A stretch of 64,000 bases of DNA from Streptomyces sp. RPT161 (lineage in GTDB: Bacteria; Actinomycetota; Actinomycetes; Streptomycetales; Streptomycetaceae). Below are positions 1-64,000 of this stretch, in pieces. Each line of letters opens with the position of its first letter. Position 1 is the first letter of the stretch. Location of the stretch: positions 186,001-250,000 of the forward strand of contig NZ_JAPZVN010000003.1 of the NCBI RefSeq assembly GCF_027533845.1, in the 5' to 3' direction. The notes beneath the pieces are model-generated. The model saw only the letters and a list, made by a program, of their open reading frames with translations, did not search any database and had not been told where the DNA came from. The position numbers were made by a program, and so were the translations under genes.

Positions 1-264
1 CTCGATGTACTTGTACTGGGCCTTCCAGTCCAGCGTGGAGTTCTCGGCGCTGGAGACCAGCTCCATCGCGATCTCCTTCTTGCGCGGGTCGTTCAGCCCG
101 GCCCCTGACGCCTTCTCGGCTACGGCCCGACTGACCGTCGGGGTCGGTTCGGTGGCGTTTCCGGCGGCGGCCACGGCCAGCGGGGTGGCCGTGGCGGCGA
201 GCACACCGGCGGAGACCAGCAGGGTCACGCGCTTGCGGGAGCGTGCCGCGCGGTGATGGCGCAT
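1..264 (-). CDS. csn: Chitosanase, GH46 family (5' end only, runs off the left edge)
   Basis: Secreted endo-chitosanase that hydrolyses chitosan outside the cell. Only the first 88 residues are here. They show a basic N-terminus (MRHHRAARSRKR), a hydrophobic Ala/Val signal segment at about residues 14-34, and then the start of the mature enzyme, which closely resembles Streptomyces GH46 chitosanases. SSAENSTLDW contains Glu74, which matches the catalytic acid (Glu22 of mature CsnA of strain N174). The catalytic Asp falls outside the window. The ATG is preceded by GGAG. A perfect palindrome just upstream is the expected repressor box, so expression is probably induced by chitosan oligomers. 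Confidence 0.93.
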   Translation of the reverse strand, partial: MRHHRAARSRKRVTLLVSAGVLAATATPLAVAAAGNATEPTPTVSRAVAEKASGAGLNDPRKKEIAMELVSSAENSTLDWKAQYKYIE

Positions 265-289
265 ATGTCTCTCCGTCCCATGGGATCCA

Positions 290-306
290 TTAGGAAAGTT
301 TCCTAA
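290..306. promoter_or_regulatory. Palindromic operator upstream of chitosanase (CsnR-type box)
   Basis: TTAGGAAAGTTTCCTAA is a perfect 8+1+8 inverted repeat, 26 bases upstream of the chitosanase ATG. Streptomyces chitosanase genes are known to carry an AGGAAA-n-TTTCCT palindrome bound by the ROK-family repressor CsnR. The match and the position make this a confident prediction. No csnR gene lies in this window. Confidence 0.82.
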
Positions 307-422
307 CTTACCCCGGGCATTGAAGCACCATCACCAGCGGTCGCCAAGTCCCCGGGGAACGCATGGAGTTGATGCGAGCCGACGGCGGCTCGCCGCCGCC
401 GTTGTCAGACCCCGGTGACAGG

Positions 423-947
423 ATGGCGCCCATGATGTCGACACCGGAACGCCCCATCCCGCCACTCAACGCCGATGAGCGCACCACGCTGGAGAGTTGG
501 CTCGACTTCCACCGGACCACCCTCGCCATGAAGTGCCGCGCCCTGGACGAGACCCGGTTGCGGGAGATGTCGGCGCCGCCCTCGTCGATGTCGTTGCTGG
601 GGATCGTCCAGCACATGGCCGAGGTGGAGCGGAACTGGTTCCGTCGGATCCTGACCGGTGAGGACGTCTCACCGATCTTCGGCGAGCGGAGTGACGAGGA
701 GGGGCCGGACGGCGGCTTCGAGGTGGCCGAGGACGCCACGTCCCAGGAGGCGTTCACCCTGTGGGAGGGGGAGGTCGCCAAGGCCCGGGAGATCGCGGCG
801 GCCCGCTCACTTCAGGACACCGGCACGCTGCTCGGCAGGGAGGTGAGCCTGCGCTGGATCTACGTGCACATGATCGAGGAGTACGCCCGGCACAACGGTC
901 ACGCCGATCTGATCCGCGAGCGGATCGACGGGGCGACCGGAGTGTGA
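423..947 (+). CDS. DinB-superfamily (DUF664-like) protein
   Basis: A 174-residue cytoplasmic protein of the DinB/YfiT four-helix-bundle superfamily. These proteins typically bind a metal through scattered histidines and in actinobacteria are often thiol (mycothiol)-dependent transferases. The helix segments [14 protein letters not shown] (about residues 59-72) and [19 protein letters not shown] near the C-terminus carry the His residues expected for the metal site. I use the ATG at 423 after GACAGG. A longer in-frame start at 363 adds residues that look non-conserved, and ATG 432 is also possible. The substrate is unknown. Confidence 0.85.
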
Positions 948-957
948 CCGCGCGCCC

Positions 958-1257
958 TCAAAGCCTGGGCAGCACCGCGTGGTCACACCGTCCCACCACA
1001 GGCGCCAGGGCGCGGCGTCGGATACCGCTTGGCCAAGGCGGCTGTTCGGCCAACGCCGCCCACTCCCTGTCGTGCTGACCCGGCACGCTGCGCCCGGCGC
1101 GCACCCAGCCGCGCGCCAGCGCCTCGTAGATCGGCGCCTCGGCGGCCAGCGCGTCAGCGGAGGCCGCCGGGCGCGGAATCGATTCTTCGTACCGCGGTCG
1201 CTCGTGCCATACGGAGAAGCCACCGAGGAGGCCCCAGTGCGTTGTCACGGTCGTCAT
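958..1257 (-). CDS. Hypothetical protein, 99 aa
   Basis: Not a family I can name. The reading frame has clear Streptomyces codon bias (mostly G/C third positions) and a protein-like composition rich in Trp, with SVWHERPRYEESIPRP near residue 15. It is convergent with the DinB-like gene, with only 10 bases between the stops. No obvious ribosome-binding site precedes the ATG. The last 25 residues are more basic and less regular than the rest, so the true end of the conserved part may be near residue 78. Confidence 0.55.
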   Translation of the reverse strand: MTTVTTHWGLLGGFSVWHERPRYEESIPRPAASADALAAEAPIYEALARGWVRAGRSVPGQHDREWAALAEQPPWPSGIRRRALAPVVGRCDHAVLPRL

Positions 1258-1521
1258 ATACCGACAACGCCGAACTTCGGCGGGCGGTCACAACGCGCAA
1301 GAGGCGTTCACCCGGTGACGGGACACGACCTCACGCCAGTTCGACGCCCACCCGGCCGCCGGACCCTCTGATCCGGCTCTGAGTCGGCTGTTGCAGGACA
1401 GTGACAAAGCGCCTACAACGCATTCGTGTGATGGAACGTCTTTTCTGATGAGACCACGCCAATGGCACTTACCTCGCCTTCGGCGCAAAGAATGATGTTC
1501 CACTTCGAAAGGGACAGATCC

Positions 1522-1941
1522 ATGATCGTCACCAAGCGGCACTCCCTGCGCATCGCCGCCATCGGCGCCATCAGCGCGGCCTCCGTCGCCCTGGCGGGCA
1601 CCGCGATGGCGGCCACCCCGGCCGCGCACACCGCGCCTTCCGCCGCCGCGCACCAGGCCGTCGCCGCCAAGGCCAGCATCACCGCCAAGCCGTCGGTGTC
1701 GTCGGTCCACGCGTGGCAGCTGTTCCGGGTGACCGGCAAGACCACCGGCCTCAAGGCGGGCAGCAAGGTGACGCTCCAGCAGAAGCAGCAGGGCAAGTGG
1801 GTCACGCTGCCCGCCTCCGCGCCCGTCTCGCGCAACGGCTCCTACTCGCTGGGCGTCAAGCTCGGCCTGAAGGGCAAGAACGACCTGCGCATCGTCAGCG
1901 GCAACACGGCCTCCGCGGTCTTCAACGTGACCGTCCGCTAG
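1522..1941 (+). CDS. Small secreted protein with a predicted beta-sandwich domain
   Basis: A 139-residue exported protein. Residues 1-32 form a classical signal peptide: a basic start (MIVTKRHSLR), a hydrophobic stretch and an AMAA-type cleavage site. An Ala-rich linker follows, then about 90 residues of alternating strands (FRVTGKTTGLKAGSKVTLQQ, VSRNGSYSLGV), like the Ig-like modules that Streptomyces exports in many hypothetical proteins. I chose ATG 1522 because AAGGGACAG sits just upstream. The in-frame ATG at 1462 would put 20 residues before the signal peptide. Function unknown; probably a surface or adhesion module. Confidence 0.8.
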   Translation: MIVTKRHSLRIAAIGAISAASVALAGTAMAATPAAHTAPSAAAHQAVAAKASITAKPSVSSVHAWQLFRVTGKTTGLKAGSKVTLQQKQQGKWVTLPASAPVSRNGSYSLGVKLGLKGKNDLRIVSGNTASAVFNVTVR

Positions 1942-2146
1942 GCCGCCGCGACGGGACGAACGACCACGACGGCGTGGTCCGGCGGTTGCGACAACCGCAA
2001 CCCACGGAGGCCCAACAGCCCCGCGGTTGCGGTTGGTTCGGCACCGCCGGGCCACGCCGTCGAGCTTCTCGCCCCGCGGCGGCACAAGGGTTGCTGCCGC
2101 AGCGGGCGCCTTCCGCCCATACCCGTTGGCGCCGTCCCGGCGCGAT

Positions 2147-2521
2147 TCAACGCCCGCGTAGGCGTTCGAGGTCGCGACGCTCGCGCTTGGTCGGCCGCCC
2201 GGCGCCACGGTCGCGCTGACCGACCGCCACCAACTCCTCACGCGGAGGAGGAGGCGGGCTGTTGTCGATGAAGCACTCCGCGGCGACCGCCGCCCCCACC
2301 CGCTTGCGCACCACGCGCGTGACGACCACGATCCGTTCCCGCCCGGCATGGTGCAGCCGCACCTCGTCCCCCGAGCGCACCGCGTAGGCGGGCTTGACGC
2401 GTTCGCCGTTCACCCGGACGTGGCCGCCACGACACGCCGCGGCGGCGAGCGAACGCGTCTTGGTGAGCCGTACCGACCAGATCCAGCTGTCGACCCGTAC
2501 GGTCCCCTCGTCTGAAGCCAT
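2147..2521 (-). CDS. S4-domain RNA-binding protein (Hsp15-like)
   Basis: A 124-residue protein whose first 65 residues form an S4 RNA-binding domain: RVDSWIWSVRLTKTRSLAA, then GGHVRVNGERVKPAYAVRSGDEV. The layout resembles Hsp15 (HslR), which rescues stalled 50S subunits carrying nascent chains. The C-terminus is basic and ends in a Lys/Arg-rich tail (RPTKRERRDLERLRGR). It is divergent from the gene at 2570, and the A/T-rich spacer between them probably carries both promoters. A role on the ribosome or in RNA binding is inferred from the fold. Confidence 0.88.
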   Translation of the reverse strand: MASDEGTVRVDSWIWSVRLTKTRSLAAAACRGGHVRVNGERVKPAYAVRSGDEVRLHHAGRERIVVVTRVVRKRVGAAVAAECFIDNSPPPPPREELVAVGQRDRGAGRPTKRERRDLERLRGR

Positions 2522-2569
2522 GCCATGACTCTACGGCGAAACATAATCGAACAGAGGTACTATTTCGAT

Positions 2570-2917
2570 GTGGCTTCCTTCCCCTTCCCCGACGACCTCC
2601 GCACCCTGCAACGCCAGCTCCACGCCGTACGGAACGAGCTGACCGCCCTGCACGCGCACCTGCCGCCCCGCCCCGCGGGCACCGAGGCGTTCGTCGACGA
2701 GGACGGATTCGAACATCCGGCGACGCCCGCCTGGACCGACGAGGAGCGGCAGACGGTGGACGCGCTGTGGGCCCGGCAACGGAAGCTGGCCCACGCGGTG
2801 ACGGTCCACCCCTTCTGGTCGACCCTCGGCGCCGACCAGATCGCGGCCCGCGCGGCACTCAAGCACCTGGACAGCACGGCCGAGAGCGACGACGCCGTCG
2901 AGACCCCGAAGTCCTGA
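2570..2917 (+). CDS. Hypothetical protein, 115 aa, probably leaderless
   Basis: Family not recognised. The protein is mostly helical, with Leu/Arg heptads around LRTLQRQLHAVRNELTALHA (residues 10-29) that suggest a short coiled coil, then a conserved-looking PFWSTL segment. I prefer the GTG at 2570 over the in-frame ATG at 2525. The stretch between them is A/T-rich promoter sequence, and TACTAT (2558-2563) is a good -10 element that would place the transcription start on or next to the GTG, giving a leaderless message. It is divergent from the S4-domain gene. Confidence 0.68.
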   Translation: MASFPFPDDLRTLQRQLHAVRNELTALHAHLPPRPAGTEAFVDEDGFEHPATPAWTDEERQTVDALWARQRKLAHAVTVHPFWSTLGADQIAARAALKHLDSTAESDDAVETPKS

Positions 2918-2935
2918 GCCCGCCCGCGTTTGGGC

Positions 2936-2973
2936 GTTACTCAGCCAAGGAATCAGTTACTCATGCGAGTAAC
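2936..2973. promoter_or_regulatory. Probable TetR operator: direct and inverted GTTACTC repeats
   Basis: GTTACTC (2956-2962) and GAGTAAC (2967-2973) form a perfect 7-bp inverted repeat with a 4-base spacer that contains the ATG of the TetR gene. A further GTTACTCA lies at 2936-2943, exactly 20 bases upstream of the same sequence, which is two helical turns. The position over the start codon fits autorepression. Confidence 0.65.
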
Positions 2974-3607
2974 AAGGGGGAACACCGGGGACACCCCGGA
3001 ACCAGCACAGCGCTCACTCGCCGCCTCCGCACGACGGTCGCAGATCGTGGCGGCGGCGATCGAGACCATCGCCGAACTCGGCTACGCCCAAGCCTCGTTC
3101 GCCCGGATCGCAGAGCGAGCCGGAATCTCCAGCACACGGTTGATCTCGTACCACTTCGGCACCAAGGACGAGCTGATGGACGAGATCGTCGTGGAGATCG
3201 CGCAGGGCGCGGACCGGATGATCGCCGAGCGGGTGGCGGAGCAGACCACGGCCGCGGGCGCGCTGCACGCCCGCATCGAGGCGCAGTTGCACTGGATCGC
3301 GCGCTATCCGGCGCATGTTCAGGCGCTGTACGAGATCTCGATGAACGCCCGCGGAAGTGATGGTTCACTGCGCTACGGCATGGCGGCCTCGGCGCGTGCC
3401 AATGTCGACGCCCTGGAGCCGATCCTGCGCGAAGGGCAACGCAGCGGCGAGTTCCGGGCGTTCGACACCCAGTTGATGGCGCTCACCATCAAGTCGGCGA
3501 TCGACGCGGCGATCGTACGGATGTGGCAGCCGCCGCGGCTGAGCGTCGAGGAGTGCGTCCAGGAGATCACCACCATCGCCGCGCTCGCCACCCGGCGGTC
3601 GTCATGA
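2963..3607 (+). CDS. TetR/AcrR-family transcriptional regulator
   Basis: A 214-residue repressor. The N-terminal helix-turn-helix covers about residues 22-66 (RRSQIVAAAIETIAELGY, then FARIAERAGISSTRLISYHF). The remaining helices form the ligand-binding and dimer domain. The ligand is unknown. The start is ATG 2963, with AAGGA about 11 bases upstream; a TTG at 2930 is an in-frame alternative. The stop overlaps the start of the downstream membrane-protein gene (ATGA), so the two are translationally coupled. The repressor probably controls its own operon through the GTTACTC repeats at its start. Confidence 0.9.
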   Translation: MRVTRGNTGDTPEPAQRSLAASARRSQIVAAAIETIAELGYAQASFARIAERAGISSTRLISYHFGTKDELMDEIVVEIAQGADRMIAERVAEQTTAAGALHARIEAQLHWIARYPAHVQALYEISMNARGSDGSLRYGMAASARANVDALEPILREGQRSGEFRAFDTQLMALTIKSAIDAAIVRMWQPPRLSVEECVQEITTIAALATRRSS

Positions 3608-4500
3608 GCGCGCCCGCCGGTAGGGCGGTGCTGACCATGGTGGTCGACATCGCGCTTCCGCTGGTGGTGTTCTACGGGCTGCGCGCCGCTGGCACCAGCA
3701 CCTACGCGGCGCTGGTGGCCGCGGCGGTCGCTCCGCTGGCCAGCGCGGCGCTGCAGTTGCTCCGGGACCGCCGACTCGACGGCATGGCCGTCTTCATAGC
3801 GACGACCATGCTGCTGGGCCTTGCCGCCTCGCTGGTGACCGGGGGCACCCGGTTCATGCTGGCCAAGGACGGCTGGGTGACCGCGGTCGGCGGGCTGTGG
3901 TTCCTGGCCTCGGTGAAGGTCGCCCGTCAGCCGCTGGTCTACCACGGCGCGCGGCCACTGCTTGAGGGCCGGTTCCGCTCCGACGGCACCCCCTGGGAGG
4001 TGCTGTGGGAGCGGGAGCCCGCGTTCCGCCGCATCTGGCGGGTGTCCACCGTGATCTGGTCGGTGGCGATGCTGGCGGACGCCGCCGTTCGGGTGACCAT
4101 GGCGTACACGCTGCCGGTCGACACGGTGCCCGCGCTGGGCGGCGCGCTGTGGCCGGTCACCCTGCTGCTGCTCCAGCTGGTGAACGGGGCGTACTACGAG
4201 GTCGCGGGCCTGTGGCGGATCACCGGCGGCCTTGTACGCGAGGGCGGACGGGCGGACGGGTCGCCCGACATGCACACTCGGGCGCGTCGTGCCAGCCTGG
4301 GGAGCACCCAGGGATCCACAGGAGGTGCGGACATGGGCGTCACGGATGACTTCAAGCGCAAGGCCAAGGAGATGGCGGAGAAGGCCAGGGCGCAGCGCGA
4401 AGCCCAGCGCGCCGAGAAGGCCGGGGAGAGCGCCGCGCAGCCCCAGGAGGACATGCCCAACAAGACGCAGGACCTCAGGGACAAGCCCGAAGACAAGTAA
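3604..4500 (+). CDS. VC0807-family membrane protein, in-frame fused to a small charged tail
   Basis: A 298-residue product. Residues 1-210 form a multi-pass membrane protein of the VC0807 type, with hydrophobic segments near 8-28, 35-55, 62-80, 92-108, 140-162 and 170-190 and the block GRFRSDGTPWEVLWEREPAF in a cytoplasmic loop. It overlaps the TetR stop by four bases. The frame has no stop after the last membrane segment. It continues through a Gly/Ser/Thr linker into MGVTDDFKRKAKEMAEKA..., which has its own strong ribosome-binding site (separate entry). Either a fusion plus an internal start, or a recently lost stop. Transported substrate unknown. Confidence 0.82.
   Translation: MSAPAGRAVLTMVVDIALPLVVFYGLRAAGTSTYAALVAAAVAPLASAALQLLRDRRLDGMAVFIATTMLLGLAASLVTGGTRFMLAKDGWVTAVGGLWFLASVKVARQPLVYHGARPLLEGRFRSDGTPWEVLWEREPAFRRIWRVSTVIWSVAMLADAAVRVTMAYTLPVDTVPALGGALWPVTLLLLQLVNGAYYEVAGLWRITGGLVREGGRADGSPDMHTRARRASLGSTQGSTGGADMGVTDDFKRKAKEMAEKARAQREAQRAEKAGESAAQPQEDMPNKTQDLRDKPEDK
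4333..4500 (+). CDS. Small Lys/Glu-rich protein from an internal in-frame start
   Basis: A predicted 55-residue, very hydrophilic helical protein (DDFKRKAKEMAEKARAQREA), similar in style to CsbD-like stress proteins, though I cannot assign it to that family. AGGAGGTG lies 6 bases before the ATG, an ideal ribosome-binding site. It is in the same frame as the upstream membrane protein, so it could be made alone, as the tail of that protein, or both. The strong site argues that independent translation is real. Confidence 0.68.
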   Translation: MGVTDDFKRKAKEMAEKARAQREAQRAEKAGESAAQPQEDMPNKTQDLRDKPEDK

Positions 4501-4519
4501 CACACGACGGATCGGATGA

Positions 4520-4551
4520 ACGAGGGGCTCGCCGCCTGGCGGGTCCCTCGT
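4520..4551. terminator. Candidate bidirectional terminator hairpin
   Basis: ACGAGGG (4520-4526) pairs with CCCTCGT (4545-4551), with a further CCGCC/GGCGG element in the loop. It lies between the convergent membrane-protein gene and hpnH. There is no U-tract, as is common in Streptomyces. Confidence 0.45.
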
Positions 4552-4642
4552 CCGCGTACGGCACCCTGCCGGTCGGCGGCTGCCTCGCCGGGCGCGACCT
4601 GCGGCCCCTGATCGCGCCCGACAAGATCTGGACGAGCCGGAC

Positions 4643-5647
4643 TCAGCCCGAGGTGATCGCCCGCAGTGACTCCTTGAGCGAGCCCATGGTGGCCAGTACA
4701 GCGGTGGGCTCGTATCCGCAGTGCGCCATGCAGTTGTCGCAGCGCGGGTCCTTGCCCCGCCCGTACCTGTCCCAGTCGGTGGCGTCCAGCAGCTCCTGGT
4801 ACGTCGCCGCGTAGCCGTCCGCCATCAGGTAGCAGGGCTTCTGCCAGCCGAACAGCGAGTACGAGGGAATCGCCCACGGCGTGCACTCGAAGTCGGTACG
4901 GCCCTCAAGGAAGTCCAGGTACAGCTCGGAGTGGTTGAGCCGCCACTTGCGGCGCCTGCCGTCGGCGAACGCCTTCCGGAACAGCTGCCGCGTCTGCTCG
5001 ACGCCGAGGAAGCGGTCCTGGTCGGGCGCCTTCTCGTAGGCGTAACCGGGCGAGAGCTCCATCCGGTCCACCTTCAGTTCGTCGTTGAGGTACTCCATCA
5101 CCTCGATGACGTCCTGCGGGCTGTCGTTGTTGAAGAACGTGGAGTTGGTGTAGACCGCGAAACCGGCCGCCTTGGCCTGCCGGATCGCCTCCACGGCCTG
5201 GTCGAAGACGCCGTCCTTGCTCACCGACTCGTCATGCCGCTCGCGCAGGCCGTCGACATGCACCATCCACGCGAAGTTGCGGTGCGGGGCGAACTTGTGC
5301 AGGTGCTTGGGCAGCAGTACAGCGTTGGTGCACAGCACAACGAACTTGCCGCGCCTGAGCAGCTCGCGGGTCATCAGGTCGATGTGCGGATGCATCAGCG
5401 GCTCGCCACCGGCCAGCGAGACCATGGGCGCGCCGCACTCCTCCACCGCGCCGATCACCTGGGCGACCGGCATGCGCTGCTTGAGCACACCCGCCGGGTG
5501 CTGGATCTTGCCGCAGCCGTTGCACTTCAGGTTGCAGGCGAAAAGCGGTTCCACCTCCACGATGAGCGGGAACTTCTCACGCCGCAGCAGCTTCTGCTTG
5601 AGCAGGTAACTGCCCATCTTGACGGTGAGGTTGAGCGGGAGTGCCAT
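4643..5647 (-). CDS. hpnH: Adenosyl-hopene transferase HpnH (B12-binding radical SAM)
   Basis: A 334-residue enzyme, full family length. HpnH adds the 5'-deoxyadenosyl group to diploptene (hopene), the first step of extended hopanoid side-chain synthesis. The radical-SAM cluster motif is CNLKCNGC (Cys38, Cys42, Cys45), followed by the SAM-binding motif LAGGEPLMHP. A Cys-rich end (CDNCMAHCGYEP) is typical of the family. The ATG at 5647 has GGAG upstream. No other hopanoid gene (squalene-hopene cyclase, ispH, hpnG) is in the window, so this copy is away from the usual cluster. The divergent TetR gene and the palindrome between them probably regulate it. Confidence 0.92.
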   Translation of the reverse strand: MALPLNLTVKMGSYLLKQKLLRREKFPLIVEVEPLFACNLKCNGCGKIQHPAGVLKQRMPVAQVIGAVEECGAPMVSLAGGEPLMHPHIDLMTRELLRRGKFVVLCTNAVLLPKHLHKFAPHRNFAWMVHVDGLRERHDESVSKDGVFDQAVEAIRQAKAAGFAVYTNSTFFNNDSPQDVIEVMEYLNDELKVDRMELSPGYAYEKAPDQDRFLGVEQTRQLFRKAFADGRRRKWRLNHSELYLDFLEGRTDFECTPWAIPSYSLFGWQKPCYLMADGYAATYQELLDATDWDRYGRGKDPRCDNCMAHCGYEPTAVLATMGSLKESLRAITSG

Positions 5648-5729
5648 GATCCATGTCTCCGTTCCCGAGCCCTCTACTGCTGACCCTGAGCCGGGACCGG
5701 CGATGCGCAGGAGCCCGGCCCCCTTCCAA

Positions 5730-5744
5730 CATACAGTCTGTATG
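5730..5744. promoter_or_regulatory. TetR operator palindrome in the hpnH/tetR spacer
   Basis: CATACAGTCTGTATG is a perfect 7+1+7 palindrome, 15 bases before the TetR start and about 83 bases upstream of hpnH. It sits in the only spacer shared by the two divergent genes, so one repressor dimer could control both. Confidence 0.75.
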
Positions 5745-5759
5745 GAACAGGATGTACGT

Positions 5760-6410
5760 ATGAAAGGCCCCCGATTTTCCGCAGGCCGCGGCAGCCGCCG
5801 GGCGGAACACGTCAGCGACACCCGGCGCGCCCTGGTGGAGGCGGCCAGGCGGCTGTTCGCCGAGCGCGGCTACGCCGCCACCGGAACAGAGGACATCGTC
5901 GGCGCGGCGCGGGTCACCCGAGGCGCGCTCTACCACCACTTCCGGGACAAGGCGGACCTGTTCCGCGCCGTGATGGCGGAGTGCGCGCAGGAGATGGCCG
6001 AGCGGCTGGTCGAACAGGAGACCCGCAGGGCCGAACGGGAGCCGGGGGACGCCTGGCAGCTGCTGCGCACCGGGTTCCAGTCCTTCCTGGACGCCTGCAC
6101 CGACCCCGACTTCCAGCGGATCGTGCTGATCGAGGGGCCCGCGGTGCTGGGGCACAGCGCCTGGGACGCCCTGGTCGAGGAGCACGGCTACCTGCTGCTG
6201 GCCGAGGCGCTGACCGAGGCCATCCGGGACAACCAGATCGAGGAGCTGCCGCTGGCCCCGCTGACCAGGATGCTGGCCGCGCTGATCTCCGAGGCCAGCC
6301 TCTACATCGCCCGCGCGGAGGACCATGGGCGCGCCCGCCAGGAGGCCGGCCTGGTGCTCGACCGGCTACTGGCCGGGCTCTCCGCCCCGACGGTGACCAG
6401 CGGGGCCTAG
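5760..6410 (+). CDS. TetR-family transcriptional regulator
   Basis: A 216-residue repressor, divergent from hpnH. The helix-turn-helix lies at about residues 21-66: DTRRALVEAARRLFAERGYAATGTEDIVGAA and then RGALYHHFRDKADLF, the standard TetR recognition-helix pattern. The C-terminal domain (VLDRLLAGL) resembles the family used by many lipid- or drug-responsive regulators, but no ligand can be named. ATG 5760 has ACAGGA about 8 bases upstream. ATG 5742 is in frame but lies inside the operator palindrome. Its stop overlaps the stop of the convergent FhuF-like gene. Confidence 0.9.
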   Translation: MKGPRFSAGRGSRRAEHVSDTRRALVEAARRLFAERGYAATGTEDIVGAARVTRGALYHHFRDKADLFRAVMAECAQEMAERLVEQETRRAEREPGDAWQLLRTGFQSFLDACTDPDFQRIVLIEGPAVLGHSAWDALVEEHGYLLLAEALTEAIRDNQIEELPLAPLTRMLAALISEASLYIARAEDHGRARQEAGLVLDRLLAGLSAPTVTSGA

Positions 6411-7156
6411 CGCCGCCTCCGCAGTACGCAGTCGCCGCACAGGCCGCCGCCCGGGACCCGGTAGTACAGGCAGCAGCTGCGGCGGCTGAAGACGGGATCC
6501 GGGTCGCCGGGCGGCGTCCGCAGCGTTCCGGTGCCGCGTAGCGGCGGGGCGGCGAGCACTCGTTCCGCCAGGTCGAGGGCGTGACGGGCCTGGTCGGGAC
6601 GACCGTGCGCGCGGCACCACCCGTGCAGTACGCGCACGGAACCGGCCAGCGCCGAGCCCGCGTTCCCCCACAGCAGCCGCGGCGATACCGGGCACAGGGC
6701 GCGGATCGCCATGTGCAGCGGCGCCAGGTGGTCCTCGGCCACCGCCGTCGCCAGCCACCGCGCCGCATCGGCGCCTCCGGTCGGGGGCGGCAGCGGGTCC
6801 GGCAGCCACAGGTCGTGCGGTGCCATACGATCCGGCTGCCACCACAGCCGCTGCGCGGTCAGCGGCGGAATCCGGCCGCACAGCACCACCGAGCCGAGCG
6901 CCAGCGACCACAGCCGGGCGGCCAGCCCCTGGAAGACCAGCGAAGCGGCGACCCTCGGCTCATCGGTGCCCAGCCGCTCGGCCACCGCGGCCAACCGCTC
7001 CCCCAGCGGCGACCCCGGACCCGGCCCGGCGTAGAAGTCGGCGAGCGGCCGGTACCCCTCGCCGCCCGGCCCACCCTGCGTCGCCCCGGTCCGTACGCCG
7101 AAGAACGGGCCGACAGCGGCGACTTGGCGCAGGTCGTCGTCGGGCGTCGGCGTCAC
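6407..7156 (-). CDS. FhuF-like (2Fe-2S) protein, probable ferric reductase
   Basis: A 249-residue cytoplasmic protein. The C-terminus carries the FhuF iron-sulfur signature: Cys228-Cys229, ten residues, Cys240-x2-Cys243 (CCLYYR...LCGDC). FhuF proteins reduce ferric siderophores to release iron. The N-terminal 220 residues are the usual variable helical part. The start is a GTG preceded by GAAGGACACGCAAC. It stands alone, not in a siderophore operon, and converges with the TetR gene such that the two stop codons share bases (ctag). The assignment rests mainly on the cysteine motif. Confidence 0.84.
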   Translation of the reverse strand: MTPTPDDDLRQVAAVGPFFGVRTGATQGGPGGEGYRPLADFYAGPGPGSPLGERLAAVAERLGTDEPRVAASLVFQGLAARLWSLALGSVVLCGRIPPLTAQRLWWQPDRMAPHDLWLPDPLPPPTGGADAARWLATAVAEDHLAPLHMAIRALCPVSPRLLWGNAGSALAGSVRVLHGWCRAHGRPDQARHALDLAERVLAAPPLRGTGTLRTPPGDPDPVFSRRSCCLYYRVPGGGLCGDCVLRRRR

Positions 7157-7495
7157 GTTGCGTGTCCTTCGTGCGGGAGCGGCGGGCACTGGATCGTAAC
7201 GCCGCACCCGCCGCGCTGAGCCGGGAGGCCAACCGCACGCCGCTAGGAGGCCGTTGCCCTTCAAAACGCCAACACGGGAGCGCGTTACGGGAGTCACGCG
7301 CCGGTTGTACGCGCCAATGACTGGCGCGTGGGGTGAACCCGGCCGGTGAGAGGGGTGAAGTGAGCATTACACGGGCATCCTGGAGGCGCGTCCTCCGGTC
7401 GACGGCGCACACAGCTGGTTCACGCAGGACGGAACCCTCGCATCCACGGCACCCCGGCCCGCCCGGCCGCCTCGTCGAGAGCAAGGAGTACGACC

Positions 7496-8119
7496 ATGGT
7501 CGAAGCCAACCCCAACCTCACCGCCCAACTCGATCAACCCCGGCAGGCCGCGGTCGACTCGATCGCCGATCCCGGTCCGCTCGGACTGGCCGGGTTCGCC
7601 AGCACGACCTTCGTCCTCAGCTGCTTCAACGCCAACCTGGTCGACGCGAGCCTGTCCGCCGCCGTCCTCCCGCTGGCCCTCTTCTACGGCGGCCTGGCCC
7701 AACTCCTCGCGGGCATGTGGGAGTTCCGCAAGGGCAACACCTTCGGCGCGACGGCGTTCAGCTCCTTCGGCGCCTTCTGGCTGTCCTTCGCGGGGTACGT
7801 CAGGTTCGTGGCACCGCACCTCCCGTTGGCCGGCGCCCACCAGGCGACCGGCCTGTACCTGCTGGTCTGGGCCGTCTTCACGGTGTACATGACGGTGGCG
7901 GCGTTGAGGACGAGCGGCGCGGTACTGGGCGTCTTCGCCTTCCTGTCGCTGACGTTCATCACGCTGTCGGCGGGCGAGTTCGCGCAGTCGACCGTGACCA
8001 CCAAGGTGGGTGGTTGGCTCGGGCTGGTCACCGCGGTGCTCGCCTGGTACGCGTCGTTCGCGGCGGTCACCAACGAGACCTGGCGGCGTCCCGCGCTTCC
8101 GACCTGGCCGCGGACCTGA
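7496..8119 (+). CDS. Acetate uptake transporter (GPR1/FUN34/YaaH, SatP family)
   Basis: A 207-residue membrane protein with six predicted helices, the full size for SatP-type acetate/succinate channels. The family signature NPAPLGL near the N-terminus appears here as DPGPLGLAGFA, followed by CFNANL. The LFYGGLAQLLAGMWEFRKGNTFGATAFSS region (helix 2 and loop) is well conserved. ATG 7496 follows AAGGAG at good spacing. It imports short carboxylates across the plasma membrane. The replacement of Asn by Asp in the signature is a modest oddity. Confidence 0.92.
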   Translation: MVEANPNLTAQLDQPRQAAVDSIADPGPLGLAGFASTTFVLSCFNANLVDASLSAAVLPLALFYGGLAQLLAGMWEFRKGNTFGATAFSSFGAFWLSFAGYVRFVAPHLPLAGAHQATGLYLLVWAVFTVYMTVAALRTSGAVLGVFAFLSLTFITLSAGEFAQSTVTTKVGGWLGLVTAVLAWYASFAAVTNETWRRPALPTWPRT

Positions 8120-8327
8120 GCCCGACGACGCCGCCTCCCGCTGCCCGGCCGGTCCGCTCAACACCTGCCGGGCAGTCGGCGTGCCGTCGCGGCACGAGCA
8201 GCAGCAAGGTGGCCCGCGCCTCACGTCGCCGTACAGCGCGTCGGGCGAAGGTGGCGGTGATGGCCAGCAGCGAGACCGTCGCGGCGTAGACGACCGCGGC
8301 CGCCGCGGACAGGAGCCCGAGATTCAT
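8067..8327 (-). CDS. Small single-pass membrane protein, hypothetical
   Basis: A predicted 86-residue protein with one transmembrane helix (MNLGLLSAAAAVVYAATVSLLAITATFA), then a basic juxtamembrane stretch (RRAVRRREARATLLLLV). The rest is low-complexity and overlaps the 3' end of the acetate transporter by about 50 bases on the opposite strand. That suggests the conserved part ends earlier, with a drifted tail. A GAAGGGTG element lies about 14 bases upstream of the ATG. Function unknown. Confidence 0.5.
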   Translation of the reverse strand: MNLGLLSAAAAVVYAATVSLLAITATFARRAVRRREARATLLLLVPRRHADCPAGVERTGRAAGGGVVGLRSAARSEARDAARSRW

Positions 8328-8795
8328 CGGGCACGCACCCTTCTTCCCCCCATCCGACCCAGGCCCCGGCCGGTTGATGGTCATGGGTCCCGCGGTTTCG
8401 TTCGCAGATGAGGACTCAGTGCGCCGGGTTGGGCTCCCCCACTCCCAGGCTACCCGTAACGGGCTGGCGGCACACGGTAGTTGGGCACACGGGGCGAGGG
8501 CTTGCGGGGCGTGAACGGGCATGCGCGCCGCCGGTGGACGGCCAGCGGACCGTCGGACCAGCGCACTGACAGGCCGTCAAGGAGCAGGCCGCCGACGCCC
8601 CCGTCGTACGCCACGGGGCGGACCGATGCGCCACCGACGAGCGGCCTGCCACACCCCCGGTGAACAGGCCCGGACGCGCCCACGGGCGGGCAGAGCGGGG
8701 CGACACGCCCCCACTCCGGTGAATGCGGAGGAATGGGGCACTTCAGCCGGTGTGATTGTCCCATCGGTTTTCCATCAAAGCCCTCGGGAGAGACC
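8328..8795. other. Intergenic stretch upstream of the chaplin gene
   Basis: About 470 bases with no reading frame I can support. It should hold the chaplin promoter, but I do not recognise a BldN-type (CGTAAC/CGTTGA) or other known sigma-factor consensus by eye. Confidence 0.5.
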
Positions 8796-9032
8796 ATGCG
8801 TGTTCGTAGTGCCGTCATCGCCGCCGCCCTGGCCCTGACCGGCGCCGTGGCCACCGCCACCACCGCCGTTGCCGACTCAAGCGCCACCGGCAGTGCCGTC
8901 GGGTCGCCCGGAGTCATCTCCGGCGACGTGATCCAGGTTCCCATCAACCTGCCGATCAACCTGTGCGGGAACACCATCGACGTCATCGGAATCCTCAACC
9001 CGGCGGCGGGCAACGTCTGCGCGAGCAGTTGA
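8796..9032 (+). CDS. Short chaplin (hydrophobic aerial-hyphae coat protein)
   Basis: A 78-residue secreted amyloid-forming protein that coats aerial hyphae and spores. A signal peptide (residues 1-27, ending ATTAVAD) precedes one chaplin domain: GSPGVISGDVIQVPINLPIN, then LCGNTIDVIGILNPAAGNVC. The two Cys are in the canonical positions for an intramolecular disulfide. There is no LPXTG sorting signal, so it belongs to the short chaplins (ChpD-H type). GGGAGAG precedes the ATG. It is monocistronic, with a terminator hairpin just downstream. Confidence 0.93.
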   Translation: MRVRSAVIAAALALTGAVATATTAVADSSATGSAVGSPGVISGDVIQVPINLPINLCGNTIDVIGILNPAAGNVCASS

Positions 9033-9086
9033 CGATGAGCTGATCGCTCGCGCTTCCGAGTCCTCAGAGAACCTCATTCACCGGTA

Positions 9087-9115
9087 CGGACGGCACACCA
9101 TCAACGTGCCGTCCG
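9087..9115. terminator. Terminator hairpin after the chaplin gene
   Basis: CGGACGGCAC and GTGCCGTCCG form a perfect 10-bp stem around a 9-base loop, between the convergent chaplin and disulfide-oxidoreductase genes. It can serve both. Confidence 0.72.
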
Positions 9116-9144
9116 CGTCCGGCTGCCGGGACGCCCAACGCGCC

Positions 9145-10593
9145 TCAAGTCCCCGCCGTGGAGCGGTACTTCTCCAGTAGCCGCAGCCACACCTCGCTGA
9201 TGGTCGGGTAGGAGGGCACCGCGTGCCAGAGGCGGTCCATGGGGACCTCGCCCACCACCGCCACCGTGGCCGAGTGCAGGAGTTCCCCGACGCCGTATCC
9301 GACGAACGTGACGCCGAGCAGATGATCTCGGTCCAGGTCCACGACCATGCGCGCCCGGCCCCGGTAGCCGTCCGCGTACAGGCCCGCGCCGGCGACCCTG
9401 CTCATGTCGTAGTCCACGGTGCGGATGCGGCGGCCGGCCCGTTCGGCCTGCTCCGCGGTCCAGCCGACGGAGGCGGCCTCCGGGTCGGTGAAGACCACCT
9501 GCGGTACCGCGTCGATGTCGGCGGTGGCGGCATGGCTGCCCCAGCGGGCGGTGTCCACCGGCTGGCCGCCGGCCCGCGCACCGATCGCCGCGCCCGCGAT
9601 CCGCGCCTGGTACTTGCCCTGATGAGTCAGCAGCGCACGGTGGTTGACGTCTCCGGCCGCGTACAGCCAGCCGTCCGGCACATCGGTGACCCGGCAGGTG
9701 TCGTCAACAGTCAGCCACTGTCCGGGAGTCAAACCCACTGTTTCCAGGCCGAGATCCTCGGTGCGCGGCGCCCGCCCGGTGGCGAACAGCACCTCGTCGA
9801 CGACGAGTTCACCGCCGTCCGCCAGCGTCATGGTCACCGGTCCCGACGGATCCGCCCGCCGCACCTCGGACACCTGAACTCCGGTACGGATCTCCACCCC
9901 GGCGTCGGTGAGCCCCTCGGCCACCAGTTCACCGGCGAACGACTCCATCCGCGGCAGCAGCCCCGATCCGCGCACCAGCATGGTCACCCGCGAACCGAGC
10001 GCCTGCCACGCCGCGGCCATCTCCGCGGCGACCACACCGCCGCCCACCACCGCCAGCCGCCCCGGCGCCTGCCGTGCGCTGGTCGCCTCCCGGCTGGTCC
10101 ACGGCTTGGCCTCGGCCAGCCCCGGCAGGTCGGGCACCGCTGCCCGGCTGCCGGTGCACACCCCGACCGCGTGCCGGGCGGTGAGGGTGCGCCGGCCGCC
10201 GCCCGGCACATCGACCGTCACCCGCCGCTCCCCGGCCAGCCGCCCGTGGCCGCGCACCAGGTCGATACCCGCCTTCGCCACCCAGGCGGCCTGCCCGTCG
10301 TCCTTCCAGTACGAGGCGTACTCGTCGCGGTGGGCGAGCACCGCCGCCACGTCCAGCGGACCCTTCACCGCCTGCCGCGCGCCCGGTGACCTGCGGGCCT
10401 CGGCGAGCGCGGTCGGTGGACGCAGCAGGGCCTTGCTGGGCATGCACGCCCAGTACGAGCACTCGCCGCCCACCAGTTCGCTCTCCACCAAGGCGACGGT
10501 CAGGCCGGCGGACCGGGCGTAGTCGGCGAAGTTCTCCCCGGTGGGTCCGGCGCCGAGTACGACGACGTCGTACTCCTCGGTCTCGGTGGTCAC
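9145..10593 (-). CDS. FAD-dependent pyridine nucleotide-disulfide oxidoreductase
   Basis: A 482-residue class I flavin disulfide reductase of the dihydrolipoamide dehydrogenase / mercuric reductase superfamily. The FAD motif is VVLGAGPTGENFA (about 12-24). The redox-active disulfide is CSYWAC (Cys45/Cys50) followed by MPSKALLRP. A second GxGxxG-type NAD(P) motif is VVGGGVVAAEMA, and HAVPSYPTISE gives the C-terminal base His of the dimer partner. GTG 10593 has GGGAGG at ideal spacing. The substrate is not known. The missing Gly before the second Cys (Ala instead) separates it from true lipoamide dehydrogenases. Confidence 0.9.
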   Translation of the reverse strand: MTTETEEYDVVVLGAGPTGENFADYARSAGLTVALVESELVGGECSYWACMPSKALLRPPTALAEARRSPGARQAVKGPLDVAAVLAHRDEYASYWKDDGQAAWVAKAGIDLVRGHGRLAGERRVTVDVPGGGRRTLTARHAVGVCTGSRAAVPDLPGLAEAKPWTSREATSARQAPGRLAVVGGGVVAAEMAAAWQALGSRVTMLVRGSGLLPRMESFAGELVAEGLTDAGVEIRTGVQVSEVRRADPSGPVTMTLADGGELVVDEVLFATGRAPRTEDLGLETVGLTPGQWLTVDDTCRVTDVPDGWLYAAGDVNHRALLTHQGKYQARIAGAAIGARAGGQPVDTARWGSHAATADIDAVPQVVFTDPEAASVGWTAEQAERAGRRIRTVDYDMSRVAGAGLYADGYRGRARMVVDLDRDHLLGVTFVGYGVGELLHSATVAVVGEVPMDRLWHAVPSYPTISEVWLRLLEKYRSTAGT

Positions 10594-10775
10594 GATCCGG
10601 CCTCCCGCTCTGCGTGGCTCGTACGGTGCCCTTGCCCCATCCTGTGGCCATCGGCGGTCGCCCGCCCGTGCCCCCGTCCACCCGGGTGACCGGCCGCCTT
10701 CGATGATCGGCGAAGATGGCCGGTAGGGGAAGACCAAGGCCGACGACGCACGCAGGCCACGACGTAAGGACGCAC

Positions 10776-11381
10776 ATGGGCGAGCTGATCCTCATCCGGC
10801 ACGGCGAGACCGAATGGAGCCGGGCGTCGAAGCACACCAGCTGGACGGATCTGCCGCTCACCGCGCGCGGCGAGGAGCAGGCCAGCTCGCTCGTACCGCT
10901 GCTGGCCGACCGCCGGATCGCCGTCACGTTCTGCAGCCCGATGGCGCGTGCGCTGCGCACCGCGGAACTCGCCGGGCTGGGCGATCCGGTGATCGAGCCC
11001 GACATGCGGGAGTGGGACTACGGCGGCTACGAGGGCATCACCACCGAGGAGATCCACCGCACCCGGCCCGGCTGGGACCTGTGGACCGACGGGGTGGCGC
11101 CCGGCCCCGCGGAGCATCCCGGTGAGTCTCCGGCGCAGGTCGGCGAGCGCGCCGACCGGGTGCTCAAGGCGGTGGACGCGGCGCTGGCGGAGGCGGCGGG
11201 CGGCGGGGACGTGGCGCTGGTGGCGCATGCGCACTTCCTGCGGGTGCTCACCGCCCGGCGGCTCGGTCTTGCGGCGTCCGGCGGGGCGCTGTTCCGGCTG
11301 GACACCGCCACGGTGAGCCGCCTGGGCACCGAACACGACCGTCCGGTGATCACCGCCTGGAACGTGGCGCCGCAGCGCTGA
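10776..11381 (+). CDS. Histidine phosphatase (phosphoglycerate-mutase-like)
   Basis: A 201-residue protein of the histidine phosphatase superfamily. The phosphohistidine motif is ILIRHGETEWS (His at about residue 9), SPMARALRTAEL supplies a phosphate-binding Arg, and the second catalytic His lies in VAHAHFLRVL. The size fits small cytosolic sugar-phosphate or broad-specificity phosphatases rather than glycolytic mutase. The start is ATG 10776, which follows AAGGACG; an in-frame ATG at 10716 lacks such a site. It is divergent from the disulfide oxidoreductase. Confidence 0.9.
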   Translation: MGELILIRHGETEWSRASKHTSWTDLPLTARGEEQASSLVPLLADRRIAVTFCSPMARALRTAELAGLGDPVIEPDMREWDYGGYEGITTEEIHRTRPGWDLWTDGVAPGPAEHPGESPAQVGERADRVLKAVDAALAEAAGGGDVALVAHAHFLRVLTARRLGLAASGGALFRLDTATVSRLGTEHDRPVITAWNVAPQR

Positions 11382-11425
11382 GCCTGCTGATGACGGGTTC
11401 GCCGACAAACCCCGCCCTCGGTTTC

Positions 11426-12325
11426 TCACATTCGCCGCCACGCCGCGCGCAGCGAGCGGCCGCGGCGTAGGACATCGCGCCAGGGATCCTCGGCCAGACG
11501 TTCGGCGATGTTGGTCAATGTCCAGCGGCGGGGGTGGAGTTCGGGGTCGTCCAGTTCGGAGCCGTCGATGGGCGTGGCGACCGGCGCGCCGGGCAGTGCG
11601 CGGACGGTGTACGGGGCGACCGCGGTCTGGGCGTAGCCGTTGCGCTGGATGTCGAGGTAGAGGCGTTCGCCGCGGTCCTGTTTGCGTGGGGCGGTGGTGA
11701 GTTGGTCGGGGTGGCGACTCGCGAGGGTGTCCGCGACGCGCCGGGCGAAGTCCCGGACCTCGTCGACATCCGTTCTGCGGTCCAGCGGCACGATGACGTG
11801 CAGTCCGCGCGATCCGGTGGTCATCAGCGCGGCGGGCAGCCGCAGTTCGTCCAGCAGGGCGCACAGTTGCCGGGCCGCCTCGCGGACCGGGGCGAAGTCC
11901 TCGCCCGGCGGGTCGAGGTCGAAGACCAGGCGGTCCGGGCAGCGCGGGCGGTCGGCCTTGGCGAGGAAGCGGTGCAGGGTGAGGCAGGCCTGGTCGGCGA
12001 GGTAGACCAGGGTGGCGGTGTCGTCGCACAGGACGTGGGTGACGGTGCCGTTCTGCTTCGGCAGTTCGGCCCGCCGGATCCAGTCGGGGTAGTAGTCGGG
12101 CACGTCCTTCTGCATGAACCGGCCGCCGTTGATGCCGTCCGGATGCCGCTCCAGCATCAGCGGCCGACCGCGCAGATGCGGCAGCATCCGTGGAGCCACG
12201 GTGCGGTAGTGCTCCACGAGGTCGGCCTTGGTGAGGCCGTCGTCGGGGAACAGCACCTTGTCCGGGCGGCTCACCTCGACGGTGCGGCGTCCGGCGCGCA
12301 CAGCGAGTTTCGGCTTCGCCGCCAC
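11426..12325 (-). CDS. Stand-alone LigD-type polymerase/primase domain (NHEJ)
   Basis: A 299-residue archaeo-eukaryotic primase-type polymerase, the same fold as the POL domain of mycobacterial LigD, used in Ku-dependent non-homologous end joining and gap filling. The metal-binding DLDP motif is at Asp136/Asp138, and SRGLHVIVPL contributes the conserved His. There is no ligase or nuclease domain, so it is one of the separate Streptomyces polymerase proteins. It starts 1 base after the stop of the upstream aldehyde dehydrogenase, implying co-transcription. No ku gene is nearby. Confidence 0.92.
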   Translation of the reverse strand: MAAKPKLAVRAGRRTVEVSRPDKVLFPDDGLTKADLVEHYRTVAPRMLPHLRGRPLMLERHPDGINGGRFMQKDVPDYYPDWIRRAELPKQNGTVTHVLCDDTATLVYLADQACLTLHRFLAKADRPRCPDRLVFDLDPPGEDFAPVREAARQLCALLDELRLPAALMTTGSRGLHVIVPLDRRTDVDEVRDFARRVADTLASRHPDQLTTAPRKQDRGERLYLDIQRNGYAQTAVAPYTVRALPGAPVATPIDGSELDDPELHPRRWTLTNIAERLAEDPWRDVLRRGRSLRAAWRRM

Positions 12326-12326
12326 G

Positions 12327-13718
12327 TCAGGCGCCGTACCAGACGGTGGTGACGTTGCAGAACTCGTGCATTCCGTGGCCCGACAGCTCGCGTCCGTAAC
12401 CGGAGCGCTTCACTCCGCCGAATGGCATCGCGGGGTGCGAGGCGGTCATGCCGTTGAAGTAGACGCCGCCCGCCTCCAAGTCCCTGATGAAACGCCGCTG
12501 TTCTGCTTCGTCGTTGGTCCAAACATTGGAACTGAGGCCGAACGGTATGTCGTTGGCCAGTTCCACCGCCGCCTCCAGGTCGTCGGCCGGGTACAGCGTG
12601 GCCACGGGTCCGAATGCCTCCTCGCGGTGGATGCGCATGGTCGGGGTGATCCCGGTGAGCACGGTGGGCTCGTAGAACCAGCCCACACGGTGGTGCGGCG
12701 GGCGCCGACCGCCGCACAGTGCGGTGGCGCCCTGCCCGACGGCGTCGTTGACGAGTTCCTCCAGGTCGGCGCGGCCCCGCTCGGTGGACAGCGGTCCCAC
12801 GTCGGTGCTCTCCAGCATCGGGTCGCCGACGGTGAGCGCCGCCATGGCCGCGGTGAAGCGTTCGACGAACCCCTCGTACACGTCGGAGTGCACGATGAAG
12901 CGCTTGGCGGCGATGCAGGACTGACCGTTGTTCTGCACCCGGGCGGTGACCGCGGTGCGGACCGCCCGGTCCAGGTCGGCGGAGGGCATCACGATGTACG
13001 GGTCGCTGCCGCCGAGTTCCAGCACGGTCTTCTTGACCTCGTCACCGGCGATCGCGGCCACCGACCGTCCGGCGGGTTCGCTTCCGGTGAGCGTGGCGGC
13101 GGCGATCCGGGGGTCGCGAAGGATCTTCTCGATGGCGTCCGCGCCGACCAGCAGCGTCTGGAAGCACCCTTCGGGAAAGCCCGCGCGATGGAAGAGGTCA
13201 CCGAGGTACGAGGCGGTCTGCGGCACGTTGGACGCGTGCTTGAGCAGCCCAACGTTGCCCGCCATCAGTCCGGGCGCGGCGAACCGGATCACCTGCCACA
13301 ACGGGAAGTTCCAGGGCATAACCGCGAGCACCACACCGAGCGGCCGGTAGCGGACGTACGCGGCGCGCGCGCCGGAGTCCTCGACGTCGGCGGCGGAGGG
13401 GCGTTCGTCGGCGAGCAGCCGCTCGCCGTTCTCCGCGTACCAGCGCAGCGCCTTGACGCACTTGGCGGCCTCGGCTCGGGCGGCGACCAGGGTCTTGCCC
13501 ATCTCGGTCGTCATGGTGTGGGCGATCTCGTCCTGCTCGTGCTCCAGCAAGTCGGCGGTCGCACGCAGCAGTTCGGCCCTGGTGACCAGGTCGGTGGTGC
13601 GGTAGTCACGGAAGGCTGCGGTCGCGCGGGCCAGCCGCTGCTCGATCTCGTCCGGACCCTGCGCCTCGAAGGTCTTCAGGGTCTGCCCCGTCGCCGGATT
13701 GACGGTTGCGATGGCCAT
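12327..13718 (-). CDS. NAD(P)-dependent succinate-semialdehyde dehydrogenase
   Basis: A 463-residue aldehyde dehydrogenase that would oxidise succinate semialdehyde to succinate at the end of the GABA shunt. The catalytic Cys lies in NNGQSCIAAKRF, and the general-base Glu in KTVLELGGSDPYIV. The N-terminus (ATVNPATGQTLKTFEAQ) and end (KRSGYGRELSGHGMHEFCN) match the GabD-like group. GAGGAGGAAACC precedes the ATG. The downstream LigD-type polymerase gene is only 1 base away. Exact aldehyde specificity is inferred from similarity, not shown. Confidence 0.88.
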   Translation of the reverse strand: MAIATVNPATGQTLKTFEAQGPDEIEQRLARATAAFRDYRTTDLVTRAELLRATADLLEHEQDEIAHTMTTEMGKTLVAARAEAAKCVKALRWYAENGERLLADERPSAADVEDSGARAAYVRYRPLGVVLAVMPWNFPLWQVIRFAAPGLMAGNVGLLKHASNVPQTASYLGDLFHRAGFPEGCFQTLLVGADAIEKILRDPRIAAATLTGSEPAGRSVAAIAGDEVKKTVLELGGSDPYIVMPSADLDRAVRTAVTARVQNNGQSCIAAKRFIVHSDVYEGFVERFTAAMAALTVGDPMLESTDVGPLSTERGRADLEELVNDAVGQGATALCGGRRPPHHRVGWFYEPTVLTGITPTMRIHREEAFGPVATLYPADDLEAAVELANDIPFGLSSNVWTNDEAEQRRFIRDLEAGGVYFNGMTASHPAMPFGGVKRSGYGRELSGHGMHEFCNVTTVWYGA

Positions 13719-13771
13719 GGCGGTTTCCTCCTCGGACGGTGCCAATGGTCGCGTGCCCGCTAGCTGCGGGT

Positions 13772-14485
13772 TTACCCCTTGTGCTCCCGGACCGTCTTCC
13801 TGGCCGGCCGGGGCGGCCGGTACGTCGCTCCCAGCACCGCCGCCAGGACCAGTACCGGGGCGGGCGCCGCCGCCCAGGCCGGTGCCCAGTGGTGCAGCAC
13901 GGCGGCCACCGCGGCGCCCGCCACCAGCGCGGCCAGCCGTACCGGCACCCACCGGTCCGCCGCGCCGACCGGGGCACCGGCGCCGCGGGCGACGTACGTG
14001 GCGAGTGTGCCGGTGAAGTACGTGGAGGGCCGCGCTGCGCGCCCCGCGACGAGCATCGCGGCGGACTGGCCGCCCATCGCCACGGCGGCCACGCAGAGCA
14101 GCACCTGGCGCATCAGCCCGCCGGGCGCTCCGCCGCTGCCCGCCCACAAGGTGGCGTACGCCGCCAGCACCGCGGTCTCTCCGGCCAGGCAGAACAGGGC
14201 CCGGGCCGGCCACCCCGGCCGTGCGCCGGGGGCGGCGCCGCGGCAGATCAGCGCGCCGGCCCGGGTGCCCGCGACGAACCCGGCCAGCGCCACCAGCGGC
14301 GCCGCCAGATCGGCCGGGTGGCCGGAGGCGAAGGCGATGCCGAGCAGCACCAGGTTGCCGGTCATCACCCCGGCGAAGACATGGCCGAGCACGGTGAACG
14401 CCAGCGCGTCCACCGCCCCGGAGGCCGCCGCCAGCAGCACCAGGGCGATGTGTTCCGCGGTGCGGGGACCGCGCTGGCCGGGCAA
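13772..14485 (-). CDS. YoaK-family (DUF1275) membrane protein
   Basis: A 237-residue integral membrane protein with six predicted helices. The family hallmarks are ASGAVDALAFTVLGHVFAG and MTGNLVLLGIAFA in helices 1-2. Function unknown; the family is common in soil bacteria. The only start in frame after an upstream stop is a TTG (14485) without a clear ribosome-binding site. It lies 9 bases downstream of the proline-rich gene, so translation may be coupled to that gene. Confidence 0.85.
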   Translation of the reverse strand: MPGQRGPRTAEHIALVLLAAASGAVDALAFTVLGHVFAGVMTGNLVLLGIAFASGHPADLAAPLVALAGFVAGTRAGALICRGAAPGARPGWPARALFCLAGETAVLAAYATLWAGSGGAPGGLMRQVLLCVAAVAMGGQSAAMLVAGRAARPSTYFTGTLATYVARGAGAPVGAADRWVPVRLAALVAGAAVAAVLHHWAPAWAAAPAPVLVLAAVLGATYRPPRPARKTVREHKG

Positions 14486-14494
14486 CGCCGACTG

Positions 14495-14857
14495 CTACCG
14501 CAGCGGCCCGGGGTCCGGCACCGGGCTGGGCGCCGGGCCCGGTGTGGGGCCGGGCGGCGGAGACGGTGGCACAGGTTCCGGTTCGGGGCCCGGCACGGGC
14601 TCGGGCGGCGGCGTCGGGATGGGGTTCGGCGAGGGGCCCGGCGGAACCGGGCCGGGCACGGGTCCGGGACCGGGCGGCGGCGTCGGCGAGGGGGGCGCGG
14701 GGTCCGGGCGCGGAGTGGGGTCCCTTTCGAACGTCGGGGCGCTCATGGACCGCACGGCGTCGGGAGGCTGCGGGGCCCGCACGGCCGGTGGCCCCGGATG
14801 CCGCACGTTCGGGCCGGAAGGGGTGGGCAGGGGCTGCCGTGCGGTGTGCTGCTTCAT
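14495..14857 (-). CDS. Proline-rich low-complexity protein, 120 aa
   Basis: Residues 1-45 are mixed (MKQHTARQPLPTPSGPNVRH), and the rest is almost entirely Pro with Gly, Glu and Ser in PxP / PGP repeats, ending in PDPGPLR. No signal peptide or membrane helix, so it is either a cytoplasmic disordered protein or a linker-type peptide. TGGAGGAC 8 bases before the ATG is a strong ribosome-binding site and supports this strand over the Gly-rich opposite reading. It lies just upstream of the YoaK-family gene. Function unknown. Confidence 0.6.
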   Translation of the reverse strand: MKQHTARQPLPTPSGPNVRHPGPPAVRAPQPPDAVRSMSAPTFERDPTPRPDPAPPSPTPPPGPGPVPGPVPPGPSPNPIPTPPPEPVPGPEPEPVPPSPPPGPTPGPAPSPVPDPGPLR

Positions 14858-15131
14858 GACGTCCTCCAGCGCCTCGCGGGTGCTACTCGCCCCGCTTCTG
14901 CCCGGGATGCGTCCGAGTACCCCTCACCACCCTGGGCACAGCCGGGCGCGGCACGCGCGCAGGCGTAGCCCGGCGGGGGGACGGCGGGACCGGGGCGCCG
15001 AGTCGCACTCGGCGGCCATTGCGCGGAGGATGGAAGGACGCCGCCAGCGGGCGCACGCCGCCCGTGCGCTGCCAGGCCATCGACGGGCTGAGCGCGACGA
15101 GCCTCAGATCGACGAGCTTAGGGAGAATCCG

Positions 15132-16268
15132 ATGGACGTCTCCTGGGTCACCCCCTCGATCCTCGCGGAACTTCGCCGTCCACGGGAGTACCCCGCCGTC
15201 TCCCTGGTACTGCCCGTCCACCGGGCGCAGCCGGAGAAGGCACAGGATCCGATCCGGCTGCGCAATCTGGTGGCAAGGGCCCGCAAGCAGGCCGAGGACG
15301 ATCCTGAAGTCACCCACTCCCGCCGCATCGATCTGCAAAAGCACCTGGACGCCGCGATCGAGGAGTTGGAGTGGGAGCGTGAGCAGATGTCCGGCGAGGG
15401 GCTGGTGCTGCACGTGGCGCCGGGCGAGCACCACACCTGGCTGCTGCCGCAACCGGTGACCGAGCAGGTGGTGTTCGGCACCACCTTCCTCACCCGCAAC
15501 CTGGTGGCGGCCACCTCCATGCTGGAGCCGTACTGGGCGCTGGTGCTGGCCGAGAAACCGTCCCGGCTGTGGGACGGCTCGCCGCTGTGGCTGCGTGAGG
15601 TGACGGAGGGCCGCTTCCCCATCGCCGCGCAGGGCCAGGAGGGAGAGGCGCCGCTCAAGGGCGGCATCGGGGTGCGGCCGAGCCCGCTCAGGGAGGAGCG
15701 GCTGCGCCGGTTCTTCGAGGCGGTGGACGAGGCGCTTGGCCAGGTGCTCAACGGCAGGCGCAGGCCGGTGTTCCTGGTCGGCATGCAGTCGCACCTGCAC
15801 CGGATGCGCGAGGTGACCCGGCATCGCGACGTCCTCGCCGACCCCGAGACGGACACGGACGCGGCCGGGTTCGAGAAGGCGTCCGCCGCGGAGCTGGCGG
15901 CGGTGCTGCGGACGGCGTGGGAACGCGCCCACGCCAAGCGGGTACAGGCCGCGCTGGAGGCGTTGGACGCCGCCCGCGGGGAGAAGCGGTACGCGGGCGG
16001 CCTGGAGGAGGCCTGGAACCTGGTGAGCGAGGGCCGGGGCAGGCACCTCGTGGTCGACGAGACGTACCGCGTGGCCGCGCGGGTCGATGGGGAACACGTC
16101 GAGGTCATCGGAGCTGACGGTGAGATCCGGCCGGACGCCAGGGGGACGGTCGTCCAGGACGCGGTGGACGAACTGGTGGAGCGGCAGTTGGAGCACAGCG
16201 GGGAAGTGACGTTCGTGCCGTCTGGGACCATTAACGGCACGGGACTCGCTCTCAGCCTGCGGTACTGA
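15132..16268 (+). CDS. baeRF3-domain protein (bacterial release-factor-like)
   Basis: A 378-residue cytoplasmic protein of the bacterial archaeo-eukaryotic release factor family 3. These are predicted relatives of eRF1/Vms1 that may act on stalled ribosomes or peptidyl-tRNA. Recognisable blocks are EYPAVSLVLPVHRAQPEKAQDPIRL (about 20-44), GEHHTWLLPQPV, and TFLTRNLVAATSMLEPYWALVLAEK near 120-145. A helical region (AAELAAVLRTAWERAHAKRVQAALEAL) follows, and then GLEEAWNLVSEGRGRHLVVDETYR. GGGAG precedes the ATG. No neighbouring gene explains its role. The ribosome link is family-level prediction only. Confidence 0.82.
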   Translation: MDVSWVTPSILAELRRPREYPAVSLVLPVHRAQPEKAQDPIRLRNLVARARKQAEDDPEVTHSRRIDLQKHLDAAIEELEWEREQMSGEGLVLHVAPGEHHTWLLPQPVTEQVVFGTTFLTRNLVAATSMLEPYWALVLAEKPSRLWDGSPLWLREVTEGRFPIAAQGQEGEAPLKGGIGVRPSPLREERLRRFFEAVDEALGQVLNGRRRPVFLVGMQSHLHRMREVTRHRDVLADPETDTDAAGFEKASAAELAAVLRTAWERAHAKRVQAALEALDAARGEKRYAGGLEEAWNLVSEGRGRHLVVDETYRVAARVDGEHVEVIGADGEIRPDARGTVVQDAVDELVERQLEHSGEVTFVPSGTINGTGLALSLRY

Positions 16269-16456
16269 TTCCCTCCCGCCCACCGCACCCGTTTGCCGTC
16301 AACCTCCGGGTGGCCCGACGCGGTTCCGACCCCGCGGGGCGGGGGGACAGGAAATTCGACCTCCACCGTACGAGTGACTCCCGGAGTGTCCAGCACTGAC
16401 CGCGCCGTACACCGTCGGATCATCTGCCTTAACCAGAGGTCATGGGAGGGCCAGCG

Positions 16457-17332
16457 GTGGAGCGGATCGGCACGGCTGCGGCAGCACGCGCGGGTGGCGT
16501 CGTAGTCGCCTGCCTGGCCACGGCCATCCTGTCGTCCGCCGCCGTCGGCGGCCCCGCCGCCCACCCCTCGGCCACGGCGCACCGCTCCCCCGCGCACACG
16601 CCACACCGTCCGCGCCGCACCCCGGCTCCGGCGAGCCGGGTGGCGGCGCTGCGGGCGGCCAGCCCCACGCCGACGGCCACCTTCCCGCCCGGCTACCGGG
16701 TGGGCGCGGTCTTCTCGCTCACCGGCCAGCCGCACCACTACTGCACCGGCAGCGTGGTGGACAGCCCGCACCGCGACCTGGTGATCACCGCGGCGCACTG
16801 TGTGCACGGCGGCGCGGGCAGCGGCTACCGTTCGGGCCTCGGTTTCGCGCCCGGCTACCGGGACGGCCGCAGCCCGGCCGGGCTGTGGCGGGTCCGCAGC
16901 GCCCTGGTGGCGCCGGAGTGGGCCGACTCCACCGACAGCTCGGCCGATGTGGCGTTCCTGGTGATCGATCCGCTCGACGGGCGCAACATCCAGGACGTGG
17001 TGGGCGGCAACCGGCTGAGCACCGGGCGGGACAGCGGCCCGATCCGGCTCGTGGGGTATCCGCGCAACGCCAACGACGCGATCTCCTGCGACGGCACGGC
17101 GCGCCCGGCGACCCGCCGAGGGGTGGACCAGCTGCGGGTCGTCTGCCCCGGGTTCACCTCGGGCACCAGCGGCAGTCCCTGGCTGGCCAACGCCGACAGG
17201 TCGGGCGGCGGTTCGGTGGTGGGAGTGATCGGCGGCTACCGCAACGGCGGCTCGACACCGGACGTGTCGTACAGCAGCGTCTTCGGCGAGCGGGTGCACG
17301 ACCTGTACCAGCAGGCCGAGGCGCTGGGTTAG
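16457..17332 (+). CDS. Secreted trypsin-like serine protease (S1 family)
   Basis: A 291-residue exported protease. The signal peptide is residues 1-33 (ARAGGVVVACLATAILSSAAVGG), followed by a Pro/His/Arg-rich spacer. The catalytic triad is visible: His in LVITAAHCVHGG, Asp in SADVAFLVID, and Ser in TSGTSGSPWLANA. Cys pairs CTGSVV/TAAHC and SCDG/VVCPG fit conserved disulfides. I prefer GTG 16457 because GGGAGGG sits 7 bases upstream. ATG 16442, five codons earlier, is the alternative. The stop overlaps the convergent lysX stop. Confidence 0.88.
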   Translation: MERIGTAAAARAGGVVVACLATAILSSAAVGGPAAHPSATAHRSPAHTPHRPRRTPAPASRVAALRAASPTPTATFPPGYRVGAVFSLTGQPHHYCTGSVVDSPHRDLVITAAHCVHGGAGSGYRSGLGFAPGYRDGRSPAGLWRVRSALVAPEWADSTDSSADVAFLVIDPLDGRNIQDVVGGNRLSTGRDSGPIRLVGYPRNANDAISCDGTARPATRRGVDQLRVVCPGFTSGTSGSPWLANADRSGGGSVVGVIGGYRNGGSTPDVSYSSVFGERVHDLYQQAEALG

Positions 17333-20300
17333 CGGCGCCGTACCAGCGGGAACGGCAGCGTCTCACGGATGGTCAGGCCGGTCAGGAACATCACCAGCCG
17401 GTCAACTCCGATGCCCAGACCGCCGGTTGGCGGCATCGCGTACTCCAGGGCGGTCAGGAAGTCGTCGTCCACCTCCATCGCCTCCAGGTCGCCCCCGGCG
17501 GCCTTCAGCGACTGCTCGGTGAGTCGTCTGCGCTGCTCCACCGGGTTGATCAACTCCGAGTAGGCGGTGCCCAGTTCGGTGCCGAAGGCGACCAGGTCCC
17601 ACCGCTCGGCGAGCCGTGGATCGGTGCGGTGCTGGCGGGTGAGGGGGGAGACATCGGTCGGGAAGTCGGTGTAGAAGGTGGGCAGCGTGGTGCGCTCCTC
17701 GACCAGCCGCTCGTACATCTCCAGCACCAGATCGCCATGGCTCGTGCCGGGCGCGTACGGCACCCCGGCCTGGTCGCACAGCCGCATCAGCGCGAGGGTG
17801 TCGGAGTCCGGGCCGACCCGTTCGCCCAGCGCCTCGGAGATCGCCTCGTAGACCGGCTTGACCGGCCAGTCGCCGGAGATGTCGTACTCGGTGACCGTGC
17901 CGTCGGCGGCGGTCCTGCGGGCGATCTGCGCGCCGTTGGCGGCGACGGCGGCGGACTGCACCAGTTCCCGGGTGAGGTCCAGCATCACCCGGTAGTCGGC
18001 GAACGCCTGGTACGCCTCCAGCATGGTGAACTCGGGGTTGTGCTTGTACGAGGTGCCCTCGTTGCGGAAGGTGCGGCCCATCTCGAAGACCTTCTCCACA
18101 CCGCCCACGCACAGCCGCTTGAGGTACAGCTCGGGTGCGATCCGCAGGTACAGGTCGAGGCCGTAGGCGTTGATGTGGGTGGTGAACGGCCGGGCGTTGG
18201 CGCCGCCGTGGATCTGCTGCAGCATCGGCGTCTCCACCTCCAGGAAACCCCGGTCCAGCAGGCCCTGGCGCAGCGCCTGGACGGCGGCACTGCGGGCCCG
18301 TACGACCTCGCGGGCCTCGGGGCGGATGACCAGGTCCACATAGCGCTGGCGCACCCGGGCCTCGGGGTCGGTCAGGCCCCGGCGCTTGTCCGGTAGCGGA
18401 CGCAGGCACTTGGCGGTGAGCCGCCAGGAGGTGGCGAAGACCGACAGTTCGCCCTTCTCGCTGGTGCCGACCTCGCCGCGCACCTCGATGTGGTCACCGA
18501 GGTCGGTGTCGCCGGTGAACCGGGCCAGCTCCGCCGCTCCCAAGTCGGCCCGGGTGAGGGCGACTTGCAGATCCCCCGACCAGTCCCGGAGCACCGCGAA
18601 CACCACACCGCCGAAGTCGCGCCGCATCATCAGCCGACCGGTGACGGCGACCCGCTCGCCGGTACGGGTCCCCGGCGGCAGGTCGGGGTGGGCGGCCCGG
18701 ACCTCGGCGAGGGTGTGGGTCCTGGCCGCGTCCACCGGATACGGCTCGACGCCTCGCGCCATCAGCCGGTCCAGCTTGTGGCGGCGCACCCGGACCTGTT
18801 CCGGCAGCGCCGCCAGCTCGTCGGCGGCCAGCGCGGCCGTCTCGTCGGGCGCGCCGTGGGCGAGTTCGGTGAGCGGCGGCAGCGGCTCGGCGCTGACGGG
18901 CGGGCGTACCCCCTTGTGCCAGCCGAAGCGCGGGAAGTCCACGAACCCCTCGGCGATCCCGGCGGCCAGCCCGATCCGGGCCACCTGGCGCCCTTCGGCG
19001 AAGCACAGGAACCGCGGATACCAGTCCGGCTTGTACTTCACGTTCGACCGGTACAGCGCCTCCAGCTGCCACCACTTGGAGAAGAACAGCAGCATCCTGC
19101 GCCACAGCCGCAGCACCGGGCCTGCGCCGATGCGCGCGCCCTGTTCGAAGACCGCGCGGAACACCGCGAAGTTCAGCGACACCCGTTTGATGCCCAACCG
19201 CGGTGCCCGCTCGGCGATCTCGGTGACCAGGAACTCCATGACCCCGTTGGGCGCGTTGCGGTCCCGGCGCATCACATCCAGCGAGATGCCGTCCGAGCCC
19301 CAGGGCACGAAGGACAGCAGCGCCACGGTCTGCCCCTCCGTGTCGACCGCCTCGGCGAGCAGGCAGTCGGCGTCCGCCGGGTCGCCGAGGCGGCCGAGCG
19401 CCATCGAGAAGCCGCGCTCGACCTCGGTGTCCCGCCAGGCGTCGGCCAGCGCGATGACCCGCTCCATCTCCTGCGGCGCCAGGTCGCCGTGGCGGCGGAT
19501 CCGGCAGGTCATCCCGGTGCGGCGGACCCGGTTCACCGCCTGCCGGGTGACCCGCATGTCGCGTCCGGCCAGGTCGAAGCGGGCGGTCTCCAGCACCGCC
19601 TCGTCGCCGAGTTGCAGTGCGTTCAGCCCGGCGCGCGCGTAGGCCTTGGCGCCCTCCTCGCTGGCGCCCATGACGGCCGGGACCCAGGCGTACTTACGGG
19701 CCAGGCCCAGCCATGCCTCGACGGCCGCGTCCCAGGCCCCGTGGTCGCCCACCGGGTCCGAACTGGCCAGGCAGACGCCCGCCTCGACCCGGTAGGTGAC
19801 CGCGGCGCCGCCGCTGGGCGCGAAGACCACCGCCTTGTCCCGGCGGGTGGCGAAGTAGCCGAGCGAGTCATGGGCGCCGTGGCGGGCGAGCAGCGCGCGG
19901 AGGCGGGCCTCCTCGTCACCGTGCAGCGTGGCCTGCGCCCGTTGCGAACGGAACAGCACGGCCGCCGCGTTGAGCAGGGCCAGGGCGCCGAACAGCCCGA
20001 GCAGGAAGCTCACCGCCATCGGGGGGTGCTGGGGGAAGTGGCGCCCGCTGATCAGTCCGCCGAAGACCCGGTTGGCGGCCCACGGCAGCCGCTGCGCGGC
20101 GGGCAGTCCGCCGTGGAAGAGTTCCACCAGGCCCCAGCCGAGCAGTACCGCGACGGCCAGCCCCAGGGCCAGTACGCCCAGTGCCCGCCAGAAGGCGCCG
20201 CGCCGCACCCGGGCCGCGAACTGTTTGCGGGACAGCAGCAGCGCGGCCATGATCAGGCCGGTGATCACCAGGGAGACGGCGGCGTCCACCGGGCCGACGA

Positions 20301-20619
20301 GGTCGATGGTGAGGATCTCCGCGAGCAGCACCAGGCCGGTGTAGAAGGTGACCACCCACCACGCGACCCGCTTGCGGGCGAGCAGCGCACCGGCGAGCAG
20401 CAGCAGGAAGACCGCGTAGGCGAGGTTGGGCGAGGCCGGGACGATCCAGTCGTCGATCAGCTCCAGCACTGGCGACAGCAGCCAGCGCACCGGGCTGACC
20501 AGCGCGGACAGTGCGCAGGCGATGCCGAGCAGACCGAAGAACCCGCCGGCCCAGGCGGGCACCCGCATCGCCACGCGTCGCAGCAGGCCGGGCCGGGTCT
20601 TGCGCTCACCGCCGCTCAT
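17329..20619 (-). CDS. lysX: Bifunctional lysylphosphatidylglycerol synthetase / lysine-tRNA ligase
   Basis: A 1096-residue two-part enzyme that charges tRNA with lysine and moves the lysine to phosphatidylglycerol, making the membrane less anionic and resistant to cationic peptides. Residues 1-230 hold about seven membrane helices. Residues 240-560 are the DUF2156 lysyl-transferase domain (SLGYFATRRDKAVVFAPSGG, KRVSLNFAVFRAVFEQGARIG). Residues 640-1096 are a class II LysRS with OB fold, motif 2 (FRNEGTSYKHNPEFTMLEAY) and motif 3 (GLGIGVDRLVMFL). AAGGAGGG precedes the ATG. The length equals the mycobacterial LysX type. Confidence 0.95.
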   Translation of the reverse strand: MSGGERKTRPGLLRRVAMRVPAWAGGFFGLLGIACALSALVSPVRWLLSPVLELIDDWIVPASPNLAYAVFLLLLAGALLARKRVAWWVVTFYTGLVLLAEILTIDLVGPVDAAVSLVITGLIMAALLLSRKQFAARVRRGAFWRALGVLALGLAVAVLLGWGLVELFHGGLPAAQRLPWAANRVFGGLISGRHFPQHPPMAVSFLLGLFGALALLNAAAVLFRSQRAQATLHGDEEARLRALLARHGAHDSLGYFATRRDKAVVFAPSGGAAVTYRVEAGVCLASSDPVGDHGAWDAAVEAWLGLARKYAWVPAVMGASEEGAKAYARAGLNALQLGDEAVLETARFDLAGRDMRVTRQAVNRVRRTGMTCRIRRHGDLAPQEMERVIALADAWRDTEVERGFSMALGRLGDPADADCLLAEAVDTEGQTVALLSFVPWGSDGISLDVMRRDRNAPNGVMEFLVTEIAERAPRLGIKRVSLNFAVFRAVFEQGARIGAGPVLRLWRRMLLFFSKWWQLEALYRSNVKYKPDWYPRFLCFAEGRQVARIGLAAGIAEGFVDFPRFGWHKGVRPPVSAEPLPPLTELAHGAPDETAALAADELAALPEQVRVRRHKLDRLMARGVEPYPVDAARTHTLAEVRAAHPDLPPGTRTGERVAVTGRLMMRRDFGGVVFAVLRDWSGDLQVALTRADLGAAELARFTGDTDLGDHIEVRGEVGTSEKGELSVFATSWRLTAKCLRPLPDKRRGLTDPEARVRQRYVDLVIRPEAREVVRARSAAVQALRQGLLDRGFLEVETPMLQQIHGGANARPFTTHINAYGLDLYLRIAPELYLKRLCVGGVEKVFEMGRTFRNEGTSYKHNPEFTMLEAYQAFADYRVMLDLTRELVQSAAVAANGAQIARRTAADGTVTEYDISGDWPVKPVYEAISEALGERVGPDSDTLALMRLCDQAGVPYAPGTSHGDLVLEMYERLVEERTTLPTFYTDFPTDVSPLTRQHRTDPRLAERWDLVAFGTELGTAYSELINPVEQRRRLTEQSLKAAGGDLEAMEVDDDFLTALEYAMPPTGGLGIGVDRLVMFLTGLTIRETLPFPLVRRR

Positions 20620-20810
20620 GGCCCTCCTTATGGTGGGGGTCCGGGAGGCAACCCCCGTATCCGGCCGGACCCGGCGCTGTCGGTCCGGACACAGGTCACC
20701 ACCACCGTCACGGTAGCGACGTGCGGGCCGCTTCGCACAGCACACTCGATGCGGCATTTCGCCGGTTTCGTGACACTAGCCTGTCCGGGCGCGTGAGGCG
20801 GGCAGCGGAA

Positions 20811-20842
20811 GGCGGCCGTCGGCATCCGTGCCGACGGCCGCC
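20811..20842. terminator. Strong terminator hairpin after the 2OG oxygenase gene
   Basis: A perfect 14-bp stem (GGCGGCCGTCGGCA with its complement) around a TCCG tetraloop, 16 bases beyond the stop of the leftward oxygenase gene and about 190 bases upstream of lysX. Confidence 0.8.
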
Positions 20843-20857
20843 CGACAACCGCACCGC

Positions 20858-21832
20858 CTACTGCCCTCCGCGGCTTTGCGCGTAGCAGCGCCGCAGCCAG
20901 CGTGCCGTCCCCTGTGCGGCAGGCTGGAACGGGACTCGGCGGTGCAGCACTCGGCGGTTGTCGAAGATGTGGAAGTCCCCCGCACCGATCAGTACCGCGA
21001 CGCCGTCCAACTCGCCCAGCCGCCGCTCGAATTGGGTCAGTGCCCGGGTGGCGCGCAGCGTCAGGCCGGTGATCCGGCCCGGCCCGTACCGTACGGCGTC
21101 GTGGCCGTCCGGCAGCGTCCACAGCAGCGGCACGCCCTCGCGAGCCATCGGGCCGCCGTCGGCACTGGCCGCGTAGGACTCCGGGGCGGTCACCAGGAAC
21201 TCGGGAAGCCGTAGGTCGTCGACGACCCACTGGGGCAGGGTGGCGAGCACCTCGGCGAGCGGGAGCAGGTCGGTGGGAACCTCCTCCTCGTTGCGCATCC
21301 CGTAGAACGAGAGGTAGTGCGGGATCGCTATCGACGCCTCGGCGCCCTCGGTGTGGTCGAGGATCGAGTCGTCGGTGTGCCAGTCGAGCGGTGCGGAGTA
21401 GCCCCACGAGGTGAGTGCCCGCCCTGAGCCGGGCCGTGGCGCGACGTTCCGGATGAGGCGTCCCTCGTTCTCCCAGCGGTAGGCCACCGGCGTCAGGCCG
21501 AGCAGATGGAGCAGCCCGAAGTGGACCAGGTTGGGAACGGTGAGGGTGGATTCATCGCTGAATCCGTTGCCCGGCGTCGGAATCCATTCCTCCGTTTCCG
21601 GCAGGTTGGACACCGTCAGCCAGGGAGAGGGTTCCCGGCGCCACGCCTTCAACTGTTCCAGTACGGCGGCGGGCAGATGATTCCGCAGGTGCTTGGCGCC
21701 CGTCTCGGTGTAGGCGCGCGGGTCGGAATCCGGGGTGACGCCTCCGAGGCCAGGGTGCGCACGCAGATCCGCGGAAAGCGACACCTTTACGGCGTCGGCG
21801 ACGCGGACCGCTTCCCGGGGAACGTCATGCAT
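20858..21832 (-). CDS. Fe(II)/2-oxoglutarate oxygenase, clavaminate-synthase-like (TauD/TfdA fold)
   Basis: A 324-residue non-heme iron oxygenase. The 2-His-1-carboxylate facial triad is His152-x-Asp154 (LDWHTDDSI) and His297 (RRVLHRRVPF). Arg311 (ARWLRRCYA) is placed to bind 2-oxoglutarate. The overall pattern, including VHFGLLHLLGL and FYGMRNEEEVPT, is that of the group that hydroxylates free or carrier-bound amino acids (AsnO, VioC, clavaminate synthase). Substrate unknown. It is divergent from a glutamate decarboxylase gene, with a 281-base spacer. It is not inside an evident NRPS cluster. Confidence 0.88.
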   Translation of the reverse strand: MHDVPREAVRVADAVKVSLSADLRAHPGLGGVTPDSDPRAYTETGAKHLRNHLPAAVLEQLKAWRREPSPWLTVSNLPETEEWIPTPGNGFSDESTLTVPNLVHFGLLHLLGLTPVAYRWENEGRLIRNVAPRPGSGRALTSWGYSAPLDWHTDDSILDHTEGAEASIAIPHYLSFYGMRNEEEVPTDLLPLAEVLATLPQWVVDDLRLPEFLVTAPESYAASADGGPMAREGVPLLWTLPDGHDAVRYGPGRITGLTLRATRALTQFERRLGELDGVAVLIGAGDFHIFDNRRVLHRRVPFQPAAQGTARWLRRCYAQSRGGQ

Positions 21833-22113
21833 GCCGTCAAAATCTCCTTAACCGAGGCTTTTTGAGCGAAGTCCAGGGAAATTCAGCAACTCCATTGACG
21901 TTACCCCTAGGCCTTCGGCGGCAAATGCCCTTCATGATTCCTTGAGGAAGATCTGAGCTTGCCGCCGTAAGGTCCGGGCGGGCCGCGCCCTACCGCCGTA
22001 CGCCGTACCACCGAGGCGTCCGAACGGTCCAGAAGGGACGCCGCCCGGCATTGCGAACGGATGACCGGCAGCCGCCCCGGGCAGGATGGAACCCACCGTC
22101 AGGAGGTTGTGCC

Positions 22114-23505
22114 ATGCCACTGCACCGCGTCGACCAAGCGCGGCAATACGCACCCGACGACCTGTACGCGCTGCCCGGAGCGTTCGAACCGCTCCCCCGC
22201 TACCGCATCCCCGACGGCACCATGCCTGCCCGGGCGGCGTACCAGTTGATCAACGACGAACTGCTGCTGGACGGCAACTCCCGGCAGAACCTCGCCACGT
22301 TCTGCACGACCTGGACGGAGCCCGAGGTCCGGGACATCATGTCCGAGACCCTGGACAAGAACCTGGTCGACAAGGACGAGTACCCGCAGACGGCGGAGCT
22401 TGAGTCGCGGTGTGTGCACGTCCTGGCCGATCTGTGGCACGCGCCGGACGGTACGTCCGCGGTCGGCTGTTCCACCACTGGTTCCAGCGAGGCGGCCATG
22501 CTGGCGGGCCTGGCGATGCAGCGCCGCTGGCGGGCGAAGCGGCGGGCCGCCCGGCAGCCCACCGAGCGGCCCAACCTGGTGTGCGGCCCGGTGCAGGTGT
22601 GCTGGGAGAAGTTCGGCCGCTACTTCGACGTGGAGCTGCGGCAGATCCCGCTGCTGCCGGACAGCCTCACCATGCGGCCGGAGCAACTCGCCCAGTACTG
22701 CGACGAGAACACCATCGGCGTGGTGACCACCCTCGGCGTCACCTTCAACGGGAAGTACGAGCCGGTCGCCGAAATCACCCGCGCGCTGGACGAGTTGGCG
22801 CGGCGCACCAGCCTTGACATCCCGGTGCACGTGGACGCGGCGAGCGGCGGCTTCGTCGCGCCGTTCCTGCAGCCCGACCTGGAGTGGGACTTCCGGCTGG
22901 ACCGGGTGAAGTCCATCAACGCCTCGGGCCACAAGTTCGGCCTCTCACCGCTCGGCGTCGGCTGGGCGGTCTGGCGGGACGCCGCGTACCTGCCGGAGGA
23001 ACTGGTCTTCCACGTCGACTACCTGGGCGGCAACATGCCGACCTTCGCCCTCAACTTCAGCCGCCCCGGCGGGGAGGTCATCGCCCAGTACTACAACCTG
23101 GTGCGGCTGGGACGCGAGGGCTACACCGCGGTACAGGGCGCCTGCGCCCAGGTCGCCACCCGGCTCGCCGACGCCGTCGCGGAACTCGGGCCGTTCACCG
23201 TGCTGCACGACGGCAGATCCGGGCTGCCGGTGGCGTGCTGGACGCTGACCCAGCCGCCGCGCCCGGGCAGCGACGACTGGACGCTGTACGACCTGTCGGA
23301 GCGGCTGCGGCTGCGCGGCTGGCAGGTGCCGACCTATCCGCTGCCCGCCGACCGGCAGGACGTCGTCGTACAACGCGTGGTGGTACGGCACGGGGTCAGC
23401 CGTGACCTCGCCGAACTGCTCATCAGCGATCTGAAGGCGGCGCTCGCCGACATCCGGCGCCGCCACCTGTCCGGCGCCGAGGAGCAGCCGGGCTTCCACC
23501 ACTGA
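22114..23505 (+). CDS. Glutamate decarboxylase (PLP)
   Basis: A 463-residue group II PLP decarboxylase converting glutamate to GABA and consuming a proton, classically linked to acid tolerance. The cofactor lysine is Lys274 ([16 protein letters not shown]), close to Lys276 of E. coli Gad[15 protein letters not shown] contains the PLP-binding Asp, and [17 protein letters not shown] and CSTTGSSEA are typical. AGGAGG lies 7 bases before the ATG. The next gene, a convergent aldehyde dehydrogenase 19 bases away, may handle the semialdehyde made from GABA. Confidence 0.94.
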
Positions 23506-23524
23506 GTCGCCGAACGGGAGGGCC

Positions 23525-24982
23525 TCAGAACGGGAAGGCACTGCGCCCGTGTTGGACGCCGATCCACTTGAGCGTGGTGAACGCCTCGATGGTGGACTCG
23601 CCGTTGAGCCGTCCCACGCCCGAGGCCTTCTCCCCGCCGAAGGCGACGATCGGCTCGTCCGCGATGGTCCCGTCGTTGACGTGGATCATGCCGGTGTCGA
23701 TCCGCTGCGCCACCCGCACGCCGCGTTCGACATCGCCGGTGTGCACGGCGCCGCTGAGCCCGAACGGTGTGTCGTTGGCGATCCGCACCGCCTCGTCCTC
23801 GCCGTCGAACGGGATGACCAGCACCACCGGGCCGAAGATCTCCGTCGACAGGATGGGCGCGTCCGCGGGCACCCCGGTCAGCACGGAGGGCTCCATCAGC
23901 GTGCCCTCGGTGCGACCGCGCAGCAGGGCGGTGGCACCGCCGTCGATGGCCTGGATGATCTGCGCCTCGATGGCATCGGCCTGGTTGGGGTTGATCAGCG
24001 GGCCGATGTGCGTGGCCGGATCCTTGGGGTCTCCCACTCGCAGGCCGCGGATCCGGGCGACGAACCGCTCGGTGAACTCCTTCTCCACCGAGCGGTCCAC
24101 CAGCACCCGGTTGGCCGCCATACACACCTGACCCTGGTGGGCGAAGCGGCTGAAGACCGCGGCGTCCACCGCGTAGTCGAGGTCGGCGTCGTCCAGCACG
24201 ATCAGCGCGCTGTTGCCGCCGAGTTCCAGCACGGTGCGCTTGAAGTGGCCCGCGGCGACCTGGGCGACATGCCGGCCGACCTTGTCGGATCCGGTGAAGG
24301 AGATGACCTTCGGCACGGGGTGCTCGATGAGCGCGTCACCGATCTCGGCGATGTCGGTGACCACGACGTTCAGCAGCCCCGGCGGAAGCCCGGCCTCCTC
24401 AAGGATCCTGGCGATCAGCGTGCCGCCGACGATCGGGGTGTTCTGGTGCGGCTTGAGTACCACGCCGTTGCCCAACGCGAGGGCCGGGGCAACCGACTTC
24501 AGGGACAGGAACAGCGGGAAGTTGAACGGGCTGATGATTCCGACGACGCCGACCGGCAGCCGGTAGAGCCGGTTCTCCTTGCCGTCCACCGGTGACGGCA
24601 GGATCCGCCCCTCGGGGCGCAGGGACAGGTGCATCGCCTCGCGGAACATGTCCTTGGTCAGGGCGAGTTCGAATCCGGCCTTGACCCGGGTGCCGCCGAG
24701 TTCATCGATGATGATCTCGGTGATCTCGCGCTCACGGTCCTCAACGATCCGCAACGCCCGCTCGAAGACCAGCCGCCGGGTGTAGGGATTGACCTGGGCC
24801 CACTCCTTCTGCGCGCGTTCGGCGGCGCGGTAGGCCTGATCGACCTCGGCGACGGTGGCCACGGTGATGGACGCGATCTTCTCCCCGTTGTACGGGTTGA
24901 AGTCGATGATCTCCCAGGAGCCGCTACCGGGCTTCCACTGCCCGTCGATGTACTGGAGCGCCAGCTCGGACGAATAGGACAT
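23525..24982 (-). CDS. Aldehyde dehydrogenase (benzaldehyde/succinate-semialdehyde type)
   Basis: A 485-residue NAD(P)-dependent aldehyde dehydrogenase. The catalytic Cys is in HQGQVCMAANRVLV, and the base Glu in RTVLELGGNSALIV. VVGIISPFNFPLFLSLKSVAPALA carries the conserved Asn of the active site. The C-terminus VAFGGEKASGVGRLNGE is closer to benzaldehyde/vanillin dehydrogenases than to GabD. GAAAGGG precedes the ATG at 24982. It converges with the glutamate decarboxylase gene. The substrate is an inference: an aromatic aldehyde or succinate semialdehyde. Confidence 0.88.
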   Translation of the reverse strand: MSYSSELALQYIDGQWKPGSGSWEIIDFNPYNGEKIASITVATVAEVDQAYRAAERAQKEWAQVNPYTRRLVFERALRIVEDREREITEIIIDELGGTRVKAGFELALTKDMFREAMHLSLRPEGRILPSPVDGKENRLYRLPVGVVGIISPFNFPLFLSLKSVAPALALGNGVVLKPHQNTPIVGGTLIARILEEAGLPPGLLNVVVTDIAEIGDALIEHPVPKVISFTGSDKVGRHVAQVAAGHFKRTVLELGGNSALIVLDDADLDYAVDAAVFSRFAHQGQVCMAANRVLVDRSVEKEFTERFVARIRGLRVGDPKDPATHIGPLINPNQADAIEAQIIQAIDGGATALLRGRTEGTLMEPSVLTGVPADAPILSTEIFGPVVLVIPFDGEDEAVRIANDTPFGLSGAVHTGDVERGVRVAQRIDTGMIHVNDGTIADEPIVAFGGEKASGVGRLNGESTIEAFTTLKWIGVQHGRSAFPF

Positions 24983-25080
24983 GCCATCCCTTTCACGCGG
25001 ACCTGGTGGACACACCCATTGATCTGATGCGGCCTCATGGTACTGATGTGGCAAGGAAGTTGTGGATCACCGTGGGTGTA

Positions 25081-25947
25081 TCAGGTGTCCCGCAGGATGG
25101 TCCGCAACAGGTCGCGGGTGCCCGCCTGGGTGAGCCCCTCGGTACGCAGCCGGTCCATCAGCCGGGCGTACTGCGCCACTTCGTCGCGCTTGTCGAGGTA
25201 GAGCGCGCTGGTGAGCTGTTCCAGGTACACCACGTCGGGCAGATCGCTCTCCGGGAAGCGCAACATGGTGAACGCCCCGCACTCCGCCGCGTGGCCGCCG
25301 AACTCGAACGGCACGACGTGCAGCGAGACATCGGGGTGGTCGCTGAGTTCGAGCAGCCGCCGCATCTGCCCGCGCATCACCTCCGGTCCGCCGAAGGGCC
25401 TGCGCAGCGCGGCCTCGTCCTGCACCACGACCAGGTGTGGCGAACGCTCTCCGGTGAGGATCTTCTGGCGGCGCATCCGCAGGTCGACGCGGCGCTCGAC
25501 CTCGTCGTCGCAGGCGTTCGGCTGGCCGAGGCGGACTACCGCGCGGGCGTACTCGTCGGTCTGCAACAGACCGTGTATGAACTGCACTTCAAAAGTGAGG
25601 ATGTGGGACGCGGACTCCTCCAGGCCCACATATGTCTGGAACCAGCCGGGCAGCACATCACCATAGGAGTGCCACCAGCCCGCGACGTTGGCCTCCCTGG
25701 CCAGCGCGAGCAGCGCCTCGCGGTCGGTCTGACCGGTCACCCCGTAGAGCGTGAGCAGGTCGGCGACATCGCGTTCCTTGAAGCTCACCCGCCCCAGTTC
25801 CATGCGGCTGATCTTGGACTCGGACGCCCGGATCGAGTACCCGGCGTCCTCCCGGGTGACGCCCTTCGACTCCCGCAATCGGCGCAGTTGGGAGCCGAGA
25901 AGGATCCGGCGGACCACCGATCCACTCCCCGGCTGATCTGTCGTCAT
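25081..25947 (-). CDS. Helix-turn-helix (XRE) regulator with DUF5753 domain
   Basis: A 288-residue DNA-binding protein. Residues 14-66 form a Cro/CI-type helix-turn-helix (LGSQLRRLRESKGVTREDAGYSIRASESKISRMELGR). The remainder is the Streptomyces DUF5753 sensor-like domain (IHGLLQTDEYARAVV, VVVQDEAALRRPFGG, VSLHVVPFEFGGHAA). Such proteins (WhiJ-like) pair with a DUF397 protein and often an ATPase, both present here, and influence development. ATG 25947 has GAGAGG upstream. It is divergent from the ATPase, with a spacer full of GTGCA motifs that it may bind. Confidence 0.93.
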   Translation of the reverse strand: MTTDQPGSGSVVRRILLGSQLRRLRESKGVTREDAGYSIRASESKISRMELGRVSFKERDVADLLTLYGVTGQTDREALLALAREANVAGWWHSYGDVLPGWFQTYVGLEESASHILTFEVQFIHGLLQTDEYARAVVRLGQPNACDDEVERRVDLRMRRQKILTGERSPHLVVVQDEAALRRPFGGPEVMRGQMRRLLELSDHPDVSLHVVPFEFGGHAAECGAFTMLRFPESDLPDVVYLEQLTSALYLDKRDEVAQYARLMDRLRTEGLTQAGTRDLLRTILRDT

Positions 25948-26033
25948 GTGGTTAGCCTCTCCATCCATGGACCAGGCGAAGTCTGTCACCTCCCGGCCGC
26001 GGCGGACTCCGCTTCCCGCCAGCTGTAACCGAA

Positions 26034-26137
26034 CGGTGCACATGAGTCTGCCCGTGCATATGCCAACCCGGCATCTGCACGTGCATCCGCTCTTGCATAC
26101 TGCCTGCCGGTTGGGGACGATGTGAACCGTGCACTTG
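26034..26137. promoter_or_regulatory. Cluster of GTGCA motifs in the divergent XRE/ATPase promoter region
   Basis: Three copies of a near-identical 11-mer lie in the same orientation: CGGTGCACATG (26034), CCGTGCATATG (26052) and CCGTGCACTTG (26127). Between them are the palindrome TGCACGTGCA (26076-26085) and TTGCA at 26094. The same 11-mer recurs upstream of the DUF397 gene. This looks like a binding array for the adjacent helix-turn-helix regulator. Confidence 0.6.
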
Positions 26138-26171
26138 TCGACCAGGCCCACAACAGCCCGAGGTGTCGGTC

Positions 26172-26663
26172 ATGGGAAGTGACGGCTCGGTGGCGCTCGC
26201 GCCCTTATGGGACGTGGTGCTCCCGTCCGAGAGACTGGCGTCGTCGGCCTGCGAGCTGACCGCCGCCTACGAATCGGTGCGGGAGGCGCGGCACTTCACG
26301 TACACCACGCTGCGCCGGTGGGAGCTGTGCGAACTGGTGGACAACGTCGCGCTGGTGGCATCGGAACTCGTCACCAACGCGCTGCGGCACGGCGTCGGGA
26401 CGGACACGGGGCCGCACCCGACGGCCGCGCAGACCTCACCGCCCCCCGTGGTCCGGCTCGGCCTCGCGCGCTGGACCTCGCGGGTGGTGGTTTCGGTACG
26501 CGATCCCAGCAGCCAGGGGCCGGTGCCCAGGGCCCCCGACTTCACCGCGGAGTCGGGCCGGGGGCTGCATCTGATCGCGTCGTGCTGTGAAACCTGGGGG
26601 TGGCATCCCCTCACGGGTGCGGGGAAGGTCGTCTGGGCTCTCTTCCCGGCCCCGTCCGACTAA
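26172..26663 (+). CDS. Anti-sigma-factor-type ATP-binding protein (GHKL/HATPase)
   Basis: A 163-residue RsbW/SpoIIAB-like single-domain ATPase or kinase. The N-box is ASELVTNALRHG (about 59-70), VSVRDPSSQGPVPR corresponds to the D-box, and SGRGLHLIASCCETWGW is the G2 box. Streptomyces has dozens of these beside XRE-DUF5753/DUF397 pairs. They may bind sigma factors or modulate the regulator. ATG 26172 has GAGG 8 bases upstream, and GTG 26163 is an in-frame alternative. It is divergent from the XRE gene. Confidence 0.9.
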   Translation: MGSDGSVALAPLWDVVLPSERLASSACELTAAYESVREARHFTYTTLRRWELCELVDNVALVASELVTNALRHGVGTDTGPHPTAAQTSPPPVVRLGLARWTSRVVVSVRDPSSQGPVPRAPDFTAESGRGLHLIASCCETWGWHPLTGAGKVVWALFPAPSD

Positions 26664-26757
26664 CTGATTCCGCTTGGCTTCTGGCTCTGGTTCCGCTTCG
26701 GCCCGGCCGCGTGGCTTCGCTTCCGCCCGCGGCCGCGCTTTTGTGGAATACGGGATT

Positions 26758-27003
26758 CTACGGAGCGCCCTGGACCAGATGGTCGAACTCCCCGTCCTTC
26801 ACCCCGAGAAGCAACGCCTCGATCTCCGCTCTCGTGTATATCAGTGCGGGGCCATCGGGAAAACGGGAGTTGCGTACCGCGACATCGCCACCAGGCAGCG
26901 CGGCCAACTCGACGCACGTCCCCTGGGAGTTGCTGTGCCGGCTTTTCTGCCAGACGGCGCCCTGGAGTTCACTCGCTGCCATGCCGTTGTATGTGCGGCG
27001 CAC
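26758..27003 (-). CDS. DUF397 protein, partner of the XRE regulator
   Basis: An 81-residue protein made up almost entirely of one DUF397 domain: ELQGAVWQKSRHSNSQGTCV, ELAALPGGDVAVRNSRFPDGPALIYTRAEIEALLLGVKDGEFDHL. DUF397 proteins act as small partners or antagonists of neighbouring XRE-DUF5753 regulators. The GTG at 27003 follows AGGAGG at 5-base spacing and fixes the start; a downstream Met lies at residue 8. It is convergent with the ATPase gene. Upstream it carries the same CCGTGCA motif found in the XRE/ATPase spacer. Confidence 0.92.
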   Translation of the reverse strand: MRRTYNGMAASELQGAVWQKSRHSNSQGTCVELAALPGGDVAVRNSRFPDGPALIYTRAEIEALLLGVKDGEFDHLVQGAP

Positions 27004-27051
27004 GGATACCTCCTGGGACGTGCGGTTCTCACCGGCGGGAATGATAGCGCG

Positions 27052-27078
27052 CTGCACATGCAGAAGCCCGTGCAGTTG
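27052..27078. promoter_or_regulatory. GTGCA motifs upstream of the DUF397 gene
   Basis: CTGCACATGCAG (27052-27063, a 5+2+5 inverted repeat) and CCGTGCAGTTG (27068-27078) lie about 50-75 bases before the DUF397 start. They match the motif repeated in the XRE/ATPase spacer, which implies common control. Confidence 0.55.
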
Positions 27079-27150
27079 ACTGTGCGACAACTCTCAGTAG
27101 TGCCACGGAATTCGGGCGCCGGCAACTCCCTGTATGCGCCACGATGCGGT

Positions 27151-27411
27151 ATGGAATGGAAAACCACCAGTGATGTGAAGGCGTTCGACGCGGCCGCCGG
27201 GGACTTCCCGCGCGCCCGACCCGCCCAGCACACGGCGCAGCTGACGGTCTGCGCCCGGCCGCGCCAGCGGGGACCGCGCGTGTTCGACGACGGCGATCCG
27301 GAGTTCGGCCGGCGGACCGGCACAGTGGTCCGCAGCGAACGCGCTCTATCCGCTGGGCGAGTTGGCGCCGTCCGCAGCGGGTACTTCAGCGAGGGGCGCT
27401 TCGAGCCGTGA
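27151..27411 (+). pseudogene. Probable decayed N-terminal remnant of an acetyltransferase-like gene
   Basis: An 86-codon frame whose first 55 residues (MEWKTTSDVKAFDAAAGDFP, RARPAQHTAQLTVCARPRQRGPRVFDDGDPEFG) resemble, to my memory, the N-terminus of Streptomyces GNAT proteins of the type 'WKTTSDVAEFLAAAGEFLRARPAENTVLLT'. Later residues do not resemble a fold, and the frame ends after 86 codons where the family has about 280 residues. No ribosome-binding site is evident. It reads as a degraded gene left beside two intact acetyltransferase genes. The assignment is by remembered similarity only. Confidence 0.42.
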
Positions 27412-28413
27412 TCAACTGACCGGTGCCATACGGGAGTCGATCACCCGGCACAGCCGGTAGGCGACCGGGGTGAAGCCGAGGGCCGGCCAGTGTCCCGCCG
27501 AAAGCGGGGAGGCGGTCGGCCAGTTGGCCGTCATATGGCGGTATCCGCGGTCGTACGCCCAGGCCAGCGCGGTGGCCAGCAGCACCCGGCTGACCCCCTC
27601 GCCACGCGTGTCCGGCTCGACGTACGCCTCGGCCAGCTCGACCGCCGACTCGGGGGTGAAGGGGCCCGGGCGGGCCGGGGTGAGCACCACCATTCCGGCC
27701 TCCTCACCGCGGCGAACAGCGAGCCAGGCCGCGCTGTCCGGCTCGGCGAGCGCCTCGGCGTAGCGGGTGCGCAGCCGGTCGAGCGCCTCCTGGGGCTGCG
27801 GCTGGAACACCGCCGCGTGCCGCCGGTGTTCGGCCGAGGCGGCGGCCATCCGCCCTATCGGCCCGAGATCCGCGGCGCCGGCCCGGCGGATGGACAGCCC
27901 GTCCACCCCGCGCGGCTGACGGCCGCTGGCCCGCACCGGCAGCAGCCCGCGCACCCGTTCAAGGCCGAAGCCGAGCCGGAACCAGGCCATCGCCACGGTG
28001 TCGTCGGCGGGCAGGTCGACGTGGTGCACCAGCCGGCCGCCCGCCACGAACCGTTCGGCGACCGCCGCGTACAGCGCGCGCAGCGCCTCGGGCTCCCGGC
28101 CCGGGTGCAGTGCGTGCCCGCCGTGGGCGACCAGCGCGGAGTGCGGATGCCGGTGCTCGTCCGGCCGGTCGTCGCCGTCCTGCTGGTCCGCGGCGAGGAT
28201 GAGGTAGCCACCGAGCCTGCCCCGCCCGCCACGCGCCGCCACCGCCTCGGTGCCCGGTCCGGCGAGCAGCTTGGCCAGCGACTCCTCACCGCCGTAGGGG
28301 TCTTCGGGCGCCGGATATCCGCGTGGCCGGCGGGCCCGGGTGTACCAGCGGTCGAGGAGGGCGGCGGACTCCGGGATGTGCTCGGCCGTCATCGGCGCGA
28401 TGGCGAAGGTCAT
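27412..28413 (-). CDS. GNAT-family N-acetyltransferase
   Basis: A 333-residue protein with two acetyltransferase-like halves. The second half is the active-looking one (about 195-333): LSIRRAGAADLGPIGRMAAAS, then AYVEPDTRGEGVSRVLLATALAWAYDRGY with the acetyl-CoA loop R-G-E-G-V, and WPALGFTPVAYRL at the end. The first half (TAEHIPESAALLDRWYTRARRP) is diverged. The start is ATG 28413 but the upstream region is weak in ribosome-binding signal. The substrate is unknown. It lies 14 bases downstream of another GNAT gene, so the two are probably co-transcribed. Confidence 0.84.
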   Translation of the reverse strand: MTFAIAPMTAEHIPESAALLDRWYTRARRPRGYPAPEDPYGGEESLAKLLAGPGTEAVAARGGRGRLGGYLILAADQQDGDDRPDEHRHPHSALVAHGGHALHPGREPEALRALYAAVAERFVAGGRLVHHVDLPADDTVAMAWFRLGFGLERVRGLLPVRASGRQPRGVDGLSIRRAGAADLGPIGRMAAASAEHRRHAAVFQPQPQEALDRLRTRYAEALAEPDSAAWLAVRRGEEAGMVVLTPARPGPFTPESAVELAEAYVEPDTRGEGVSRVLLATALAWAYDRGYRHMTANWPTASPLSAGHWPALGFTPVAYRLCRVIDSRMAPVS

Positions 28414-28427
28414 GGTGCGACCGGACG

Positions 28428-28949
28428 CTAACGGGCCTCGGACCGCTCCGGCAAGGCCCCTACACCGGTCAGCGGACGGCCCAGGTGCACGCTGAGCGGT
28501 GCGTCCCGGTACACCCCGAACTTCGCCACCGGTGTGTATCCGCACGAGGTGTACAGGGATATCGCCTCGGGCTGCAGCTCTCCGGTCTCCAGCACCATCC
28601 GCCGCCGTCCCGCCGTGGCCGCGCTGGTCTCCAACTCGGCCAGTACCCGGCGGGCCAGCCCCCGGCCGCGGGCTTCCGGAACCACGAACATCCGCTTCAG
28701 CTCGGCGTCCCCGTCCTCGTGGCCGTCCCGGGAGGCGTCCTTGGCGCGCCAGCCGCCGGTGGCCACGGGATCGCCGTCGAGGTAGCAGACCAGGAACAGC
28801 CCGTTCGGCGGATCGAAGTGCGCCGGGTCCATCGGCGTGGCGTCCGGCTCGCCGTATCGCAGCACGTACTCCTGCTGCACCCGCTCGGTCAGCGCCACCG
28901 CGTCCGGGTGGTCGTAGCGCACGGTGCGTATCTCCGCTCGTATGTCCAC
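28428..28949 (-). CDS. GNAT-family N-acetyltransferase
   Basis: A 173-residue single-domain acetyltransferase. Motif A is LKRMFVVPEARGRGLARRVLAELE, with the R-G-R-G-L acetyl-CoA loop, followed by LETGELQPEAISLYTSCGYTPVAKFG (motif B and the C-terminal strand). LFLVCYLDGDPVATGGWRAKD is the central beta-sheet. The start is the GTG at 28949. It is divergent from exonuclease III and upstream of the larger GNAT gene. Substrate unknown. Confidence 0.9.
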   Translation of the reverse strand: MDIRAEIRTVRYDHPDAVALTERVQQEYVLRYGEPDATPMDPAHFDPPNGLFLVCYLDGDPVATGGWRAKDASRDGHEDGDAELKRMFVVPEARGRGLARRVLAELETSAATAGRRRMVLETGELQPEAISLYTSCGYTPVAKFGVYRDAPLSVHLGRPLTGVGALPERSEAR

Positions 28950-29024
28950 CCGGGCATGGTACGGGGACCGAAACGACCGTCGAGTAGGCTGGCGCGGCGT
29001 TTGTCCGCGACCCAGGAGCATGCT

Positions 29025-29822
29025 TTGTTCACCATCACCACCGTGAACGTCAACGGGCTGCGCGCCGCGGCCAAGAAGGGGTTCGGCCCCTGGCTGGCGG
29101 CGACCGGCGCCGATGTGGTGTGTCTCCAGGAGGTGCGCGCCGAGCTCGCTCAGCTGCCCGCCGAGGTGCGCGAGCCGGACGGCTGGCACACCGTCCACGC
29201 CGCCTCCTCGGTCAAGGGCCGGTCGGGCGTCTCGGTGTACTCGCGACAGGAACCGGAACGGGTGCGGGTGGGCTTTGGCTCGGCCGAGTTCGACACCTCG
29301 GGGCGCTATGTCGAGGTGGATCTGCCCGGCGTGACGGTGGCCAGCCTGTACCTGCCGTCCGGCGAGGTGGGCACCGAGCGGCAGGCGGAGAAGGAACGCT
29401 TCATGAAGGAGTTCCTCGCCCATCTGGTCGACCTGCGCGCCAGCGCCGCCGCCGCGGGGCGCGAGGTACTGGTGTGCGGTGACTGGAACATCGCGCACCG
29501 CGAGGCGGACCTGAAGAACTGGAAGGCGAACACCAAGAACTCCGGCTTCCTCCCGGAGGAGCGCGCCTGGCTGTCCCGGGTCTTCGACGAGGCGGGTTAC
29601 GTGGACGTGGTGCGCTCACTGCATCCGGACGTCACCGGCCCGTACTCGTGGTGGTCGTACCGCGGCAAGGCGTTCGACAACGACGCCGGGTGGCGGATCG
29701 ACTACGTCGTCGCCACCCCCGGCATCGCGGCGCGGGCCGACTCCGCGACGGTGGAGCGGGCCGCGGACTACACGCTGCGCTGGTCGGACCACGCGCCGGT
29801 GACGGTCACCTTCCGGGTCTGA
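29025..29822 (+). CDS. xth: Exodeoxyribonuclease III / AP endonuclease
   Basis: A 265-residue DNA-repair nuclease that cuts at abasic sites and removes 3' blocks. Family motifs are VNVNGLRAAAKKGF, VVCLQEVRAEL (metal-binding Glu), GDWNIAHREADLKNWK (Asp/Asn active site), DAGWRIDYVVATPGIA and the C-terminal WSDHAPVTVTF with the catalytic Asp-His. It starts with TTG at 29025 behind AGGAG. An ATG five bases earlier is out of frame. It converges with the ankyrin gene 15 bases away. Confidence 0.95.
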   Translation: MFTITTVNVNGLRAAAKKGFGPWLAATGADVVCLQEVRAELAQLPAEVREPDGWHTVHAASSVKGRSGVSVYSRQEPERVRVGFGSAEFDTSGRYVEVDLPGVTVASLYLPSGEVGTERQAEKERFMKEFLAHLVDLRASAAAAGREVLVCGDWNIAHREADLKNWKANTKNSGFLPEERAWLSRVFDEAGYVDVVRSLHPDVTGPYSWWSYRGKAFDNDAGWRIDYVVATPGIAARADSATVERAADYTLRWSDHAPVTVTFRV

Positions 29823-29837
29823 CCCCGGCCGCGGTGG

Positions 29838-30257
29838 TCAGCGGCCTTCGAAGAGGGCGACCAGCTCGTCCTTGCCGAACATCCGGGCGGTCTCAAGCGC
29901 GGTCGGCGAGCCCGCGTTGGGGTCGGCGCCCGCCTCGAACAGTTCCCGCACCACCTCGTCCTCGCCCTTGAAGACCGCTCCGGCCAGCGGGGTCTGTCCC
30001 CGGTCGTTGGGGCGGTCGGGGTCGGCGCCCCGGGCGAGCAGCGCGGCGACCGCCTTCGGATGGCCGTGGTAGGCGGCGAGCATCACCAGGGTGTCGCCCT
30101 TGTCGTTGGACAGATTCGCCGGAACACCCGCGTCCACATAGGCGGCCAGGGTGTCGGTGGCGCCCTGTCGGGCCAGGTCGAAGACCTTGGCCGCGAGCTG
30201 GATGACCTCGGGGTCGTGCGCGGGCTCGGTCCCGTTCTCGGGCGTGGGGTGCGTCAT
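29838..30257 (-). CDS. Ankyrin-repeat protein
   Basis: A 139-residue soluble protein with about three ankyrin repeats: GATDTLAAYVDAGVPANLSNDKGDTLVMLAAYHGHPKAVAALLARG, ADPDRPNDRGQTPLAGAVFKGEDEVVRELFEAG and ADPNAGSPTALETARMFGKDELVALFEGR. There is no catalytic domain, so it is probably a protein-binding adaptor. It overlaps nothing. The start is ATG 30257, with GGAGCCGG (from GGAGCCGGTAGAG) upstream. Partner unknown. Confidence 0.92.
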   Translation of the reverse strand: MTHPTPENGTEPAHDPEVIQLAAKVFDLARQGATDTLAAYVDAGVPANLSNDKGDTLVMLAAYHGHPKAVAALLARGADPDRPNDRGQTPLAGAVFKGEDEVVRELFEAGADPNAGSPTALETARMFGKDELVALFEGR

Positions 30258-30602
30258 CTCTACCGGCTCCTGGGTCGCTTGTCACGGTACGGAGGGGCGA
30301 TTCCATGCCGCCTCACCATATGCATGGTGACTCCGCCGCACCCCGAGCGGGGCGGCGAGCCTGCGCTCGGCCGCAGTTGAGGTCACATCACCCGCACGGG
30401 CGGCTTTTGCGTCGCCGTACCCGGCGGGGACATGGTCCGCCGCGAACCCGGAAATGCTGGCGACGGGCGCGGCTTTCCACAGAAGGGGCCATGGCGGTGA
30501 AAAAACAAATAAGTCACCCGAACGGCATCTTTAAGCGATTATTACTTTTTGTAATCCTGGAAGAACTCATGGTGACCGCCCCCACCCCACTGGAGAAACC
30601 CC
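30258..30602. other. Intergenic region containing an A/T-rich island
   Basis: No gene supported. The stretch from about 30498 to 30560 is strikingly A/T-rich for this window (runs such as GAAAAAACAAATAAG and GCGATTATTACTTTTTG). It includes ATTAC-TTTTT-GTAAT, a 5+5+5 inverted repeat at 30541-30555, 48 bases before the small membrane-protein gene. It probably holds that gene's promoter and an operator. Confidence 0.6.
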
Positions 30603-30797
30603 ATGATCCTCACCATGTCGGGCGTCCTACTGCTCGGTGTCATCGTCTTCCTGTTCTTCCGCAAGGACGGACTGAAGGTGTCCCACGCCCTCGTCTGCGC
30701 ACTCTTCGGTTTCTATCTCGCGAGCTCCGCGATCGCGCCGAGCATCAAGGCGGGCGGGGCGAGCCTCGCCAGCCTCATCGGAGGGATCAAGATCTAG
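30603..30797 (+). CDS. Small conserved membrane protein upstream of the FtsK-like gene
   Basis: A 64-residue hydrophobic protein with two predicted helices: MILTMSGVLLLGVIVFLFFR, and VSHALVCALFGFYLASSAIAPSIKAG. A polar FRKDGLK turn separates them, and a Gly/Ser-rich tail follows (GGASLASLIGGIKI). I recall such a gene beside FtsK-like ATPase genes in Streptomyces, so a shared role is likely. A GGAG element precedes the ATG. It is 85 bases from the next gene. Function unknown. Confidence 0.76.
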   Translation: MILTMSGVLLLGVIVFLFFRKDGLKVSHALVCALFGFYLASSAIAPSIKAGGASLASLIGGIKI

Positions 30798-30882
30798 CCG
30801 GACCGCACCGGTCGCCCGGAGCGGTTCTGCCCCGCTCCGGGCTCGCCGCCCACCCACCCCTTCGGCCCGCTTTGGAGTCCAT

Positions 30883-32418
30883 GTGGCCCGGCGCCCCCTC
30901 CCCGGCATCCTGAGCAACCGGCCCGCCTGGGACCGTGGCCGCGACCTCGCACGGTTCGCCGCCGACAACGCCACGGACGTCCTGCACCCCATCATCACCA
31001 TCACCCGAGGGCTGCGCCGCCAGGCCGCCTGGCTGCACCGCTGGTGGTCCACCGCCCCCAGGGACCGCAGGAACACCACGCTGTTCGTCTCCGCCGCCGC
31101 GCTGTTCGTCGTGGCGCTGCTGCCGTACGGTCCGGTCCTGGTCGGCGTGGGGCTGATGGGCTCCGCCGCGTGGCTCGGCCGGGACCGCGTCCGGGCTCCG
31201 GACGGTCCCAGCGAGGCCGAGCGCGTCAGGCTGCGGTGCCTCTACGAGGCGCTCGTGCCGTACCTGAGCGCCGAGGGCGATCCCCGGCCGCTCTACCGGC
31301 ACGAGGGCGACTGGCGGCACGCCTTCGTGGCGTACCAGTTCGCGCAGGGACGGCTGGTCGCGCTGCGGCTGCGCTACCCGGCGTACTTCACCGACGGCGA
31401 GCCCGAATCGCGGGCGCGCATCGAGCAGTTGCTGCACGCGAAGGCCGGGCGCGGGCGGGAGTACCGGTTCGACTGGAACGAGGAGGAGAACCACCTCACC
31501 CTGACCGCGCTGCCGCCGCTGCCCACCACCATCGTCGCCCAGCGGTTCGTCACCGCGCCCGGTGAGACGGTGCTCGGCTTCACCGACGCGGACTCCGCGA
31601 GCCGCACCATCCCGGTACGGGTCGACGACACGGTACGGGACGCGCCACCGGTGGTCTGGCGGACCGGGCCGCGCTCGACCGAACCCCATCTGCTGGCGGT
31701 CGGCCGCCCCGGCAGCGGGGTGACCACCCTGCTGCGGTCCATCGCCCTCCAGGCCCTGCACCACGGTGACCTGCTGGCCGTCGACGGCGGCGGCACCGGC
31801 GAGTACCTGTTCCTGTCCGGGCGGCCGGGGGTGCTCGCGGTGGAGAGCGGGCTGGCGGGGGCGCTCGCCACGCTGGAGTGGGCGGCACACGAGACGGAAC
31901 GGCGGCTGATCGCGGTCAGCCGGGCCCGGCAGGCCGGGCGGCCCGCGCCACGGGACACCCGGCGACCGCTGTGGATCATCGTGGACCGGCCGAGCGGACT
32001 GTCCCAACTCGCCCATGCGGAAGGGCGCACGGATCCGCTGCGGCTGCTGGAGGTGCCGCTGCGGCACGGCCGCGCGGCGGGCGTCGCGGTCGCCCTCGGC
32101 GAGCAGGCGGAGGCGCTGGACTTCGGCGAGCTGCGGCACGCCAACGCCCGGGTGGTGCTCGGCGCCCTGCCCGCCGCGCAGATCCGGGACGTGCTCGGCG
32201 CGCTGCCGTGCACGACACCCGCGGCGCACGTGCCGGCCGGGCGCGGGTACGCCCGGCTCGGCGACGGCCCGGTACAGCGGCTTCAGGTTCCGGCCACGCC
32301 GGATCCGTACGACGAGGACACCCCCGACGCCCACCGGCAGTTGGTGCTGTCGCTGCTTCCCACCGCCCATCCGCAGCCCGTCTCCATGGCCAAGTCCCCC
32401 GAAACCGGGGGCGGTTGA
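30883..32418 (+). CDS. FtsK/SpoIIIE-like membrane-linked ATPase
   Basis: A 511-residue protein. The N-terminus has one membrane segment pair (NTTLFVSAAALFVVALLPYGPVLVGVGLMGSAAW, about 64-97). The ATPase part includes a Walker A-like GRPGSGVTTLLRSIALQAL (near 275) and a Walker B-like PLWIIVDRPSG. The sequence lies between plasmid-transfer (TraB-type) proteins and true FtsK. There is no clear gamma domain for KOPS recognition. It starts at GTG 30883 behind GGAG. The neighbouring small membrane protein may be a partner. A DNA-pumping role is family inference. Confidence 0.82.
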   Translation: MARRPLPGILSNRPAWDRGRDLARFAADNATDVLHPIITITRGLRRQAAWLHRWWSTAPRDRRNTTLFVSAAALFVVALLPYGPVLVGVGLMGSAAWLGRDRVRAPDGPSEAERVRLRCLYEALVPYLSAEGDPRPLYRHEGDWRHAFVAYQFAQGRLVALRLRYPAYFTDGEPESRARIEQLLHAKAGRGREYRFDWNEEENHLTLTALPPLPTTIVAQRFVTAPGETVLGFTDADSASRTIPVRVDDTVRDAPPVVWRTGPRSTEPHLLAVGRPGSGVTTLLRSIALQALHHGDLLAVDGGGTGEYLFLSGRPGVLAVESGLAGALATLEWAAHETERRLIAVSRARQAGRPAPRDTRRPLWIIVDRPSGLSQLAHAEGRTDPLRLLEVPLRHGRAAGVAVALGEQAEALDFGELRHANARVVLGALPAAQIRDVLGALPCTTPAAHVPAGRGYARLGDGPVQRLQVPATPDPYDEDTPDAHRQLVLSLLPTAHPQPVSMAKSPETGGG

Positions 32419-32431
32419 GTCGAGCGGATGT

Positions 32432-32455
32432 CGTCTGGGGGCAGGCCCCCAGACG
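32432..32455. terminator. Terminator hairpin between FtsK-like and yczR genes
   Basis: CGTCTGGGGGC and GCCCCCAGACG are perfect complements with only AG between them, so the effective loop takes up part of the stem. It lies between two convergent genes. Confidence 0.7.
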
Positions 32456-32461
32456 CCCGGC

Positions 32462-33961
32462 TCACGCCACCAGGGATCCGGCGGTCTGCAGGTCGATCGG
32501 CCCCCCGGACCGCACCGCCTCCGCGGCGGCGGCCAGGCGGGAGACCGCCTCGTCCGCCACCGAGGCGGCAGCCGAGAACGGCAGGCGGATGTAGCCCTCG
32601 AACGCGCCGTCCACGCCGAAGCGCGGACCGGACGGCACCCGCACCCCGTACTGCTCCCCCGTCACGGCGAGCCGGGAGCCGGACACGTCACCGGTGCGCA
32701 CCCACATGGTCAGACCGCCCGCCGGGACCTCGAACTCCCAGTCAGGGGTGCGCCTGCGCAGCGCGTCCACCAGCGCGTCGCGGTTGGCCCGGGCGAGCGC
32801 GCGGCGCAGCGCCACCGCCTCCGCCCAGCCCTCGCCGCGCATCAGCCACACCACCGCGAGTTGCTCGACGACCGGTGAGCCGAGGTCCAGGTAGGCCCGG
32901 GCGGCCACCATCCGGCGCACCAGTTCGGGCGCCGCCCGTACCCAGCCGATGCGCAGCCCCGCCCAGAACGCCTTGCTGGCCGAGCCCACCGTCACCACCG
33001 TGCCGCCGCCCCGGTCGTAGGCGGCGAGCGGGCGCGGCATGCCGTCCTCGGGGTCGATGGACAGCTCCGCCATCGTCTCGTCGGCGACCAGCGCCACACC
33101 CGCCGCGCGCGCCGTCTCGACCAGTTCGCGGCGCTGGTCGTCACCGACCAGCGCACCGGTGGGGTTGTGGAAGTCCGGGATCACGTAGGCCATGGACGGC
33201 GCGACGTCCCGCATGACCCGCCGCCAGGCGCCCAGGTCCCAGCCCGCCAGTCCGTTCGCCATCGCCACCGGGACCAGGCGGGCGCCGTTCTCCCGGAACA
33301 GTTGGAGGACGTTGGCGTAGCTGGGCGCCTCCACCGCGATCCGTTCCCCGCGCCCGGCGAACAGCCGGGCGGCGGCGGCCACCGCGCCCATCCCACCGGT
33401 GGTCACCATGATCTGCTCGGGCATGGTCGGCACACCGCGCTCGGTGTAGCGGTTGGCGATCGCCTCGCGCAGCGCGGGGATTCCGGCCGGGTAGTCGCCG
33501 TGGGTGGCGGCGTAGGCGGGCAGTTCGGCGAGCGCGCCCTGGATGCCCCGGGTGAGCCAGGGCTCCGGTGCCGGAAGCGCCGCGCAGCCGAGGTCGATCA
33601 CCGAGGCGGCGGTCTCCGGGGGCAGCGGCTCCAGGCCTCCCGCGGGCACCGGGCGGCCGTCCGGTACGGCGGTCCAACTCCCCGCGCCCCGGCGGGACTT
33701 GACGAACCCGTCGGCGCGCAGCGCCTCGTACGCGGCGGCCACCGTGGTACGGCTGACACCGAGCGCCACCGCCAGCTCCCGTTCGGCGGGCAGCCGTGCC
33801 GCGACCGGCACCCGGCCTTCGAGCACCAGCAGCCGTACGCCGTCCGCGAGCCCCCGGTACGCCGGGACCTTGCGGCCGTCACCGCGTCCGCCCCGCTCAC
33901 TGTGCGGAGCCAGCAGCCGCGCCAGTTGTGCGGCACTCACCGCGGCAGTCCACTGCGCCAT
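32462..33961 (-). CDS. yczR: MocR-type regulator (GntR HTH + aminotransferase fold), YczR-like
   Basis: A 499-residue regulator. Residues 35-105 form a GntR winged helix (LADGVRLLVLEGRVPVAARLPAERELAVALGVSRTTVAAAYEALRADGF). The rest is a fold-type I aminotransferase domain keeping the PLP lysine (VGSASKAFWAGLRIGW) and the Asp-Tyr region (IPDFHNPTGALVG). It is divergent from a yczE-type membrane gene, which is the defining arrangement of the YczR subgroup known from actinobacteria and Firmicutes. The PLP may be a sensor rather than a catalyst. ATG 33961 has GGAAGGTGG upstream. Confidence 0.88.
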   Translation of the reverse strand: MAQWTAAVSAAQLARLLAPHSERGGRGDGRKVPAYRGLADGVRLLVLEGRVPVAARLPAERELAVALGVSRTTVAAAYEALRADGFVKSRRGAGSWTAVPDGRPVPAGGLEPLPPETAASVIDLGCAALPAPEPWLTRGIQGALAELPAYAATHGDYPAGIPALREAIANRYTERGVPTMPEQIMVTTGGMGAVAAAARLFAGRGERIAVEAPSYANVLQLFRENGARLVPVAMANGLAGWDLGAWRRVMRDVAPSMAYVIPDFHNPTGALVGDDQRRELVETARAAGVALVADETMAELSIDPEDGMPRPLAAYDRGGGTVVTVGSASKAFWAGLRIGWVRAAPELVRRMVAARAYLDLGSPVVEQLAVVWLMRGEGWAEAVALRRALARANRDALVDALRRRTPDWEFEVPAGGLTMWVRTGDVSGSRLAVTGEQYGVRVPSGPRFGVDGAFEGYIRLPFSAAASVADEAVSRLAAAAEAVRSGGPIDLQTAGSLVA

Positions 33962-33984
33962 CAGGACCAGTCCACCTTCCCTGG

Positions 33985-34001
33985 ATTGGCCGTGGAATTG
34001 G
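33985..34001. promoter_or_regulatory. Candidate MocR binding repeats in the yczR/yczE spacer
   Basis: Two direct ATTGG repeats (33985-33989 and 33997-34001), 12 bases apart, lie in the contexts GATTGGCCGTGG and AATTGGACCATGG. MocR regulators usually bind short direct repeats. GGACCAGTCC (33964-33973), nearby, is a small palindrome. Confidence 0.42.
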
Positions 34002-34051
34002 ACCATGGCCGTACTTCAGAGTGACACGGAGCCAGCCACTTCACCAGGGGG

Positions 34052-34735
34052 GTGTCCGCTTTGCTGGTTTCCCGTCCGCGTTTTCTCCGCAGGGGTTCAC
34101 GCATCGGCCGTCGTCTCGTCCACCTCTATGTCGGACTCGTGCTGTACGGCGCGAGCGACGCCCTGCTGGTCCGCGCCGGACTCGGCCTCGACCCATGGGA
34201 CGTGCTGCACCAGGGCGTCACCCGGCACACCGGGCTGAGCATCGGCACCGTTTCGATCATCGCCGGGGCGCTGGTACTGCTGCTGTGGTGGCCGCTTCGG
34301 CAACTGCCCGGTCTGGGCACGGTCTCCAACGTCTTCCTGGTCGGGCTCTCGCTGGACGCGACGCTGCGCCTGGTGCCCGTACCGCACTCGCTGACCGTGC
34401 GGGTACCGCTGCTGGCCGCGGCGATCGTGCTGAACGCCATCGCCACCGGCCTGTACATCTCGGCCCGCTTCGGTCCTGGACCGCGCGACGGGCTGATGAC
34501 CGGACTGCACCGGCGCACCGGCCGCTCCATCCGGCTGGTGCGTACCGCGATCGAGGTCGCGGTGCTGGTGTCGGGCTTCCTGCTCGGCGGTTCGGTGGGC
34601 GTCGGCACGGTCGCGTACGCGCTGGCGATCGGCCCGCTGGCCCAGGTGTTCCTCGGTGTCTTCGCGCTGCCCGGGACGGGTGAGGGCACGGTGGTGGCCC
34701 GGGACGCGCAGGCACCGGCCAGGGCGTGTGCGTAG
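34052..34735 (+). CDS. yczE: YczE-type membrane protein (YitT/YczE family)
   Basis: A 227-residue integral membrane protein with five or six helices. Characteristic segments are HLYVGLVLYGASDALLVRAGLGLDPWDVLHQGV, the SIGTVSIIAGALVLLLWWPL helix and GPGPRDGLMTGLHRRTGRSIRLVR (conserved cytosolic loop). Its function is unknown. A link to the divergent MocR-type regulator is conserved across phyla. Start: GTG 34052 directly abuts the G-rich AGGGGGG. TTG 34061, three codons later, has better spacing to that element and may be the real start. Confidence 0.88.
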   Translation: MSALLVSRPRFLRRGSRIGRRLVHLYVGLVLYGASDALLVRAGLGLDPWDVLHQGVTRHTGLSIGTVSIIAGALVLLLWWPLRQLPGLGTVSNVFLVGLSLDATLRLVPVPHSLTVRVPLLAAAIVLNAIATGLYISARFGPGPRDGLMTGLHRRTGRSIRLVRTAIEVAVLVSGFLLGGSVGVGTVAYALAIGPLAQVFLGVFALPGTGEGTVVARDAQAPARACA

Positions 34736-34753
34736 CGCGCGATACTGCGTGGT

Positions 34754-35533
34754 GTGAGCGCACCCCGTCACCCCTTCCTCGACCAGCCGGGACCACTCGC
34801 CTTCGCCCATCGCGGCGGTACGGCGGACGGCCTGGAGAACACCCTGACCGCCTTCCGGCGTGCGGTCGACCTCGGCTACCGCTATCTGGAGACCGACGTG
34901 CACGCCACGGCCGACGGCCAGCTCGTCGCCTTCCATGACGCGACGTTGGACCGGGTCACCGACGGCCGCGGGGCCATAGCCGATCTGCCGTGGAGGGAGG
35001 TGCAAGCCGCCCGGGTGGCGGGCAAGGAGCCGGTTCCGCTGTTCCACGAGTTGCTGGACGCCTTTCCCGAGGCCCGGTTCAACGTGGATGTGAAGGCCGC
35101 CGCGGCGATCGAACCACTGGTGCGGGCCATCGAGCGGGCCGACGCCTGGCACCGGGTCTGCGTGGGCTCCTTCTCCCAGGCCAGGGTGGACCGGGTGCGA
35201 GCGCTCGCCGGTCGACGGCTGGCGACCTCGCTCGGCGTTCGGGGCGTCGCCGCGCTGCGGCTGCTGAGCTTCGGCGGACGGCTGCCCGCGCCAGCCGCCG
35301 TGAACGCCGCGGTGTGCGTCCAGGTACCGGAGTGCCAGTCGGGCCTGCGCGTGGTGGACCGGCGGTTCCTGCGCGCCGCCCACCGCAGGGGCCTTCAGGT
35401 GCACGTGTGGACCGTCAACGACCGCGAGCGGATGGGTATGCTCCTCGACCTCGGTGTGGATGGCATCATGACCGACCAGATCGAGACGCTGCGCGCCGTG
35501 CTGGCCGAGCGGGGGGCCTGGCCGCAGGGCTGA
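34754..35533 (+). CDS. Glycerophosphodiester phosphodiesterase
   Basis: A 259-residue TIM-barrel enzyme that splits glycerophosphodiesters into glycerol-3-phosphate and an alcohol. Motifs: FAHRGG (catalytic His), ENTLTAF, LETDVHATADGQLVAFHD (metal-binding Glu-Asp and second His), FNVDVK, and WTVNDRERM, GVDGIMTD near the end. No signal peptide, so cytoplasmic. The GTG start has no ribosome-binding site. GATACT lies 7 bases upstream, a plausible -10 element for a leaderless message. An MFS gene follows after 72 bases. Confidence 0.93.
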   Translation: MSAPRHPFLDQPGPLAFAHRGGTADGLENTLTAFRRAVDLGYRYLETDVHATADGQLVAFHDATLDRVTDGRGAIADLPWREVQAARVAGKEPVPLFHELLDAFPEARFNVDVKAAAAIEPLVRAIERADAWHRVCVGSFSQARVDRVRALAGRRLATSLGVRGVAALRLLSFGGRLPAPAAVNAAVCVQVPECQSGLRVVDRRFLRAAHRRGLQVHVWTVNDRERMGMLLDLGVDGIMTDQIETLRAVLAERGAWPQG

Positions 35534-35605
35534 GCCCCCACACGGTCTGGGACAACGGCCGGTACCCCGGGGTCGGGGACCACGGGGGACGACAAGGGGA
35601 CAGCG

Positions 35606-36985
35606 TTGGGCGGGCAGGACAGACGGGACGCGACCACGACCGCGACGGCACCGGCCGTCGGCCGTTCGCCGCGGGAGCGGCGGCGCGAGCAACGGGGCTG
35701 GTACTTCTACGACTTCGCGATCACGGTCTTCTCCACCAGTGTGCTGACCGTCTTCCTCGGTCCGTATCTGACCGAGGTCGCCAAGGCCGCGGCCGACGCG
35801 CAGGGCTATGTGCATCCGCTGGGGGTTCCGGTCCGCGCGGGCTCGTTCTTCTCGTACACCGTCTCGGCGGCGGTGCTGCTGTCGGTGTTCGTGATGCCGC
35901 TGGCGGCGGCGGTCGCGGACCGTACCGGGCGCAAGAAGCCGGTGCTGGCGCTGTTCGCCTACCTGGGCGCGGGCGCCACCACCGGCTTCTTCTTCCTGGC
36001 CGGGAACCGCTATCTGCTGGGCGGGGCGCTGCTGATCGTGGCCGTGGTCAGCTACGGGGCCTCGATCGTGGTCTACAACTCGTTCCTGCCGCAGATCGCC
36101 GAGCCCGACGAGCGGGACACGGTCTCCTCACGCGGCTGGGCCGCGGGCTACGTGGCCGGTTCGATAGTGCTGGTGGCGAATCTGGCGCTGTTCTTGAACC
36201 ATGACTCCTTCGGCGTCTCCCAGGGCATGGCGGTGCGGATCTGCATGGCCTCGGCCGGGCTGTGGTGGGCCGTGTTCGCCGTCGTGCCGCTGCGGCGGCT
36301 GCGGGACCGGCCGCTGGTGGCCGCGGAGTCGGGGGCGGCGCTCGGCCAGGGGTGGCGGCAACTGGTCTCGACGGCACGTGAGTTGCGTCACTACCCGCTG
36401 ACGCTGGCCTTCCTGCTGGCCTACCTCGTCTACAACGACGGCGTGCAGACGGTGATTTCGCAGGCCTCGCTGTACGGGTCCCAGCAACTGGGGCTCAGCC
36501 AGACCACGTTGATCGCGGCGGTGCTGCTGGTCCAGGTGCTGGCGGTGGCGGGGGCGCTGCTGATGGGGCGGCTGGCCCGGCGTTACGGGGCGAAGCGGAC
36601 CCTGCTGTGCGCGCTGGTCGCCTGGACCGCGACCGTGACCGCCGGGTTCTTCCTGCCAGCGGGGCGTCCGGCCTGGTTCTTCGTGCTGGCCTGCGCGATC
36701 GGGATGGTGATGGGCGGCAGCCAGGCGCTGTCCCGGTCACTGTTCTCGCATCTGATCCCGGAGGGCAAGGAGGCCGAGTACTTCGCCGTGTACCAGATGA
36801 GCGACCGGGGCACGAGCTGGCTGGGCCCGCTGCTGTTCGGCCTGGCGTTCCAGCTGACCGGGGACTACCGCTACGCCATCATCTCGCTGGTGGTGTTCTT
36901 CGCGGTGGGCTTCGTACTGCTCGCGCGGGTACCGGTACGGCGCGCGGTGGCCGCGGTGGGCCGTTCGGCGCCTGGCCTGATTTAG
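35606..36985 (+). CDS. MFS transporter, UMF1/Atg22-like
   Basis: A 459-residue transporter with 12 predicted helices. The N-terminal WYFYDFAITVFSTSVLTVFLGPYLTEV is characteristic of the UMF1 (Atg22-like) branch of the major facilitator superfamily. VVYNSFLPQIA and YLVYNDGVQTVISQASLYG are further hallmarks, and GRKKPVLAL after helix 3 is the cytoplasmic loop. The substrate is unknown; amino acids are suggested by the yeast relative. The TTG start follows AAGGGGACAGCG. It sits between the glycerophosphodiesterase and rbpA genes. Confidence 0.9.
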   Translation: MGGQDRRDATTTATAPAVGRSPRERRREQRGWYFYDFAITVFSTSVLTVFLGPYLTEVAKAAADAQGYVHPLGVPVRAGSFFSYTVSAAVLLSVFVMPLAAAVADRTGRKKPVLALFAYLGAGATTGFFFLAGNRYLLGGALLIVAVVSYGASIVVYNSFLPQIAEPDERDTVSSRGWAAGYVAGSIVLVANLALFLNHDSFGVSQGMAVRICMASAGLWWAVFAVVPLRRLRDRPLVAAESGAALGQGWRQLVSTARELRHYPLTLAFLLAYLVYNDGVQTVISQASLYGSQQLGLSQTTLIAAVLLVQVLAVAGALLMGRLARRYGAKRTLLCALVAWTATVTAGFFLPAGRPAWFFVLACAIGMVMGGSQALSRSLFSHLIPEGKEAEYFAVYQMSDRGTSWLGPLLFGLAFQLTGDYRYAIISLVVFFAVGFVLLARVPVRRAVAAVGRSAPGLI

Positions 36986-37192
36986 CTCCTGAGGCGGAAG
37001 GGGAGTAGTGTACGCGGTTGACCAGCCGGATGGACCGTTACTGCGCGCTAAGGATGCAAAAACGACGGGTGATATCTCCTGTCAGATGTGACAAAACGGG
37101 CGGCGGCGGGTACAACAAAGGGCGGCACGAACAGGCGGTGCTGCGCGATTAGCGCCTCCAGTGAGGGCGACGACGGGCAGATGTCCGAATCG

Positions 37193-37218
37193 GGAATCTT
37201 CACCGCCGACCGGACGTT
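37193..37218 (+). promoter_or_regulatory. Sigma-R promoter of rbpA
   Basis: GGAAT at 37193-37197 and GTT at 37216-37218 with exactly 18 bases between them: the consensus GGAAT-N18-GTT of the disulfide-stress sigma factor R. It lies 62 bases before the rbpA ATG. rbpA of S. coelicolor is known to have a sigma-R dependent promoter. Confidence 0.85.
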
Positions 37219-37279
37219 GACCGGATGACGACGACAGCGACACCTGTCCTGTGGGCGACAAGCCCGGGAGGCACGATTC

Positions 37280-37654
37280 ATGAGTGAGCGAGCTCTCCGC
37301 GGCACGCGACTCGGGGCGACCAGCTACGAGACCGACCGCGGCATCGATCTGGCCCCGCGCCAGACGGTGGAGTACGCATGTCAGAACGGACATCGCTTTG
37401 AGATGCCGTTCTCAATGGAGGCCGAGATTCCTCCGGAGTGGGAGTGCCGCGCCTGCGGTGCCCAGGCGCTTTTGGTGGATGGAGAGGGCCCCGAGGAGAA
37501 GAAGACCAAGCCCGCGCGTACGCACTGGGACATGCTCATGGAGCGCCGTACCCGTGAGGAACTCGAAGAGGTGCTGGCCGAACGGCTGGCCGTGCTTCGT
37601 TCCGGCGGCATGAACATCGCGGTGCATCCGCGCGACAACCGCAAGTCCGCCTGA
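37280..37654 (+). CDS. rbpA: RNA polymerase-binding protein RbpA
   Basis: A 124-residue actinobacterial transcription factor that binds principal sigma (HrdB) and RNA polymerase, stabilising open complexes and affecting rifampicin response. Residues 1-25 form the disordered tail, and 28-70 the core with a zinc-type set Cys34, His38, Cys56, Cys59. Residues 80-112 are the sigma-interaction helix (WDMLMERRTREELEEVLAERLAVLR). The basic linker contains EKKTKPARTH. GGGAGG precedes the ATG. It has a sigma-R promoter and a strong terminator, so it is monocistronic. The FxsA and Ppm1 neighbours match the S. coelicolor order. Confidence 0.97.
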   Translation: MSERALRGTRLGATSYETDRGIDLAPRQTVEYACQNGHRFEMPFSMEAEIPPEWECRACGAQALLVDGEGPEEKKTKPARTHWDMLMERRTREELEEVLAERLAVLRSGGMNIAVHPRDNRKSA

Positions 37655-37672
37655 CCAGGCGTACAGCGACAC

Positions 37673-37719
37673 ACGGCCCGGGCGGCGGCACACACTGCGT
37701 GTGCCGCCGCCCGGGCCGT
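37673..37719. terminator. Very strong bidirectional terminator (21-bp stem)
   Basis: A perfect 21-bp stem (37673-37693 with 37699-37719) and a 5-base ACTGC loop, 19 bases after the rbpA stop and 10 bases before the convergent fxsA stop. It serves both genes. Confidence 0.9.
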
Positions 37720-37729
37720 CTGCGTACGG

Positions 37730-38305
37730 TTACGGGGTCAGCGGCGGCCGGGAGGCGCCCTTCCCGGGCTCCGGTGGCCGCGAGCCGCCGTCGCTGATCA
37801 CCTCGCCCTGCACCACCTTGCCGTCCGGCCAGCGCATCCGCATCTGCTCCCCCGCGCCACGCGCCTGCTGGAAGGTGTCACCGAGAGACCCGGGGGCGGA
37901 CCGCCGAAGCGCCCTGCCCGCGACCTTGGCCAGCGCCTTGCGGGTGGGTGGGAACAGGCACAGCAGCCCGGCCGCGTCCGACAGGAAGCCCGGGACCATG
38001 ATGAGCAGGCCGCCGAGCATCTCCATCCCGGCGCCGTCCGAGTTCACCTCGGGGCCGCCGGAGCGCAGCGCCCCGGTCAGGCCCTGCCAGGCACGCCGCC
38101 CGGCCCGCTTGACCGCGTAACCGCCGACCAGGAATCCGGCGAGCAGCAGGAGCAGCACCATGCCGCCACCGATCGCTCCGGCCACCACGGTGAGCAGCCA
38201 GATCTCCAGTACCGCCCAGACCGCCACCGCGAGCGGGACGAGCGGCCGGGGACGGGAGCGGGTGGGCCGCGACGGACGGGACGGGTCAGGTGCGCCGAAG
38301 GTCAT
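37730..38305 (-). CDS. fxsA: FxsA-family membrane protein
   Basis: A 191-residue protein. Helices at about 20-60 (LVPLAVAVWAVLEIWLLTVVAGAIGGGMVLLLLLAGFLVGG) are followed by the FxsA signature region MEMLGGLLIMVPGFLSDAAGLLCLFPPTR. The C-terminal tail is soluble (WPDGKVVQGEVISDGG). E. coli FxsA limits exclusion of phage T7; the role in Streptomyces is unknown. ATG 38305 is used. An extended upstream frame exists, but it lacks a ribosome-binding site. Confidence 0.92.
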   Translation of the reverse strand: MTFGAPDPSRPSRPTRSRPRPLVPLAVAVWAVLEIWLLTVVAGAIGGGMVLLLLLAGFLVGGYAVKRAGRRAWQGLTGALRSGGPEVNSDGAGMEMLGGLLIMVPGFLSDAAGLLCLFPPTRKALAKVAGRALRRSAPGSLGDTFQQARGAGEQMRMRWPDGKVVQGEVISDGGSRPPEPGKGASRPPLTP

Positions 38306-38483
38306 ACCCCCAATTGTGCCTGGCACCGCCGGATTGCTTTCGGCGGTGCCATCTCGGTCCCCGGGGGCCGACGCTGCGGTGGGGTGGCCGGGTTGCGCCG
38401 ACGGGATACCACCGGAGCGCATCGCGGGGTGCTCGCCGTCACGGCGGAAACGACGATCCGTCGCGCCGACGAGCGACCACAAC

Positions 38484-38506
38484 GTTCGAGACCGGCGGTC
38501 TCGAAC
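38484..38506. repeat. Perfect 10-bp inverted repeat
   Basis: GTTCGAGACC, then GGC, then GGTCTCGAAC. It lies between the end of the ppm gene (38555) and the start of fxsA (38305). It could end the ppm transcript or bind a regulator of fxsA; the 3-base spacer favours an operator over a hairpin. Confidence 0.55.
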
Positions 38507-38554
38507 CCACCGCAGCCCGGCGAACCCCGTCCACCTGGCGCTACGCGCCGCCGC

Positions 38555-39340
38555 TCACTTGCGGCCGCGGACCCGGTTCAGCCGGGAGCTGACGCCCCAG
38601 GTGGTGACCCGCCACAGGGCCTCCACGACGATGTTGCGGCTCATCTTGCTGTCGCCGCGCTCGCGTTCCACGAAGGTGATCGGCACCTCTACCACCTGGA
38701 AGCCCTTCTGGACCGCGCGCCAGGCCAGGTCGACCTGGAAGCAGTAGCCCGCCGAGGCCACCTCGTCCATGCCCAGGCCCTCCAGGGTCTCCTTGCGGAA
38801 GGCCCGGTAGCCGCCGGTCACGTCCCGGATCGGGACGCCCAGCATCAGACGCGAGTAGGTGCTGCCGCCGCGCGAGAGGAACTCGCGGGACTTGGGCCAG
38901 TTCACCACCCGGCCGCCCGGGACCCAGCGGGAGCCCAGCACCAGGTCGGCGTTCTGCAGCGCGGTCAGCAGCCGCGGCAGTTCCTCGGGCTGGTGGGAGC
39001 CGTCGGCGTCCATCTCCACCAGCACGCCGTAGCCGTTGTCGATGCCCCAGCGGAAGCCCGCCAGATAGGCGGCGCCGAGTCCTTCCTTGCCCTTGCGGTG
39101 CAGCACCTTGACGTGGTCGTCCTCGGAGGCGAGCTCGTCGGCGATCTTGCCGGTGCCGTCCGGGCTGTTGTCATCAGCGATCAACAGGTGCGCCTCGGGC
39201 ACGGACTCCCGCACCCGGGCGACGATCGGCTTGATGTTCTCGGCTTCGTTGTAGGTCGGGATGATGACCAGTACCGTGCCGAGCGGGCCGAACTGCCGCC
39301 CCTGGGCGCCGCCTTGGGTGACGCCGTCGCCGTTGTTCAC
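38555..39340 (-). CDS. ppm1: Polyprenol monophosphomannose synthase (GT2)
   Basis: A 261-residue glycosyltransferase family 2 enzyme that makes polyprenol-phosphate-mannose, the donor for protein O-mannosylation and cell-envelope glycans. Motifs: VLVIIPTYNEAENI, LLIADDNSPDGT, YGVLVEMDADGSHQPEEL (DxD site) and RDVTGGYRAFRKETL. It lacks membrane helices, as in the two-gene actinobacterial arrangement with Lnt. The GTG start shares a base with the TAG stop of the upstream lnt gene (TAGTG), and AAGGGGAAG precedes it. The order rbpA-fxsA-ppm1 is conserved in Streptomyces. Confidence 0.94.
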   Translation of the reverse strand: MNNGDGVTQGGAQGRQFGPLGTVLVIIPTYNEAENIKPIVARVRESVPEAHLLIADDNSPDGTGKIADELASEDDHVKVLHRKGKEGLGAAYLAGFRWGIDNGYGVLVEMDADGSHQPEELPRLLTALQNADLVLGSRWVPGGRVVNWPKSREFLSRGGSTYSRLMLGVPIRDVTGGYRAFRKETLEGLGMDEVASAGYCFQVDLAWRAVQKGFQVVEVPITFVERERGDSKMSRNIVVEALWRVTTWGVSSRLNRVRGRK

Positions 39341-41001
39341 TACTTCCCCTTATCCTCCATACGTCCCCGCCTGCCAGGCCAGATCGCGGCGGCGCAGGAC
39401 AGGACGCCCACCATAGCGAGAGTCCACTCGGGTACCGCGCCGATCCTGTCGGCAACGGTGGTTCCATCGCGTAGCGGGAGGTTCACATTGAGCACCTCCC
39501 GGGTGAATTCCTTGCTTCGCTGCTTGACGGTGCCGTTGGGTTCAACTAGCGCGCTGATTCCGCTGGTTGCCGCCGCGACCACCGCCCGGCCGTGCTCGAC
39601 GGCCCGCAGCCGGTACATCGCGAGCTGCTGCTCGGGTTGACCGGTTCGCCCGTAGGTGGCGTTGTTGGTCTGTACGACAAGGGCGCGCGCGCCCGCGTTC
39701 ACCGTGTCCCGGACGATCCCGTCGTAGGCGACCTCGAAGCAGATCACGTCGCCGAGCCGGGCGCCGCCCATCGTCATCACGCCGGTGTGCTTGCCGGGGT
39801 AGAAGTCGCGCGGGATCTCGTCCAGCCGGTGGATGACCTTGGTCAGCTCCTTGCGGAACGGCACGTACTCGCCGAACGGCACCGGGTGCTGCTTGGTGTA
39901 CGAGGCGCCGGGCCCGGTGGTCGGCGACCACAGGATGCCCTCGTTCTGCACGTGGTCCGCGTCCGGCCCGTCGACCAGGGCGCCGACCAGCACCGGCACG
40001 CCGATCGCCCGTACCGCCCCGGTGATCGCGTCGTACGCCTGCGGGTAGCTGAACGGGTCCAGGTCGGAGGAGTTCTCCGGCCAGATCACCAGGTCCGGCT
40101 TGGGGACGCGGCCCGCCTTGATGTCGCGGGCGAGTTGCAGGGTGGCGTTGACGTGGTTGTTGAGGATCATCATCGGGCGGCCGAGGAAGTGCATCCCCGG
40201 CTGGGCCACGTTGCCCTGGACCACGGCGACCTTCAGCTGACCGTCGGCGTTGGTCGGCACCGGTACCGCGTAGCCGCAGCCGCCCACCAACAGGGCCAGC
40301 ACGGCGGCGCCGAGCCCGGTGAACGCCTGCCGGCCCCGGCCGCGCGAGCGCCACCCGGCGAGCACGGCGGCGGCCAGCAGCCCGCCGCACAGCGCGACGA
40401 CGAAGGTGACCAGCGGGGCGCCGCCGAGCGCGGCGAACGGGGTGAACGGCGAGCCCGCGTTGGCGAACGCCAGCCGCCCCCACGGGAAGCCGCCGAACGG
40501 CACCCGGTCCCTGACCAGTTCCTCCGCGACCCACAGGCAGCCGACCCACAGCGGCCGGCAGCGCAGCCGCGAGGTCAGCGCGAGTCCCGCGCCCAGCGGC
40601 ACGAAGAAGGCGGCCTCGATGGCGGACAGTCCGATGACCGCGTCCCAGCCGACCACGTGCAGCCACTGCAGCAGCCAGACGAAGAACGGAAACCCGAAGG
40701 CGAACCCGGTCCACGCCGCCTGGCGGGCGGTACGGCGGTGGGTGAGCAGCGTGAGCGCGGCGACCGCGGCGATCGACAGCGGCCACAGGTCGTAGGGCGG
40801 GAAGGCGGCGGTGAGCGCCAGTCCGCCGGCCACCGCGAGGGCGGTGCGCCGCCAGTCCGCGCGGGCCGCCCGGGCCAGCCGTCGCATCCGCCCCGGCCGG
40901 TGCCCCGGTTCCGTCCGGATGCCGGGTTCGGGCGCGCCGAGGGTACCGTCCACGGGTCGAGCGGTGGCGGTGTCGGGTCGCGGTGGCACGGTCGCGGCCA
41001 T
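39340..41001 (-). CDS. lnt: Apolipoprotein N-acyltransferase
   Basis: A 553-residue membrane enzyme that adds the third fatty acid to lipoproteins. Residues 1-45 are disordered, 50-240 hold about six helices, and the C-terminal carbon-nitrogen hydrolase domain contains the triad regions WPENSSDLDPFSYPQAY (Glu), YTKQHPVPFGEYVPF (Lys) and GDVICFEVAYDGI (Cys). TNNATYGRTGQPEQQ is also typical. A last helix precedes the stop. ATG 41001 has AGAGGA very close upstream; the GTG five codons on is better spaced and possible. Ppm1 is directly downstream and overlapping. Confidence 0.93.
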   Translation of the reverse strand: MAATVPPRPDTATARPVDGTLGAPEPGIRTEPGHRPGRMRRLARAARADWRRTALAVAGGLALTAAFPPYDLWPLSIAAVAALTLLTHRRTARQAAWTGFAFGFPFFVWLLQWLHVVGWDAVIGLSAIEAAFFVPLGAGLALTSRLRCRPLWVGCLWVAEELVRDRVPFGGFPWGRLAFANAGSPFTPFAALGGAPLVTFVVALCGGLLAAAVLAGWRSRGRGRQAFTGLGAAVLALLVGGCGYAVPVPTNADGQLKVAVVQGNVAQPGMHFLGRPMMILNNHVNATLQLARDIKAGRVPKPDLVIWPENSSDLDPFSYPQAYDAITGAVRAIGVPVLVGALVDGPDADHVQNEGILWSPTTGPGASYTKQHPVPFGEYVPFRKELTKVIHRLDEIPRDFYPGKHTGVMTMGGARLGDVICFEVAYDGIVRDTVNAGARALVVQTNNATYGRTGQPEQQLAMYRLRAVEHGRAVVAAATSGISALVEPNGTVKQRSKEFTREVLNVNLPLRDGTTVADRIGAVPEWTLAMVGVLSCAAAIWPGRRGRMEDKGK

Positions 41002-41673
41002 TCCTCTTCTGCGTAGGGGCGACGTCCGTTGCTGGCGGAAGCCGGGGCGCTTCCGGGGACGCTGAGTCGCGATGGTCGTGCAGTGACCGTACAACGACTG
41101 AGCGCCCGCCGTCGCCGCCGGGGCGCAAAGCCTTGGGAAGGGGAGGTTTTGCCGACCCTTTCCGCACCAAATGGAACGCTCCGCTCCGCGTTTCCGTGCG
41201 GGCCGCGGGCGGCGGTTTCCGCGGGCGGCCGCGGTGGACTGCGGATGGGGACCGGAACGCCCTTCGGGCCGACCTGGGAACCGCTGGCTGCGGATCGACC
41301 GAGAGCCGTTGTCTACTGGACGTCCGGGCCCCACCCGGGTCGCACCTGCCGCCCGGGCGGCACCCTTCCCCCCTGGCCCGCCCGCGAGCGGTGAGGGGCC
41401 GCGTTCCGTGCCGCGGGCGCTGGACCTGGCTCCCAGCGGCGGAGCGCCCGTTCGGCGCGCCACCCCATGGCCCAGCGGCGGTAGACGGAAGACACGGAGG
41501 ATCCCGGTCGGTCGTCCTGGTGGACTCGGCCGAACCTACTCGCCCGCGACCGCAGCCTGTCAACACCCGTGTGACCTGCGGCAATTCGGCAAATCAGCAG
41601 GTCAGTGCGGGATCGTCGGCCGGGCCGCGACAGGCCGAGTGGGCATCGTTCGGCGGTACGGCCGGGACGGGTG
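41002..41673. other. Long region upstream of lnt with a minus-strand promoter
   Basis: No supported gene in 670 bases. On the minus strand TTGACA (41563-41558) and TAGGTT (41538-41533), 19 bases apart, form a good -35/-10 pair pointing toward lnt. The transcript would have a leader of about 520 bases. The 16-bp palindrome TGCCGCCCGGGCGGCA (41347-41362) lies within it. No known riboswitch recognised. Confidence 0.5.
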
Positions 41674-43308
41674 TCACTCGTTCGGCCGCTCGAAGACCGT
41701 CCGTCCGCCGACCACCGTGCGCACGCAGCGCGGCAGGGGCTCGCCCGGAGTGAGATCGGGCAGGCCAGGGGTGCCGGAGCGGGGGTCGGTCGACCAGTTC
41801 GCCACCCGCTCGTCGGGCGCCTGCACCACCAGCTCGCCCGCCCGCCAGAGCGCGTAGTCGGCCGGTGCGCCCGGCACCAGCACCCCGGCGTCGTCCCGCC
41901 GGGCGGCCCGCCAGCCGCCACGGGTGTGCGCGGTGAAGGCGGCACGCACCGAGACCCGGTGCTCGGGCGTGCGGTGGAAGGCGGCAGCGCGCACCGTTCC
42001 CCACGGGTCGAGCGGGGTGACCGGGCTGTCCGAGCCCAGCGCCAGCGGCACCCCGGCCCTGAGCATCGCCGCGTACGGGTTGAGGGTGCGCGCCCGCTCG
42101 GCGCCGAGCCGGGCGGCGTACATCCCGTCCGTACCGCCCCAGGTCGCGTCGAAGGCGGGCTGCACGGAGGCGACCAGGCCGAGGTCGGCGAAGGCCGCGA
42201 TGGTGTCCTGGTCCAGCATCTCGGCGTGCTCCACCCGGTGCCGGGCGGCCCGCACCCGCTCGATGCCCAGCCGCTCGGCGGCGGCCCGCACACCGGCGAT
42301 CACGGCGGTGATCGCCGCGTCACCGATGGCGTGGAACCCGGCCTGCATCCCGGCCTCGGTGCAGGCGCCCACGTGCTGGGCGATCTGCTCCGCGGTCAGA
42401 TACGCGCTGCCGGTGGTGCGGTCGGCGTCGGCGTACGGCCGGTGCAGGCACGCGGTGTGCGAGCCCAGCGCCCCGTCCGCGAACAGGTCACCCGCCGCGC
42501 CCAGCGCGCCGAGGTCACGCACCCGGTCCAGCACGCCGTCGGTGCCGGACAGCGCCGCCTCCGCCCAGTAGGCCAGCACCCGCGGTCCGGGCTCCTCGGC
42601 GGCCAGCCGCAGCAGTGCGGTCAGATCGTCCTCGCCGCTGATCTGCGGTCCCGCGCACTCGTGCAGCGCGCCGATGCCCAGCGAGGCGGCCTCGCGCAGC
42701 GCGGCCCGCTGGGCGGCGCCGCGCTGCTCGGGCGCGATGGCGTCCTGTGCGGCGCGGCGCACCGCGTGGTGGGCGTCCCGGGTCAGCGGCCCCTCGGGGT
42801 GGTAGCCGGTCAGCTTCTCGACACCCGGGACCAGGTCGAGCATCGCGGTGGTGACCACGGCGGAGTGCATGTCCGCGCGGGTCAGGTACAGCGGACGGCC
42901 ACCGGTGGCGGCGTCGAGTTCGGCGCGGGTCGGGGTGCGCGACCCGGGCCAGCGGGCGGCGTCCCAGCCGTGGCCGAGCAGCACCCGGTGCCCGGGGTGC
43001 TCGGCCGCGTAGCCGGTGACCCGGGCCAGCGTGTCGCCTAGGTCGCGGGCGCCGGACAGGTCCAGGCCGGTCAGCGCCAGACCGGTGGCCGTGGCGTGCA
43101 CATGGGCGTCGGTGAACGCCGGGGTGACGAGCGCGCCGTCAAGCGGCACGACCTCGTCCACCGAGTCGGCGAAGCCGTCGGCCGCGCCTTCCGAACCGAT
43201 CCAGGCGACGGTGCCGCCCTCCACGACCATGGCGGTGGCGAAGGGATCGGCGGGGCTGTACACGGTGCCGCCGCGCAGCAGCACGGTGCCCGGGGTGCGC
43301 TCGTTCAT
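41674..43308 (-). CDS. Metal-dependent amidohydrolase (YtcJ-like)
   Basis: A 544-residue amidohydrolase-superfamily enzyme. Metal ligands: HxH in TPAFTDAHVHATATG, HxD-type HAIGDAAITAVI, and RHRVEHAEMLDQDTIAAFADLGL. The last metal-binding Asp lies in LALGSDSPVTPLDPWGTV. This is the exported-hydrolase-like group of Bacillus YtcJ and does not identify the substrate (cyclic amide or carbamate). No signal peptide. ATG 43308 is used, with a weak ribosome-binding region. The downstream AsnC-type regulator gene is transcribed in the same direction, 47 bases upstream of this gene. Confidence 0.88.
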   Translation of the reverse strand: MNERTPGTVLLRGGTVYSPADPFATAMVVEGGTVAWIGSEGAADGFADSVDEVVPLDGALVTPAFTDAHVHATATGLALTGLDLSGARDLGDTLARVTGYAAEHPGHRVLLGHGWDAARWPGSRTPTRAELDAATGGRPLYLTRADMHSAVVTTAMLDLVPGVEKLTGYHPEGPLTRDAHHAVRRAAQDAIAPEQRGAAQRAALREAASLGIGALHECAGPQISGEDDLTALLRLAAEEPGPRVLAYWAEAALSGTDGVLDRVRDLGALGAAGDLFADGALGSHTACLHRPYADADRTTGSAYLTAEQIAQHVGACTEAGMQAGFHAIGDAAITAVIAGVRAAAERLGIERVRAARHRVEHAEMLDQDTIAAFADLGLVASVQPAFDATWGGTDGMYAARLGAERARTLNPYAAMLRAGVPLALGSDSPVTPLDPWGTVRAAAFHRTPEHRVSVRAAFTAHTRGGWRAARRDDAGVLVPGAPADYALWRAGELVVQAPDERVANWSTDPRSGTPGLPDLTPGEPLPRCVRTVVGGRTVFERPNE

Positions 43309-43355
43309 GGTCACCAGTCTGGCGCCCGCGCTGCGCGCGCCTGCGCCAGGGTGGC

Positions 43356-43796
43356 TCACAGATGCGGCGGCCGGGCCTCGTACGGGGTGGACAGCACGAC
43401 GGTGGTACGGGTCGACACGCCCGCCAGGCTGCGGATCCGGGCCAGCAGGTGCTCCAGGGCGCCGGGGGTGGCGACGCGCACCTTGAGGATGTAGTTCTCC
43501 TCACCGGCGACGCTGTGGCACGCCTCGATCTCCGGTACGTCGGCGAGCCGGTCCGCGATGTCGTCGGGCGCGCTGGGGTCGAACGGCGCCACCGAGATGA
43601 ACGCGGTCAGCGGCAGGCCGACGGCTTCCGGGTCTACGATCGCCGCGTAGCCGCGGATCACCCCCCGTTGCTCCAGTCGCCGTACCCGTTGGTGCACCGC
43701 CGAGGTGGACAGGCCGGTGGCCCTGCCCAGGTCGGTGTAGCTCATCCGCCCGTCGGCGACGAGCAATTCCACGATCTGCCGGTCCAACTCCTCCAC
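43356..43796 (-). CDS. Lrp/AsnC-family transcriptional regulator
   Basis: A 146-residue one-domain-plus-RAM regulator of the feast/famine family. The helix-turn-helix is at 5-55 (LDRQIVELLVADGRMSYTDLGRATGLSTSAVHQRVRRLEQRGVI). The RAM effector domain follows (FISVAPFDPSAPDDIADRLADVPEIEACHSVAGEENYILKV). The effector is probably an amino acid. The start is GTG 43796. It is followed by the amidohydrolase gene in the same direction, which it may control. The 213-base spacer to the rightward gene at 44010 is free of other genes. Confidence 0.92.
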   Translation of the reverse strand: MEELDRQIVELLVADGRMSYTDLGRATGLSTSAVHQRVRRLEQRGVIRGYAAIVDPEAVGLPLTAFISVAPFDPSAPDDIADRLADVPEIEACHSVAGEENYILKVRVATPGALEHLLARIRSLAGVSTRTTVVLSTPYEARPPHL

Positions 43797-44009
43797 GACC
43801 GATCAACCTACTGCCACCACGCCGCTCAGGCACAACGAGCGTTACCCATGCGCCCCGTGCGCCCCCTCGTGTGATTAACGCCACAGCCCGTGCCACCGGT
43901 CGTCCCTGGCGTTGCGATTATCGACTGGGGGTGACGGGAAATGCTCAGCTCAGGTCGTGGCCACGGGCCGGGCCGTCCCACCAGAAGGTGTCACAGGGGG
44001 AGATCCACC

Positions 44010-44405
44010 ATGCGTGCAGGCAAGCGGCAACCGGTGCTCGACGAGGACTTCGCCGGGGACGTCACGCAGGACGTCGACGGCGGTGCGGAAGACGACGTCA
44101 CGGAGGCGTTCGGGGACGGGGACGAGGAGATCTACGGGATTTTCCGGGTGCAGTGCCCGGAGTGCGGCCGCCCCATCGCGCTGCTCGCGGACGAGGAGGT
44201 GCTGCCGGAGCACGCTTTGTGCGCGACCCCGTGGAACCCCTTCGGGCTCACGGTGTGCGCGGGTTCCGGCAGCGCCGTCGAGGACGCGGCGCCGGTCGAC
44301 GATGACGGGGCGGACGAGCAGGACGTGGCGTCGCTGCTCACCCTCCCCGAGGGGCTCGACTGGCGGACCCAGCCGTTCTCGCACGCGAACCGGCCCCGGC
44401 GATAA
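44010..44405 (+). CDS. Hypothetical acidic protein with a CPECG zinc-ribbon-like motif
   Basis: A 131-residue soluble protein, strongly acidic at the N-terminus (DEDFAGDVTQDVDGGAEDDV). It has FRVQCPECGRPIALLADEEVLPEHALC: Cys-x2-Cys and a later Cys, consistent with a partial zinc ribbon. The second half is acidic and ends in LDWRTQPFSHANRPRR. I recall similar proteins in Streptomyces near the AsnC gene but no function. CAGGGGGAG is upstream of ATG 44010; an in-frame ATG at 43941 is less well supported. Confidence 0.72.
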   Translation: MRAGKRQPVLDEDFAGDVTQDVDGGAEDDVTEAFGDGDEEIYGIFRVQCPECGRPIALLADEEVLPEHALCATPWNPFGLTVCAGSGSAVEDAAPVDDDGADEQDVASLLTLPEGLDWRTQPFSHANRPRR

Positions 44406-44412
44406 CGGAGTT

Positions 44413-44446
44413 GGGTGGTCCGAGGGCTGCCGTCCTCGGACCACCC
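44413..44446. terminator. Strong hairpin terminator
   Basis: GGGTGGTCCGAGG pairs perfectly with CCTCGGACCACCC (13 bp, 8-base loop). It lies between the CPECG gene and the convergent acyl-CoA dehydrogenase gene. Confidence 0.85.
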
Positions 44447-44494
44447 CAAGCCCGTGGGCGTGCGGCTCCGGGCAGGATCCCGCCGGAAGGGCGC

Positions 44495-45667
44495 CTAGCG
44501 GCTTTCCGGCCCCGCCAAGTGGCGTGCGATGACCATGCGTTGGATCTGGTTGGTGCCCTCGACGATCTGCAGCACCTTCGCCTCGCGCATGTAGCGCTCG
44601 GCGGGGAAGTCGGCCGTATAGCCGTATCCGCCGAGGAGTTGGACCGCGTCGGTGGTCACCCGCATCGCGGTGTCCGTGCAGTACAGCTTGGCCATCGCCG
44701 CCTGCTTGCCGAACGGCCGACCGGCGTCCCGCAGCCGGGCGGCGGTCAGGTAGAGCGCCCGGCCCGCCTCGATGCCGGTCGCCATGTCGGCGAGCAGGAA
44801 CCGCAGGCCCTGGAAGTCCACCAGCGGGCGCCCGAACTGCTGACGCTCCGCGGTGAAGGCCAGCGCCTCGTCAAGGGCGGCCTGTGCGACGCCGATGGCG
44901 CAGGCCGCGATGCCCAGGCGGCCGGAGTCCAGAGCGGACAGGGCGATGGTGAAGCCCTGGCCCTCCTCGCCGATCCGCCGGGCGTCCGGCACCCGTACGC
45001 CGTCGAAGTGCAGCTGGGCGGTGGGCGAGCCCTTGAGCCCCATCTTCCGCTCCGGCGCGGCGGCGCTGAGCCCCTCCGCGTCGCCCGGCACCAGGAACGC
45101 GGTGATGCCCCGCGGACCCTCGCCACCGGTGCGGGCCAGCACGGTGTAGAAGTCGGCCACCCCGCCGTGGGTGATCCATGCCTTCGTGCCGTTGATCACC
45201 CACTCGCCACCGTCGCGCACCGCACGGGTGCGCAGGCTCGCGGCATCGGAGCCGGAGGCCGGTTCGGAGAGGCAGTACGCGCCGAGCAGTGAGCCGCCGA
45301 GCATCGCCGGGAGGTGTTCGCCGCGCTGCTCCTTGGTGCCGAACTGGGCGACGGCGTGGCAGGCCAGGGTGTGCACGCTGGTGCCGAGGCCCACGGTGAG
45401 CCGGGCCGCCGCGAGTTCCTCGAGCACCTGGAGGTACACCTCGTACGGCTGCTCACCGCCGCCGTACTCCTCCGGGTACGGCAGGCCGAGCAGACCGGCG
45501 GCACCGATGGTGGCGAAGGTGTCGCGGGGGAAGCTTCCCGCGTCCTCCTCCTCGGCGGCCCGGGGCCGGATCTCCCGCGCGGCGAGCTCGCGGGTGAGTC
45601 CGAGAAGATCGCGGGCCTCCTCGGTGGGCAGTTGTCGTTCGACCGGCTGCGGGCCGTCGTATGGCAT
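44495..45667 (-). CDS. Acyl-CoA dehydrogenase
   Basis: A 390-residue FAD enzyme of fatty-acid or branched-chain acyl-CoA oxidation. Motifs: AYCLSEPASGSDAASL, WVINGTKAWITHGG, ALDSGRLGIAACAIGVAQAALDEA (FAD and CoA sites), QLLGGYGYTADFPAERYMREAK and the catalytic base Glu in IVEGTNQIQRMVIARHLAG. Full family length. GGGAGGAG precedes the ATG. The exact chain-length specificity cannot be read from sequence. It stands alone between a strong terminator and a divergent lipoprotein gene. Confidence 0.95.
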   Translation of the reverse strand: MPYDGPQPVERQLPTEEARDLLGLTRELAAREIRPRAAEEEDAGSFPRDTFATIGAAGLLGLPYPEEYGGGEQPYEVYLQVLEELAAARLTVGLGTSVHTLACHAVAQFGTKEQRGEHLPAMLGGSLLGAYCLSEPASGSDAASLRTRAVRDGGEWVINGTKAWITHGGVADFYTVLARTGGEGPRGITAFLVPGDAEGLSAAAPERKMGLKGSPTAQLHFDGVRVPDARRIGEEGQGFTIALSALDSGRLGIAACAIGVAQAALDEALAFTAERQQFGRPLVDFQGLRFLLADMATGIEAGRALYLTAARLRDAGRPFGKQAAMAKLYCTDTAMRVTTDAVQLLGGYGYTADFPAERYMREAKVLQIVEGTNQIQRMVIARHLAGPESR

Positions 45668-46070
45668 GGCGGCGCTCCTCCCTGTCGGGCGGGTCGGCGG
45701 CGGACGCAGGGGGGTGGCCGACGCCGCCGCGATGGATTACCCAATGCCGATGATCGCCCACCGGGTTACGGTCGTGGCTGATCAGCGGCCTGTGGCGGTT
45801 GGAGTATGCCCGATCAGGGGCCGTCCGTCACGGGGTGTGGACCACGCCCCACAGCTCCCGGCCCGGGTGACTTCCCAGCTGGCGGGCACCGCGACGGGAT
45901 CCACCCACTATCTGATAAACCGCCAGTTAACTGCGGGGGGCGGCTCCGGCGTACGATGGCCCGCCGTTACCGGTACGGGGGCGCGGCGTCGCACCGGCCG
46001 GTTCCGGACAACAGCCGGCGGGCAGTCTTGGAACGGTCCGATCCGCCCGGCCGGGAGGGGAAAAGTCACC
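45668..46070. other. Intergenic region between acyl-CoA dehydrogenase and lipoprotein genes
   Basis: About 400 bases without a supported gene. It contains the 10-bp palindrome CAGTTAACTG (45924-45933) just after TATCTGATAAAC, a low-GC stretch that probably belongs to the promoter of the lipoprotein gene. Confidence 0.45.
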
Positions 46071-46751
46071 GTGCCCACCACCATCCGCCGCTCGCTGCTG
46101 GTCCTGGCATCAGCGCTGCTGCTCGCGTCCTGTTCCGGCTCGAAGGGGTCAACTGGCCAGCAGGACAACGGCAACAAGGGCGCGCCGCCGTCCGCGGCTG
46201 CCCCGTCCGGCGCCAGTGGCTCGATCCCGCAGGGTCCGGGCCCACAGCCCGCCTACCGAGTACAGCCACAGCCCGCCCCGGGGTCGTGCCACTTCCGCTA
46301 CGAGCACAACCAGCCGCTGCCCGACCCGTCCTGCACGCCGGGCGCGCTCAACCCCAAGGTCACCCAGGCGACTTTGGCCTCCACCATCTGCCGCTCCGGC
46401 TACACCTCCGGCATCCGGCCACCGGTGAGCATCACCAGCCGCGAGAAGGAGGCCAACGCCAAGTCCTACGGCTACACCCAGTCGCTGCGCGACGCGGAGT
46501 ACGACCACCTGGTCAGTCTGGAACTCGGCGGTGACCCGAACGACGCCCGCAACCTGTGGGTCGAGCCCCCGTCCCCGGGCCACACTCCCGGCTCGGGCCC
46601 CAACAACGACAAGGACAAGGTGGAGGCCCGACTGCACAGCGCCGTCTGCAGGAACCAGGTAACCCTGTCCGCCGCCCAACAGGCGATCGCCCACGACTGG
46701 ACGACGGCGGAGCAGGTCCTGGGCATCACGAAGAGCAGCCAGCAGAAGTAG
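46071..46751 (+). CDS. Secreted lipoprotein with an HNH-nuclease-like motif
   Basis: A 226-residue exported protein. Lipobox LLASC (Cys21) after a hydrophobic signal (VPTTIRRSLLVLASALL), then a Pro/Gln/Ser linker to about residue 75. The globular part holds STICRSGYTSGIRPP and EYDHLVSLELGGDPNDARNLWVEPPSP, with the DHLVSLELGG-x-NLW pattern of HNH-type nucleases (Asp-His and Asn), followed by NDKDKVEARLHSAVC. The canonical third His is not obvious, so catalysis is uncertain. GTG 46071 has GGGAGGGG upstream. It would sit on the outer face of the membrane, where it might cut extracellular DNA. Confidence 0.78.
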   Translation: MPTTIRRSLLVLASALLLASCSGSKGSTGQQDNGNKGAPPSAAAPSGASGSIPQGPGPQPAYRVQPQPAPGSCHFRYEHNQPLPDPSCTPGALNPKVTQATLASTICRSGYTSGIRPPVSITSREKEANAKSYGYTQSLRDAEYDHLVSLELGGDPNDARNLWVEPPSPGHTPGSGPNNDKDKVEARLHSAVCRNQVTLSAAQQAIAHDWTTAEQVLGITKSSQQK

Positions 46752-46819
46752 CGCCCGCGGCAAGCGGGTTGACGCTGCTGACGCACCCGCCGGCTTGGCG
46801 CCCAGCCATGGCCGGCGGC

Positions 46820-47407
46820 TCAGCCCTTGGGGTCGAGCCAGTCGAAAAGCGACCGGTAGAGCCGCTGGACCGGTGCGGGGCGGTCGTCGCCGTAAAGGTC
46901 GTCGGCGACGGGGTAGCCCCTGGCGTTGAGCAGGTGGGTGAGCATCCGGTAGGAGGGCCGCGTCCCGGCCAGGGTGTCCGGGTCGATCCCAAGGTGTGTT
47001 CCCGGCACGCTGGGGAGCAGGCTGTCCCGCTCGTAGACGGGGTCCAGGGAGACGATCAGCCAGCGGCCCGTACGCCGCTCGGCGCGGTACAGGAGCCGTG
47101 CGTGTGAGGTGAGGTCCGCCTCGACGCCGTTGAGTTCGCCACGCATGTGGATGGCGGCGGCGACCTCCCCCACGGCCTTCGCGCCGAGAACGTCCACGAC
47201 GGGCGGGCCGAGGGTGTGGGTCGCGCTGTCACCGCGGGCGGCCATCTCCCGCGAGGCGGCCACGAAGTCGGCGCCGCTGCCGCGAAACCAGCTGAGGCGG
47301 ATGGCCGCGTCAGCCGCCAGGCACTCCCCCATCTGCGACCACCAGCCCCGATCGCGGCTTCGGCGCTCGTGCAGGATCAGCTGTGACACCTCGGTGACGT
47401 CGTCCAT
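46820..47407 (-). CDS. SnoaL-like (NTF2-fold) protein
   Basis: A 195-residue protein with the cone-shaped alpha+beta barrel expected of SnoaL/NTF2-like families: EVSQLILHERRSRDRGWWSQMGECLAADAAIRLSWFRGSG, and VAAAIHMRGELNGVEADLTSHARLLYRAERRTGRWLIVSLDPVYERD. It has a long C-terminal extension (140-195). The family includes cyclases, isomerases and ligand-binding proteins, so no reaction can be given. AGAAAGGTC precedes the ATG. It lies downstream of the cupin gene and is transcribed in the opposite direction to MarR, possibly in the same operon. Confidence 0.7.
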   Translation of the reverse strand: MDDVTEVSQLILHERRSRDRGWWSQMGECLAADAAIRLSWFRGSGADFVAASREMAARGDSATHTLGPPVVDVLGAKAVGEVAAAIHMRGELNGVEADLTSHARLLYRAERRTGRWLIVSLDPVYERDSLLPSVPGTHLGIDPDTLAGTRPSYRMLTHLLNARGYPVADDLYGDDRPAPVQRLYRSLFDWLDPKG

Positions 47408-47465
47408 GAGCGGACCTTTCTGCTGGACGGAGGCGCGGCGGCGGCCCTGCCGTGGAGGATTTGGC

Positions 47466-47840
47466 TCACTGTGCCCAGGGCGGCGGGAAGGTGGTGCCGC
47501 CGACGGTGGCGTTCATACCGGCCGATGTGACCGCCGTGACCGCCGCCGGGGCGTGCGTTGAGGCGTTGCGCAGTCGCAGGACGGAGCGGGCGGGGACGAT
47601 GACGGCATCGCCCGGCCCGGCGAGGACCTCCTCGCCCGCGACGCTGGCCGACACCTCGCCGTCGAGGACGACGAACACCTCTTCGCGGTCCATGTGGTGC
47701 GGTTCGCTTTGTGCGCCCGGCGCCAACTCCAGCGACCAGACGGCCAGTTCGGTGCTGCCCCGGGAGGGCACGGCCAGCGGACGGAAGGTGAAGCCGTCAC
47801 GGTCGAAGACCGGCGCACCGGCGAGGGTGGACAGGGGCAT
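47466..47840 (-). CDS. Cupin-domain protein
   Basis: A 124-residue single cupin. Motif 1 is QSEPHHMDREEVFVVLDGEV (metal-binding His-His and Glu), and motif 2 is GDAVIVPARSVLRLRN, which has no His in the usual place and so probably gives weak or no metal binding. ELAVWSLELAPG is the strand before motif 1. GGAGGAGCGTC precedes ATG 47840. It is divergent from a MarR gene, with two TTGAC palindromes in the spacer, and probably under that regulator. It may be an oxygenase-like or sugar-binding protein. Confidence 0.86.
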   Translation of the reverse strand: MPLSTLAGAPVFDRDGFTFRPLAVPSRGSTELAVWSLELAPGAQSEPHHMDREEVFVVLDGEVSASVAGEEVLAGPGDAVIVPARSVLRLRNASTHAPAAVTAVTSAGMNATVGGTTFPPPWAQ

Positions 47841-47861
47841 GACGCTCCTCCAGGGGATATA

Positions 47862-47922
47862 GTCAACCTGATTGACCACTTCACACTATGCCGCAGCCAC
47901 GGACAGGTCAATGCGGTTGACC
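47862..47922. promoter_or_regulatory. Two MarR operators between cupin and marR genes
   Basis: GTCAA-CCTGA-TTGAC (47862-47876) and GGTCAA-TGCGG-TTGACC (47906-47922). Both are inverted repeats with 5-base spacers, and their centres are 45 bases apart. One is close to each divergent start. They share the TTGAC half-site, so one regulator can bind both. Confidence 0.78.
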
Positions 47923-47938
47923 AATTGAAGGAGACGCC

Positions 47939-48424
47939 GTGCCGTCCAACCCCGACCTCGCCGATCGCCGCCCGGGACAGGTGCCCCTGCTGCTGGCCAT
48001 CGCCTACCGGGCGATGACCGACCACTTCCACAGCCGCCTGACCGAACTCGGACGCGAACCGCTACGTCCCGCGCACGGCTACACCTTCCGCTACCTCGCC
48101 GCCCACCCGGGCGCCACCACAGTCGACCTCGCCGCCCATCTGGGCATCACCAAGCAGGCCGCCTCCAAGGCCGTCGCCGAGCTCCAGGACTGGGGCTACG
48201 TGCGACGCCAACCCCACCCCGTCGACAAACGGGCACAGTCGCTCGCCCTCACCGAACGCGGCCACGAGTACGTGCGCCTGGCCGACCGGCTGTGGGCGGA
48301 GGTGGAACAGCGGTTCGCCGACATCATCGGCCCCGACCGCCTCGCCGCACTCGACCAGGACCTGCGCGCCTACATCGACCACGTCTACGGCGACCAGCCC
48401 GTCCCGTTCCGCCCGGTGTGGTGA
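47939..48424 (+). CDS. MarR-family transcriptional regulator
   Basis: A 161-residue winged-helix repressor. Helix-turn-helix and wing are at 58-105 (GATTVDLAAHLGITKQAASKAVAELQDWGYVRRQPHPVDKRAQSLALTERG), and dimerisation helices are at both ends. The start is GTG 47939, with AAGGAG upstream. It is divergent from the cupin gene, and two TTGAC palindromes lie between. The ligand is probably a small aromatic compound, as for most MarR proteins, which is family-level knowledge only. Confidence 0.92.
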   Translation: MPSNPDLADRRPGQVPLLLAIAYRAMTDHFHSRLTELGREPLRPAHGYTFRYLAAHPGATTVDLAAHLGITKQAASKAVAELQDWGYVRRQPHPVDKRAQSLALTERGHEYVRLADRLWAEVEQRFADIIGPDRLAALDQDLRAYIDHVYGDQPVPFRPVW

Positions 48425-48906
48425 GCGCACCGGCAACGCCAGCGCGGTCAGCGCACCCGGAGCCGCAGACGCCCTGGCCGCCCGGCGAGCCGCACCGGCC
48501 CTGTCCGACCCCGTCGCCGACTGCTCCCGTTACGCCGCCTTCGGCGAGACCAACTCCGAAGTCGCCGACGTGCCCGCCAAGTTCGACGAAGTCGTGGCCT
48601 ACGAGCCTGTACGGCCCCACGCACGGACGCCACCCGGAACGGCCCATTGGGGCGAAAGCCTCACACCGAGATGAGCCGGAGCGAAAAGTCGCATATGTTC
48701 CTTGGTGGTTGCCGGACAACCCGCGTCATCCGCCAGTGAACCGACGTCGGCGAGCCCCCGCGTTCGAGGGTGTCGCAGCTACGCGCGAAACCGATCCACA
48801 GGCCCCCGCGTACCCGGGGCCCGGAGCGATGCCACGTTGCCGGCGGACCCCGCGGCCTGGTGAGTGGCGGTTGGACCGCCACTTTCCCGAGCGAAGGAGT
48901 GTCCCC
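48425..48906. other. Intergenic region with a possible decayed reading frame
   Basis: No supported gene in 480 bases. One + frame ending at the stop at 48674 (DALAARRAAPALSDPV, then CSRYAAFGETNSEVADVPAK) has protein-like composition and Streptomyces codon bias, but no start codon with a ribosome-binding site and no recognised family. It may be a gene remnant. The rest upstream of 48907 should hold the lipoprotein promoter. Confidence 0.3.
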
Positions 48907-50454
48907 ATGCGCACGAGGCTCAGTTCGGCCCTGGCGATCCTGGCGGCGAGCGTCCTGGCGTCGATCACCGGCTGCTCAGCGGGCGGGGTACAGGAAGAGG
49001 CGGCGGTGAGTCCGGTCCGCGCGTCGAAACCGGCGGCCGACTCGGTCGGCGGCCCCGCACGGACACAGTCGGTGGTCCGCCCGCCGGGGTTGGCGCAGGG
49101 CCAGGAACGTACGGTCGTCCAGGCCCCCGCACTGCCCGGAGCACAGCCGATCTCCGGAAACGACCGGGTCTACACCGCCGACCAGGACTCCAACACGGTG
49201 AGCGTGATCAATCCGGCGACGAGCACGGTCCTCGGCACCATAGCCCTCGGCCAGCCGCGGATGGCTCCCGCCGCGGACGTGCTGGGAGCCATGTACCACG
49301 GTGAGATCGACGTGCACGGCCTCGGCTTCTCCCGGGACGGGAAGTGGCTCGACGTCGTAGATGTAACCAGCAACGCCGTCCACGTCATCGACACCGCCAC
49401 CAACAAGGTCGTCCGCACCGTCTACCTCGGCCGGGCGCCGCATGAGGGATTCTTCTCGCCCGACGGCACCCGGCTGTGGGTGGCGGTGCGCGGCCAGGAC
49501 TACGTCTCGGTGATCGACTGGCAGGCCGGCCGGGAGGTCGATCGCATCCACACCGAGGACGGACCGTCGAAGGTGGTCTTCAGCCCTGACGGCAGACTCG
49601 CCTACGTCAACCACTTGCGCGCCCTGGTGCTCGACGTGATCGACGTGGGCTCCCGGCGGGTCATCAGGCGCGTGCCCATCCCCGCCGAGGCCGGCGAGTC
49701 GTCCGACGAGGCGATCTCCCCCGACGGGCGGGAGATCTGGCTCGGCATGCCTACCAACGGCCGCACCACCGCCGTGCTCAACGCCGCCACCTACAAGGTC
49801 GAGGCGGTACTGCGCACCGGACCGCGCACCAACCACCCCAACTTCGCCACGGTCGGCGGCATCGACTATGCCTACCAGACCGTGGGCGGCCTCAACGAGA
49901 CCCTGGTGTACCGCCGGTCGCACAACGGAACCCCGCCGACGCTGGTCAAGACCATCCACAACCATGGCTACGGATCCCACGGCATCTGGCCGAGCCCCGA
50001 CAACACCCGGATGTACGTGGCCCTGCAGAATTCCGACGCGGTCGACGTCATCGACACCAGAACGATGTCCGTCATCACGACACTGCCCGTCGGCCAGTCG
50101 CCGATGGCGCTGGTGTACGTGGCCCGCAGCGCACCGGCCACCACGACGCAGAACCTGGGCCGACAGGGTTTGGGCATGCGGACCGAGCACCTTCCCGTGC
50201 AGGCCCCCGGTACCTCCGGCAAGGGAACGGCCCTGATCCGGGCGCTTCCCGGCATCGACGAGGTCACCATCGGCGCCACCGGGCTGCCACCCAACCGGAC
50301 GTTCACCGCCTATGCCGTCGAGGGCAGCCGCAGGACGGCGCTGATGTCGGTGGTGAGCAACGAGTTCGGCAACATCGACGAGGGCCTGTCCTACTCGTAC
50401 TTCTTCACCAACCACTACACCTCGGTCATCCTCCGGGCAGGCCTTCCGAGCTGA
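48907..50454 (+). CDS. YVTN beta-propeller lipoprotein
   Basis: A 515-residue exported lipoprotein with lipobox SITGC (Cys near residue 23). From about residue 85 to 410 there are YVTN-type beta-propeller blades of about 42 residues, each with patterns such as NDRVYTADQDSNTVSVINPATSTVLGTI, DVTSNAVHVIDTATNKVVRTVYLGRAP, VRGQDYVSVIDWQAGREVD and LQNSDAVDVIDTRTMSVITTLPVGQSPM. A beta-sandwich C-terminal region follows (TIGATGLPPNRTFTAYAVEG). It binds ligands or proteins outside the cell; the exact role is unknown. GAAGGAGTG precedes the ATG. Confidence 0.9.
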   Translation: MRTRLSSALAILAASVLASITGCSAGGVQEEAAVSPVRASKPAADSVGGPARTQSVVRPPGLAQGQERTVVQAPALPGAQPISGNDRVYTADQDSNTVSVINPATSTVLGTIALGQPRMAPAADVLGAMYHGEIDVHGLGFSRDGKWLDVVDVTSNAVHVIDTATNKVVRTVYLGRAPHEGFFSPDGTRLWVAVRGQDYVSVIDWQAGREVDRIHTEDGPSKVVFSPDGRLAYVNHLRALVLDVIDVGSRRVIRRVPIPAEAGESSDEAISPDGREIWLGMPTNGRTTAVLNAATYKVEAVLRTGPRTNHPNFATVGGIDYAYQTVGGLNETLVYRRSHNGTPPTLVKTIHNHGYGSHGIWPSPDNTRMYVALQNSDAVDVIDTRTMSVITTLPVGQSPMALVYVARSAPATTTQNLGRQGLGMRTEHLPVQAPGTSGKGTALIRALPGIDEVTIGATGLPPNRTFTAYAVEGSRRTALMSVVSNEFGNIDEGLSYSYFFTNHYTSVILRAGLPS

Positions 50455-50644
50455 CTGCCTCCCGTGGACAGGCAGGCTGCATCGGCGAACAGGCCGTGGC
50501 CACCCGAAGGGCTGGCGCCTCCTACGCCAACTCCGCTGCAACGCCGAACAGATCATCGGCATCGTGAGGACCGTCGTCGTCCTTCGCGGACGCCCTACAG
50601 AAAGCGACGATTTACGGAAGGATCGCGAGGTTTCCAGGTTGCCG

Positions 50645-51376
50645 TCAGGTCAGTCGCCTTCTGTCATGGAGGAGTCGGCCGGTGGGCCCGTCCTCGTCCA
50701 GGGTCGCTGCCCACACGACACCGCGTGCGCTTTCACTGGCGGGACGTGCGTCGTCTTCGTCGCCGCGTTCGGGGTGGGTGGCGGTCTCGCCCGGGTCGAC
50801 GGCGTTGACGAGGATGGGCGTGTCCTTCAGTGCCCGAGCCAGCACGGTGGTCAGGACGTTGAGCGTGTGTTTGGCGAAGGAGTGGGCCGGTGCGCGCAGG
50901 CTGGCGCCGAGGTCGAGCCCGGTGGCGATCTGCTGGGCGGAGATGCTGGAGACGTTGACGATGCGGGCGGCGGGGGCGGCTTTCAGCAGAGGCAGCAGTG
51001 ACTGGACCAGACGCCAGGGGCCGACCACGTCGACCTCCAGCGCGGAGCGCACGGCGTCGGGGTCGGCGTCCAGTGCGGACAGCACGGTGAAGTCGACGGC
51101 GTCGGATGCGTTGTTGACCAGGGCGTCCAGGCGGCCGAAGGTCCGGGTGAGGTAGTCGGCGGCCTCGTCCATGCTGGCCGCATCGGTGAGGTCGAGGCGA
51201 AGGGCTGTCGCCTGGTGGCTTTCCTGGCGCAGTTGTGCGGCCAGGGATTCGGCGCGGGAGACGTCGCGCGCGGTGAGGATCACGTGGTAGCCGAGCTCGG
51301 CGAGTTGGCGGGCGACCGCGAAGCCGAGGCCGAGCGGGCGGCTGGTGCCGGTGATGAGCGCGGTCTTCGTCGTCAT
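50645..51376 (-). CDS. SDR-family oxidoreductase with altered catalytic motifs
   Basis: A 243-residue short-chain dehydrogenase by fold. The nucleotide motif is TGTSRPLGLG (residues 9-18) where TGxxxGxG is usual, so one Gly is Pro. LVNNASD is the NNAG motif. VNVSSIS carries the active-site Ser, but the YxxxK motif is HSFAK (165-169): Tyr is His. Reduction may be weak or altered. AAGGAAAACGGC precedes the ATG. It is transcribed with the upstream MFS gene, probably under the divergent TetR gene. Confidence 0.86.
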   Translation of the reverse strand: MTTKTALITGTSRPLGLGFAVARQLAELGYHVILTARDVSRAESLAAQLRQESHQATALRLDLTDAASMDEAADYLTRTFGRLDALVNNASDAVDFTVLSALDADPDAVRSALEVDVVGPWRLVQSLLPLLKAAPAARIVNVSSISAQQIATGLDLGASLRAPAHSFAKHTLNVLTTVLARALKDTPILVNAVDPGETATHPERGDEDDARPASESARGVVWAATLDEDGPTGRLLHDRRRLT

Positions 51377-51468
51377 GCCGTTTTCCTTACGTTGCAGGAA
51401 GGGCCTTGGCGGGTGCTGTTGGTCCGCCCGGCCCAGGGCAGGGAGGATTCCGCTCCCGGAGCCCGGGT

Positions 51469-52872
51469 TCACTCCTGGGCCTGCTGTGAGTGCTTGGGCA
51501 GGAGCCCGACGAGCAGCAGGGTCAGGAAGTACAGGCCGGCGCAGATGGCGAGGATCAGTTGTGCGGCGGCGAAGTAGGAGTGTGCGGAAGGGTGTCCCAC
51601 GCGGGCGAAGAACGCGGTGCCCAGAGCGGCGACGCCGATGGCGTTGGCGAACTGCTGGACGGCGTTGAGCATGCCCGCGCCGGTGCCGACTTCCTCGGCG
51701 GTGGCGTCGCCGAGGATGAAGTCGAACAGCGGGATGAACACCAGGCCCGCGCCGAAACCGGTCAGGAACAGCGACGGTGTCAACTTCCACACCGTGATGC
51801 CGGTGCCCCAGTGGGCGGTGGACCACCACAGGGCGAGCAGGCCGATGACGGCGATGGACAGCCCGATGTGCAGAGCGGCACGCCCCAGCTTCCCCGCGAG
51901 CGTTCCGCCGCCGAGCAGAACGGCGACGGCGGTGCCCAGGGCCCAGGGAATCAGCGTCAGTCCGGTGCGCAGCGGCGTCCAACCCATGCCGAGTTGCAGT
52001 AGCAGGTTGACGACCAGGACGAACGCGCTCAGCGCGCCGTAGAACCCGGCGACGATCATCAGGCCGACCACGAAGCTGCGCTTGCGGAACAGGGACGGTG
52101 CGATGACCGGATGGCTGCTGCGGCGCTCGGAGACGACGAACAGCGCGAGCATCACGACCGAGCCGGCCATCATGGTGTAGGTCCAGGCCGGCCAGTCGAG
52201 TTCGCGTCCCTGGATGAGCGGGATGATCAGCAGGGTGGAGCCGGCGGTGAGCAGGCCCACGCCGGTCAGGTCGAGGCGGGCACCGGGATCCTCGCCGCCA
52301 CGGCGGGGCAGCACGCGCCAGCCGAGCGCGAGGGCGATGACGCCGAAGGGCACGTTGATCAGGAAGATCGAGCGCCACTGGCTGCCGAACAGGTCCAGGT
52401 GCAGCAGCCAGCCGGCGAGGATCGGCCCGCCGACCGTGGCCAGGCCCATGATCGGGCCAAACGGCATCAGCGCCTTGCGCAGGAGTTCAGGCGGGAAGAC
52501 GATCTTCACCAGCGCCATGCCCTGCGGTATCAGCACGGATCCGAACAGGCCCTGCAGCAGTCGCGCGACGATCAGGAAGGCGGGGCTGGGGGCGAGTCCG
52601 CAGGCCAGCGAGGTGAGGGGGAACCCGGCCATACCGATCAGGAACAGTCGGCGGCGGCCGATCAGATCGCCGAGTCGGCCCGAGGTGATCAGACCGAGCG
52701 CGAAGGCCGCGGTGTAGGCGGACAGCACCCACTGCAGGGTCATCGGCCCGCCACCGAGGTCGGCCCGGATGGACGGCCCGGCGAGGTTGGCGACGCTGGA
52801 GTCGATGAGATCCATGATCTCGCCGAGGAAGACGACAACAAGCACGAGCCACGCGGCACGCAGCGGCAGCAC
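51469..52872 (-). CDS. MFS drug exporter, DHA2 (EmrB/QacA) family
   Basis: A 467-residue membrane protein with 14 predicted helices. Motif A is SGRLGDLIGRRRLFLIGMAGF, motif C is GLATVGGPILAGWL (antiporter motif), and the N-terminal FLGEIMDLIDSSVANLAGPSI contains the D-x-x-I/V-x-x-V-A-L-P-like pattern. It would pump hydrophobic compounds out using the proton gradient. The start is a GTG without a clear ribosome-binding site. The divergent TetR gene and three inverted repeats in the spacer suggest drug-inducible expression together with the SDR gene. Confidence 0.92.
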   Translation of the reverse strand: MLPLRAAWLVLVVVFLGEIMDLIDSSVANLAGPSIRADLGGGPMTLQWVLSAYTAAFALGLITSGRLGDLIGRRRLFLIGMAGFPLTSLACGLAPSPAFLIVARLLQGLFGSVLIPQGMALVKIVFPPELLRKALMPFGPIMGLATVGGPILAGWLLHLDLFGSQWRSIFLINVPFGVIALALGWRVLPRRGGEDPGARLDLTGVGLLTAGSTLLIIPLIQGRELDWPAWTYTMMAGSVVMLALFVVSERRSSHPVIAPSLFRKRSFVVGLMIVAGFYGALSAFVLVVNLLLQLGMGWTPLRTGLTLIPWALGTAVAVLLGGGTLAGKLGRAALHIGLSIAVIGLLALWWSTAHWGTGITVWKLTPSLFLTGFGAGLVFIPLFDFILGDATAEEVGTGAGMLNAVQQFANAIGVAALGTAFFARVGHPSAHSYFAAAQLILAICAGLYFLTLLLVGLLPKHSQQAQE

Positions 52873-52899
52873 GGCGTTGACGCCGCCGCGCGAAGAGCA

Positions 52900-52990
52900 C
52901 TGTTCGATAGATACGAACAGTATTCGACACTTAGAACGTTGCTCGCGTCAACCCGAACAACGTTCGCCGCACATGGAACGAGGTTCGTTC
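52900..52990. promoter_or_regulatory. Multiple TetR operators in the MFS/tetR spacer
   Basis: Three inverted repeats built on CGAAC/GTTCG: CTGTTCG-N7-CGAACAG (52900-52920), CGAAC-AAC-GTTCG (52954-52966) and GAACGA-GGT-TCGTTC (52976-52990). The last is 18 bases from the TetR start. They probably bind one TetR protein controlling both directions. Confidence 0.72.
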
Positions 52991-53008
52991 ATCCGGTATG
53001 CTCGGAAC

Positions 53009-53722
53009 ATGCCACCGACACCTCAGCAACGGCGCGCAGCGCGGCACCACCAGTCCGTTCCCGATGTGAGTGCGCCGCCGGCGCGAGGTCGGCGAGCGAA
53101 GCCGATCACTGTGGACGCCGTCGTCGACGCGGCCCTCGACATCGTGGCGCGCGACGGCTACGAGGCCCTGACCATGCGCCGCGTGGCAGCCGCTTTGGAC
53201 ACCGGGCCGGCATCGCTGTACGCCCACGTCGTCAACAAGGACGACCTGGACGAGCTGCTCATCGGCCGCCTGTGCGCCGAGATCGACCTGCCCGAGCCGG
53301 ACCCCGCCGCCTGGCGGGAGCAGATCACCAGCGTCTGCACCCAGATGCGCGACCAGTACCTGCGCTACCCCGGCATCTCCCGGGCCGCGCTCGCTGCCGC
53401 CCCCACCAACGAGGACACGCTGCGCCTCGCCGAAGGCATGCTCGGCATCCTGCTCGCCGGAGGCGTCGCCCCGCAGACCGCCGCCTGGGGCATCGACTCC
53501 CTGACGCTCTACGTCAACGCCTACACCCTTGAGCTCTCCCTGCTGAGCCGCTCCGGCAACGAGTGGGTCGTCAGTCGGGACGAACTGCTGAGCCGGTTCT
53601 CCAACCTGCCCGACACCTTCCCGCAGACCAAGCGCTATGCCGCCGAACTCACCGCAGGAACCGACCACGAACGCTTCGACTTCACCATCGAGCTGATGCT
53701 TGACGGTCTCGCGCCCCGCTGA
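53009..53722 (+). CDS. TetR-family regulator with TetR_C-type ligand domain
   Basis: A 237-residue repressor. An N-terminal basic extension (RRAARHHQSVPDVSAPPARGRRAKP) precedes the helix-turn-helix (VVDAALDIVARDGYEALTMRRVAAALDTGPASLYAHVVNKDDLDELL), in the style of tetracycline-repressor proteins. The C-terminal part (QMRDQYLRYPGISRAALAAAPTNEDTLRLAEGMLGILLAGG) forms the ligand domain. It is divergent from the MFS gene, and ATG 53009 is used. The ligand is likely the exporter's substrate. Confidence 0.92.
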   Translation: MPPTPQQRRAARHHQSVPDVSAPPARGRRAKPITVDAVVDAALDIVARDGYEALTMRRVAAALDTGPASLYAHVVNKDDLDELLIGRLCAEIDLPEPDPAAWREQITSVCTQMRDQYLRYPGISRAALAAAPTNEDTLRLAEGMLGILLAGGVAPQTAAWGIDSLTLYVNAYTLELSLLSRSGNEWVVSRDELLSRFSNLPDTFPQTKRYAAELTAGTDHERFDFTIELMLDGLAPR

Positions 53723-53792
53723 GGCCAGGCGCAGGCAACCTGACTCGTCCCTGGGGTTCCGCGGTCCGCACTCTCTCTGGCACGGCGAGGAG

Positions 53793-54032
53793 TCAGAGTC
53801 GCGCGCCGTCCTCCCCACGTTGCTGGTAGATGGTCTCCGCGTGGCGCCGCAGGACCTCGGCCCACTGACCGGGGTCACGCGCGATCGAGATGCCGCCCGC
53901 CAGCACGTAGAGCTGCCGTTCGTTCAGGGGTTGCTGCGTGTTGGTCGCCGGGTCGACCAGGTCGGCGAGGTTGGTGAGCACTCGCGCGATGTGATCGGCG
54001 TCCTGCCCGTCGAGTTGCACGTTTTCGGCCAT
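53793..54032 (-). CDS. Hypothetical protein, 79 aa
   Basis: Family not recognised. A small soluble acidic helical protein: AENVQLDGQDADHIARVLTNLADLVDPATNTQQPLNERQLYVLAGGISIARDPGQWAEVLRRHAETI. No signal peptide or membrane segment. The composition and codon use (strong G/C third positions) support a real gene. No good ribosome-binding site precedes the ATG. It lies alone, transcribed leftward between the TetR and DUF2795 genes. Confidence 0.6.
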   Translation of the reverse strand: MAENVQLDGQDADHIARVLTNLADLVDPATNTQQPLNERQLYVLAGGISIARDPGQWAEVLRRHAETIYQQRGEDGARL

Positions 54033-54383
54033 GGCCGGGAGCGTAGCGACCAGAGGACACGCAGCGATTCGAACTCCCCCTGGGCCTTGGGCCGTGTGGA
54101 TTACGAGATCGACCGGGAGGCGGCACGGCCGCCGGGCGGGGCCGTATGCCGGATGCCGCCCGAGGAGGAGTAGCCGGCCACCCTGCGGCTTCCACAGCCA
54201 GCGCGCGGGCTGCCACCTACCAAACCGTCGGTACCCGCACGACGTGCGCTCACCAAGCCGCCGGGTCAGGCATACGGGTTGTAATCAGGAAATCGCGGGA
54301 AACATATCGAATAGTCCGCTTTGCTGACGGCGCCGCAAGGGTGCCGGAAGCATCGACGTTCTTCGACGACATCGGAGGTAGGC

Positions 54384-54575
54384 ATGGCACGCCTGAGCCC
54401 CGTCGATCTGCAGAAGGCTCTATCGGGAGCCGACTACCCGAGCGACCGCGAAAAGTTGATGGAGCGCGCCAAGCGTAACCACGCCCCCAAGGAGGTCACG
54501 GAGGAGCTCTCCCACCTGCAGAAGAAGACCTACGAGAACCCCGCCGAAGTGAGCAAGGCCGTATTCGGCGAGTAG
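54384..54575 (+). CDS. DUF2795-family small protein
   Basis: A 63-residue soluble protein of the DUF2795 type: LSPVDLQKALSGADYPSDREKLMERAKRNHAPKEVTEELSHLQKKTYENPAEVSKAVF. This short helical fold is frequent in actinobacteria and often stress-linked. GGAGG lies 7 bases before the ATG. The 340 bases to its left hold no other gene. Function unknown. Confidence 0.8.
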   Translation: MARLSPVDLQKALSGADYPSDREKLMERAKRNHAPKEVTEELSHLQKKTYENPAEVSKAVFGE

Positions 54576-54687
54576 TGCCCACCGACGTACCGTCGCGAAC
54601 GCCGGGCGGGTCCGACGCAGAGGGCAAAGTCGGACCCGCTCGGGACGACCGCCGCCCTCGCCGGACGACCGCAACGGAGAGATCGAT

Positions 54688-55609
54688 GTGGCTGAGGATC
54701 GCACTACCGTCGCGGTGATCACGCACAACCGACGGGCCGAACTGCGCCACACGCTCGATCGCCTGGCGGCGCTTCCGGAACGTCCCACGGCGATCATCTG
54801 CGACAACGCCTCCACGGACGGCACCGCCGAGGCGGTCGCCGAACGACATCCCGATACGGCACTGCTGCGACCAGGCAGGAACCTCGGTGCCTGCGGACGC
54901 AACCTCATCGCCCGCCAGGTGGAAACGCCCTATCTGGCTTTCTGTGACGATGACACCTGGTGGGAGCCCGGTTCGCTCACGACGGCGGCCGACCTCCTCG
55001 AAACCCATCCACGGGTAGCCGCAGTCACCGGTCGGATCCTCGTCCACACTCCAGACTGCGAAGACGGCGGTCCGACACAGCCCTATAGGACCCCATCGTC
55101 GCCGAACTGCGTCACTCCCCCGTGCCCGGACCCGCCCATCTGCCGGGTCCGGCGCTCGGCTCGATCCTCGCGGCTGCCAGCGTCGTGCGCCTGGACGCCT
55201 TCCGCGCGGTGGGAGGCTTCTCCCCCGTCTCTGGCTCGGTGGCGAGGAAGAACTCCTCTCCGCGGACCAGTGCGCGGCCGGGTGGTGGCTGGCCCATGCC
55301 GAAGAACTGGTGGTGCACCACCGCCCGTCACCTGCCCGCGACTCCAGGCTCCGGCGACGCCAGGGGATCCGGAACACGCTGTGGTTCGCCTGGCTGCGCC
55401 GCCCCGTCGGCAGCGCGGTACGGCGCACCGCCTACCTCGCTGCCACCGTGCCCAAGGACACCACCTCACTGCTCGCCTTCTGCGAGGCGGCGGCCGGAAT
55501 GCCCTGGGTGCTGCGCGAGCGGCGGGTCGTGCCCGCCATGGTGGAGCGGTCACTGCGCCTGCTGGAGGCACCACAGAGGTCCTCCCGCGCCCGCCGCTAC
55601 GTGGGCTGA
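54688..55609 (+). pseudogene. Glycosyltransferase family 2 gene with two frameshifts
   Basis: Three frames together make one GT2 protein of about 307 residues. Part 1 (from GTG 54688): VAVITHNRRAELRHTLDRLA, IICDNASTDGTAEAV and AFCDDDTWWEPGSL (DDD metal site) to about 55088. Part 2: DPIVAELRHSPVPGP to FRAVGGFSP (to about 55222). Part 3: LLSADQCAAGWWLAHAEELVVHHRPSP to the stop at 55609. Restoring one G near 55089 and one C in the C-run near 55220 rejoins all three. Both losses are in homopolymers, so a sequencing error is as likely as a true pseudogene. GGAGAG precedes the start. Confidence 0.85.
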
Positions 55610-55788
55610 GGGTCGCACGCTCCTGTGATGCCGTGCCGACCTGGTCGAACTCCACTGCATCTACAGGCGCCGAAGATCCGCCACGACGAGTTGGGGAGAG
55701 CTCAGCGCCGCCATCAACTGCCGCGACACCCGTCCCGGCCTCATGCGTGAGTACGCAAGAGGTGAAGCCAACTGCCCTGTCTCGGGTG

Positions 55789-57561
55789 TCACTCGCGGAC
55801 GGCAGTGGCCACACCGGAGTGGCCCACGTGCCACTGCCGTGCCGCCAATTGAGCCGCCCACATCCGGGCGTAGCGGCCGTCGCGGTCGGCGAGCAGTTCT
55901 GTGTGGGTGCCCCGCTGGGTGACGCTGCCAGCGTCGAGGACGAGGACCTGGTCGGCGCCGACGACGGTGGACAGGCGGTGTGCGATGACGACGACGGTCT
56001 TGCCGGCCACCAGGCGGTCGATCGCTTGCTGCACCACGACTTCTGATTCGGTGTCCAGGGCGGCGGTCGGTTCGTCGAGCAGGATGACGGGGGCGTCCTT
56101 GAGGATGGCCCGGGCGATGGATATCCGCTGGCGTTCACCCCCGGAGAGAGCGGAGCCGATCTCGCCCACGCGTGTCCGGTAGCCCTCCGGGAGGCGGGAG
56201 ACGAAGTCGTGGGCGTTGGCGGCGCGCGCGGCGGCCTCGATCTCAGCGTCGGTGGCGTCCGGGCGGCCCATGGCGATGTTGGCGCGGATGGTGTCGTCGA
56301 AGAGATAGACGTCCTGGAACACGATCGCGATGTGGCGCAGCAACTCGTCCGGTTCCAGCGTGCGCAGGTCGACACCACCGAGGCGGATGGTGCCGTGCTG
56401 CGGGTCGGCGTAGCGGCTGATGAGTTTGGTGATGGTGGTCTTGCCGGAGCCGGACGGGCCGACCAGGGCGGTGAGGCTGCGTTCGGGCACAGCGAAGTCG
56501 ACGCCGTCCAGGGTCGGTTGCTGCTGGCCGTCGTAGGCGAACGTGACATGGTCGAAGCGGATGTCGAAGGCGGTGGGCCGCTGTTCGCCAGGGGCGACGG
56601 GCAGGGGCTGGGTCGCAAGGACATCGTCCACCCTGCGCAGCGCCGCTTCGGACAGCTCGAAAAGCTTGGTCATCACGGCTGCCATGCTGAGCGGTTCGGC
56701 GAAACGGGCGGCGGTGACGACCACGGCGACCAGGACCACCGGGGAGAGCCGCATGCCCAGGGCGAGCGCGGAGCCCAGGGCGACCAGTGCCACGAGGGCG
56801 AGTTGGACGACGAGTTGGGCGCCGGCGACGGGCAGTGCGGCGGACCGGTTGGCTTCGACCTGGGCTTGGTGCTGGTGGGCAAGGACGGGGGTCAGGCGCG
56901 GGGAGTCGGCGCCGGCCTGGCCGGTGGCCTTGAGTACGGGCAGTCCTTGGACGTACTCCACGATGCGGCTGGAGAAGGCGGCGTCGGCCTCGTCCGTCTC
57001 GTGAAAGCCGGAGTTGGAGCGGCGCTGTACCTGGCGCACCAGTGGGAGAGCGGCCAGTGTGGCCGCGGCCAGCACCAGTCCGAGCCGCCAGTCGAGGGCC
57101 AGGACGACCACCCCGAGCACGGCCGGTACGGCGACGAGCTGGATGAAGAGGGTGGAGAGGGAGGAGATGGCGCCAGCCGCGGTGGTGGCGTTGTTGCCGA
57201 CAACAGAGGTGAGGTCGCCGGCCGCCCGGCGGGCTAGCTCCTGCTGCCGCATGGACCGCAGTTTGACGCCGAGCCGGAGCCTGGTGGTGTGGGTGACGAG
57301 GTGCCAGTAGTCGTATGTGAACGCCATCTCGCGGATGCGCAGGGCCGCTTCGACGCAGACCAGGACGGCCAGTGCGCCTACCCAGAGCCAGGCCCGGCCG
57401 GTGCGGACCGGCTCGTGGATCAGCGCGGCGAGCAGCGGGACGAAAGTGGCGTAGGCGGCGGCCTGGACCAGGGAGGCCGCCGCCGAGATCCGCAGGGTGG
57501 CGCGGAACTGCGGGGCGTACGGGCCTGCGGCGGTGAGCATCAGGCGAAGGATCCGCCTCAT
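55789..57561 (-). CDS. ABC half-transporter, YbtQ/IrtB-like (siderophore)
   Basis: A 590-residue fused permease-ATPase. Residues 1-320 hold six membrane helices, and residues 340-590 the nucleotide-binding domain: Walker [15 protein letters not shown], signature LSGGERQRISIARA, Walker B VILLDEPTAALD, H-loop VVIAHRLSTV. It pairs with the adjacent overlapping ABC gene. In siderophore clusters such YbtPQ/IrtAB pairs take iron chelates into the cell despite their exporter fold. The ATG overlaps the upstream ABC stop (ATGA), and the gene is last in the operon. Confidence 0.92.
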   Translation of the reverse strand: MRRILRLMLTAAGPYAPQFRATLRISAAASLVQAAAYATFVPLLAALIHEPVRTGRAWLWVGALAVLVCVEAALRIREMAFTYDYWHLVTHTTRLRLGVKLRSMRQQELARRAAGDLTSVVGNNATTAAGAISSLSTLFIQLVAVPAVLGVVVLALDWRLGLVLAAATLAALPLVRQVQRRSNSGFHETDEADAAFSSRIVEYVQGLPVLKATGQAGADSPRLTPVLAHQHQAQVEANRSAALPVAGAQLVVQLALVALVALGSALALGMRLSPVVLVAVVVTAARFAEPLSMAAVMTKLFELSEAALRRVDDVLATQPLPVAPGEQRPTAFDIRFDHVTFAYDGQQQPTLDGVDFAVPERSLTALVGPSGSGKTTITKLISRYADPQHGTIRLGGVDLRTLEPDELLRHIAIVFQDVYLFDDTIRANIAMGRPDATDAEIEAAARAANAHDFVSRLPEGYRTRVGEIGSALSGGERQRISIARAILKDAPVILLDEPTAALDTESEVVVQQAIDRLVAGKTVVVIAHRLSTVVGADQVLVLDAGSVTQRGTHTELLADRDGRYARMWAAQLAARQWHVGHSGVATAVRE

Positions 57562-59354
57562 CGGCCAGTCTCCAAGGTCGCGGTCTCCAGGTCAGAGGTG
57601 GCCAGACCCCAGCGGGTGGCCTGTTCGTGGCGGGTCCACAGCTGCGCGTAGCGGCTACCGGCGGCGACGAGTTCGGCGTGTCGGCCGCGTTCGGCGACCC
57701 GGCCACCGTCGAGGACCACGATCTGGTCCACGTCGACGATGGTGTTGAGACGGTGGGCGATGATCAGGACGGTCCGGCCCTGGGTGAGCCGGGCGATGGC
57801 CTGTTGGATCGCGGCCTCGTTCTCGGGGTCGGCGAAGGCTGTCGCCTCGTCCAGGATGACGATCGGCGCCTGGGAGAGGATCGCGCGGGCGATGGTGATG
57901 CGCTGGCGCTGTCCGCCGGACAAGAGTGCGCCGCGCTCGCCGACTTGGCTGTCGTAGCCTTCGGGCAGTTCGGTGGTGATGAAGTCGTGGGCTGCGGCGG
58001 CTTCGGCCGCCGCGTGTACCTCGTCATCGGTCGCGTCCGGCCGGGCCAGCCGGATGTTCTCGGCAACGGTGCCGGTGACCAGGAACGGCTCCTGGAACAC
58101 GAGGGCGATGTGCCGGAGCAGGACGTCACTGCGGATCTCCCGCACATCGACGCCGCCGATGCGCACGGAGCCGGACTCGACGTCGTGGAAGCGGGGAATG
58201 AGCCTGGCTACCGTGGACTTGCCGGAGCCGGATGGTCCGACCAGCGCGCACACCGTGCCCGCCGGGATGTCGAGGTCGATCCCGTCGAGCGCCGGGCGAC
58301 CTCGGTCAGAGGCATAGCTGAAGCGGACGCCTGTGAGGGTGATGGCCGAGCCGTTCGGGTCGCGGGGGTGCTCGGGTTCCGGCAGGGCGGGCGCGTCGAG
58401 CAGTTCGGTGATCCGGACGGCCCCGGCTTTGGAGTCGTTGATGTAGTTCGTCAGGTGCATCAGCGGTGCGACGGCTTCGATCGGCATCGCGCCGATCAAC
58501 AGGCCGAGCAGCAGATCGGTGTCGGAGATCCAGCCGGCCGCGCGCATCGGCACCGCGGTGGCCGCGACCAGCAGGAGCGTGGGGAGCGGCACGATGAAGA
58601 GCTTCGTCAGGAGCCCGGAGGGCCGCGAGGTGGCCAGCCATCCGGCGACGGCTTCGGTGAACTCCCCCACCGCGGTGGAGAAACGCCGGAAGGAGCCCCG
58701 GCCGTCGTCGAAGGTCCGAACCACCGGCATGCCCTGGACGAACTCGACCACGGCCGCGGTGACGCTCTCGTTCGCCTGGTTGTAGCGTTCGCGCTGCTGG
58801 GTGTAGTCCCGAGAGAGCAGGGACAGGCAGACCACCGCGATCGGGATGATCAGCAGCACGGCGAGCAGCAGTCGCCACTGCACCACGCCGAGAGCTGTCA
58901 GTGCGGCGAGCGGCTGAGCGACGCCGGAGCCGGCGAACGGCAGGGAGTCGGCGACCACGTTGTGCAGCGACTTGACGTCGTCCTGCACGATCTTCTTGAT
59001 CGGGCCGGAGCCCAGTCGCTGCACTTCGCCCAAGGGCATCCTGGCCAGGGTGTCCGCGAGTTTGCCGCGGAGCACCACTTCGAGTGCGTACGAGGCCTCA
59101 TGGGCGACGTTCTCCGCACGCCATCTGGCGGCGAATGCGGTCACGAGCGCCACCAGCGCGCCCGTAGTCCAGGCGGCGATGCCCGATCGATGGCCGGAGA
59201 GCAGCTCGCCGACGGCGAAGGCCACGCAGACGTAGCCGACCACCGCCGCGACGCCGCCGACCACTGCGAGCAGTGCCGCCCGGCCGAGACGGGCCCGCGT
59301 GGCCGGGGCGAGCGCGACCAGGTCCATTACGCTGCGCAGACCACCCTTGTTCAT
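57558..59354 (-). CDS. ABC half-transporter, YbtP/IrtA-like (siderophore)
   Basis: A 598-residue fused permease-ATPase. Helices lie in residues 20-310, and the ATPase has Walker [15 protein letters not shown], signature [14 protein letters not shown], Walker [21 protein letters not shown] and H-loop [10 protein letters not shown]. It lacks the N-terminal siderophore-interaction (FAD) domain of mycobacterial IrtA, so it is closer to YbtP. Its ATG overlaps the stop of the AMP-ligase gene and its stop overlaps the next ABC start, both by four bases, so all are co-translated. Import of the cluster's own siderophore is the likely role. Confidence 0.93.
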
Positions 59355-60955
59355 CGCGTGCTCCCTGCGATGCGTTCGGCGAGCGCCCGCTTGTTGACCT
59401 TGCCAAGTGCCGTGCGGGGGAAGGATTCCATCACTTCGACGCGGTCCGGCAGTTTGAACGCGGCGAGGCCGAGGGCTGTGAGATGGGCGTTCAGTTGCGC
59501 GCGGGTGGGCGGGAGGCCGCGGGCGATGACGCAGGCGCAACTGCGTTCGCCCAGCGTCGCGTCCGGGATTCCGACGATGGCGACGTCACGTACGGCCGGG
59601 TGGCCGAGCAGGTGGTTCTCGACCTCCTCGACCGGGATTTTGTCCCCGCCCCGGTTGACGACCTCCTTGATCCGCCCCTCCACCGCGAGGTGCCCGCTGG
59701 GCAGTTGGCGCACCAGGTCACCGCTGCGGTAGTAGCCGTCGGGAGTGAACGCGGTGCGGTTGTGGTCGGCGGCCCGGTAGTAGCCGCGCACCGTGTACGG
59801 GCCGCGGACCTGCAGCTCGCCGACCTCGCCGGGTGCCACCTCGCGGTCGTCGGTGTCCACGATCCGCAGCTCGTCATCGGCGGCGAGGGGGCGGCCCTGG
59901 GTATGCAGCAGCAGCTCGTCGGGGTCGTCGAGGCGGGTGAAGTTGAGCAGTCCCTCCGCCATGCCGAAGACCTGCTGCAGGCGGCAGCCCAGCGCCGGAC
60001 CGATGCGCGCGGCGGTGTCCGGCTTGAGCTTGGCGCCGCCGACCTGGAGTAGCCGCAGGGTGCTGAGGTCCGCCTCCGCCCACTCGGCGGCCTCCAGCCA
60101 GAGCAGGGCCAGCGGCGGTACGAGCGCGGTGACGGTGACCCGTTCGCGTTCGATCAGGCGGAAGGCATCCTCGGGACTGGGGGTAGGGCTGAGCACGACC
60201 GTGCCGCCGACGTGCAAGGTTCCGAGGACACCGGGGCAGGCCAGCGGGAAGTTGTGGGCGACGGGGAGCGCGGCCAGGTAGCGGGTGGTGGCATCGAGGC
60301 CGGTCGCCTCGGCGCTGGCGGTGAGGTTGTAGACGTAGTCGTCGTGTGTCCTCGGGATCAGTTTGGGGGTGCCGGTGGTGCCGCCCGACAGAAGGAGGAG
60401 GGCGACGTCGGAGGGATGGAGTGCGGGCAGCGGCTGCGGTTCGGCGTAGATCGACGACAGGGCGGTGAACTCCCCCGGGTCGCCTGCCACCAGCACGTGG
60501 CGCAAGGTCGGTGTCCGCTCCCGCACGATCCGGGCGAGGGGACGGTGGTCGAAGCCGAGGTGGGAGTCGGGGATCACATAGGCGACGGCCTCGGAGAGCC
60601 GCGCCAGGTGGCCGATCTCGGTCTCCCGGTGCGCGGGGAGGGCGAACACGGGGATCGCCCCGAGCCGGAAGAGCGCGAAGGACAGGACAAGGAACTCGGC
60701 GACGTTCGGCAGGTGCACCAGCACCCTGTCCTCGGGGGCGATCCCCAGGCCGTGCAGACCGGCCGCCAGGCGGTCGGCCCGCTCGTCGAGCTCGTGGTAG
60801 GTCCAGCGGCGGTCGCCGTCGATGACGGCGGTGTGGGCGGGCCGGGCCACGGCCCGGTCTCTCAGCAGCGAGCCGAGCGTGTACCCCTGCCAGTAGCCGC
60901 GTTCGCGGTAGCGGGTCGCGAACTCCTCCGGCCAGCCGGTGAATCCGTCCAGCAT
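59351..60955 (-). CDS. Salicyl-AMP ligase (stand-alone aryl acid adenylation enzyme)
   Basis: A 534-residue enzyme that activates an aryl acid with ATP and loads it on a carrier. Core motifs: [19 protein letters not shown] (A3), [15 protein letters not shown] (A5), YYRSGDLV (A7), [15 protein letters not shown] (A8) and [11 protein letters not shown] (A10). Numbering coincides with B. subtilis DhbE: His234, Asn235, Cys240 and Leu337. The Ser240-to-Cys and Val337-to-Leu pair is the published salicylate signature (YbtE, PchD) rather than 2,3-dihydroxybenzoate. It lies 29 bases after the salicylate synthase gene. Confidence 0.94.
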
Positions 60956-60984
60956 GACAGCCTTTCCTGCAATCTGACGATGCA

Positions 60985-62277
60985 TCAGTTATCGGGCACG
61001 ACGTACGGAGCGACGCTGGCGAGCTTCTCGCAGGTCTCCTCGTACTCCCGAGCCGGGCGGGATGCTCCAACCACACCAGCGCCCGCGCGCAGCCACGCCC
61101 GCCCGTCGCGCTGGTAGACCGCACGCAGCACCAGGGCGGCATCCAGCGAGCCGTCGCTGTCGGCCATCAGCACCGTCCCCGAGTAGAGGCCGCGTGGTTC
61201 CTCCTCCAACTCCTCGATGAGCCGGTACGCGGCCGGCTTGGGGATGCCGGAGGCCGTGACCGGTGGGAACACCGCGCCGAGTGCGTCCCATGCCGTATGG
61301 CCGTCGGCCAGCGTCGTGGCGACGCGGGAGGCCAGGTGCTGCACGCTGCCGCGCGGTTTGACGGTGAGGAACTCCGCGACCCCGGTGGTACCCGGCCTGC
61401 CCACCGAGGCCATCTCCTCGAAGGCGAGTTTGACGGAGGTGGCGTGCTCGAAGACCTCCTTGGGGTCGCTCAGCAGCTCCGCCCGCAGGGCCTCGTCGGT
61501 ACGCGGGTCGCCGGTGAGCGCTCGGGTGCCGGCCAGCGGCTGGGTCGAGGCCGTACCGGCGCCGTCCACCTCCAACACGGTCTCCGGGCTGAATCCGGCC
61601 GCCCGCCAGCCGCCGAGGTCGAGCAGGAAGGAGCGGGCCGGGGTGTTGTGCCGGCGGCCGAGTACGTAGGTGGCGCACAGGTCGACGGCGAAGGGGATGG
61701 GCACGGTGCGCGACAGGATGACCTTCTGCAACCGATCGCGTCCGATCTCCGCCACCGCGCGGGCGACGCCGGCACGGTAGGACCGGTCACCGGTACGGAC
61801 CTGTACCGGCACGGCGTCGGCGCGGGGCGGTTCGGCGGGTTCACCCAGCAGCTTGCGGGCGGCGTCGAGGGTGTCGTCGTCGAGGGCGCGGACCAGGATC
61901 TCGTTGTGCGCCACCTGGAACTCCAGTTGAGGAATCATCAGGTGGGCCAAACTCTGCCGCGCGCCTTGGCCACCCTGGCTGGCGAGTTCGAAGCAGGCCC
62001 AGCCGTAGGCGCGCCAGCCCGCCAGCGGTACCCGGTCGAGCGCCGCTTGTATCCGCCGCCAGGGGGTCCCGGCCCAGGGCTGGTCACCGCCGAAGGTGCT
62101 GCGCACACGACGTGCGTCGACGCGGATCTCCCCCAGCGGATTTCCCGCGACGTACCATCGCTGCCCGCGCTCGTACACCACGTGGTCGCCGAGCAGGCCG
62201 GAGCCCACCAGCTGGGCGACGACCGCGAGCGGGTCGAACCGGCCCTCGACCAGCGCCTCCCGGTAGCTGTCTGTCAC
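60985..62277 (-). CDS. Salicylate synthase (Irp9/MbtI/YbtS type)
   Basis: A 430-residue chorismate-utilising enzyme that converts chorismate via isochorismate to salicylate in one active site. Markers: [15 protein letters not shown] (catalytic Lys region), [73 protein letters not shown] and [22 protein letters not shown] at the C-terminus. The length equals the family norm. The GTG start overlaps the stop of the upstream NRPS by four bases (GTGA). It supplies the salicylate starter for the adjacent AMP ligase. Confidence 0.96.
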
Positions 62278-64000
62278 GATGCCGTCTCCCTCACGGTGAT
62301 CGGTGCGGCGATGAGCTCGGCGACGTGGCGCGCGTTCTGCTCCTCGATGCAGCTGAAGTGGTTGCCTTCGATGTCGGTGACCTGCATGTCCCCGATGCAG
62401 ACCGCGCGCCAGAAGGCGAGGGTCGTCTCGTCCATCCCCGGTGCGAAGCCGGACGCCCCGTTCGGGCGCAGGAAGCGGATGTCACCGGCGTACGGCGCTG
62501 GGGTGAACCGCGCGGACAGGAAGCTCTGCCGGAAGACACGGAACATCGCGCCGACCATCTCCGCCGGCATCTGTTGGCCCGTCGCCTCGGAGGCGGCGCG
62601 GGCGTACTGAACGAATCGTTCCTCCCGGGTGTGGGCTTCGAGGCTTCGGAAGTAGGCGGCGACACGGTCCAGTTCGGGGTCACCTCCGACCTCGGCCAGG
62701 GCGCCCTTGGGCACCCGTCCGTCGTGGCCCTCGACCACCTTCATGAAGGCGCGGACCATGGCGTCGGTGTCGACTTCGCCGAAGCCGGTCTGCTGCAGAG
62801 AGATGTGAAGGTTGGGAATGAAGAGCATCTCGATCATCACGTCGTCCTCGACGTCGATCACCACGGGGTGGCTGCTCACCAGGATCAAGTCCTCGACCAG
62901 TACGCCCCGTTCGTCCAGCCGCCGGGCCACTTCGGCGGCGAACAGGCCGCCCAGGCAGTAGCCGATCAGCTGGAAGCGGGTATGTCCCTCGGCCAGCAGT
63001 CGCTCGGCGTAGTCGTCGGCCAGCCGCTCGACCACCTCGGCCGGATCGAGCGAGGTGTAGGCCTCGGTGTCGTCGATGACGATTCCGAGCACCGGGCCGA
63101 GGTCCTGTGCGACCAGTTCCTTGGCCAGCGGCCGGAAGCAGTCCATCGTGCCGAGCCCGGCGTGGAACAGCACCCGCACCGGGCCGTCTCCACCGGTGCT
63201 GAAAGGCACCAGAACGGCGTTGCTGGAATCGGCGCGTCGCCCGGCAGGAGCGGCTGCGCGTATCTCCGGGCGTGCACGCAGGAATCGGCTCAGCGCCTCG
63301 ACGGTGGGATGGTTGAGCAGTTGGCGCAGCAGCGTGTCGAACGGTACGTCGGCGGCTTCCGGCAACTCCTCGCGCAGGCGTCCGGCCATCCTGGCCATGA
63401 TCAGGGAGTCGGCGCCGAGGTCGTAGAAGTTCTCGGTGCGGCCGATCCGGCCGACGGCCAGGGCGGCTGACCACAGCTCTGCGAGCTGGGCCTCGAAGGG
63501 GTCGGCGGGTTCGTCAGCGCGCGCCGCACGGATGCCGCCGACCGACGCGGGCCGCCAACCCTGCAGCGTACGGCGGTCGATCTTGCCGTTGCCGGTGAGC
63601 GGGAGCGCGTCGACGATCTGCAGGTGTGACGGGAGCATGTGGGACGGGAGGCGAGCGGCCAGATGGCGCAGCAGGTCCGCCTCGGTCACTGTTGCCCGGT
63701 CGGTCTTCAGGCGGGCGGCGAAGAGGTGGACGCCCTGAGGCGCGAGGGTGTGGTCGTCGGCGGGCAGGCAAAGCACGTTTTCGACGCCGGTGACCTTCGC
63801 CAGCAGTTCCAGCCACTGGTCCCGGTCGAGGTACGACGAGCCGTTCGTACGGCGGGGATCCTCGGGGGCGGTCATCATGAACGCCTGGGAGGCCAGGATC
63901 CACGGGTGTTCCCGGGTCGGCTCGGTCAGCACCAGCCACCCCCCGGGGGCGACCAGTTCGGCGAGCCGGGCGAGCGCCGCCTCGGTGTCGCGGGCGTTCT
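62274..64000 (-). CDS. NRPS C-terminal part: methyltransferase end, A-domain end, PCP, TE (runs off right edge)
   Basis: At least 575 residues of a non-ribosomal peptide synthetase terminus. It begins inside a SAM methyltransferase (ALARLAELVAPGGWLVLTEP), then the last A-domain core motif (LPLTGNGKIDRRTLQG). This order means the methyltransferase is inserted before A10, as in pyochelin PchF. The PCP follows with DLGADSLIMARM (phosphopantetheine Ser), then a thioesterase whose nucleophile motif is IGYCLGG (Cys in place of Ser); GNHFSC is the probable His region. The TE releases the siderophore. The upstream modules are beyond the window. Confidence 0.93.
   Translation of the reverse strand, partial: NARDTEAALARLAELVAPGGWLVLTEPTREHPWILASQAFMMTAPEDPRRTNGSSYLDRDQWLELLAKVTGVENVLCLPADDHTLAPQGVHLFAARLKTDRATVTEADLLRHLAARLPSHMLPSHLQIVDALPLTGNGKIDRRTLQGWRPASVGGIRAARADEPADPFEAQLAELWSAALAVGRIGRTENFYDLGADSLIMARMAGRLREELPEAADVPFDTLLRQLLNHPTVEALSRFLRARPEIRAAAPAGRRADSSNAVLVPFSTGGDGPVRVLFHAGLGTMDCFRPLAKELVAQDLGPVLGIVIDDTEAYTSLDPAEVVERLADDYAERLLAEGHTRFQLIGYCLGGLFAAEVARRLDERGVLVEDLILVSSHPVVIDVEDDVMIEMLFIPNLHISLQQTGFGEVDTDAMVRAFMKVVEGHDGRVPKGALAEVGGDPELDRVAAYFRSLEAHTREERFVQYARAASEATGQQMPAEMVGAMFRVFRQSFLSARFTPAPYAGDIRFLRPNGASGFAPGMDETTLAFWRAVCIGDMQVTDIEGNHFSCIEEQNARHVAELIAAPITVRETAS

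Follow-up and report, generated by a model that had tools for sequence, protein, structure and literature searches.

A deeply conserved composite TGCA element, most likely the operator of one WhiJ-type regulator subfamily, at an XRE/ATPase/DUF397 locus of Streptomyces

Genes of the XRE/ATPase/DUF397 locus

The window analysed in this study, meaning the whole 64-kb stretch of DNA, carries a gene for an XRE-type regulator, a divergent gene for an AbaA-like anti-sigma-type ATPase and, on the XRE strand and further upstream, a gene for a BldB-like DUF397 protein (Table 1). Streptomyces genomes contain large sets of paralogous WhiJ, AbaA and BldB-type genes, which influence development as well as the production of antibiotics. 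The regulator combines an N-terminal XRE-type helix-turn-helix (HTH) domain (PF13560, HTH_31, E 4.7e-15) with a C-terminal DUF5753 domain (PF19054, E 1.1e-59), both above the Pfam cut-offs, as expected for the WhiJ family. Relatives of this protein at E ≤ 1e-90 were found in at least 294 of the 297 genomes of the family, with eight first-look candidates scored per genome. The neighbourhood is also that of a WhiJ-type gene, considering that the AbaA-like ATPase is divergent from and upstream of the XRE gene at all 80 named orthologous loci and that a BldB-like DUF397 homolog lies further upstream on the XRE strand at 78 of them, and the three genes are a WhiJ/AbaA/BldB trio comparable to those described in the available parts of PMC10294661. 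The ATPase gene contains an in-frame TTA leucine codon, which is also present in 53 of the 80 orthologs and suggests that the ATPase may depend on bldA. Proteins 96-97% identical to proteins of this genome occur in S. rubrisoli and S. ferralitis, from which we judge the genus to be Streptantibioticus.

Table 1. Genes, predicted promoters and candidate binding sites of the locus, with positions in the window
Feature	Position	Strand	Remarks
XRE regulator gene	25081..25947	-	N-terminal HTH_31 + DUF5753, WhiJ-like
DUF5753 domain of XRE	25081-25665
XRE start codon ATG	25945-25947	-	chosen from ribosome site GGAGAGG
Predicted XRE extended -10 promoter, TGACAGACT	25980..25988	-
CSGTGCANWTG, word 1	26034-26044	+
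O2, putative degenerate second copy, TGCA-N8-CTCA-N2-TGCA	26037..26058	-	XRE side, 17 nt after O1
CSGTGCANWTG, word 2	26052-26062	+
O1, putative core operator, TGCA-N8-TGCA-N2-TGCA	26076..26097	-	80/80 orthologous spacers
Palindrome TGCACGTGCA	26076-26085
Predicted ATPase promoter, TTGCAT-N17-GACGAT	26093..26121	+	-35 position part of O1
CSGTGCANWTG, word 3	26127-26137	+
Lone TGCA half-site of word 3	26130..26133	+	near predicted ATPase start point; no full operator
AbaA-like HATPase_c_2 gene (anti-sigma-type ATPase)	26172..26663	+	PF13581, E 9.3e-12
TTA leucine codon	26205-26207	+	near ATPase gene start
DUF397 (BldB-like) gene	26758..27003	-	PF04149, E 3.8e-19
DUF397 start codon GTG	27001-27003	-	chosen from ribosome site GGAGG
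Predicted DUF397 -10 box, TATCAT	27041..27046	-	6 nt after O3
Palindrome CTGCACATGCAG	27052-27063
O3, putative operator before DUF397, TGCA-N8-TGCA-N2-TGCA	27053..27074	-	contains most of CTGCACATGCAG and the TGCA of word 4
CSGTGCANWTG, word 4	27068-27078	+

The DUF5753 domain was modelled alone (mean pLDDT 88.8), and the Foldseek search with this model returned a single match at or below E 0.001, to a member of the phospholipase-D (PLD) superfamily (best E 8.3e-4). Re-ranking of Foldseek's own list by VIA-align gave a best Z of 11.6, with an rmsd of 2.9 over 142 residues, and all 50 VIA-align rows listed belong to proteins that we take, by title, to be members of this superfamily. The catalytic motif HxKxxxxD was present in none of 31 domain sequences and in none of the 26 of a longer alignment. 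The model suggests that signals or partners of WhiJ-type regulators could be bound by DUF5753; the papers found to name DUF5753, in their available parts, make no mention of a phospholipase-D fold.

A conserved arrangement of TGCA half-sites

An earlier note on this DNA had called attention to four copies of the 11-mer CSGTGCANWTG in the same orientation and to two palindromes, and had proposed that they represent the operator of the XRE-DUF5753 regulator. The observations themselves were reproduced, since exactly four copies, all on the + strand, and both palindromes occur in the 64-kb window. In dinucleotide shuffles of the window the 11-mer was found 0.61 times on average and four copies were reached in none of 100 shuffles, a comparison that is partly circular because the consensus was built from these same four words. 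Throughout the genome, the 11-mer has 89 matches in 7.69 Mb versus 30 for the reversed pattern, and a search of 1.5 kb on either side of the 16 other DUF5753 loci detected a copy at one locus, approximately 1 kb from the domain. The cluster of 11-mers at the locus is therefore unusual, yet the 11-mer is no family-wide signal. That the 11-mer itself, in a single fixed orientation, is the recognition unit could be argued from the presence of four copies in 1.05 kb where 0.61 are expected per 64 kb, but we consider this hardly credible: the 11-mer occurs in just two of the 80 orthologous XRE/ATPase spacers, which led to its rejection as the operator, and in two of 65 DUF397 upstream regions; among its 85 further copies in the genome, none of the first 30 listed has the TGCA architecture described below within 1.5 kb; and the most conserved block sits between the words.

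The parent word TGCA tells more than the 11-mers, occurring six times in the XRE/ATPase spacer of about 225 bp and three times in the 22 bp before DUF397, with 162 copies across the window. O2 has its outer half-sites in words 1 and 2, O3 has one of its half-sites in word 4, and word 3 stands alone as a half-site; each palindrome corresponds to an inner pair, one in O1 and the other in O3. The conserved unit at the locus is the arrangement TGCA-N8-TGCA-N2-TGCA, which is present in all 80 XRE/ATPase spacers of the relatives, as is TGCACGTGCA. Moreover, an identical 24-mer, GATGCAAGGGCAGATGCACGTGCA, which is the commonest form of the putative operator when read on the XRE strand, occurs in 68 of 81 spacers (the 80 plus our own), the window having a variant of it. 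When 33 dissimilar spacers and our own were aligned, positions 26076-26097 tied with the segment one base over as the best-conserved 22 nt, and O1 showed a mean majority frequency of 0.98 compared with 0.69 for the median 22-nt segment and 0.59, under the median, for the stretch of O2. Distances of 6, 12 and 18 bp between TGCA words dominate the spacers (86, 85 and 85 pairs, respectively, versus about one in Markov shuffles), indicating that the half-sites are phased at 12 and 6 bp, although the kinship of the 80 species inflates both these counts and those of conservation.

A gap of 17 nt separates the second copy, O2, from O1 in our genome and in all five near relatives examined. The middle block of O2 is degenerate in all except one species, and O2 consequently seems to be limited to this branch of the tree. 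Upstream of DUF397, 65 orthologs could be evaluated (78 loci minus 13 with less than 200 nt of upstream DNA), and the full architecture was found in 55 of them, in either orientation, and with one mismatch in seven, whereas three had none. Some DUF397 operators are apparently extended by an extra 12-bp repeat, as in L144.

The exact pattern TGCA-N8-TGCA-N2-TGCA gave seven rows at six places in our own genome, namely O1, O3, the spacer of the nearest paralog and three others. A sequence-only model, R1, was built from 32 sites that included O1 and O3 of this genome, with the paralog site and O2 outside the training set, and 150 of 5048 first-look candidates were scored with it. Among these 150, the top three were O1 (E 3.8e-6), the paralog site (1.2e-4) and O3 (0.0095), followed by C47 (E 0.03) and O2 (0.26). 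The C47 place (C47:127289-127310 of our genome) is TGCA-rich, and the higher score of this unrelated place compared with O2 counts against the operator reading. The nearest paralogous trio has an XRE protein 62% identical to ours, and its site is flanked by a divergent ATPase on one side and by a DUF397-XRE pair on the other. The putative operator of the paralogous trio is near-identical (L051 about 1003-1026, corresponding to C65:10379-10400 in our genome), and the two regulators may cross-talk as a consequence. The TGCA architecture was restricted to these two trios among the 17 DUF5753 loci of our genome, the other 15 having no site even by a looser pattern, and the helix KISRxELGRVSFKERDV is common to the XRE proteins of the two loci that carry it.

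Promoter register and distribution across genomes

A search of the locus region for consensus sigma-70 promoters gave none, which would be expected if an activator is needed, and promoters were defined via conservation for this reason. At the predicted ATPase promoter and at 49 of 59 core-bearing DUF397 promoters, the -35 position is occupied by the last TGCA of the element, and 17 bp separate it from the -10 box. On the ATPase strand, TTGCAT (within O1) followed by N17-NANNNT was found in 79 of 81 sequences. The 59 DUF397 loci are those left from the 65 after removal of six without TGCACGTGCA, which include the nearest relatives of the window, and on the DUF397 strand they showed xTGCAx-N17-TATGAT in 49 cases, a spacing of N18 in five and of N29-31 in another five, the latter fitting one extra 12-bp repeat. 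The -35 hexamer of DUF397 was ATGCAT or ATGCAG in 47 of the 59 sequences and thus far from TTGACA. In the window, O3 is inverted and covers the spacer/-35 region, and the DUF397 promoter departs from the N17 rule. A predicted extended -10 box of the XRE gene was present in 80 of 81 spacers at 87-174 nt from O1. The proposal of the earlier note that all three genes are controlled from these sites was consequently only partly borne out, considering that O1 and O3 lie on the predicted ATPase and DUF397 promoters but that the predicted XRE promoter of the window is 87 nt away from O1.

The same register was recognized outside the family at nine loci with N17 or N18, comprising TTGCAC-N18-CATSAT at five loci of f15, TTGCAT-N17-CATGAT at one locus of f32 and two of f17, and TTGCAT-N17-CATGCT in f8, and further loci showed N18 or N19 in a shifted frame; the f16 loci of genus g69 had no such TGCA/-10 register.

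Within the family, a strict match to TGCACGTGCA-N8-TGCA was found in at least 220 of 294 genomes. Among the matches listed for genus g10, hand counts gave exactly one match per strand in 126 of 150 genomes and at least one in 148, with about 280 strict matches in total versus about 32 for the reversed pattern. Besides, all 27 strict matches in the 18 genomes of this genus that the cross-family survey also covered, distributed in 16 of them, were within 2 kb of the best XRE. Genus g14 had a strict match in at least three of 70 genomes (hand count), a scarcity that may be due to the middle block, as suggested by the 20 loci fetched, all of which read TGCA-N8-TTCA-N2-TGCA. A variant, TGCACGTGCAGATTCCCGTGCA, recurs in several genomes of genus g3 (e.g., G041, G045, G053, G061 and G069).

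The cross-family survey covered 196 genomes of the class, with 12 first-look XRE candidates scored per genome, and used the XRE matches listed. Outside the family, 45 genomes bear XRE and contain 49 strict matches, of which 35 were no more than 1.5 kb away from an XRE relative listed, where the chance of a strict match that near is about 0.0015 per site. Considering the XREs listed, 23 of these 45 genomes had a near strict match and 22 did not, the latter counting against the operator reading, as does the background in genomes without XRE. This background amounted to 31 strict matches in 132 genomes, a rate similar to the one given by the other 14 matches of the 45 XRE-bearing genomes. Additionally, 20 loci from families f8, f15, f16, f17 and f32 were inspected, which were hand-picked rather than random and for which a bare TGCACGTGCA was counted as a site; 19 of them had the site by a looser pattern, with none expected from shuffles. 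Gene order is reshuffled among the families, with a divergent ATPase in most f15 loci and DUF397 before XRE in f17 and f32, and the site stays near the ATPase or DUF397, being located at most 250 bp upstream of one of them, where detected, in 15 of the 20 loci examined (hand count). At the nine loci of genera g47 and g57 of f16, no TGCA pair was found in the 330 nt preceding XRE, which counts against the operator reading, and a pair occurs 1.06-1.40 kb upstream of XRE in eight of the nine; where both DUF397 and the pair were in the sequence covered in g47, the pair was upstream of DUF397. In genus g31 (G310, G366, G410 and G426), every genome had three strict operators, and a different XRE relative lay within 1.5 kb of each one.

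A proposed regulatory model and its relation to known systems

The presence of the site, its architecture, the -10 register and its co-occurrence with the XRE subfamily are results of sequence comparison, and they indicate that TGCA-N8-TGCA-N2-TGCA is very probably the operator of this XRE subfamily. The idea of a shared operator for the XRE-DUF5753 regulator thus holds in that the XRE/ATPase spacer has the element in common with the region upstream of DUF397 and comparison ties this element to the subfamily, although the 11-mer is not its unit. Given such an operator, we lean towards an activator. The explanation that we regard as likely in its entirety is a composite operator bound by the XRE regulator and activating the ATPase and DUF397 genes, with feedback by DUF397 and a bldA gate. 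The local XRE-DUF5753 regulator, and probably also its closest paralog, would bind the composite TGCA operator, and its main targets would be the divergent AbaA-like ATPase through O1 and DUF397 through O3, with the degenerate extra copy O2 placed towards the XRE promoter. Positioned on and just upstream of a poor -35 box, the regulator would act as a class-II-type activator that brings RNA polymerase to the promoters of the ATPase and of DUF397, a mode favoured by the register, the poor DUF397 -35 hexamer and the precedent of WhiJ9. By analogy with the data on BldB and WhiJ9 from S. venezuelae (PMC10294661, in its available parts), we infer that the DUF397 protein may bind and restrain the regulator, resulting in negative feedback, while the TTA leucine codon would add a bldA gate on the ATPase.

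Binding of the same regulator to the same operator could also have the opposite sign, with occupation of the -35 region blocking RNA polymerase at the ATPase and DUF397 genes until the DUF397 protein or a ligand relieves it. This possibility, which we consider real but doubtful, is consistent with the overlap of O1 with the -35 position and with O3 of the window, which would span approximately -19 to -40 of the DUF397 promoter as predicted, a repressor-like location that speaks against an activator. In addition, it was proposed that WhiJ keeps development repressed and that its small partner lifts this repression (PMC4255298), and whiJ9 transcription increased 2-fold on WhiJ9 loss (PMC10294661), according to the available parts of both papers. 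Nonetheless, the predominant -35 hexamers of DUF397 are so unlike TTGACA that a factor seems to be needed, and activation of iosA requires WhiJ9 (PMC10294661, same parts).

A more distant alternative, which appears unlikely, is that another transcription factor binds the site and the XRE gene is merely adjacent by chance. Some f16 genomes have the site before DUF397 rather than at the promoter of XRE, which would fit this explanation, as would the binding of SigmaE reported at SCO3423 and SCO3424, which are probable orthologs (PMC10771440; PMC6767563, available parts). However, the site co-occurs with the XRE subfamily across families, it is present at the closest paralog locus and absent from the 15 other DUF5753 loci of the genome, and a search of the spacer and of the region upstream of DUF397 found no sigmaE-like GAAC-N-GTC box in either. 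It is even less probable, to a degree that makes it very improbable, that the block is conserved for another reason, such as an overlapping coding sequence, an RNA element or a repeat bias. RNA leaders can be long conserved non-coding blocks, but both predicted start points lie downstream of O1, copies of the block are found before DUF397 as well as at loci with a different gene order, and an RNA element was rejected given that no Rfam family matched positions 25000-28000 at the gathering threshold.

Beyond the favoured model of an activating XRE-bound operator, we tentatively propose, with more doubt than confidence, that phased TGCA words are an ancient recognition code of one XRE-DUF5753 subfamily in several actinomycete families, built into the -35 position of both the ATPase and the DUF397 promoter, so that one regulator would co-activate an effector and its own antagonist in a self-limiting loop, and that, similarly to TrmB, the regulator has in DUF5753 a sensor of the phospholipase-D type without catalytic activity. 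The C-terminal domain of the archaeal regulators TrmB and TrmBL2 is similar to the DUF5753 model (Z 10.0 for TrmBL2 and 7.9 for the TrmB sugar-binding domain). These archaeal proteins have an HTH of a different type. If true, a dead phospholipase-D-type DUF5753 would give the WhiJ-type regulators a ligand- or partner-sensing domain. No solved structure matched by sequence at E ≤ 0.01. For the HTH domain, the closest solved structures by fold were the restriction-modification controllers C.AhdI, C.BclI and C.Esp1396I and the regulator ClgR, with Foldseek E above 0.001 and the likeness limited to the HTH. C.AhdI-type controllers and ClgR are small proteins of the XRE type whose operators are located close to promoters.

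The locus of the window fits the description of SCO3421-SCO3423-SCO3424 of S. coelicolor in the available parts of PMC4255298, and from this description and the gene content we infer that it belongs to the SCO3421 orthologous group. An adjacent anti-sigma-like gene with a TTA codon is a trait of that group found here, whereas the proportion of orthologs with TTA (53 of 80) is below the 12 of 14 reported for SCO3423 (PMC4255298). The available parts of that paper describe no operator for these genes, and our literature search, which mostly covered journals other than subscription ones, found no published operator for this locus; a string search for the core words returned no title on Streptomyces among the matches listed. 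Orthology with SCO4676/SCO4677 was considered and dropped because these genes are described as co-transcribed and not divergent (PMC3896431, available parts), and the fourteen XRE/DUF397 pairs of S. coelicolor have another arrangement, XRE followed by DUF397 (PMC10364602, available parts). No wording on a binding site was found in the paper on Scr1/Scr2 (PMC6262351). XRE/DUF397 pairs were also proposed to be type II toxin-antitoxin systems (PMC2701414); the locus in the window is not a two-gene operon of that type, with DUF397 upstream of XRE and the opposite-strand ATPase between them.

The best precedent is WhiJ9 of S. venezuelae, and the remark of the earlier note that DNA targets in this family of developmental regulators are mostly not known has to be amended in view of it. 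According to the available parts of PMC10294661, WhiJ9 binds three direct repeats in the iosA-whiJ9 spacer, as determined by SPR, activation of iosA needs WhiJ9, abaA paralogs and iosA are strongly elevated when BldB is lost, and BldB forms hetero-oligomers with BldB9. In the literature searched, WhiJ9 is the only member of the WhiJ/AbaA/BldB sets for which a DNA target was mapped so far, and our analysis would add, for a member that is probably conserved more widely than any other, an exact 22-bp site, a list of two target promoters and a promoter register, allowing binding, the sign of control and the role of DUF397 to be evaluated with short oligonucleotides. Both systems share a WhiJ-type XRE protein, three repeats in an intergenic spacer and neighbours of the AbaA/BldB kind. 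On the other hand, the repeat of WhiJ9 is CGNNCTCAAC and not TGCA-N8-TGCA-N2-TGCA, its site is 113 bp upstream of the iosA start whereas the one described here includes the -35 position, a difference that speaks against the favoured model, and the present locus has a second copy before DUF397 (PMC10294661, same parts). Repeat binding in the WhiJ family was thus already known through WhiJ9, and the putative operator described in the current study adds a member to it.
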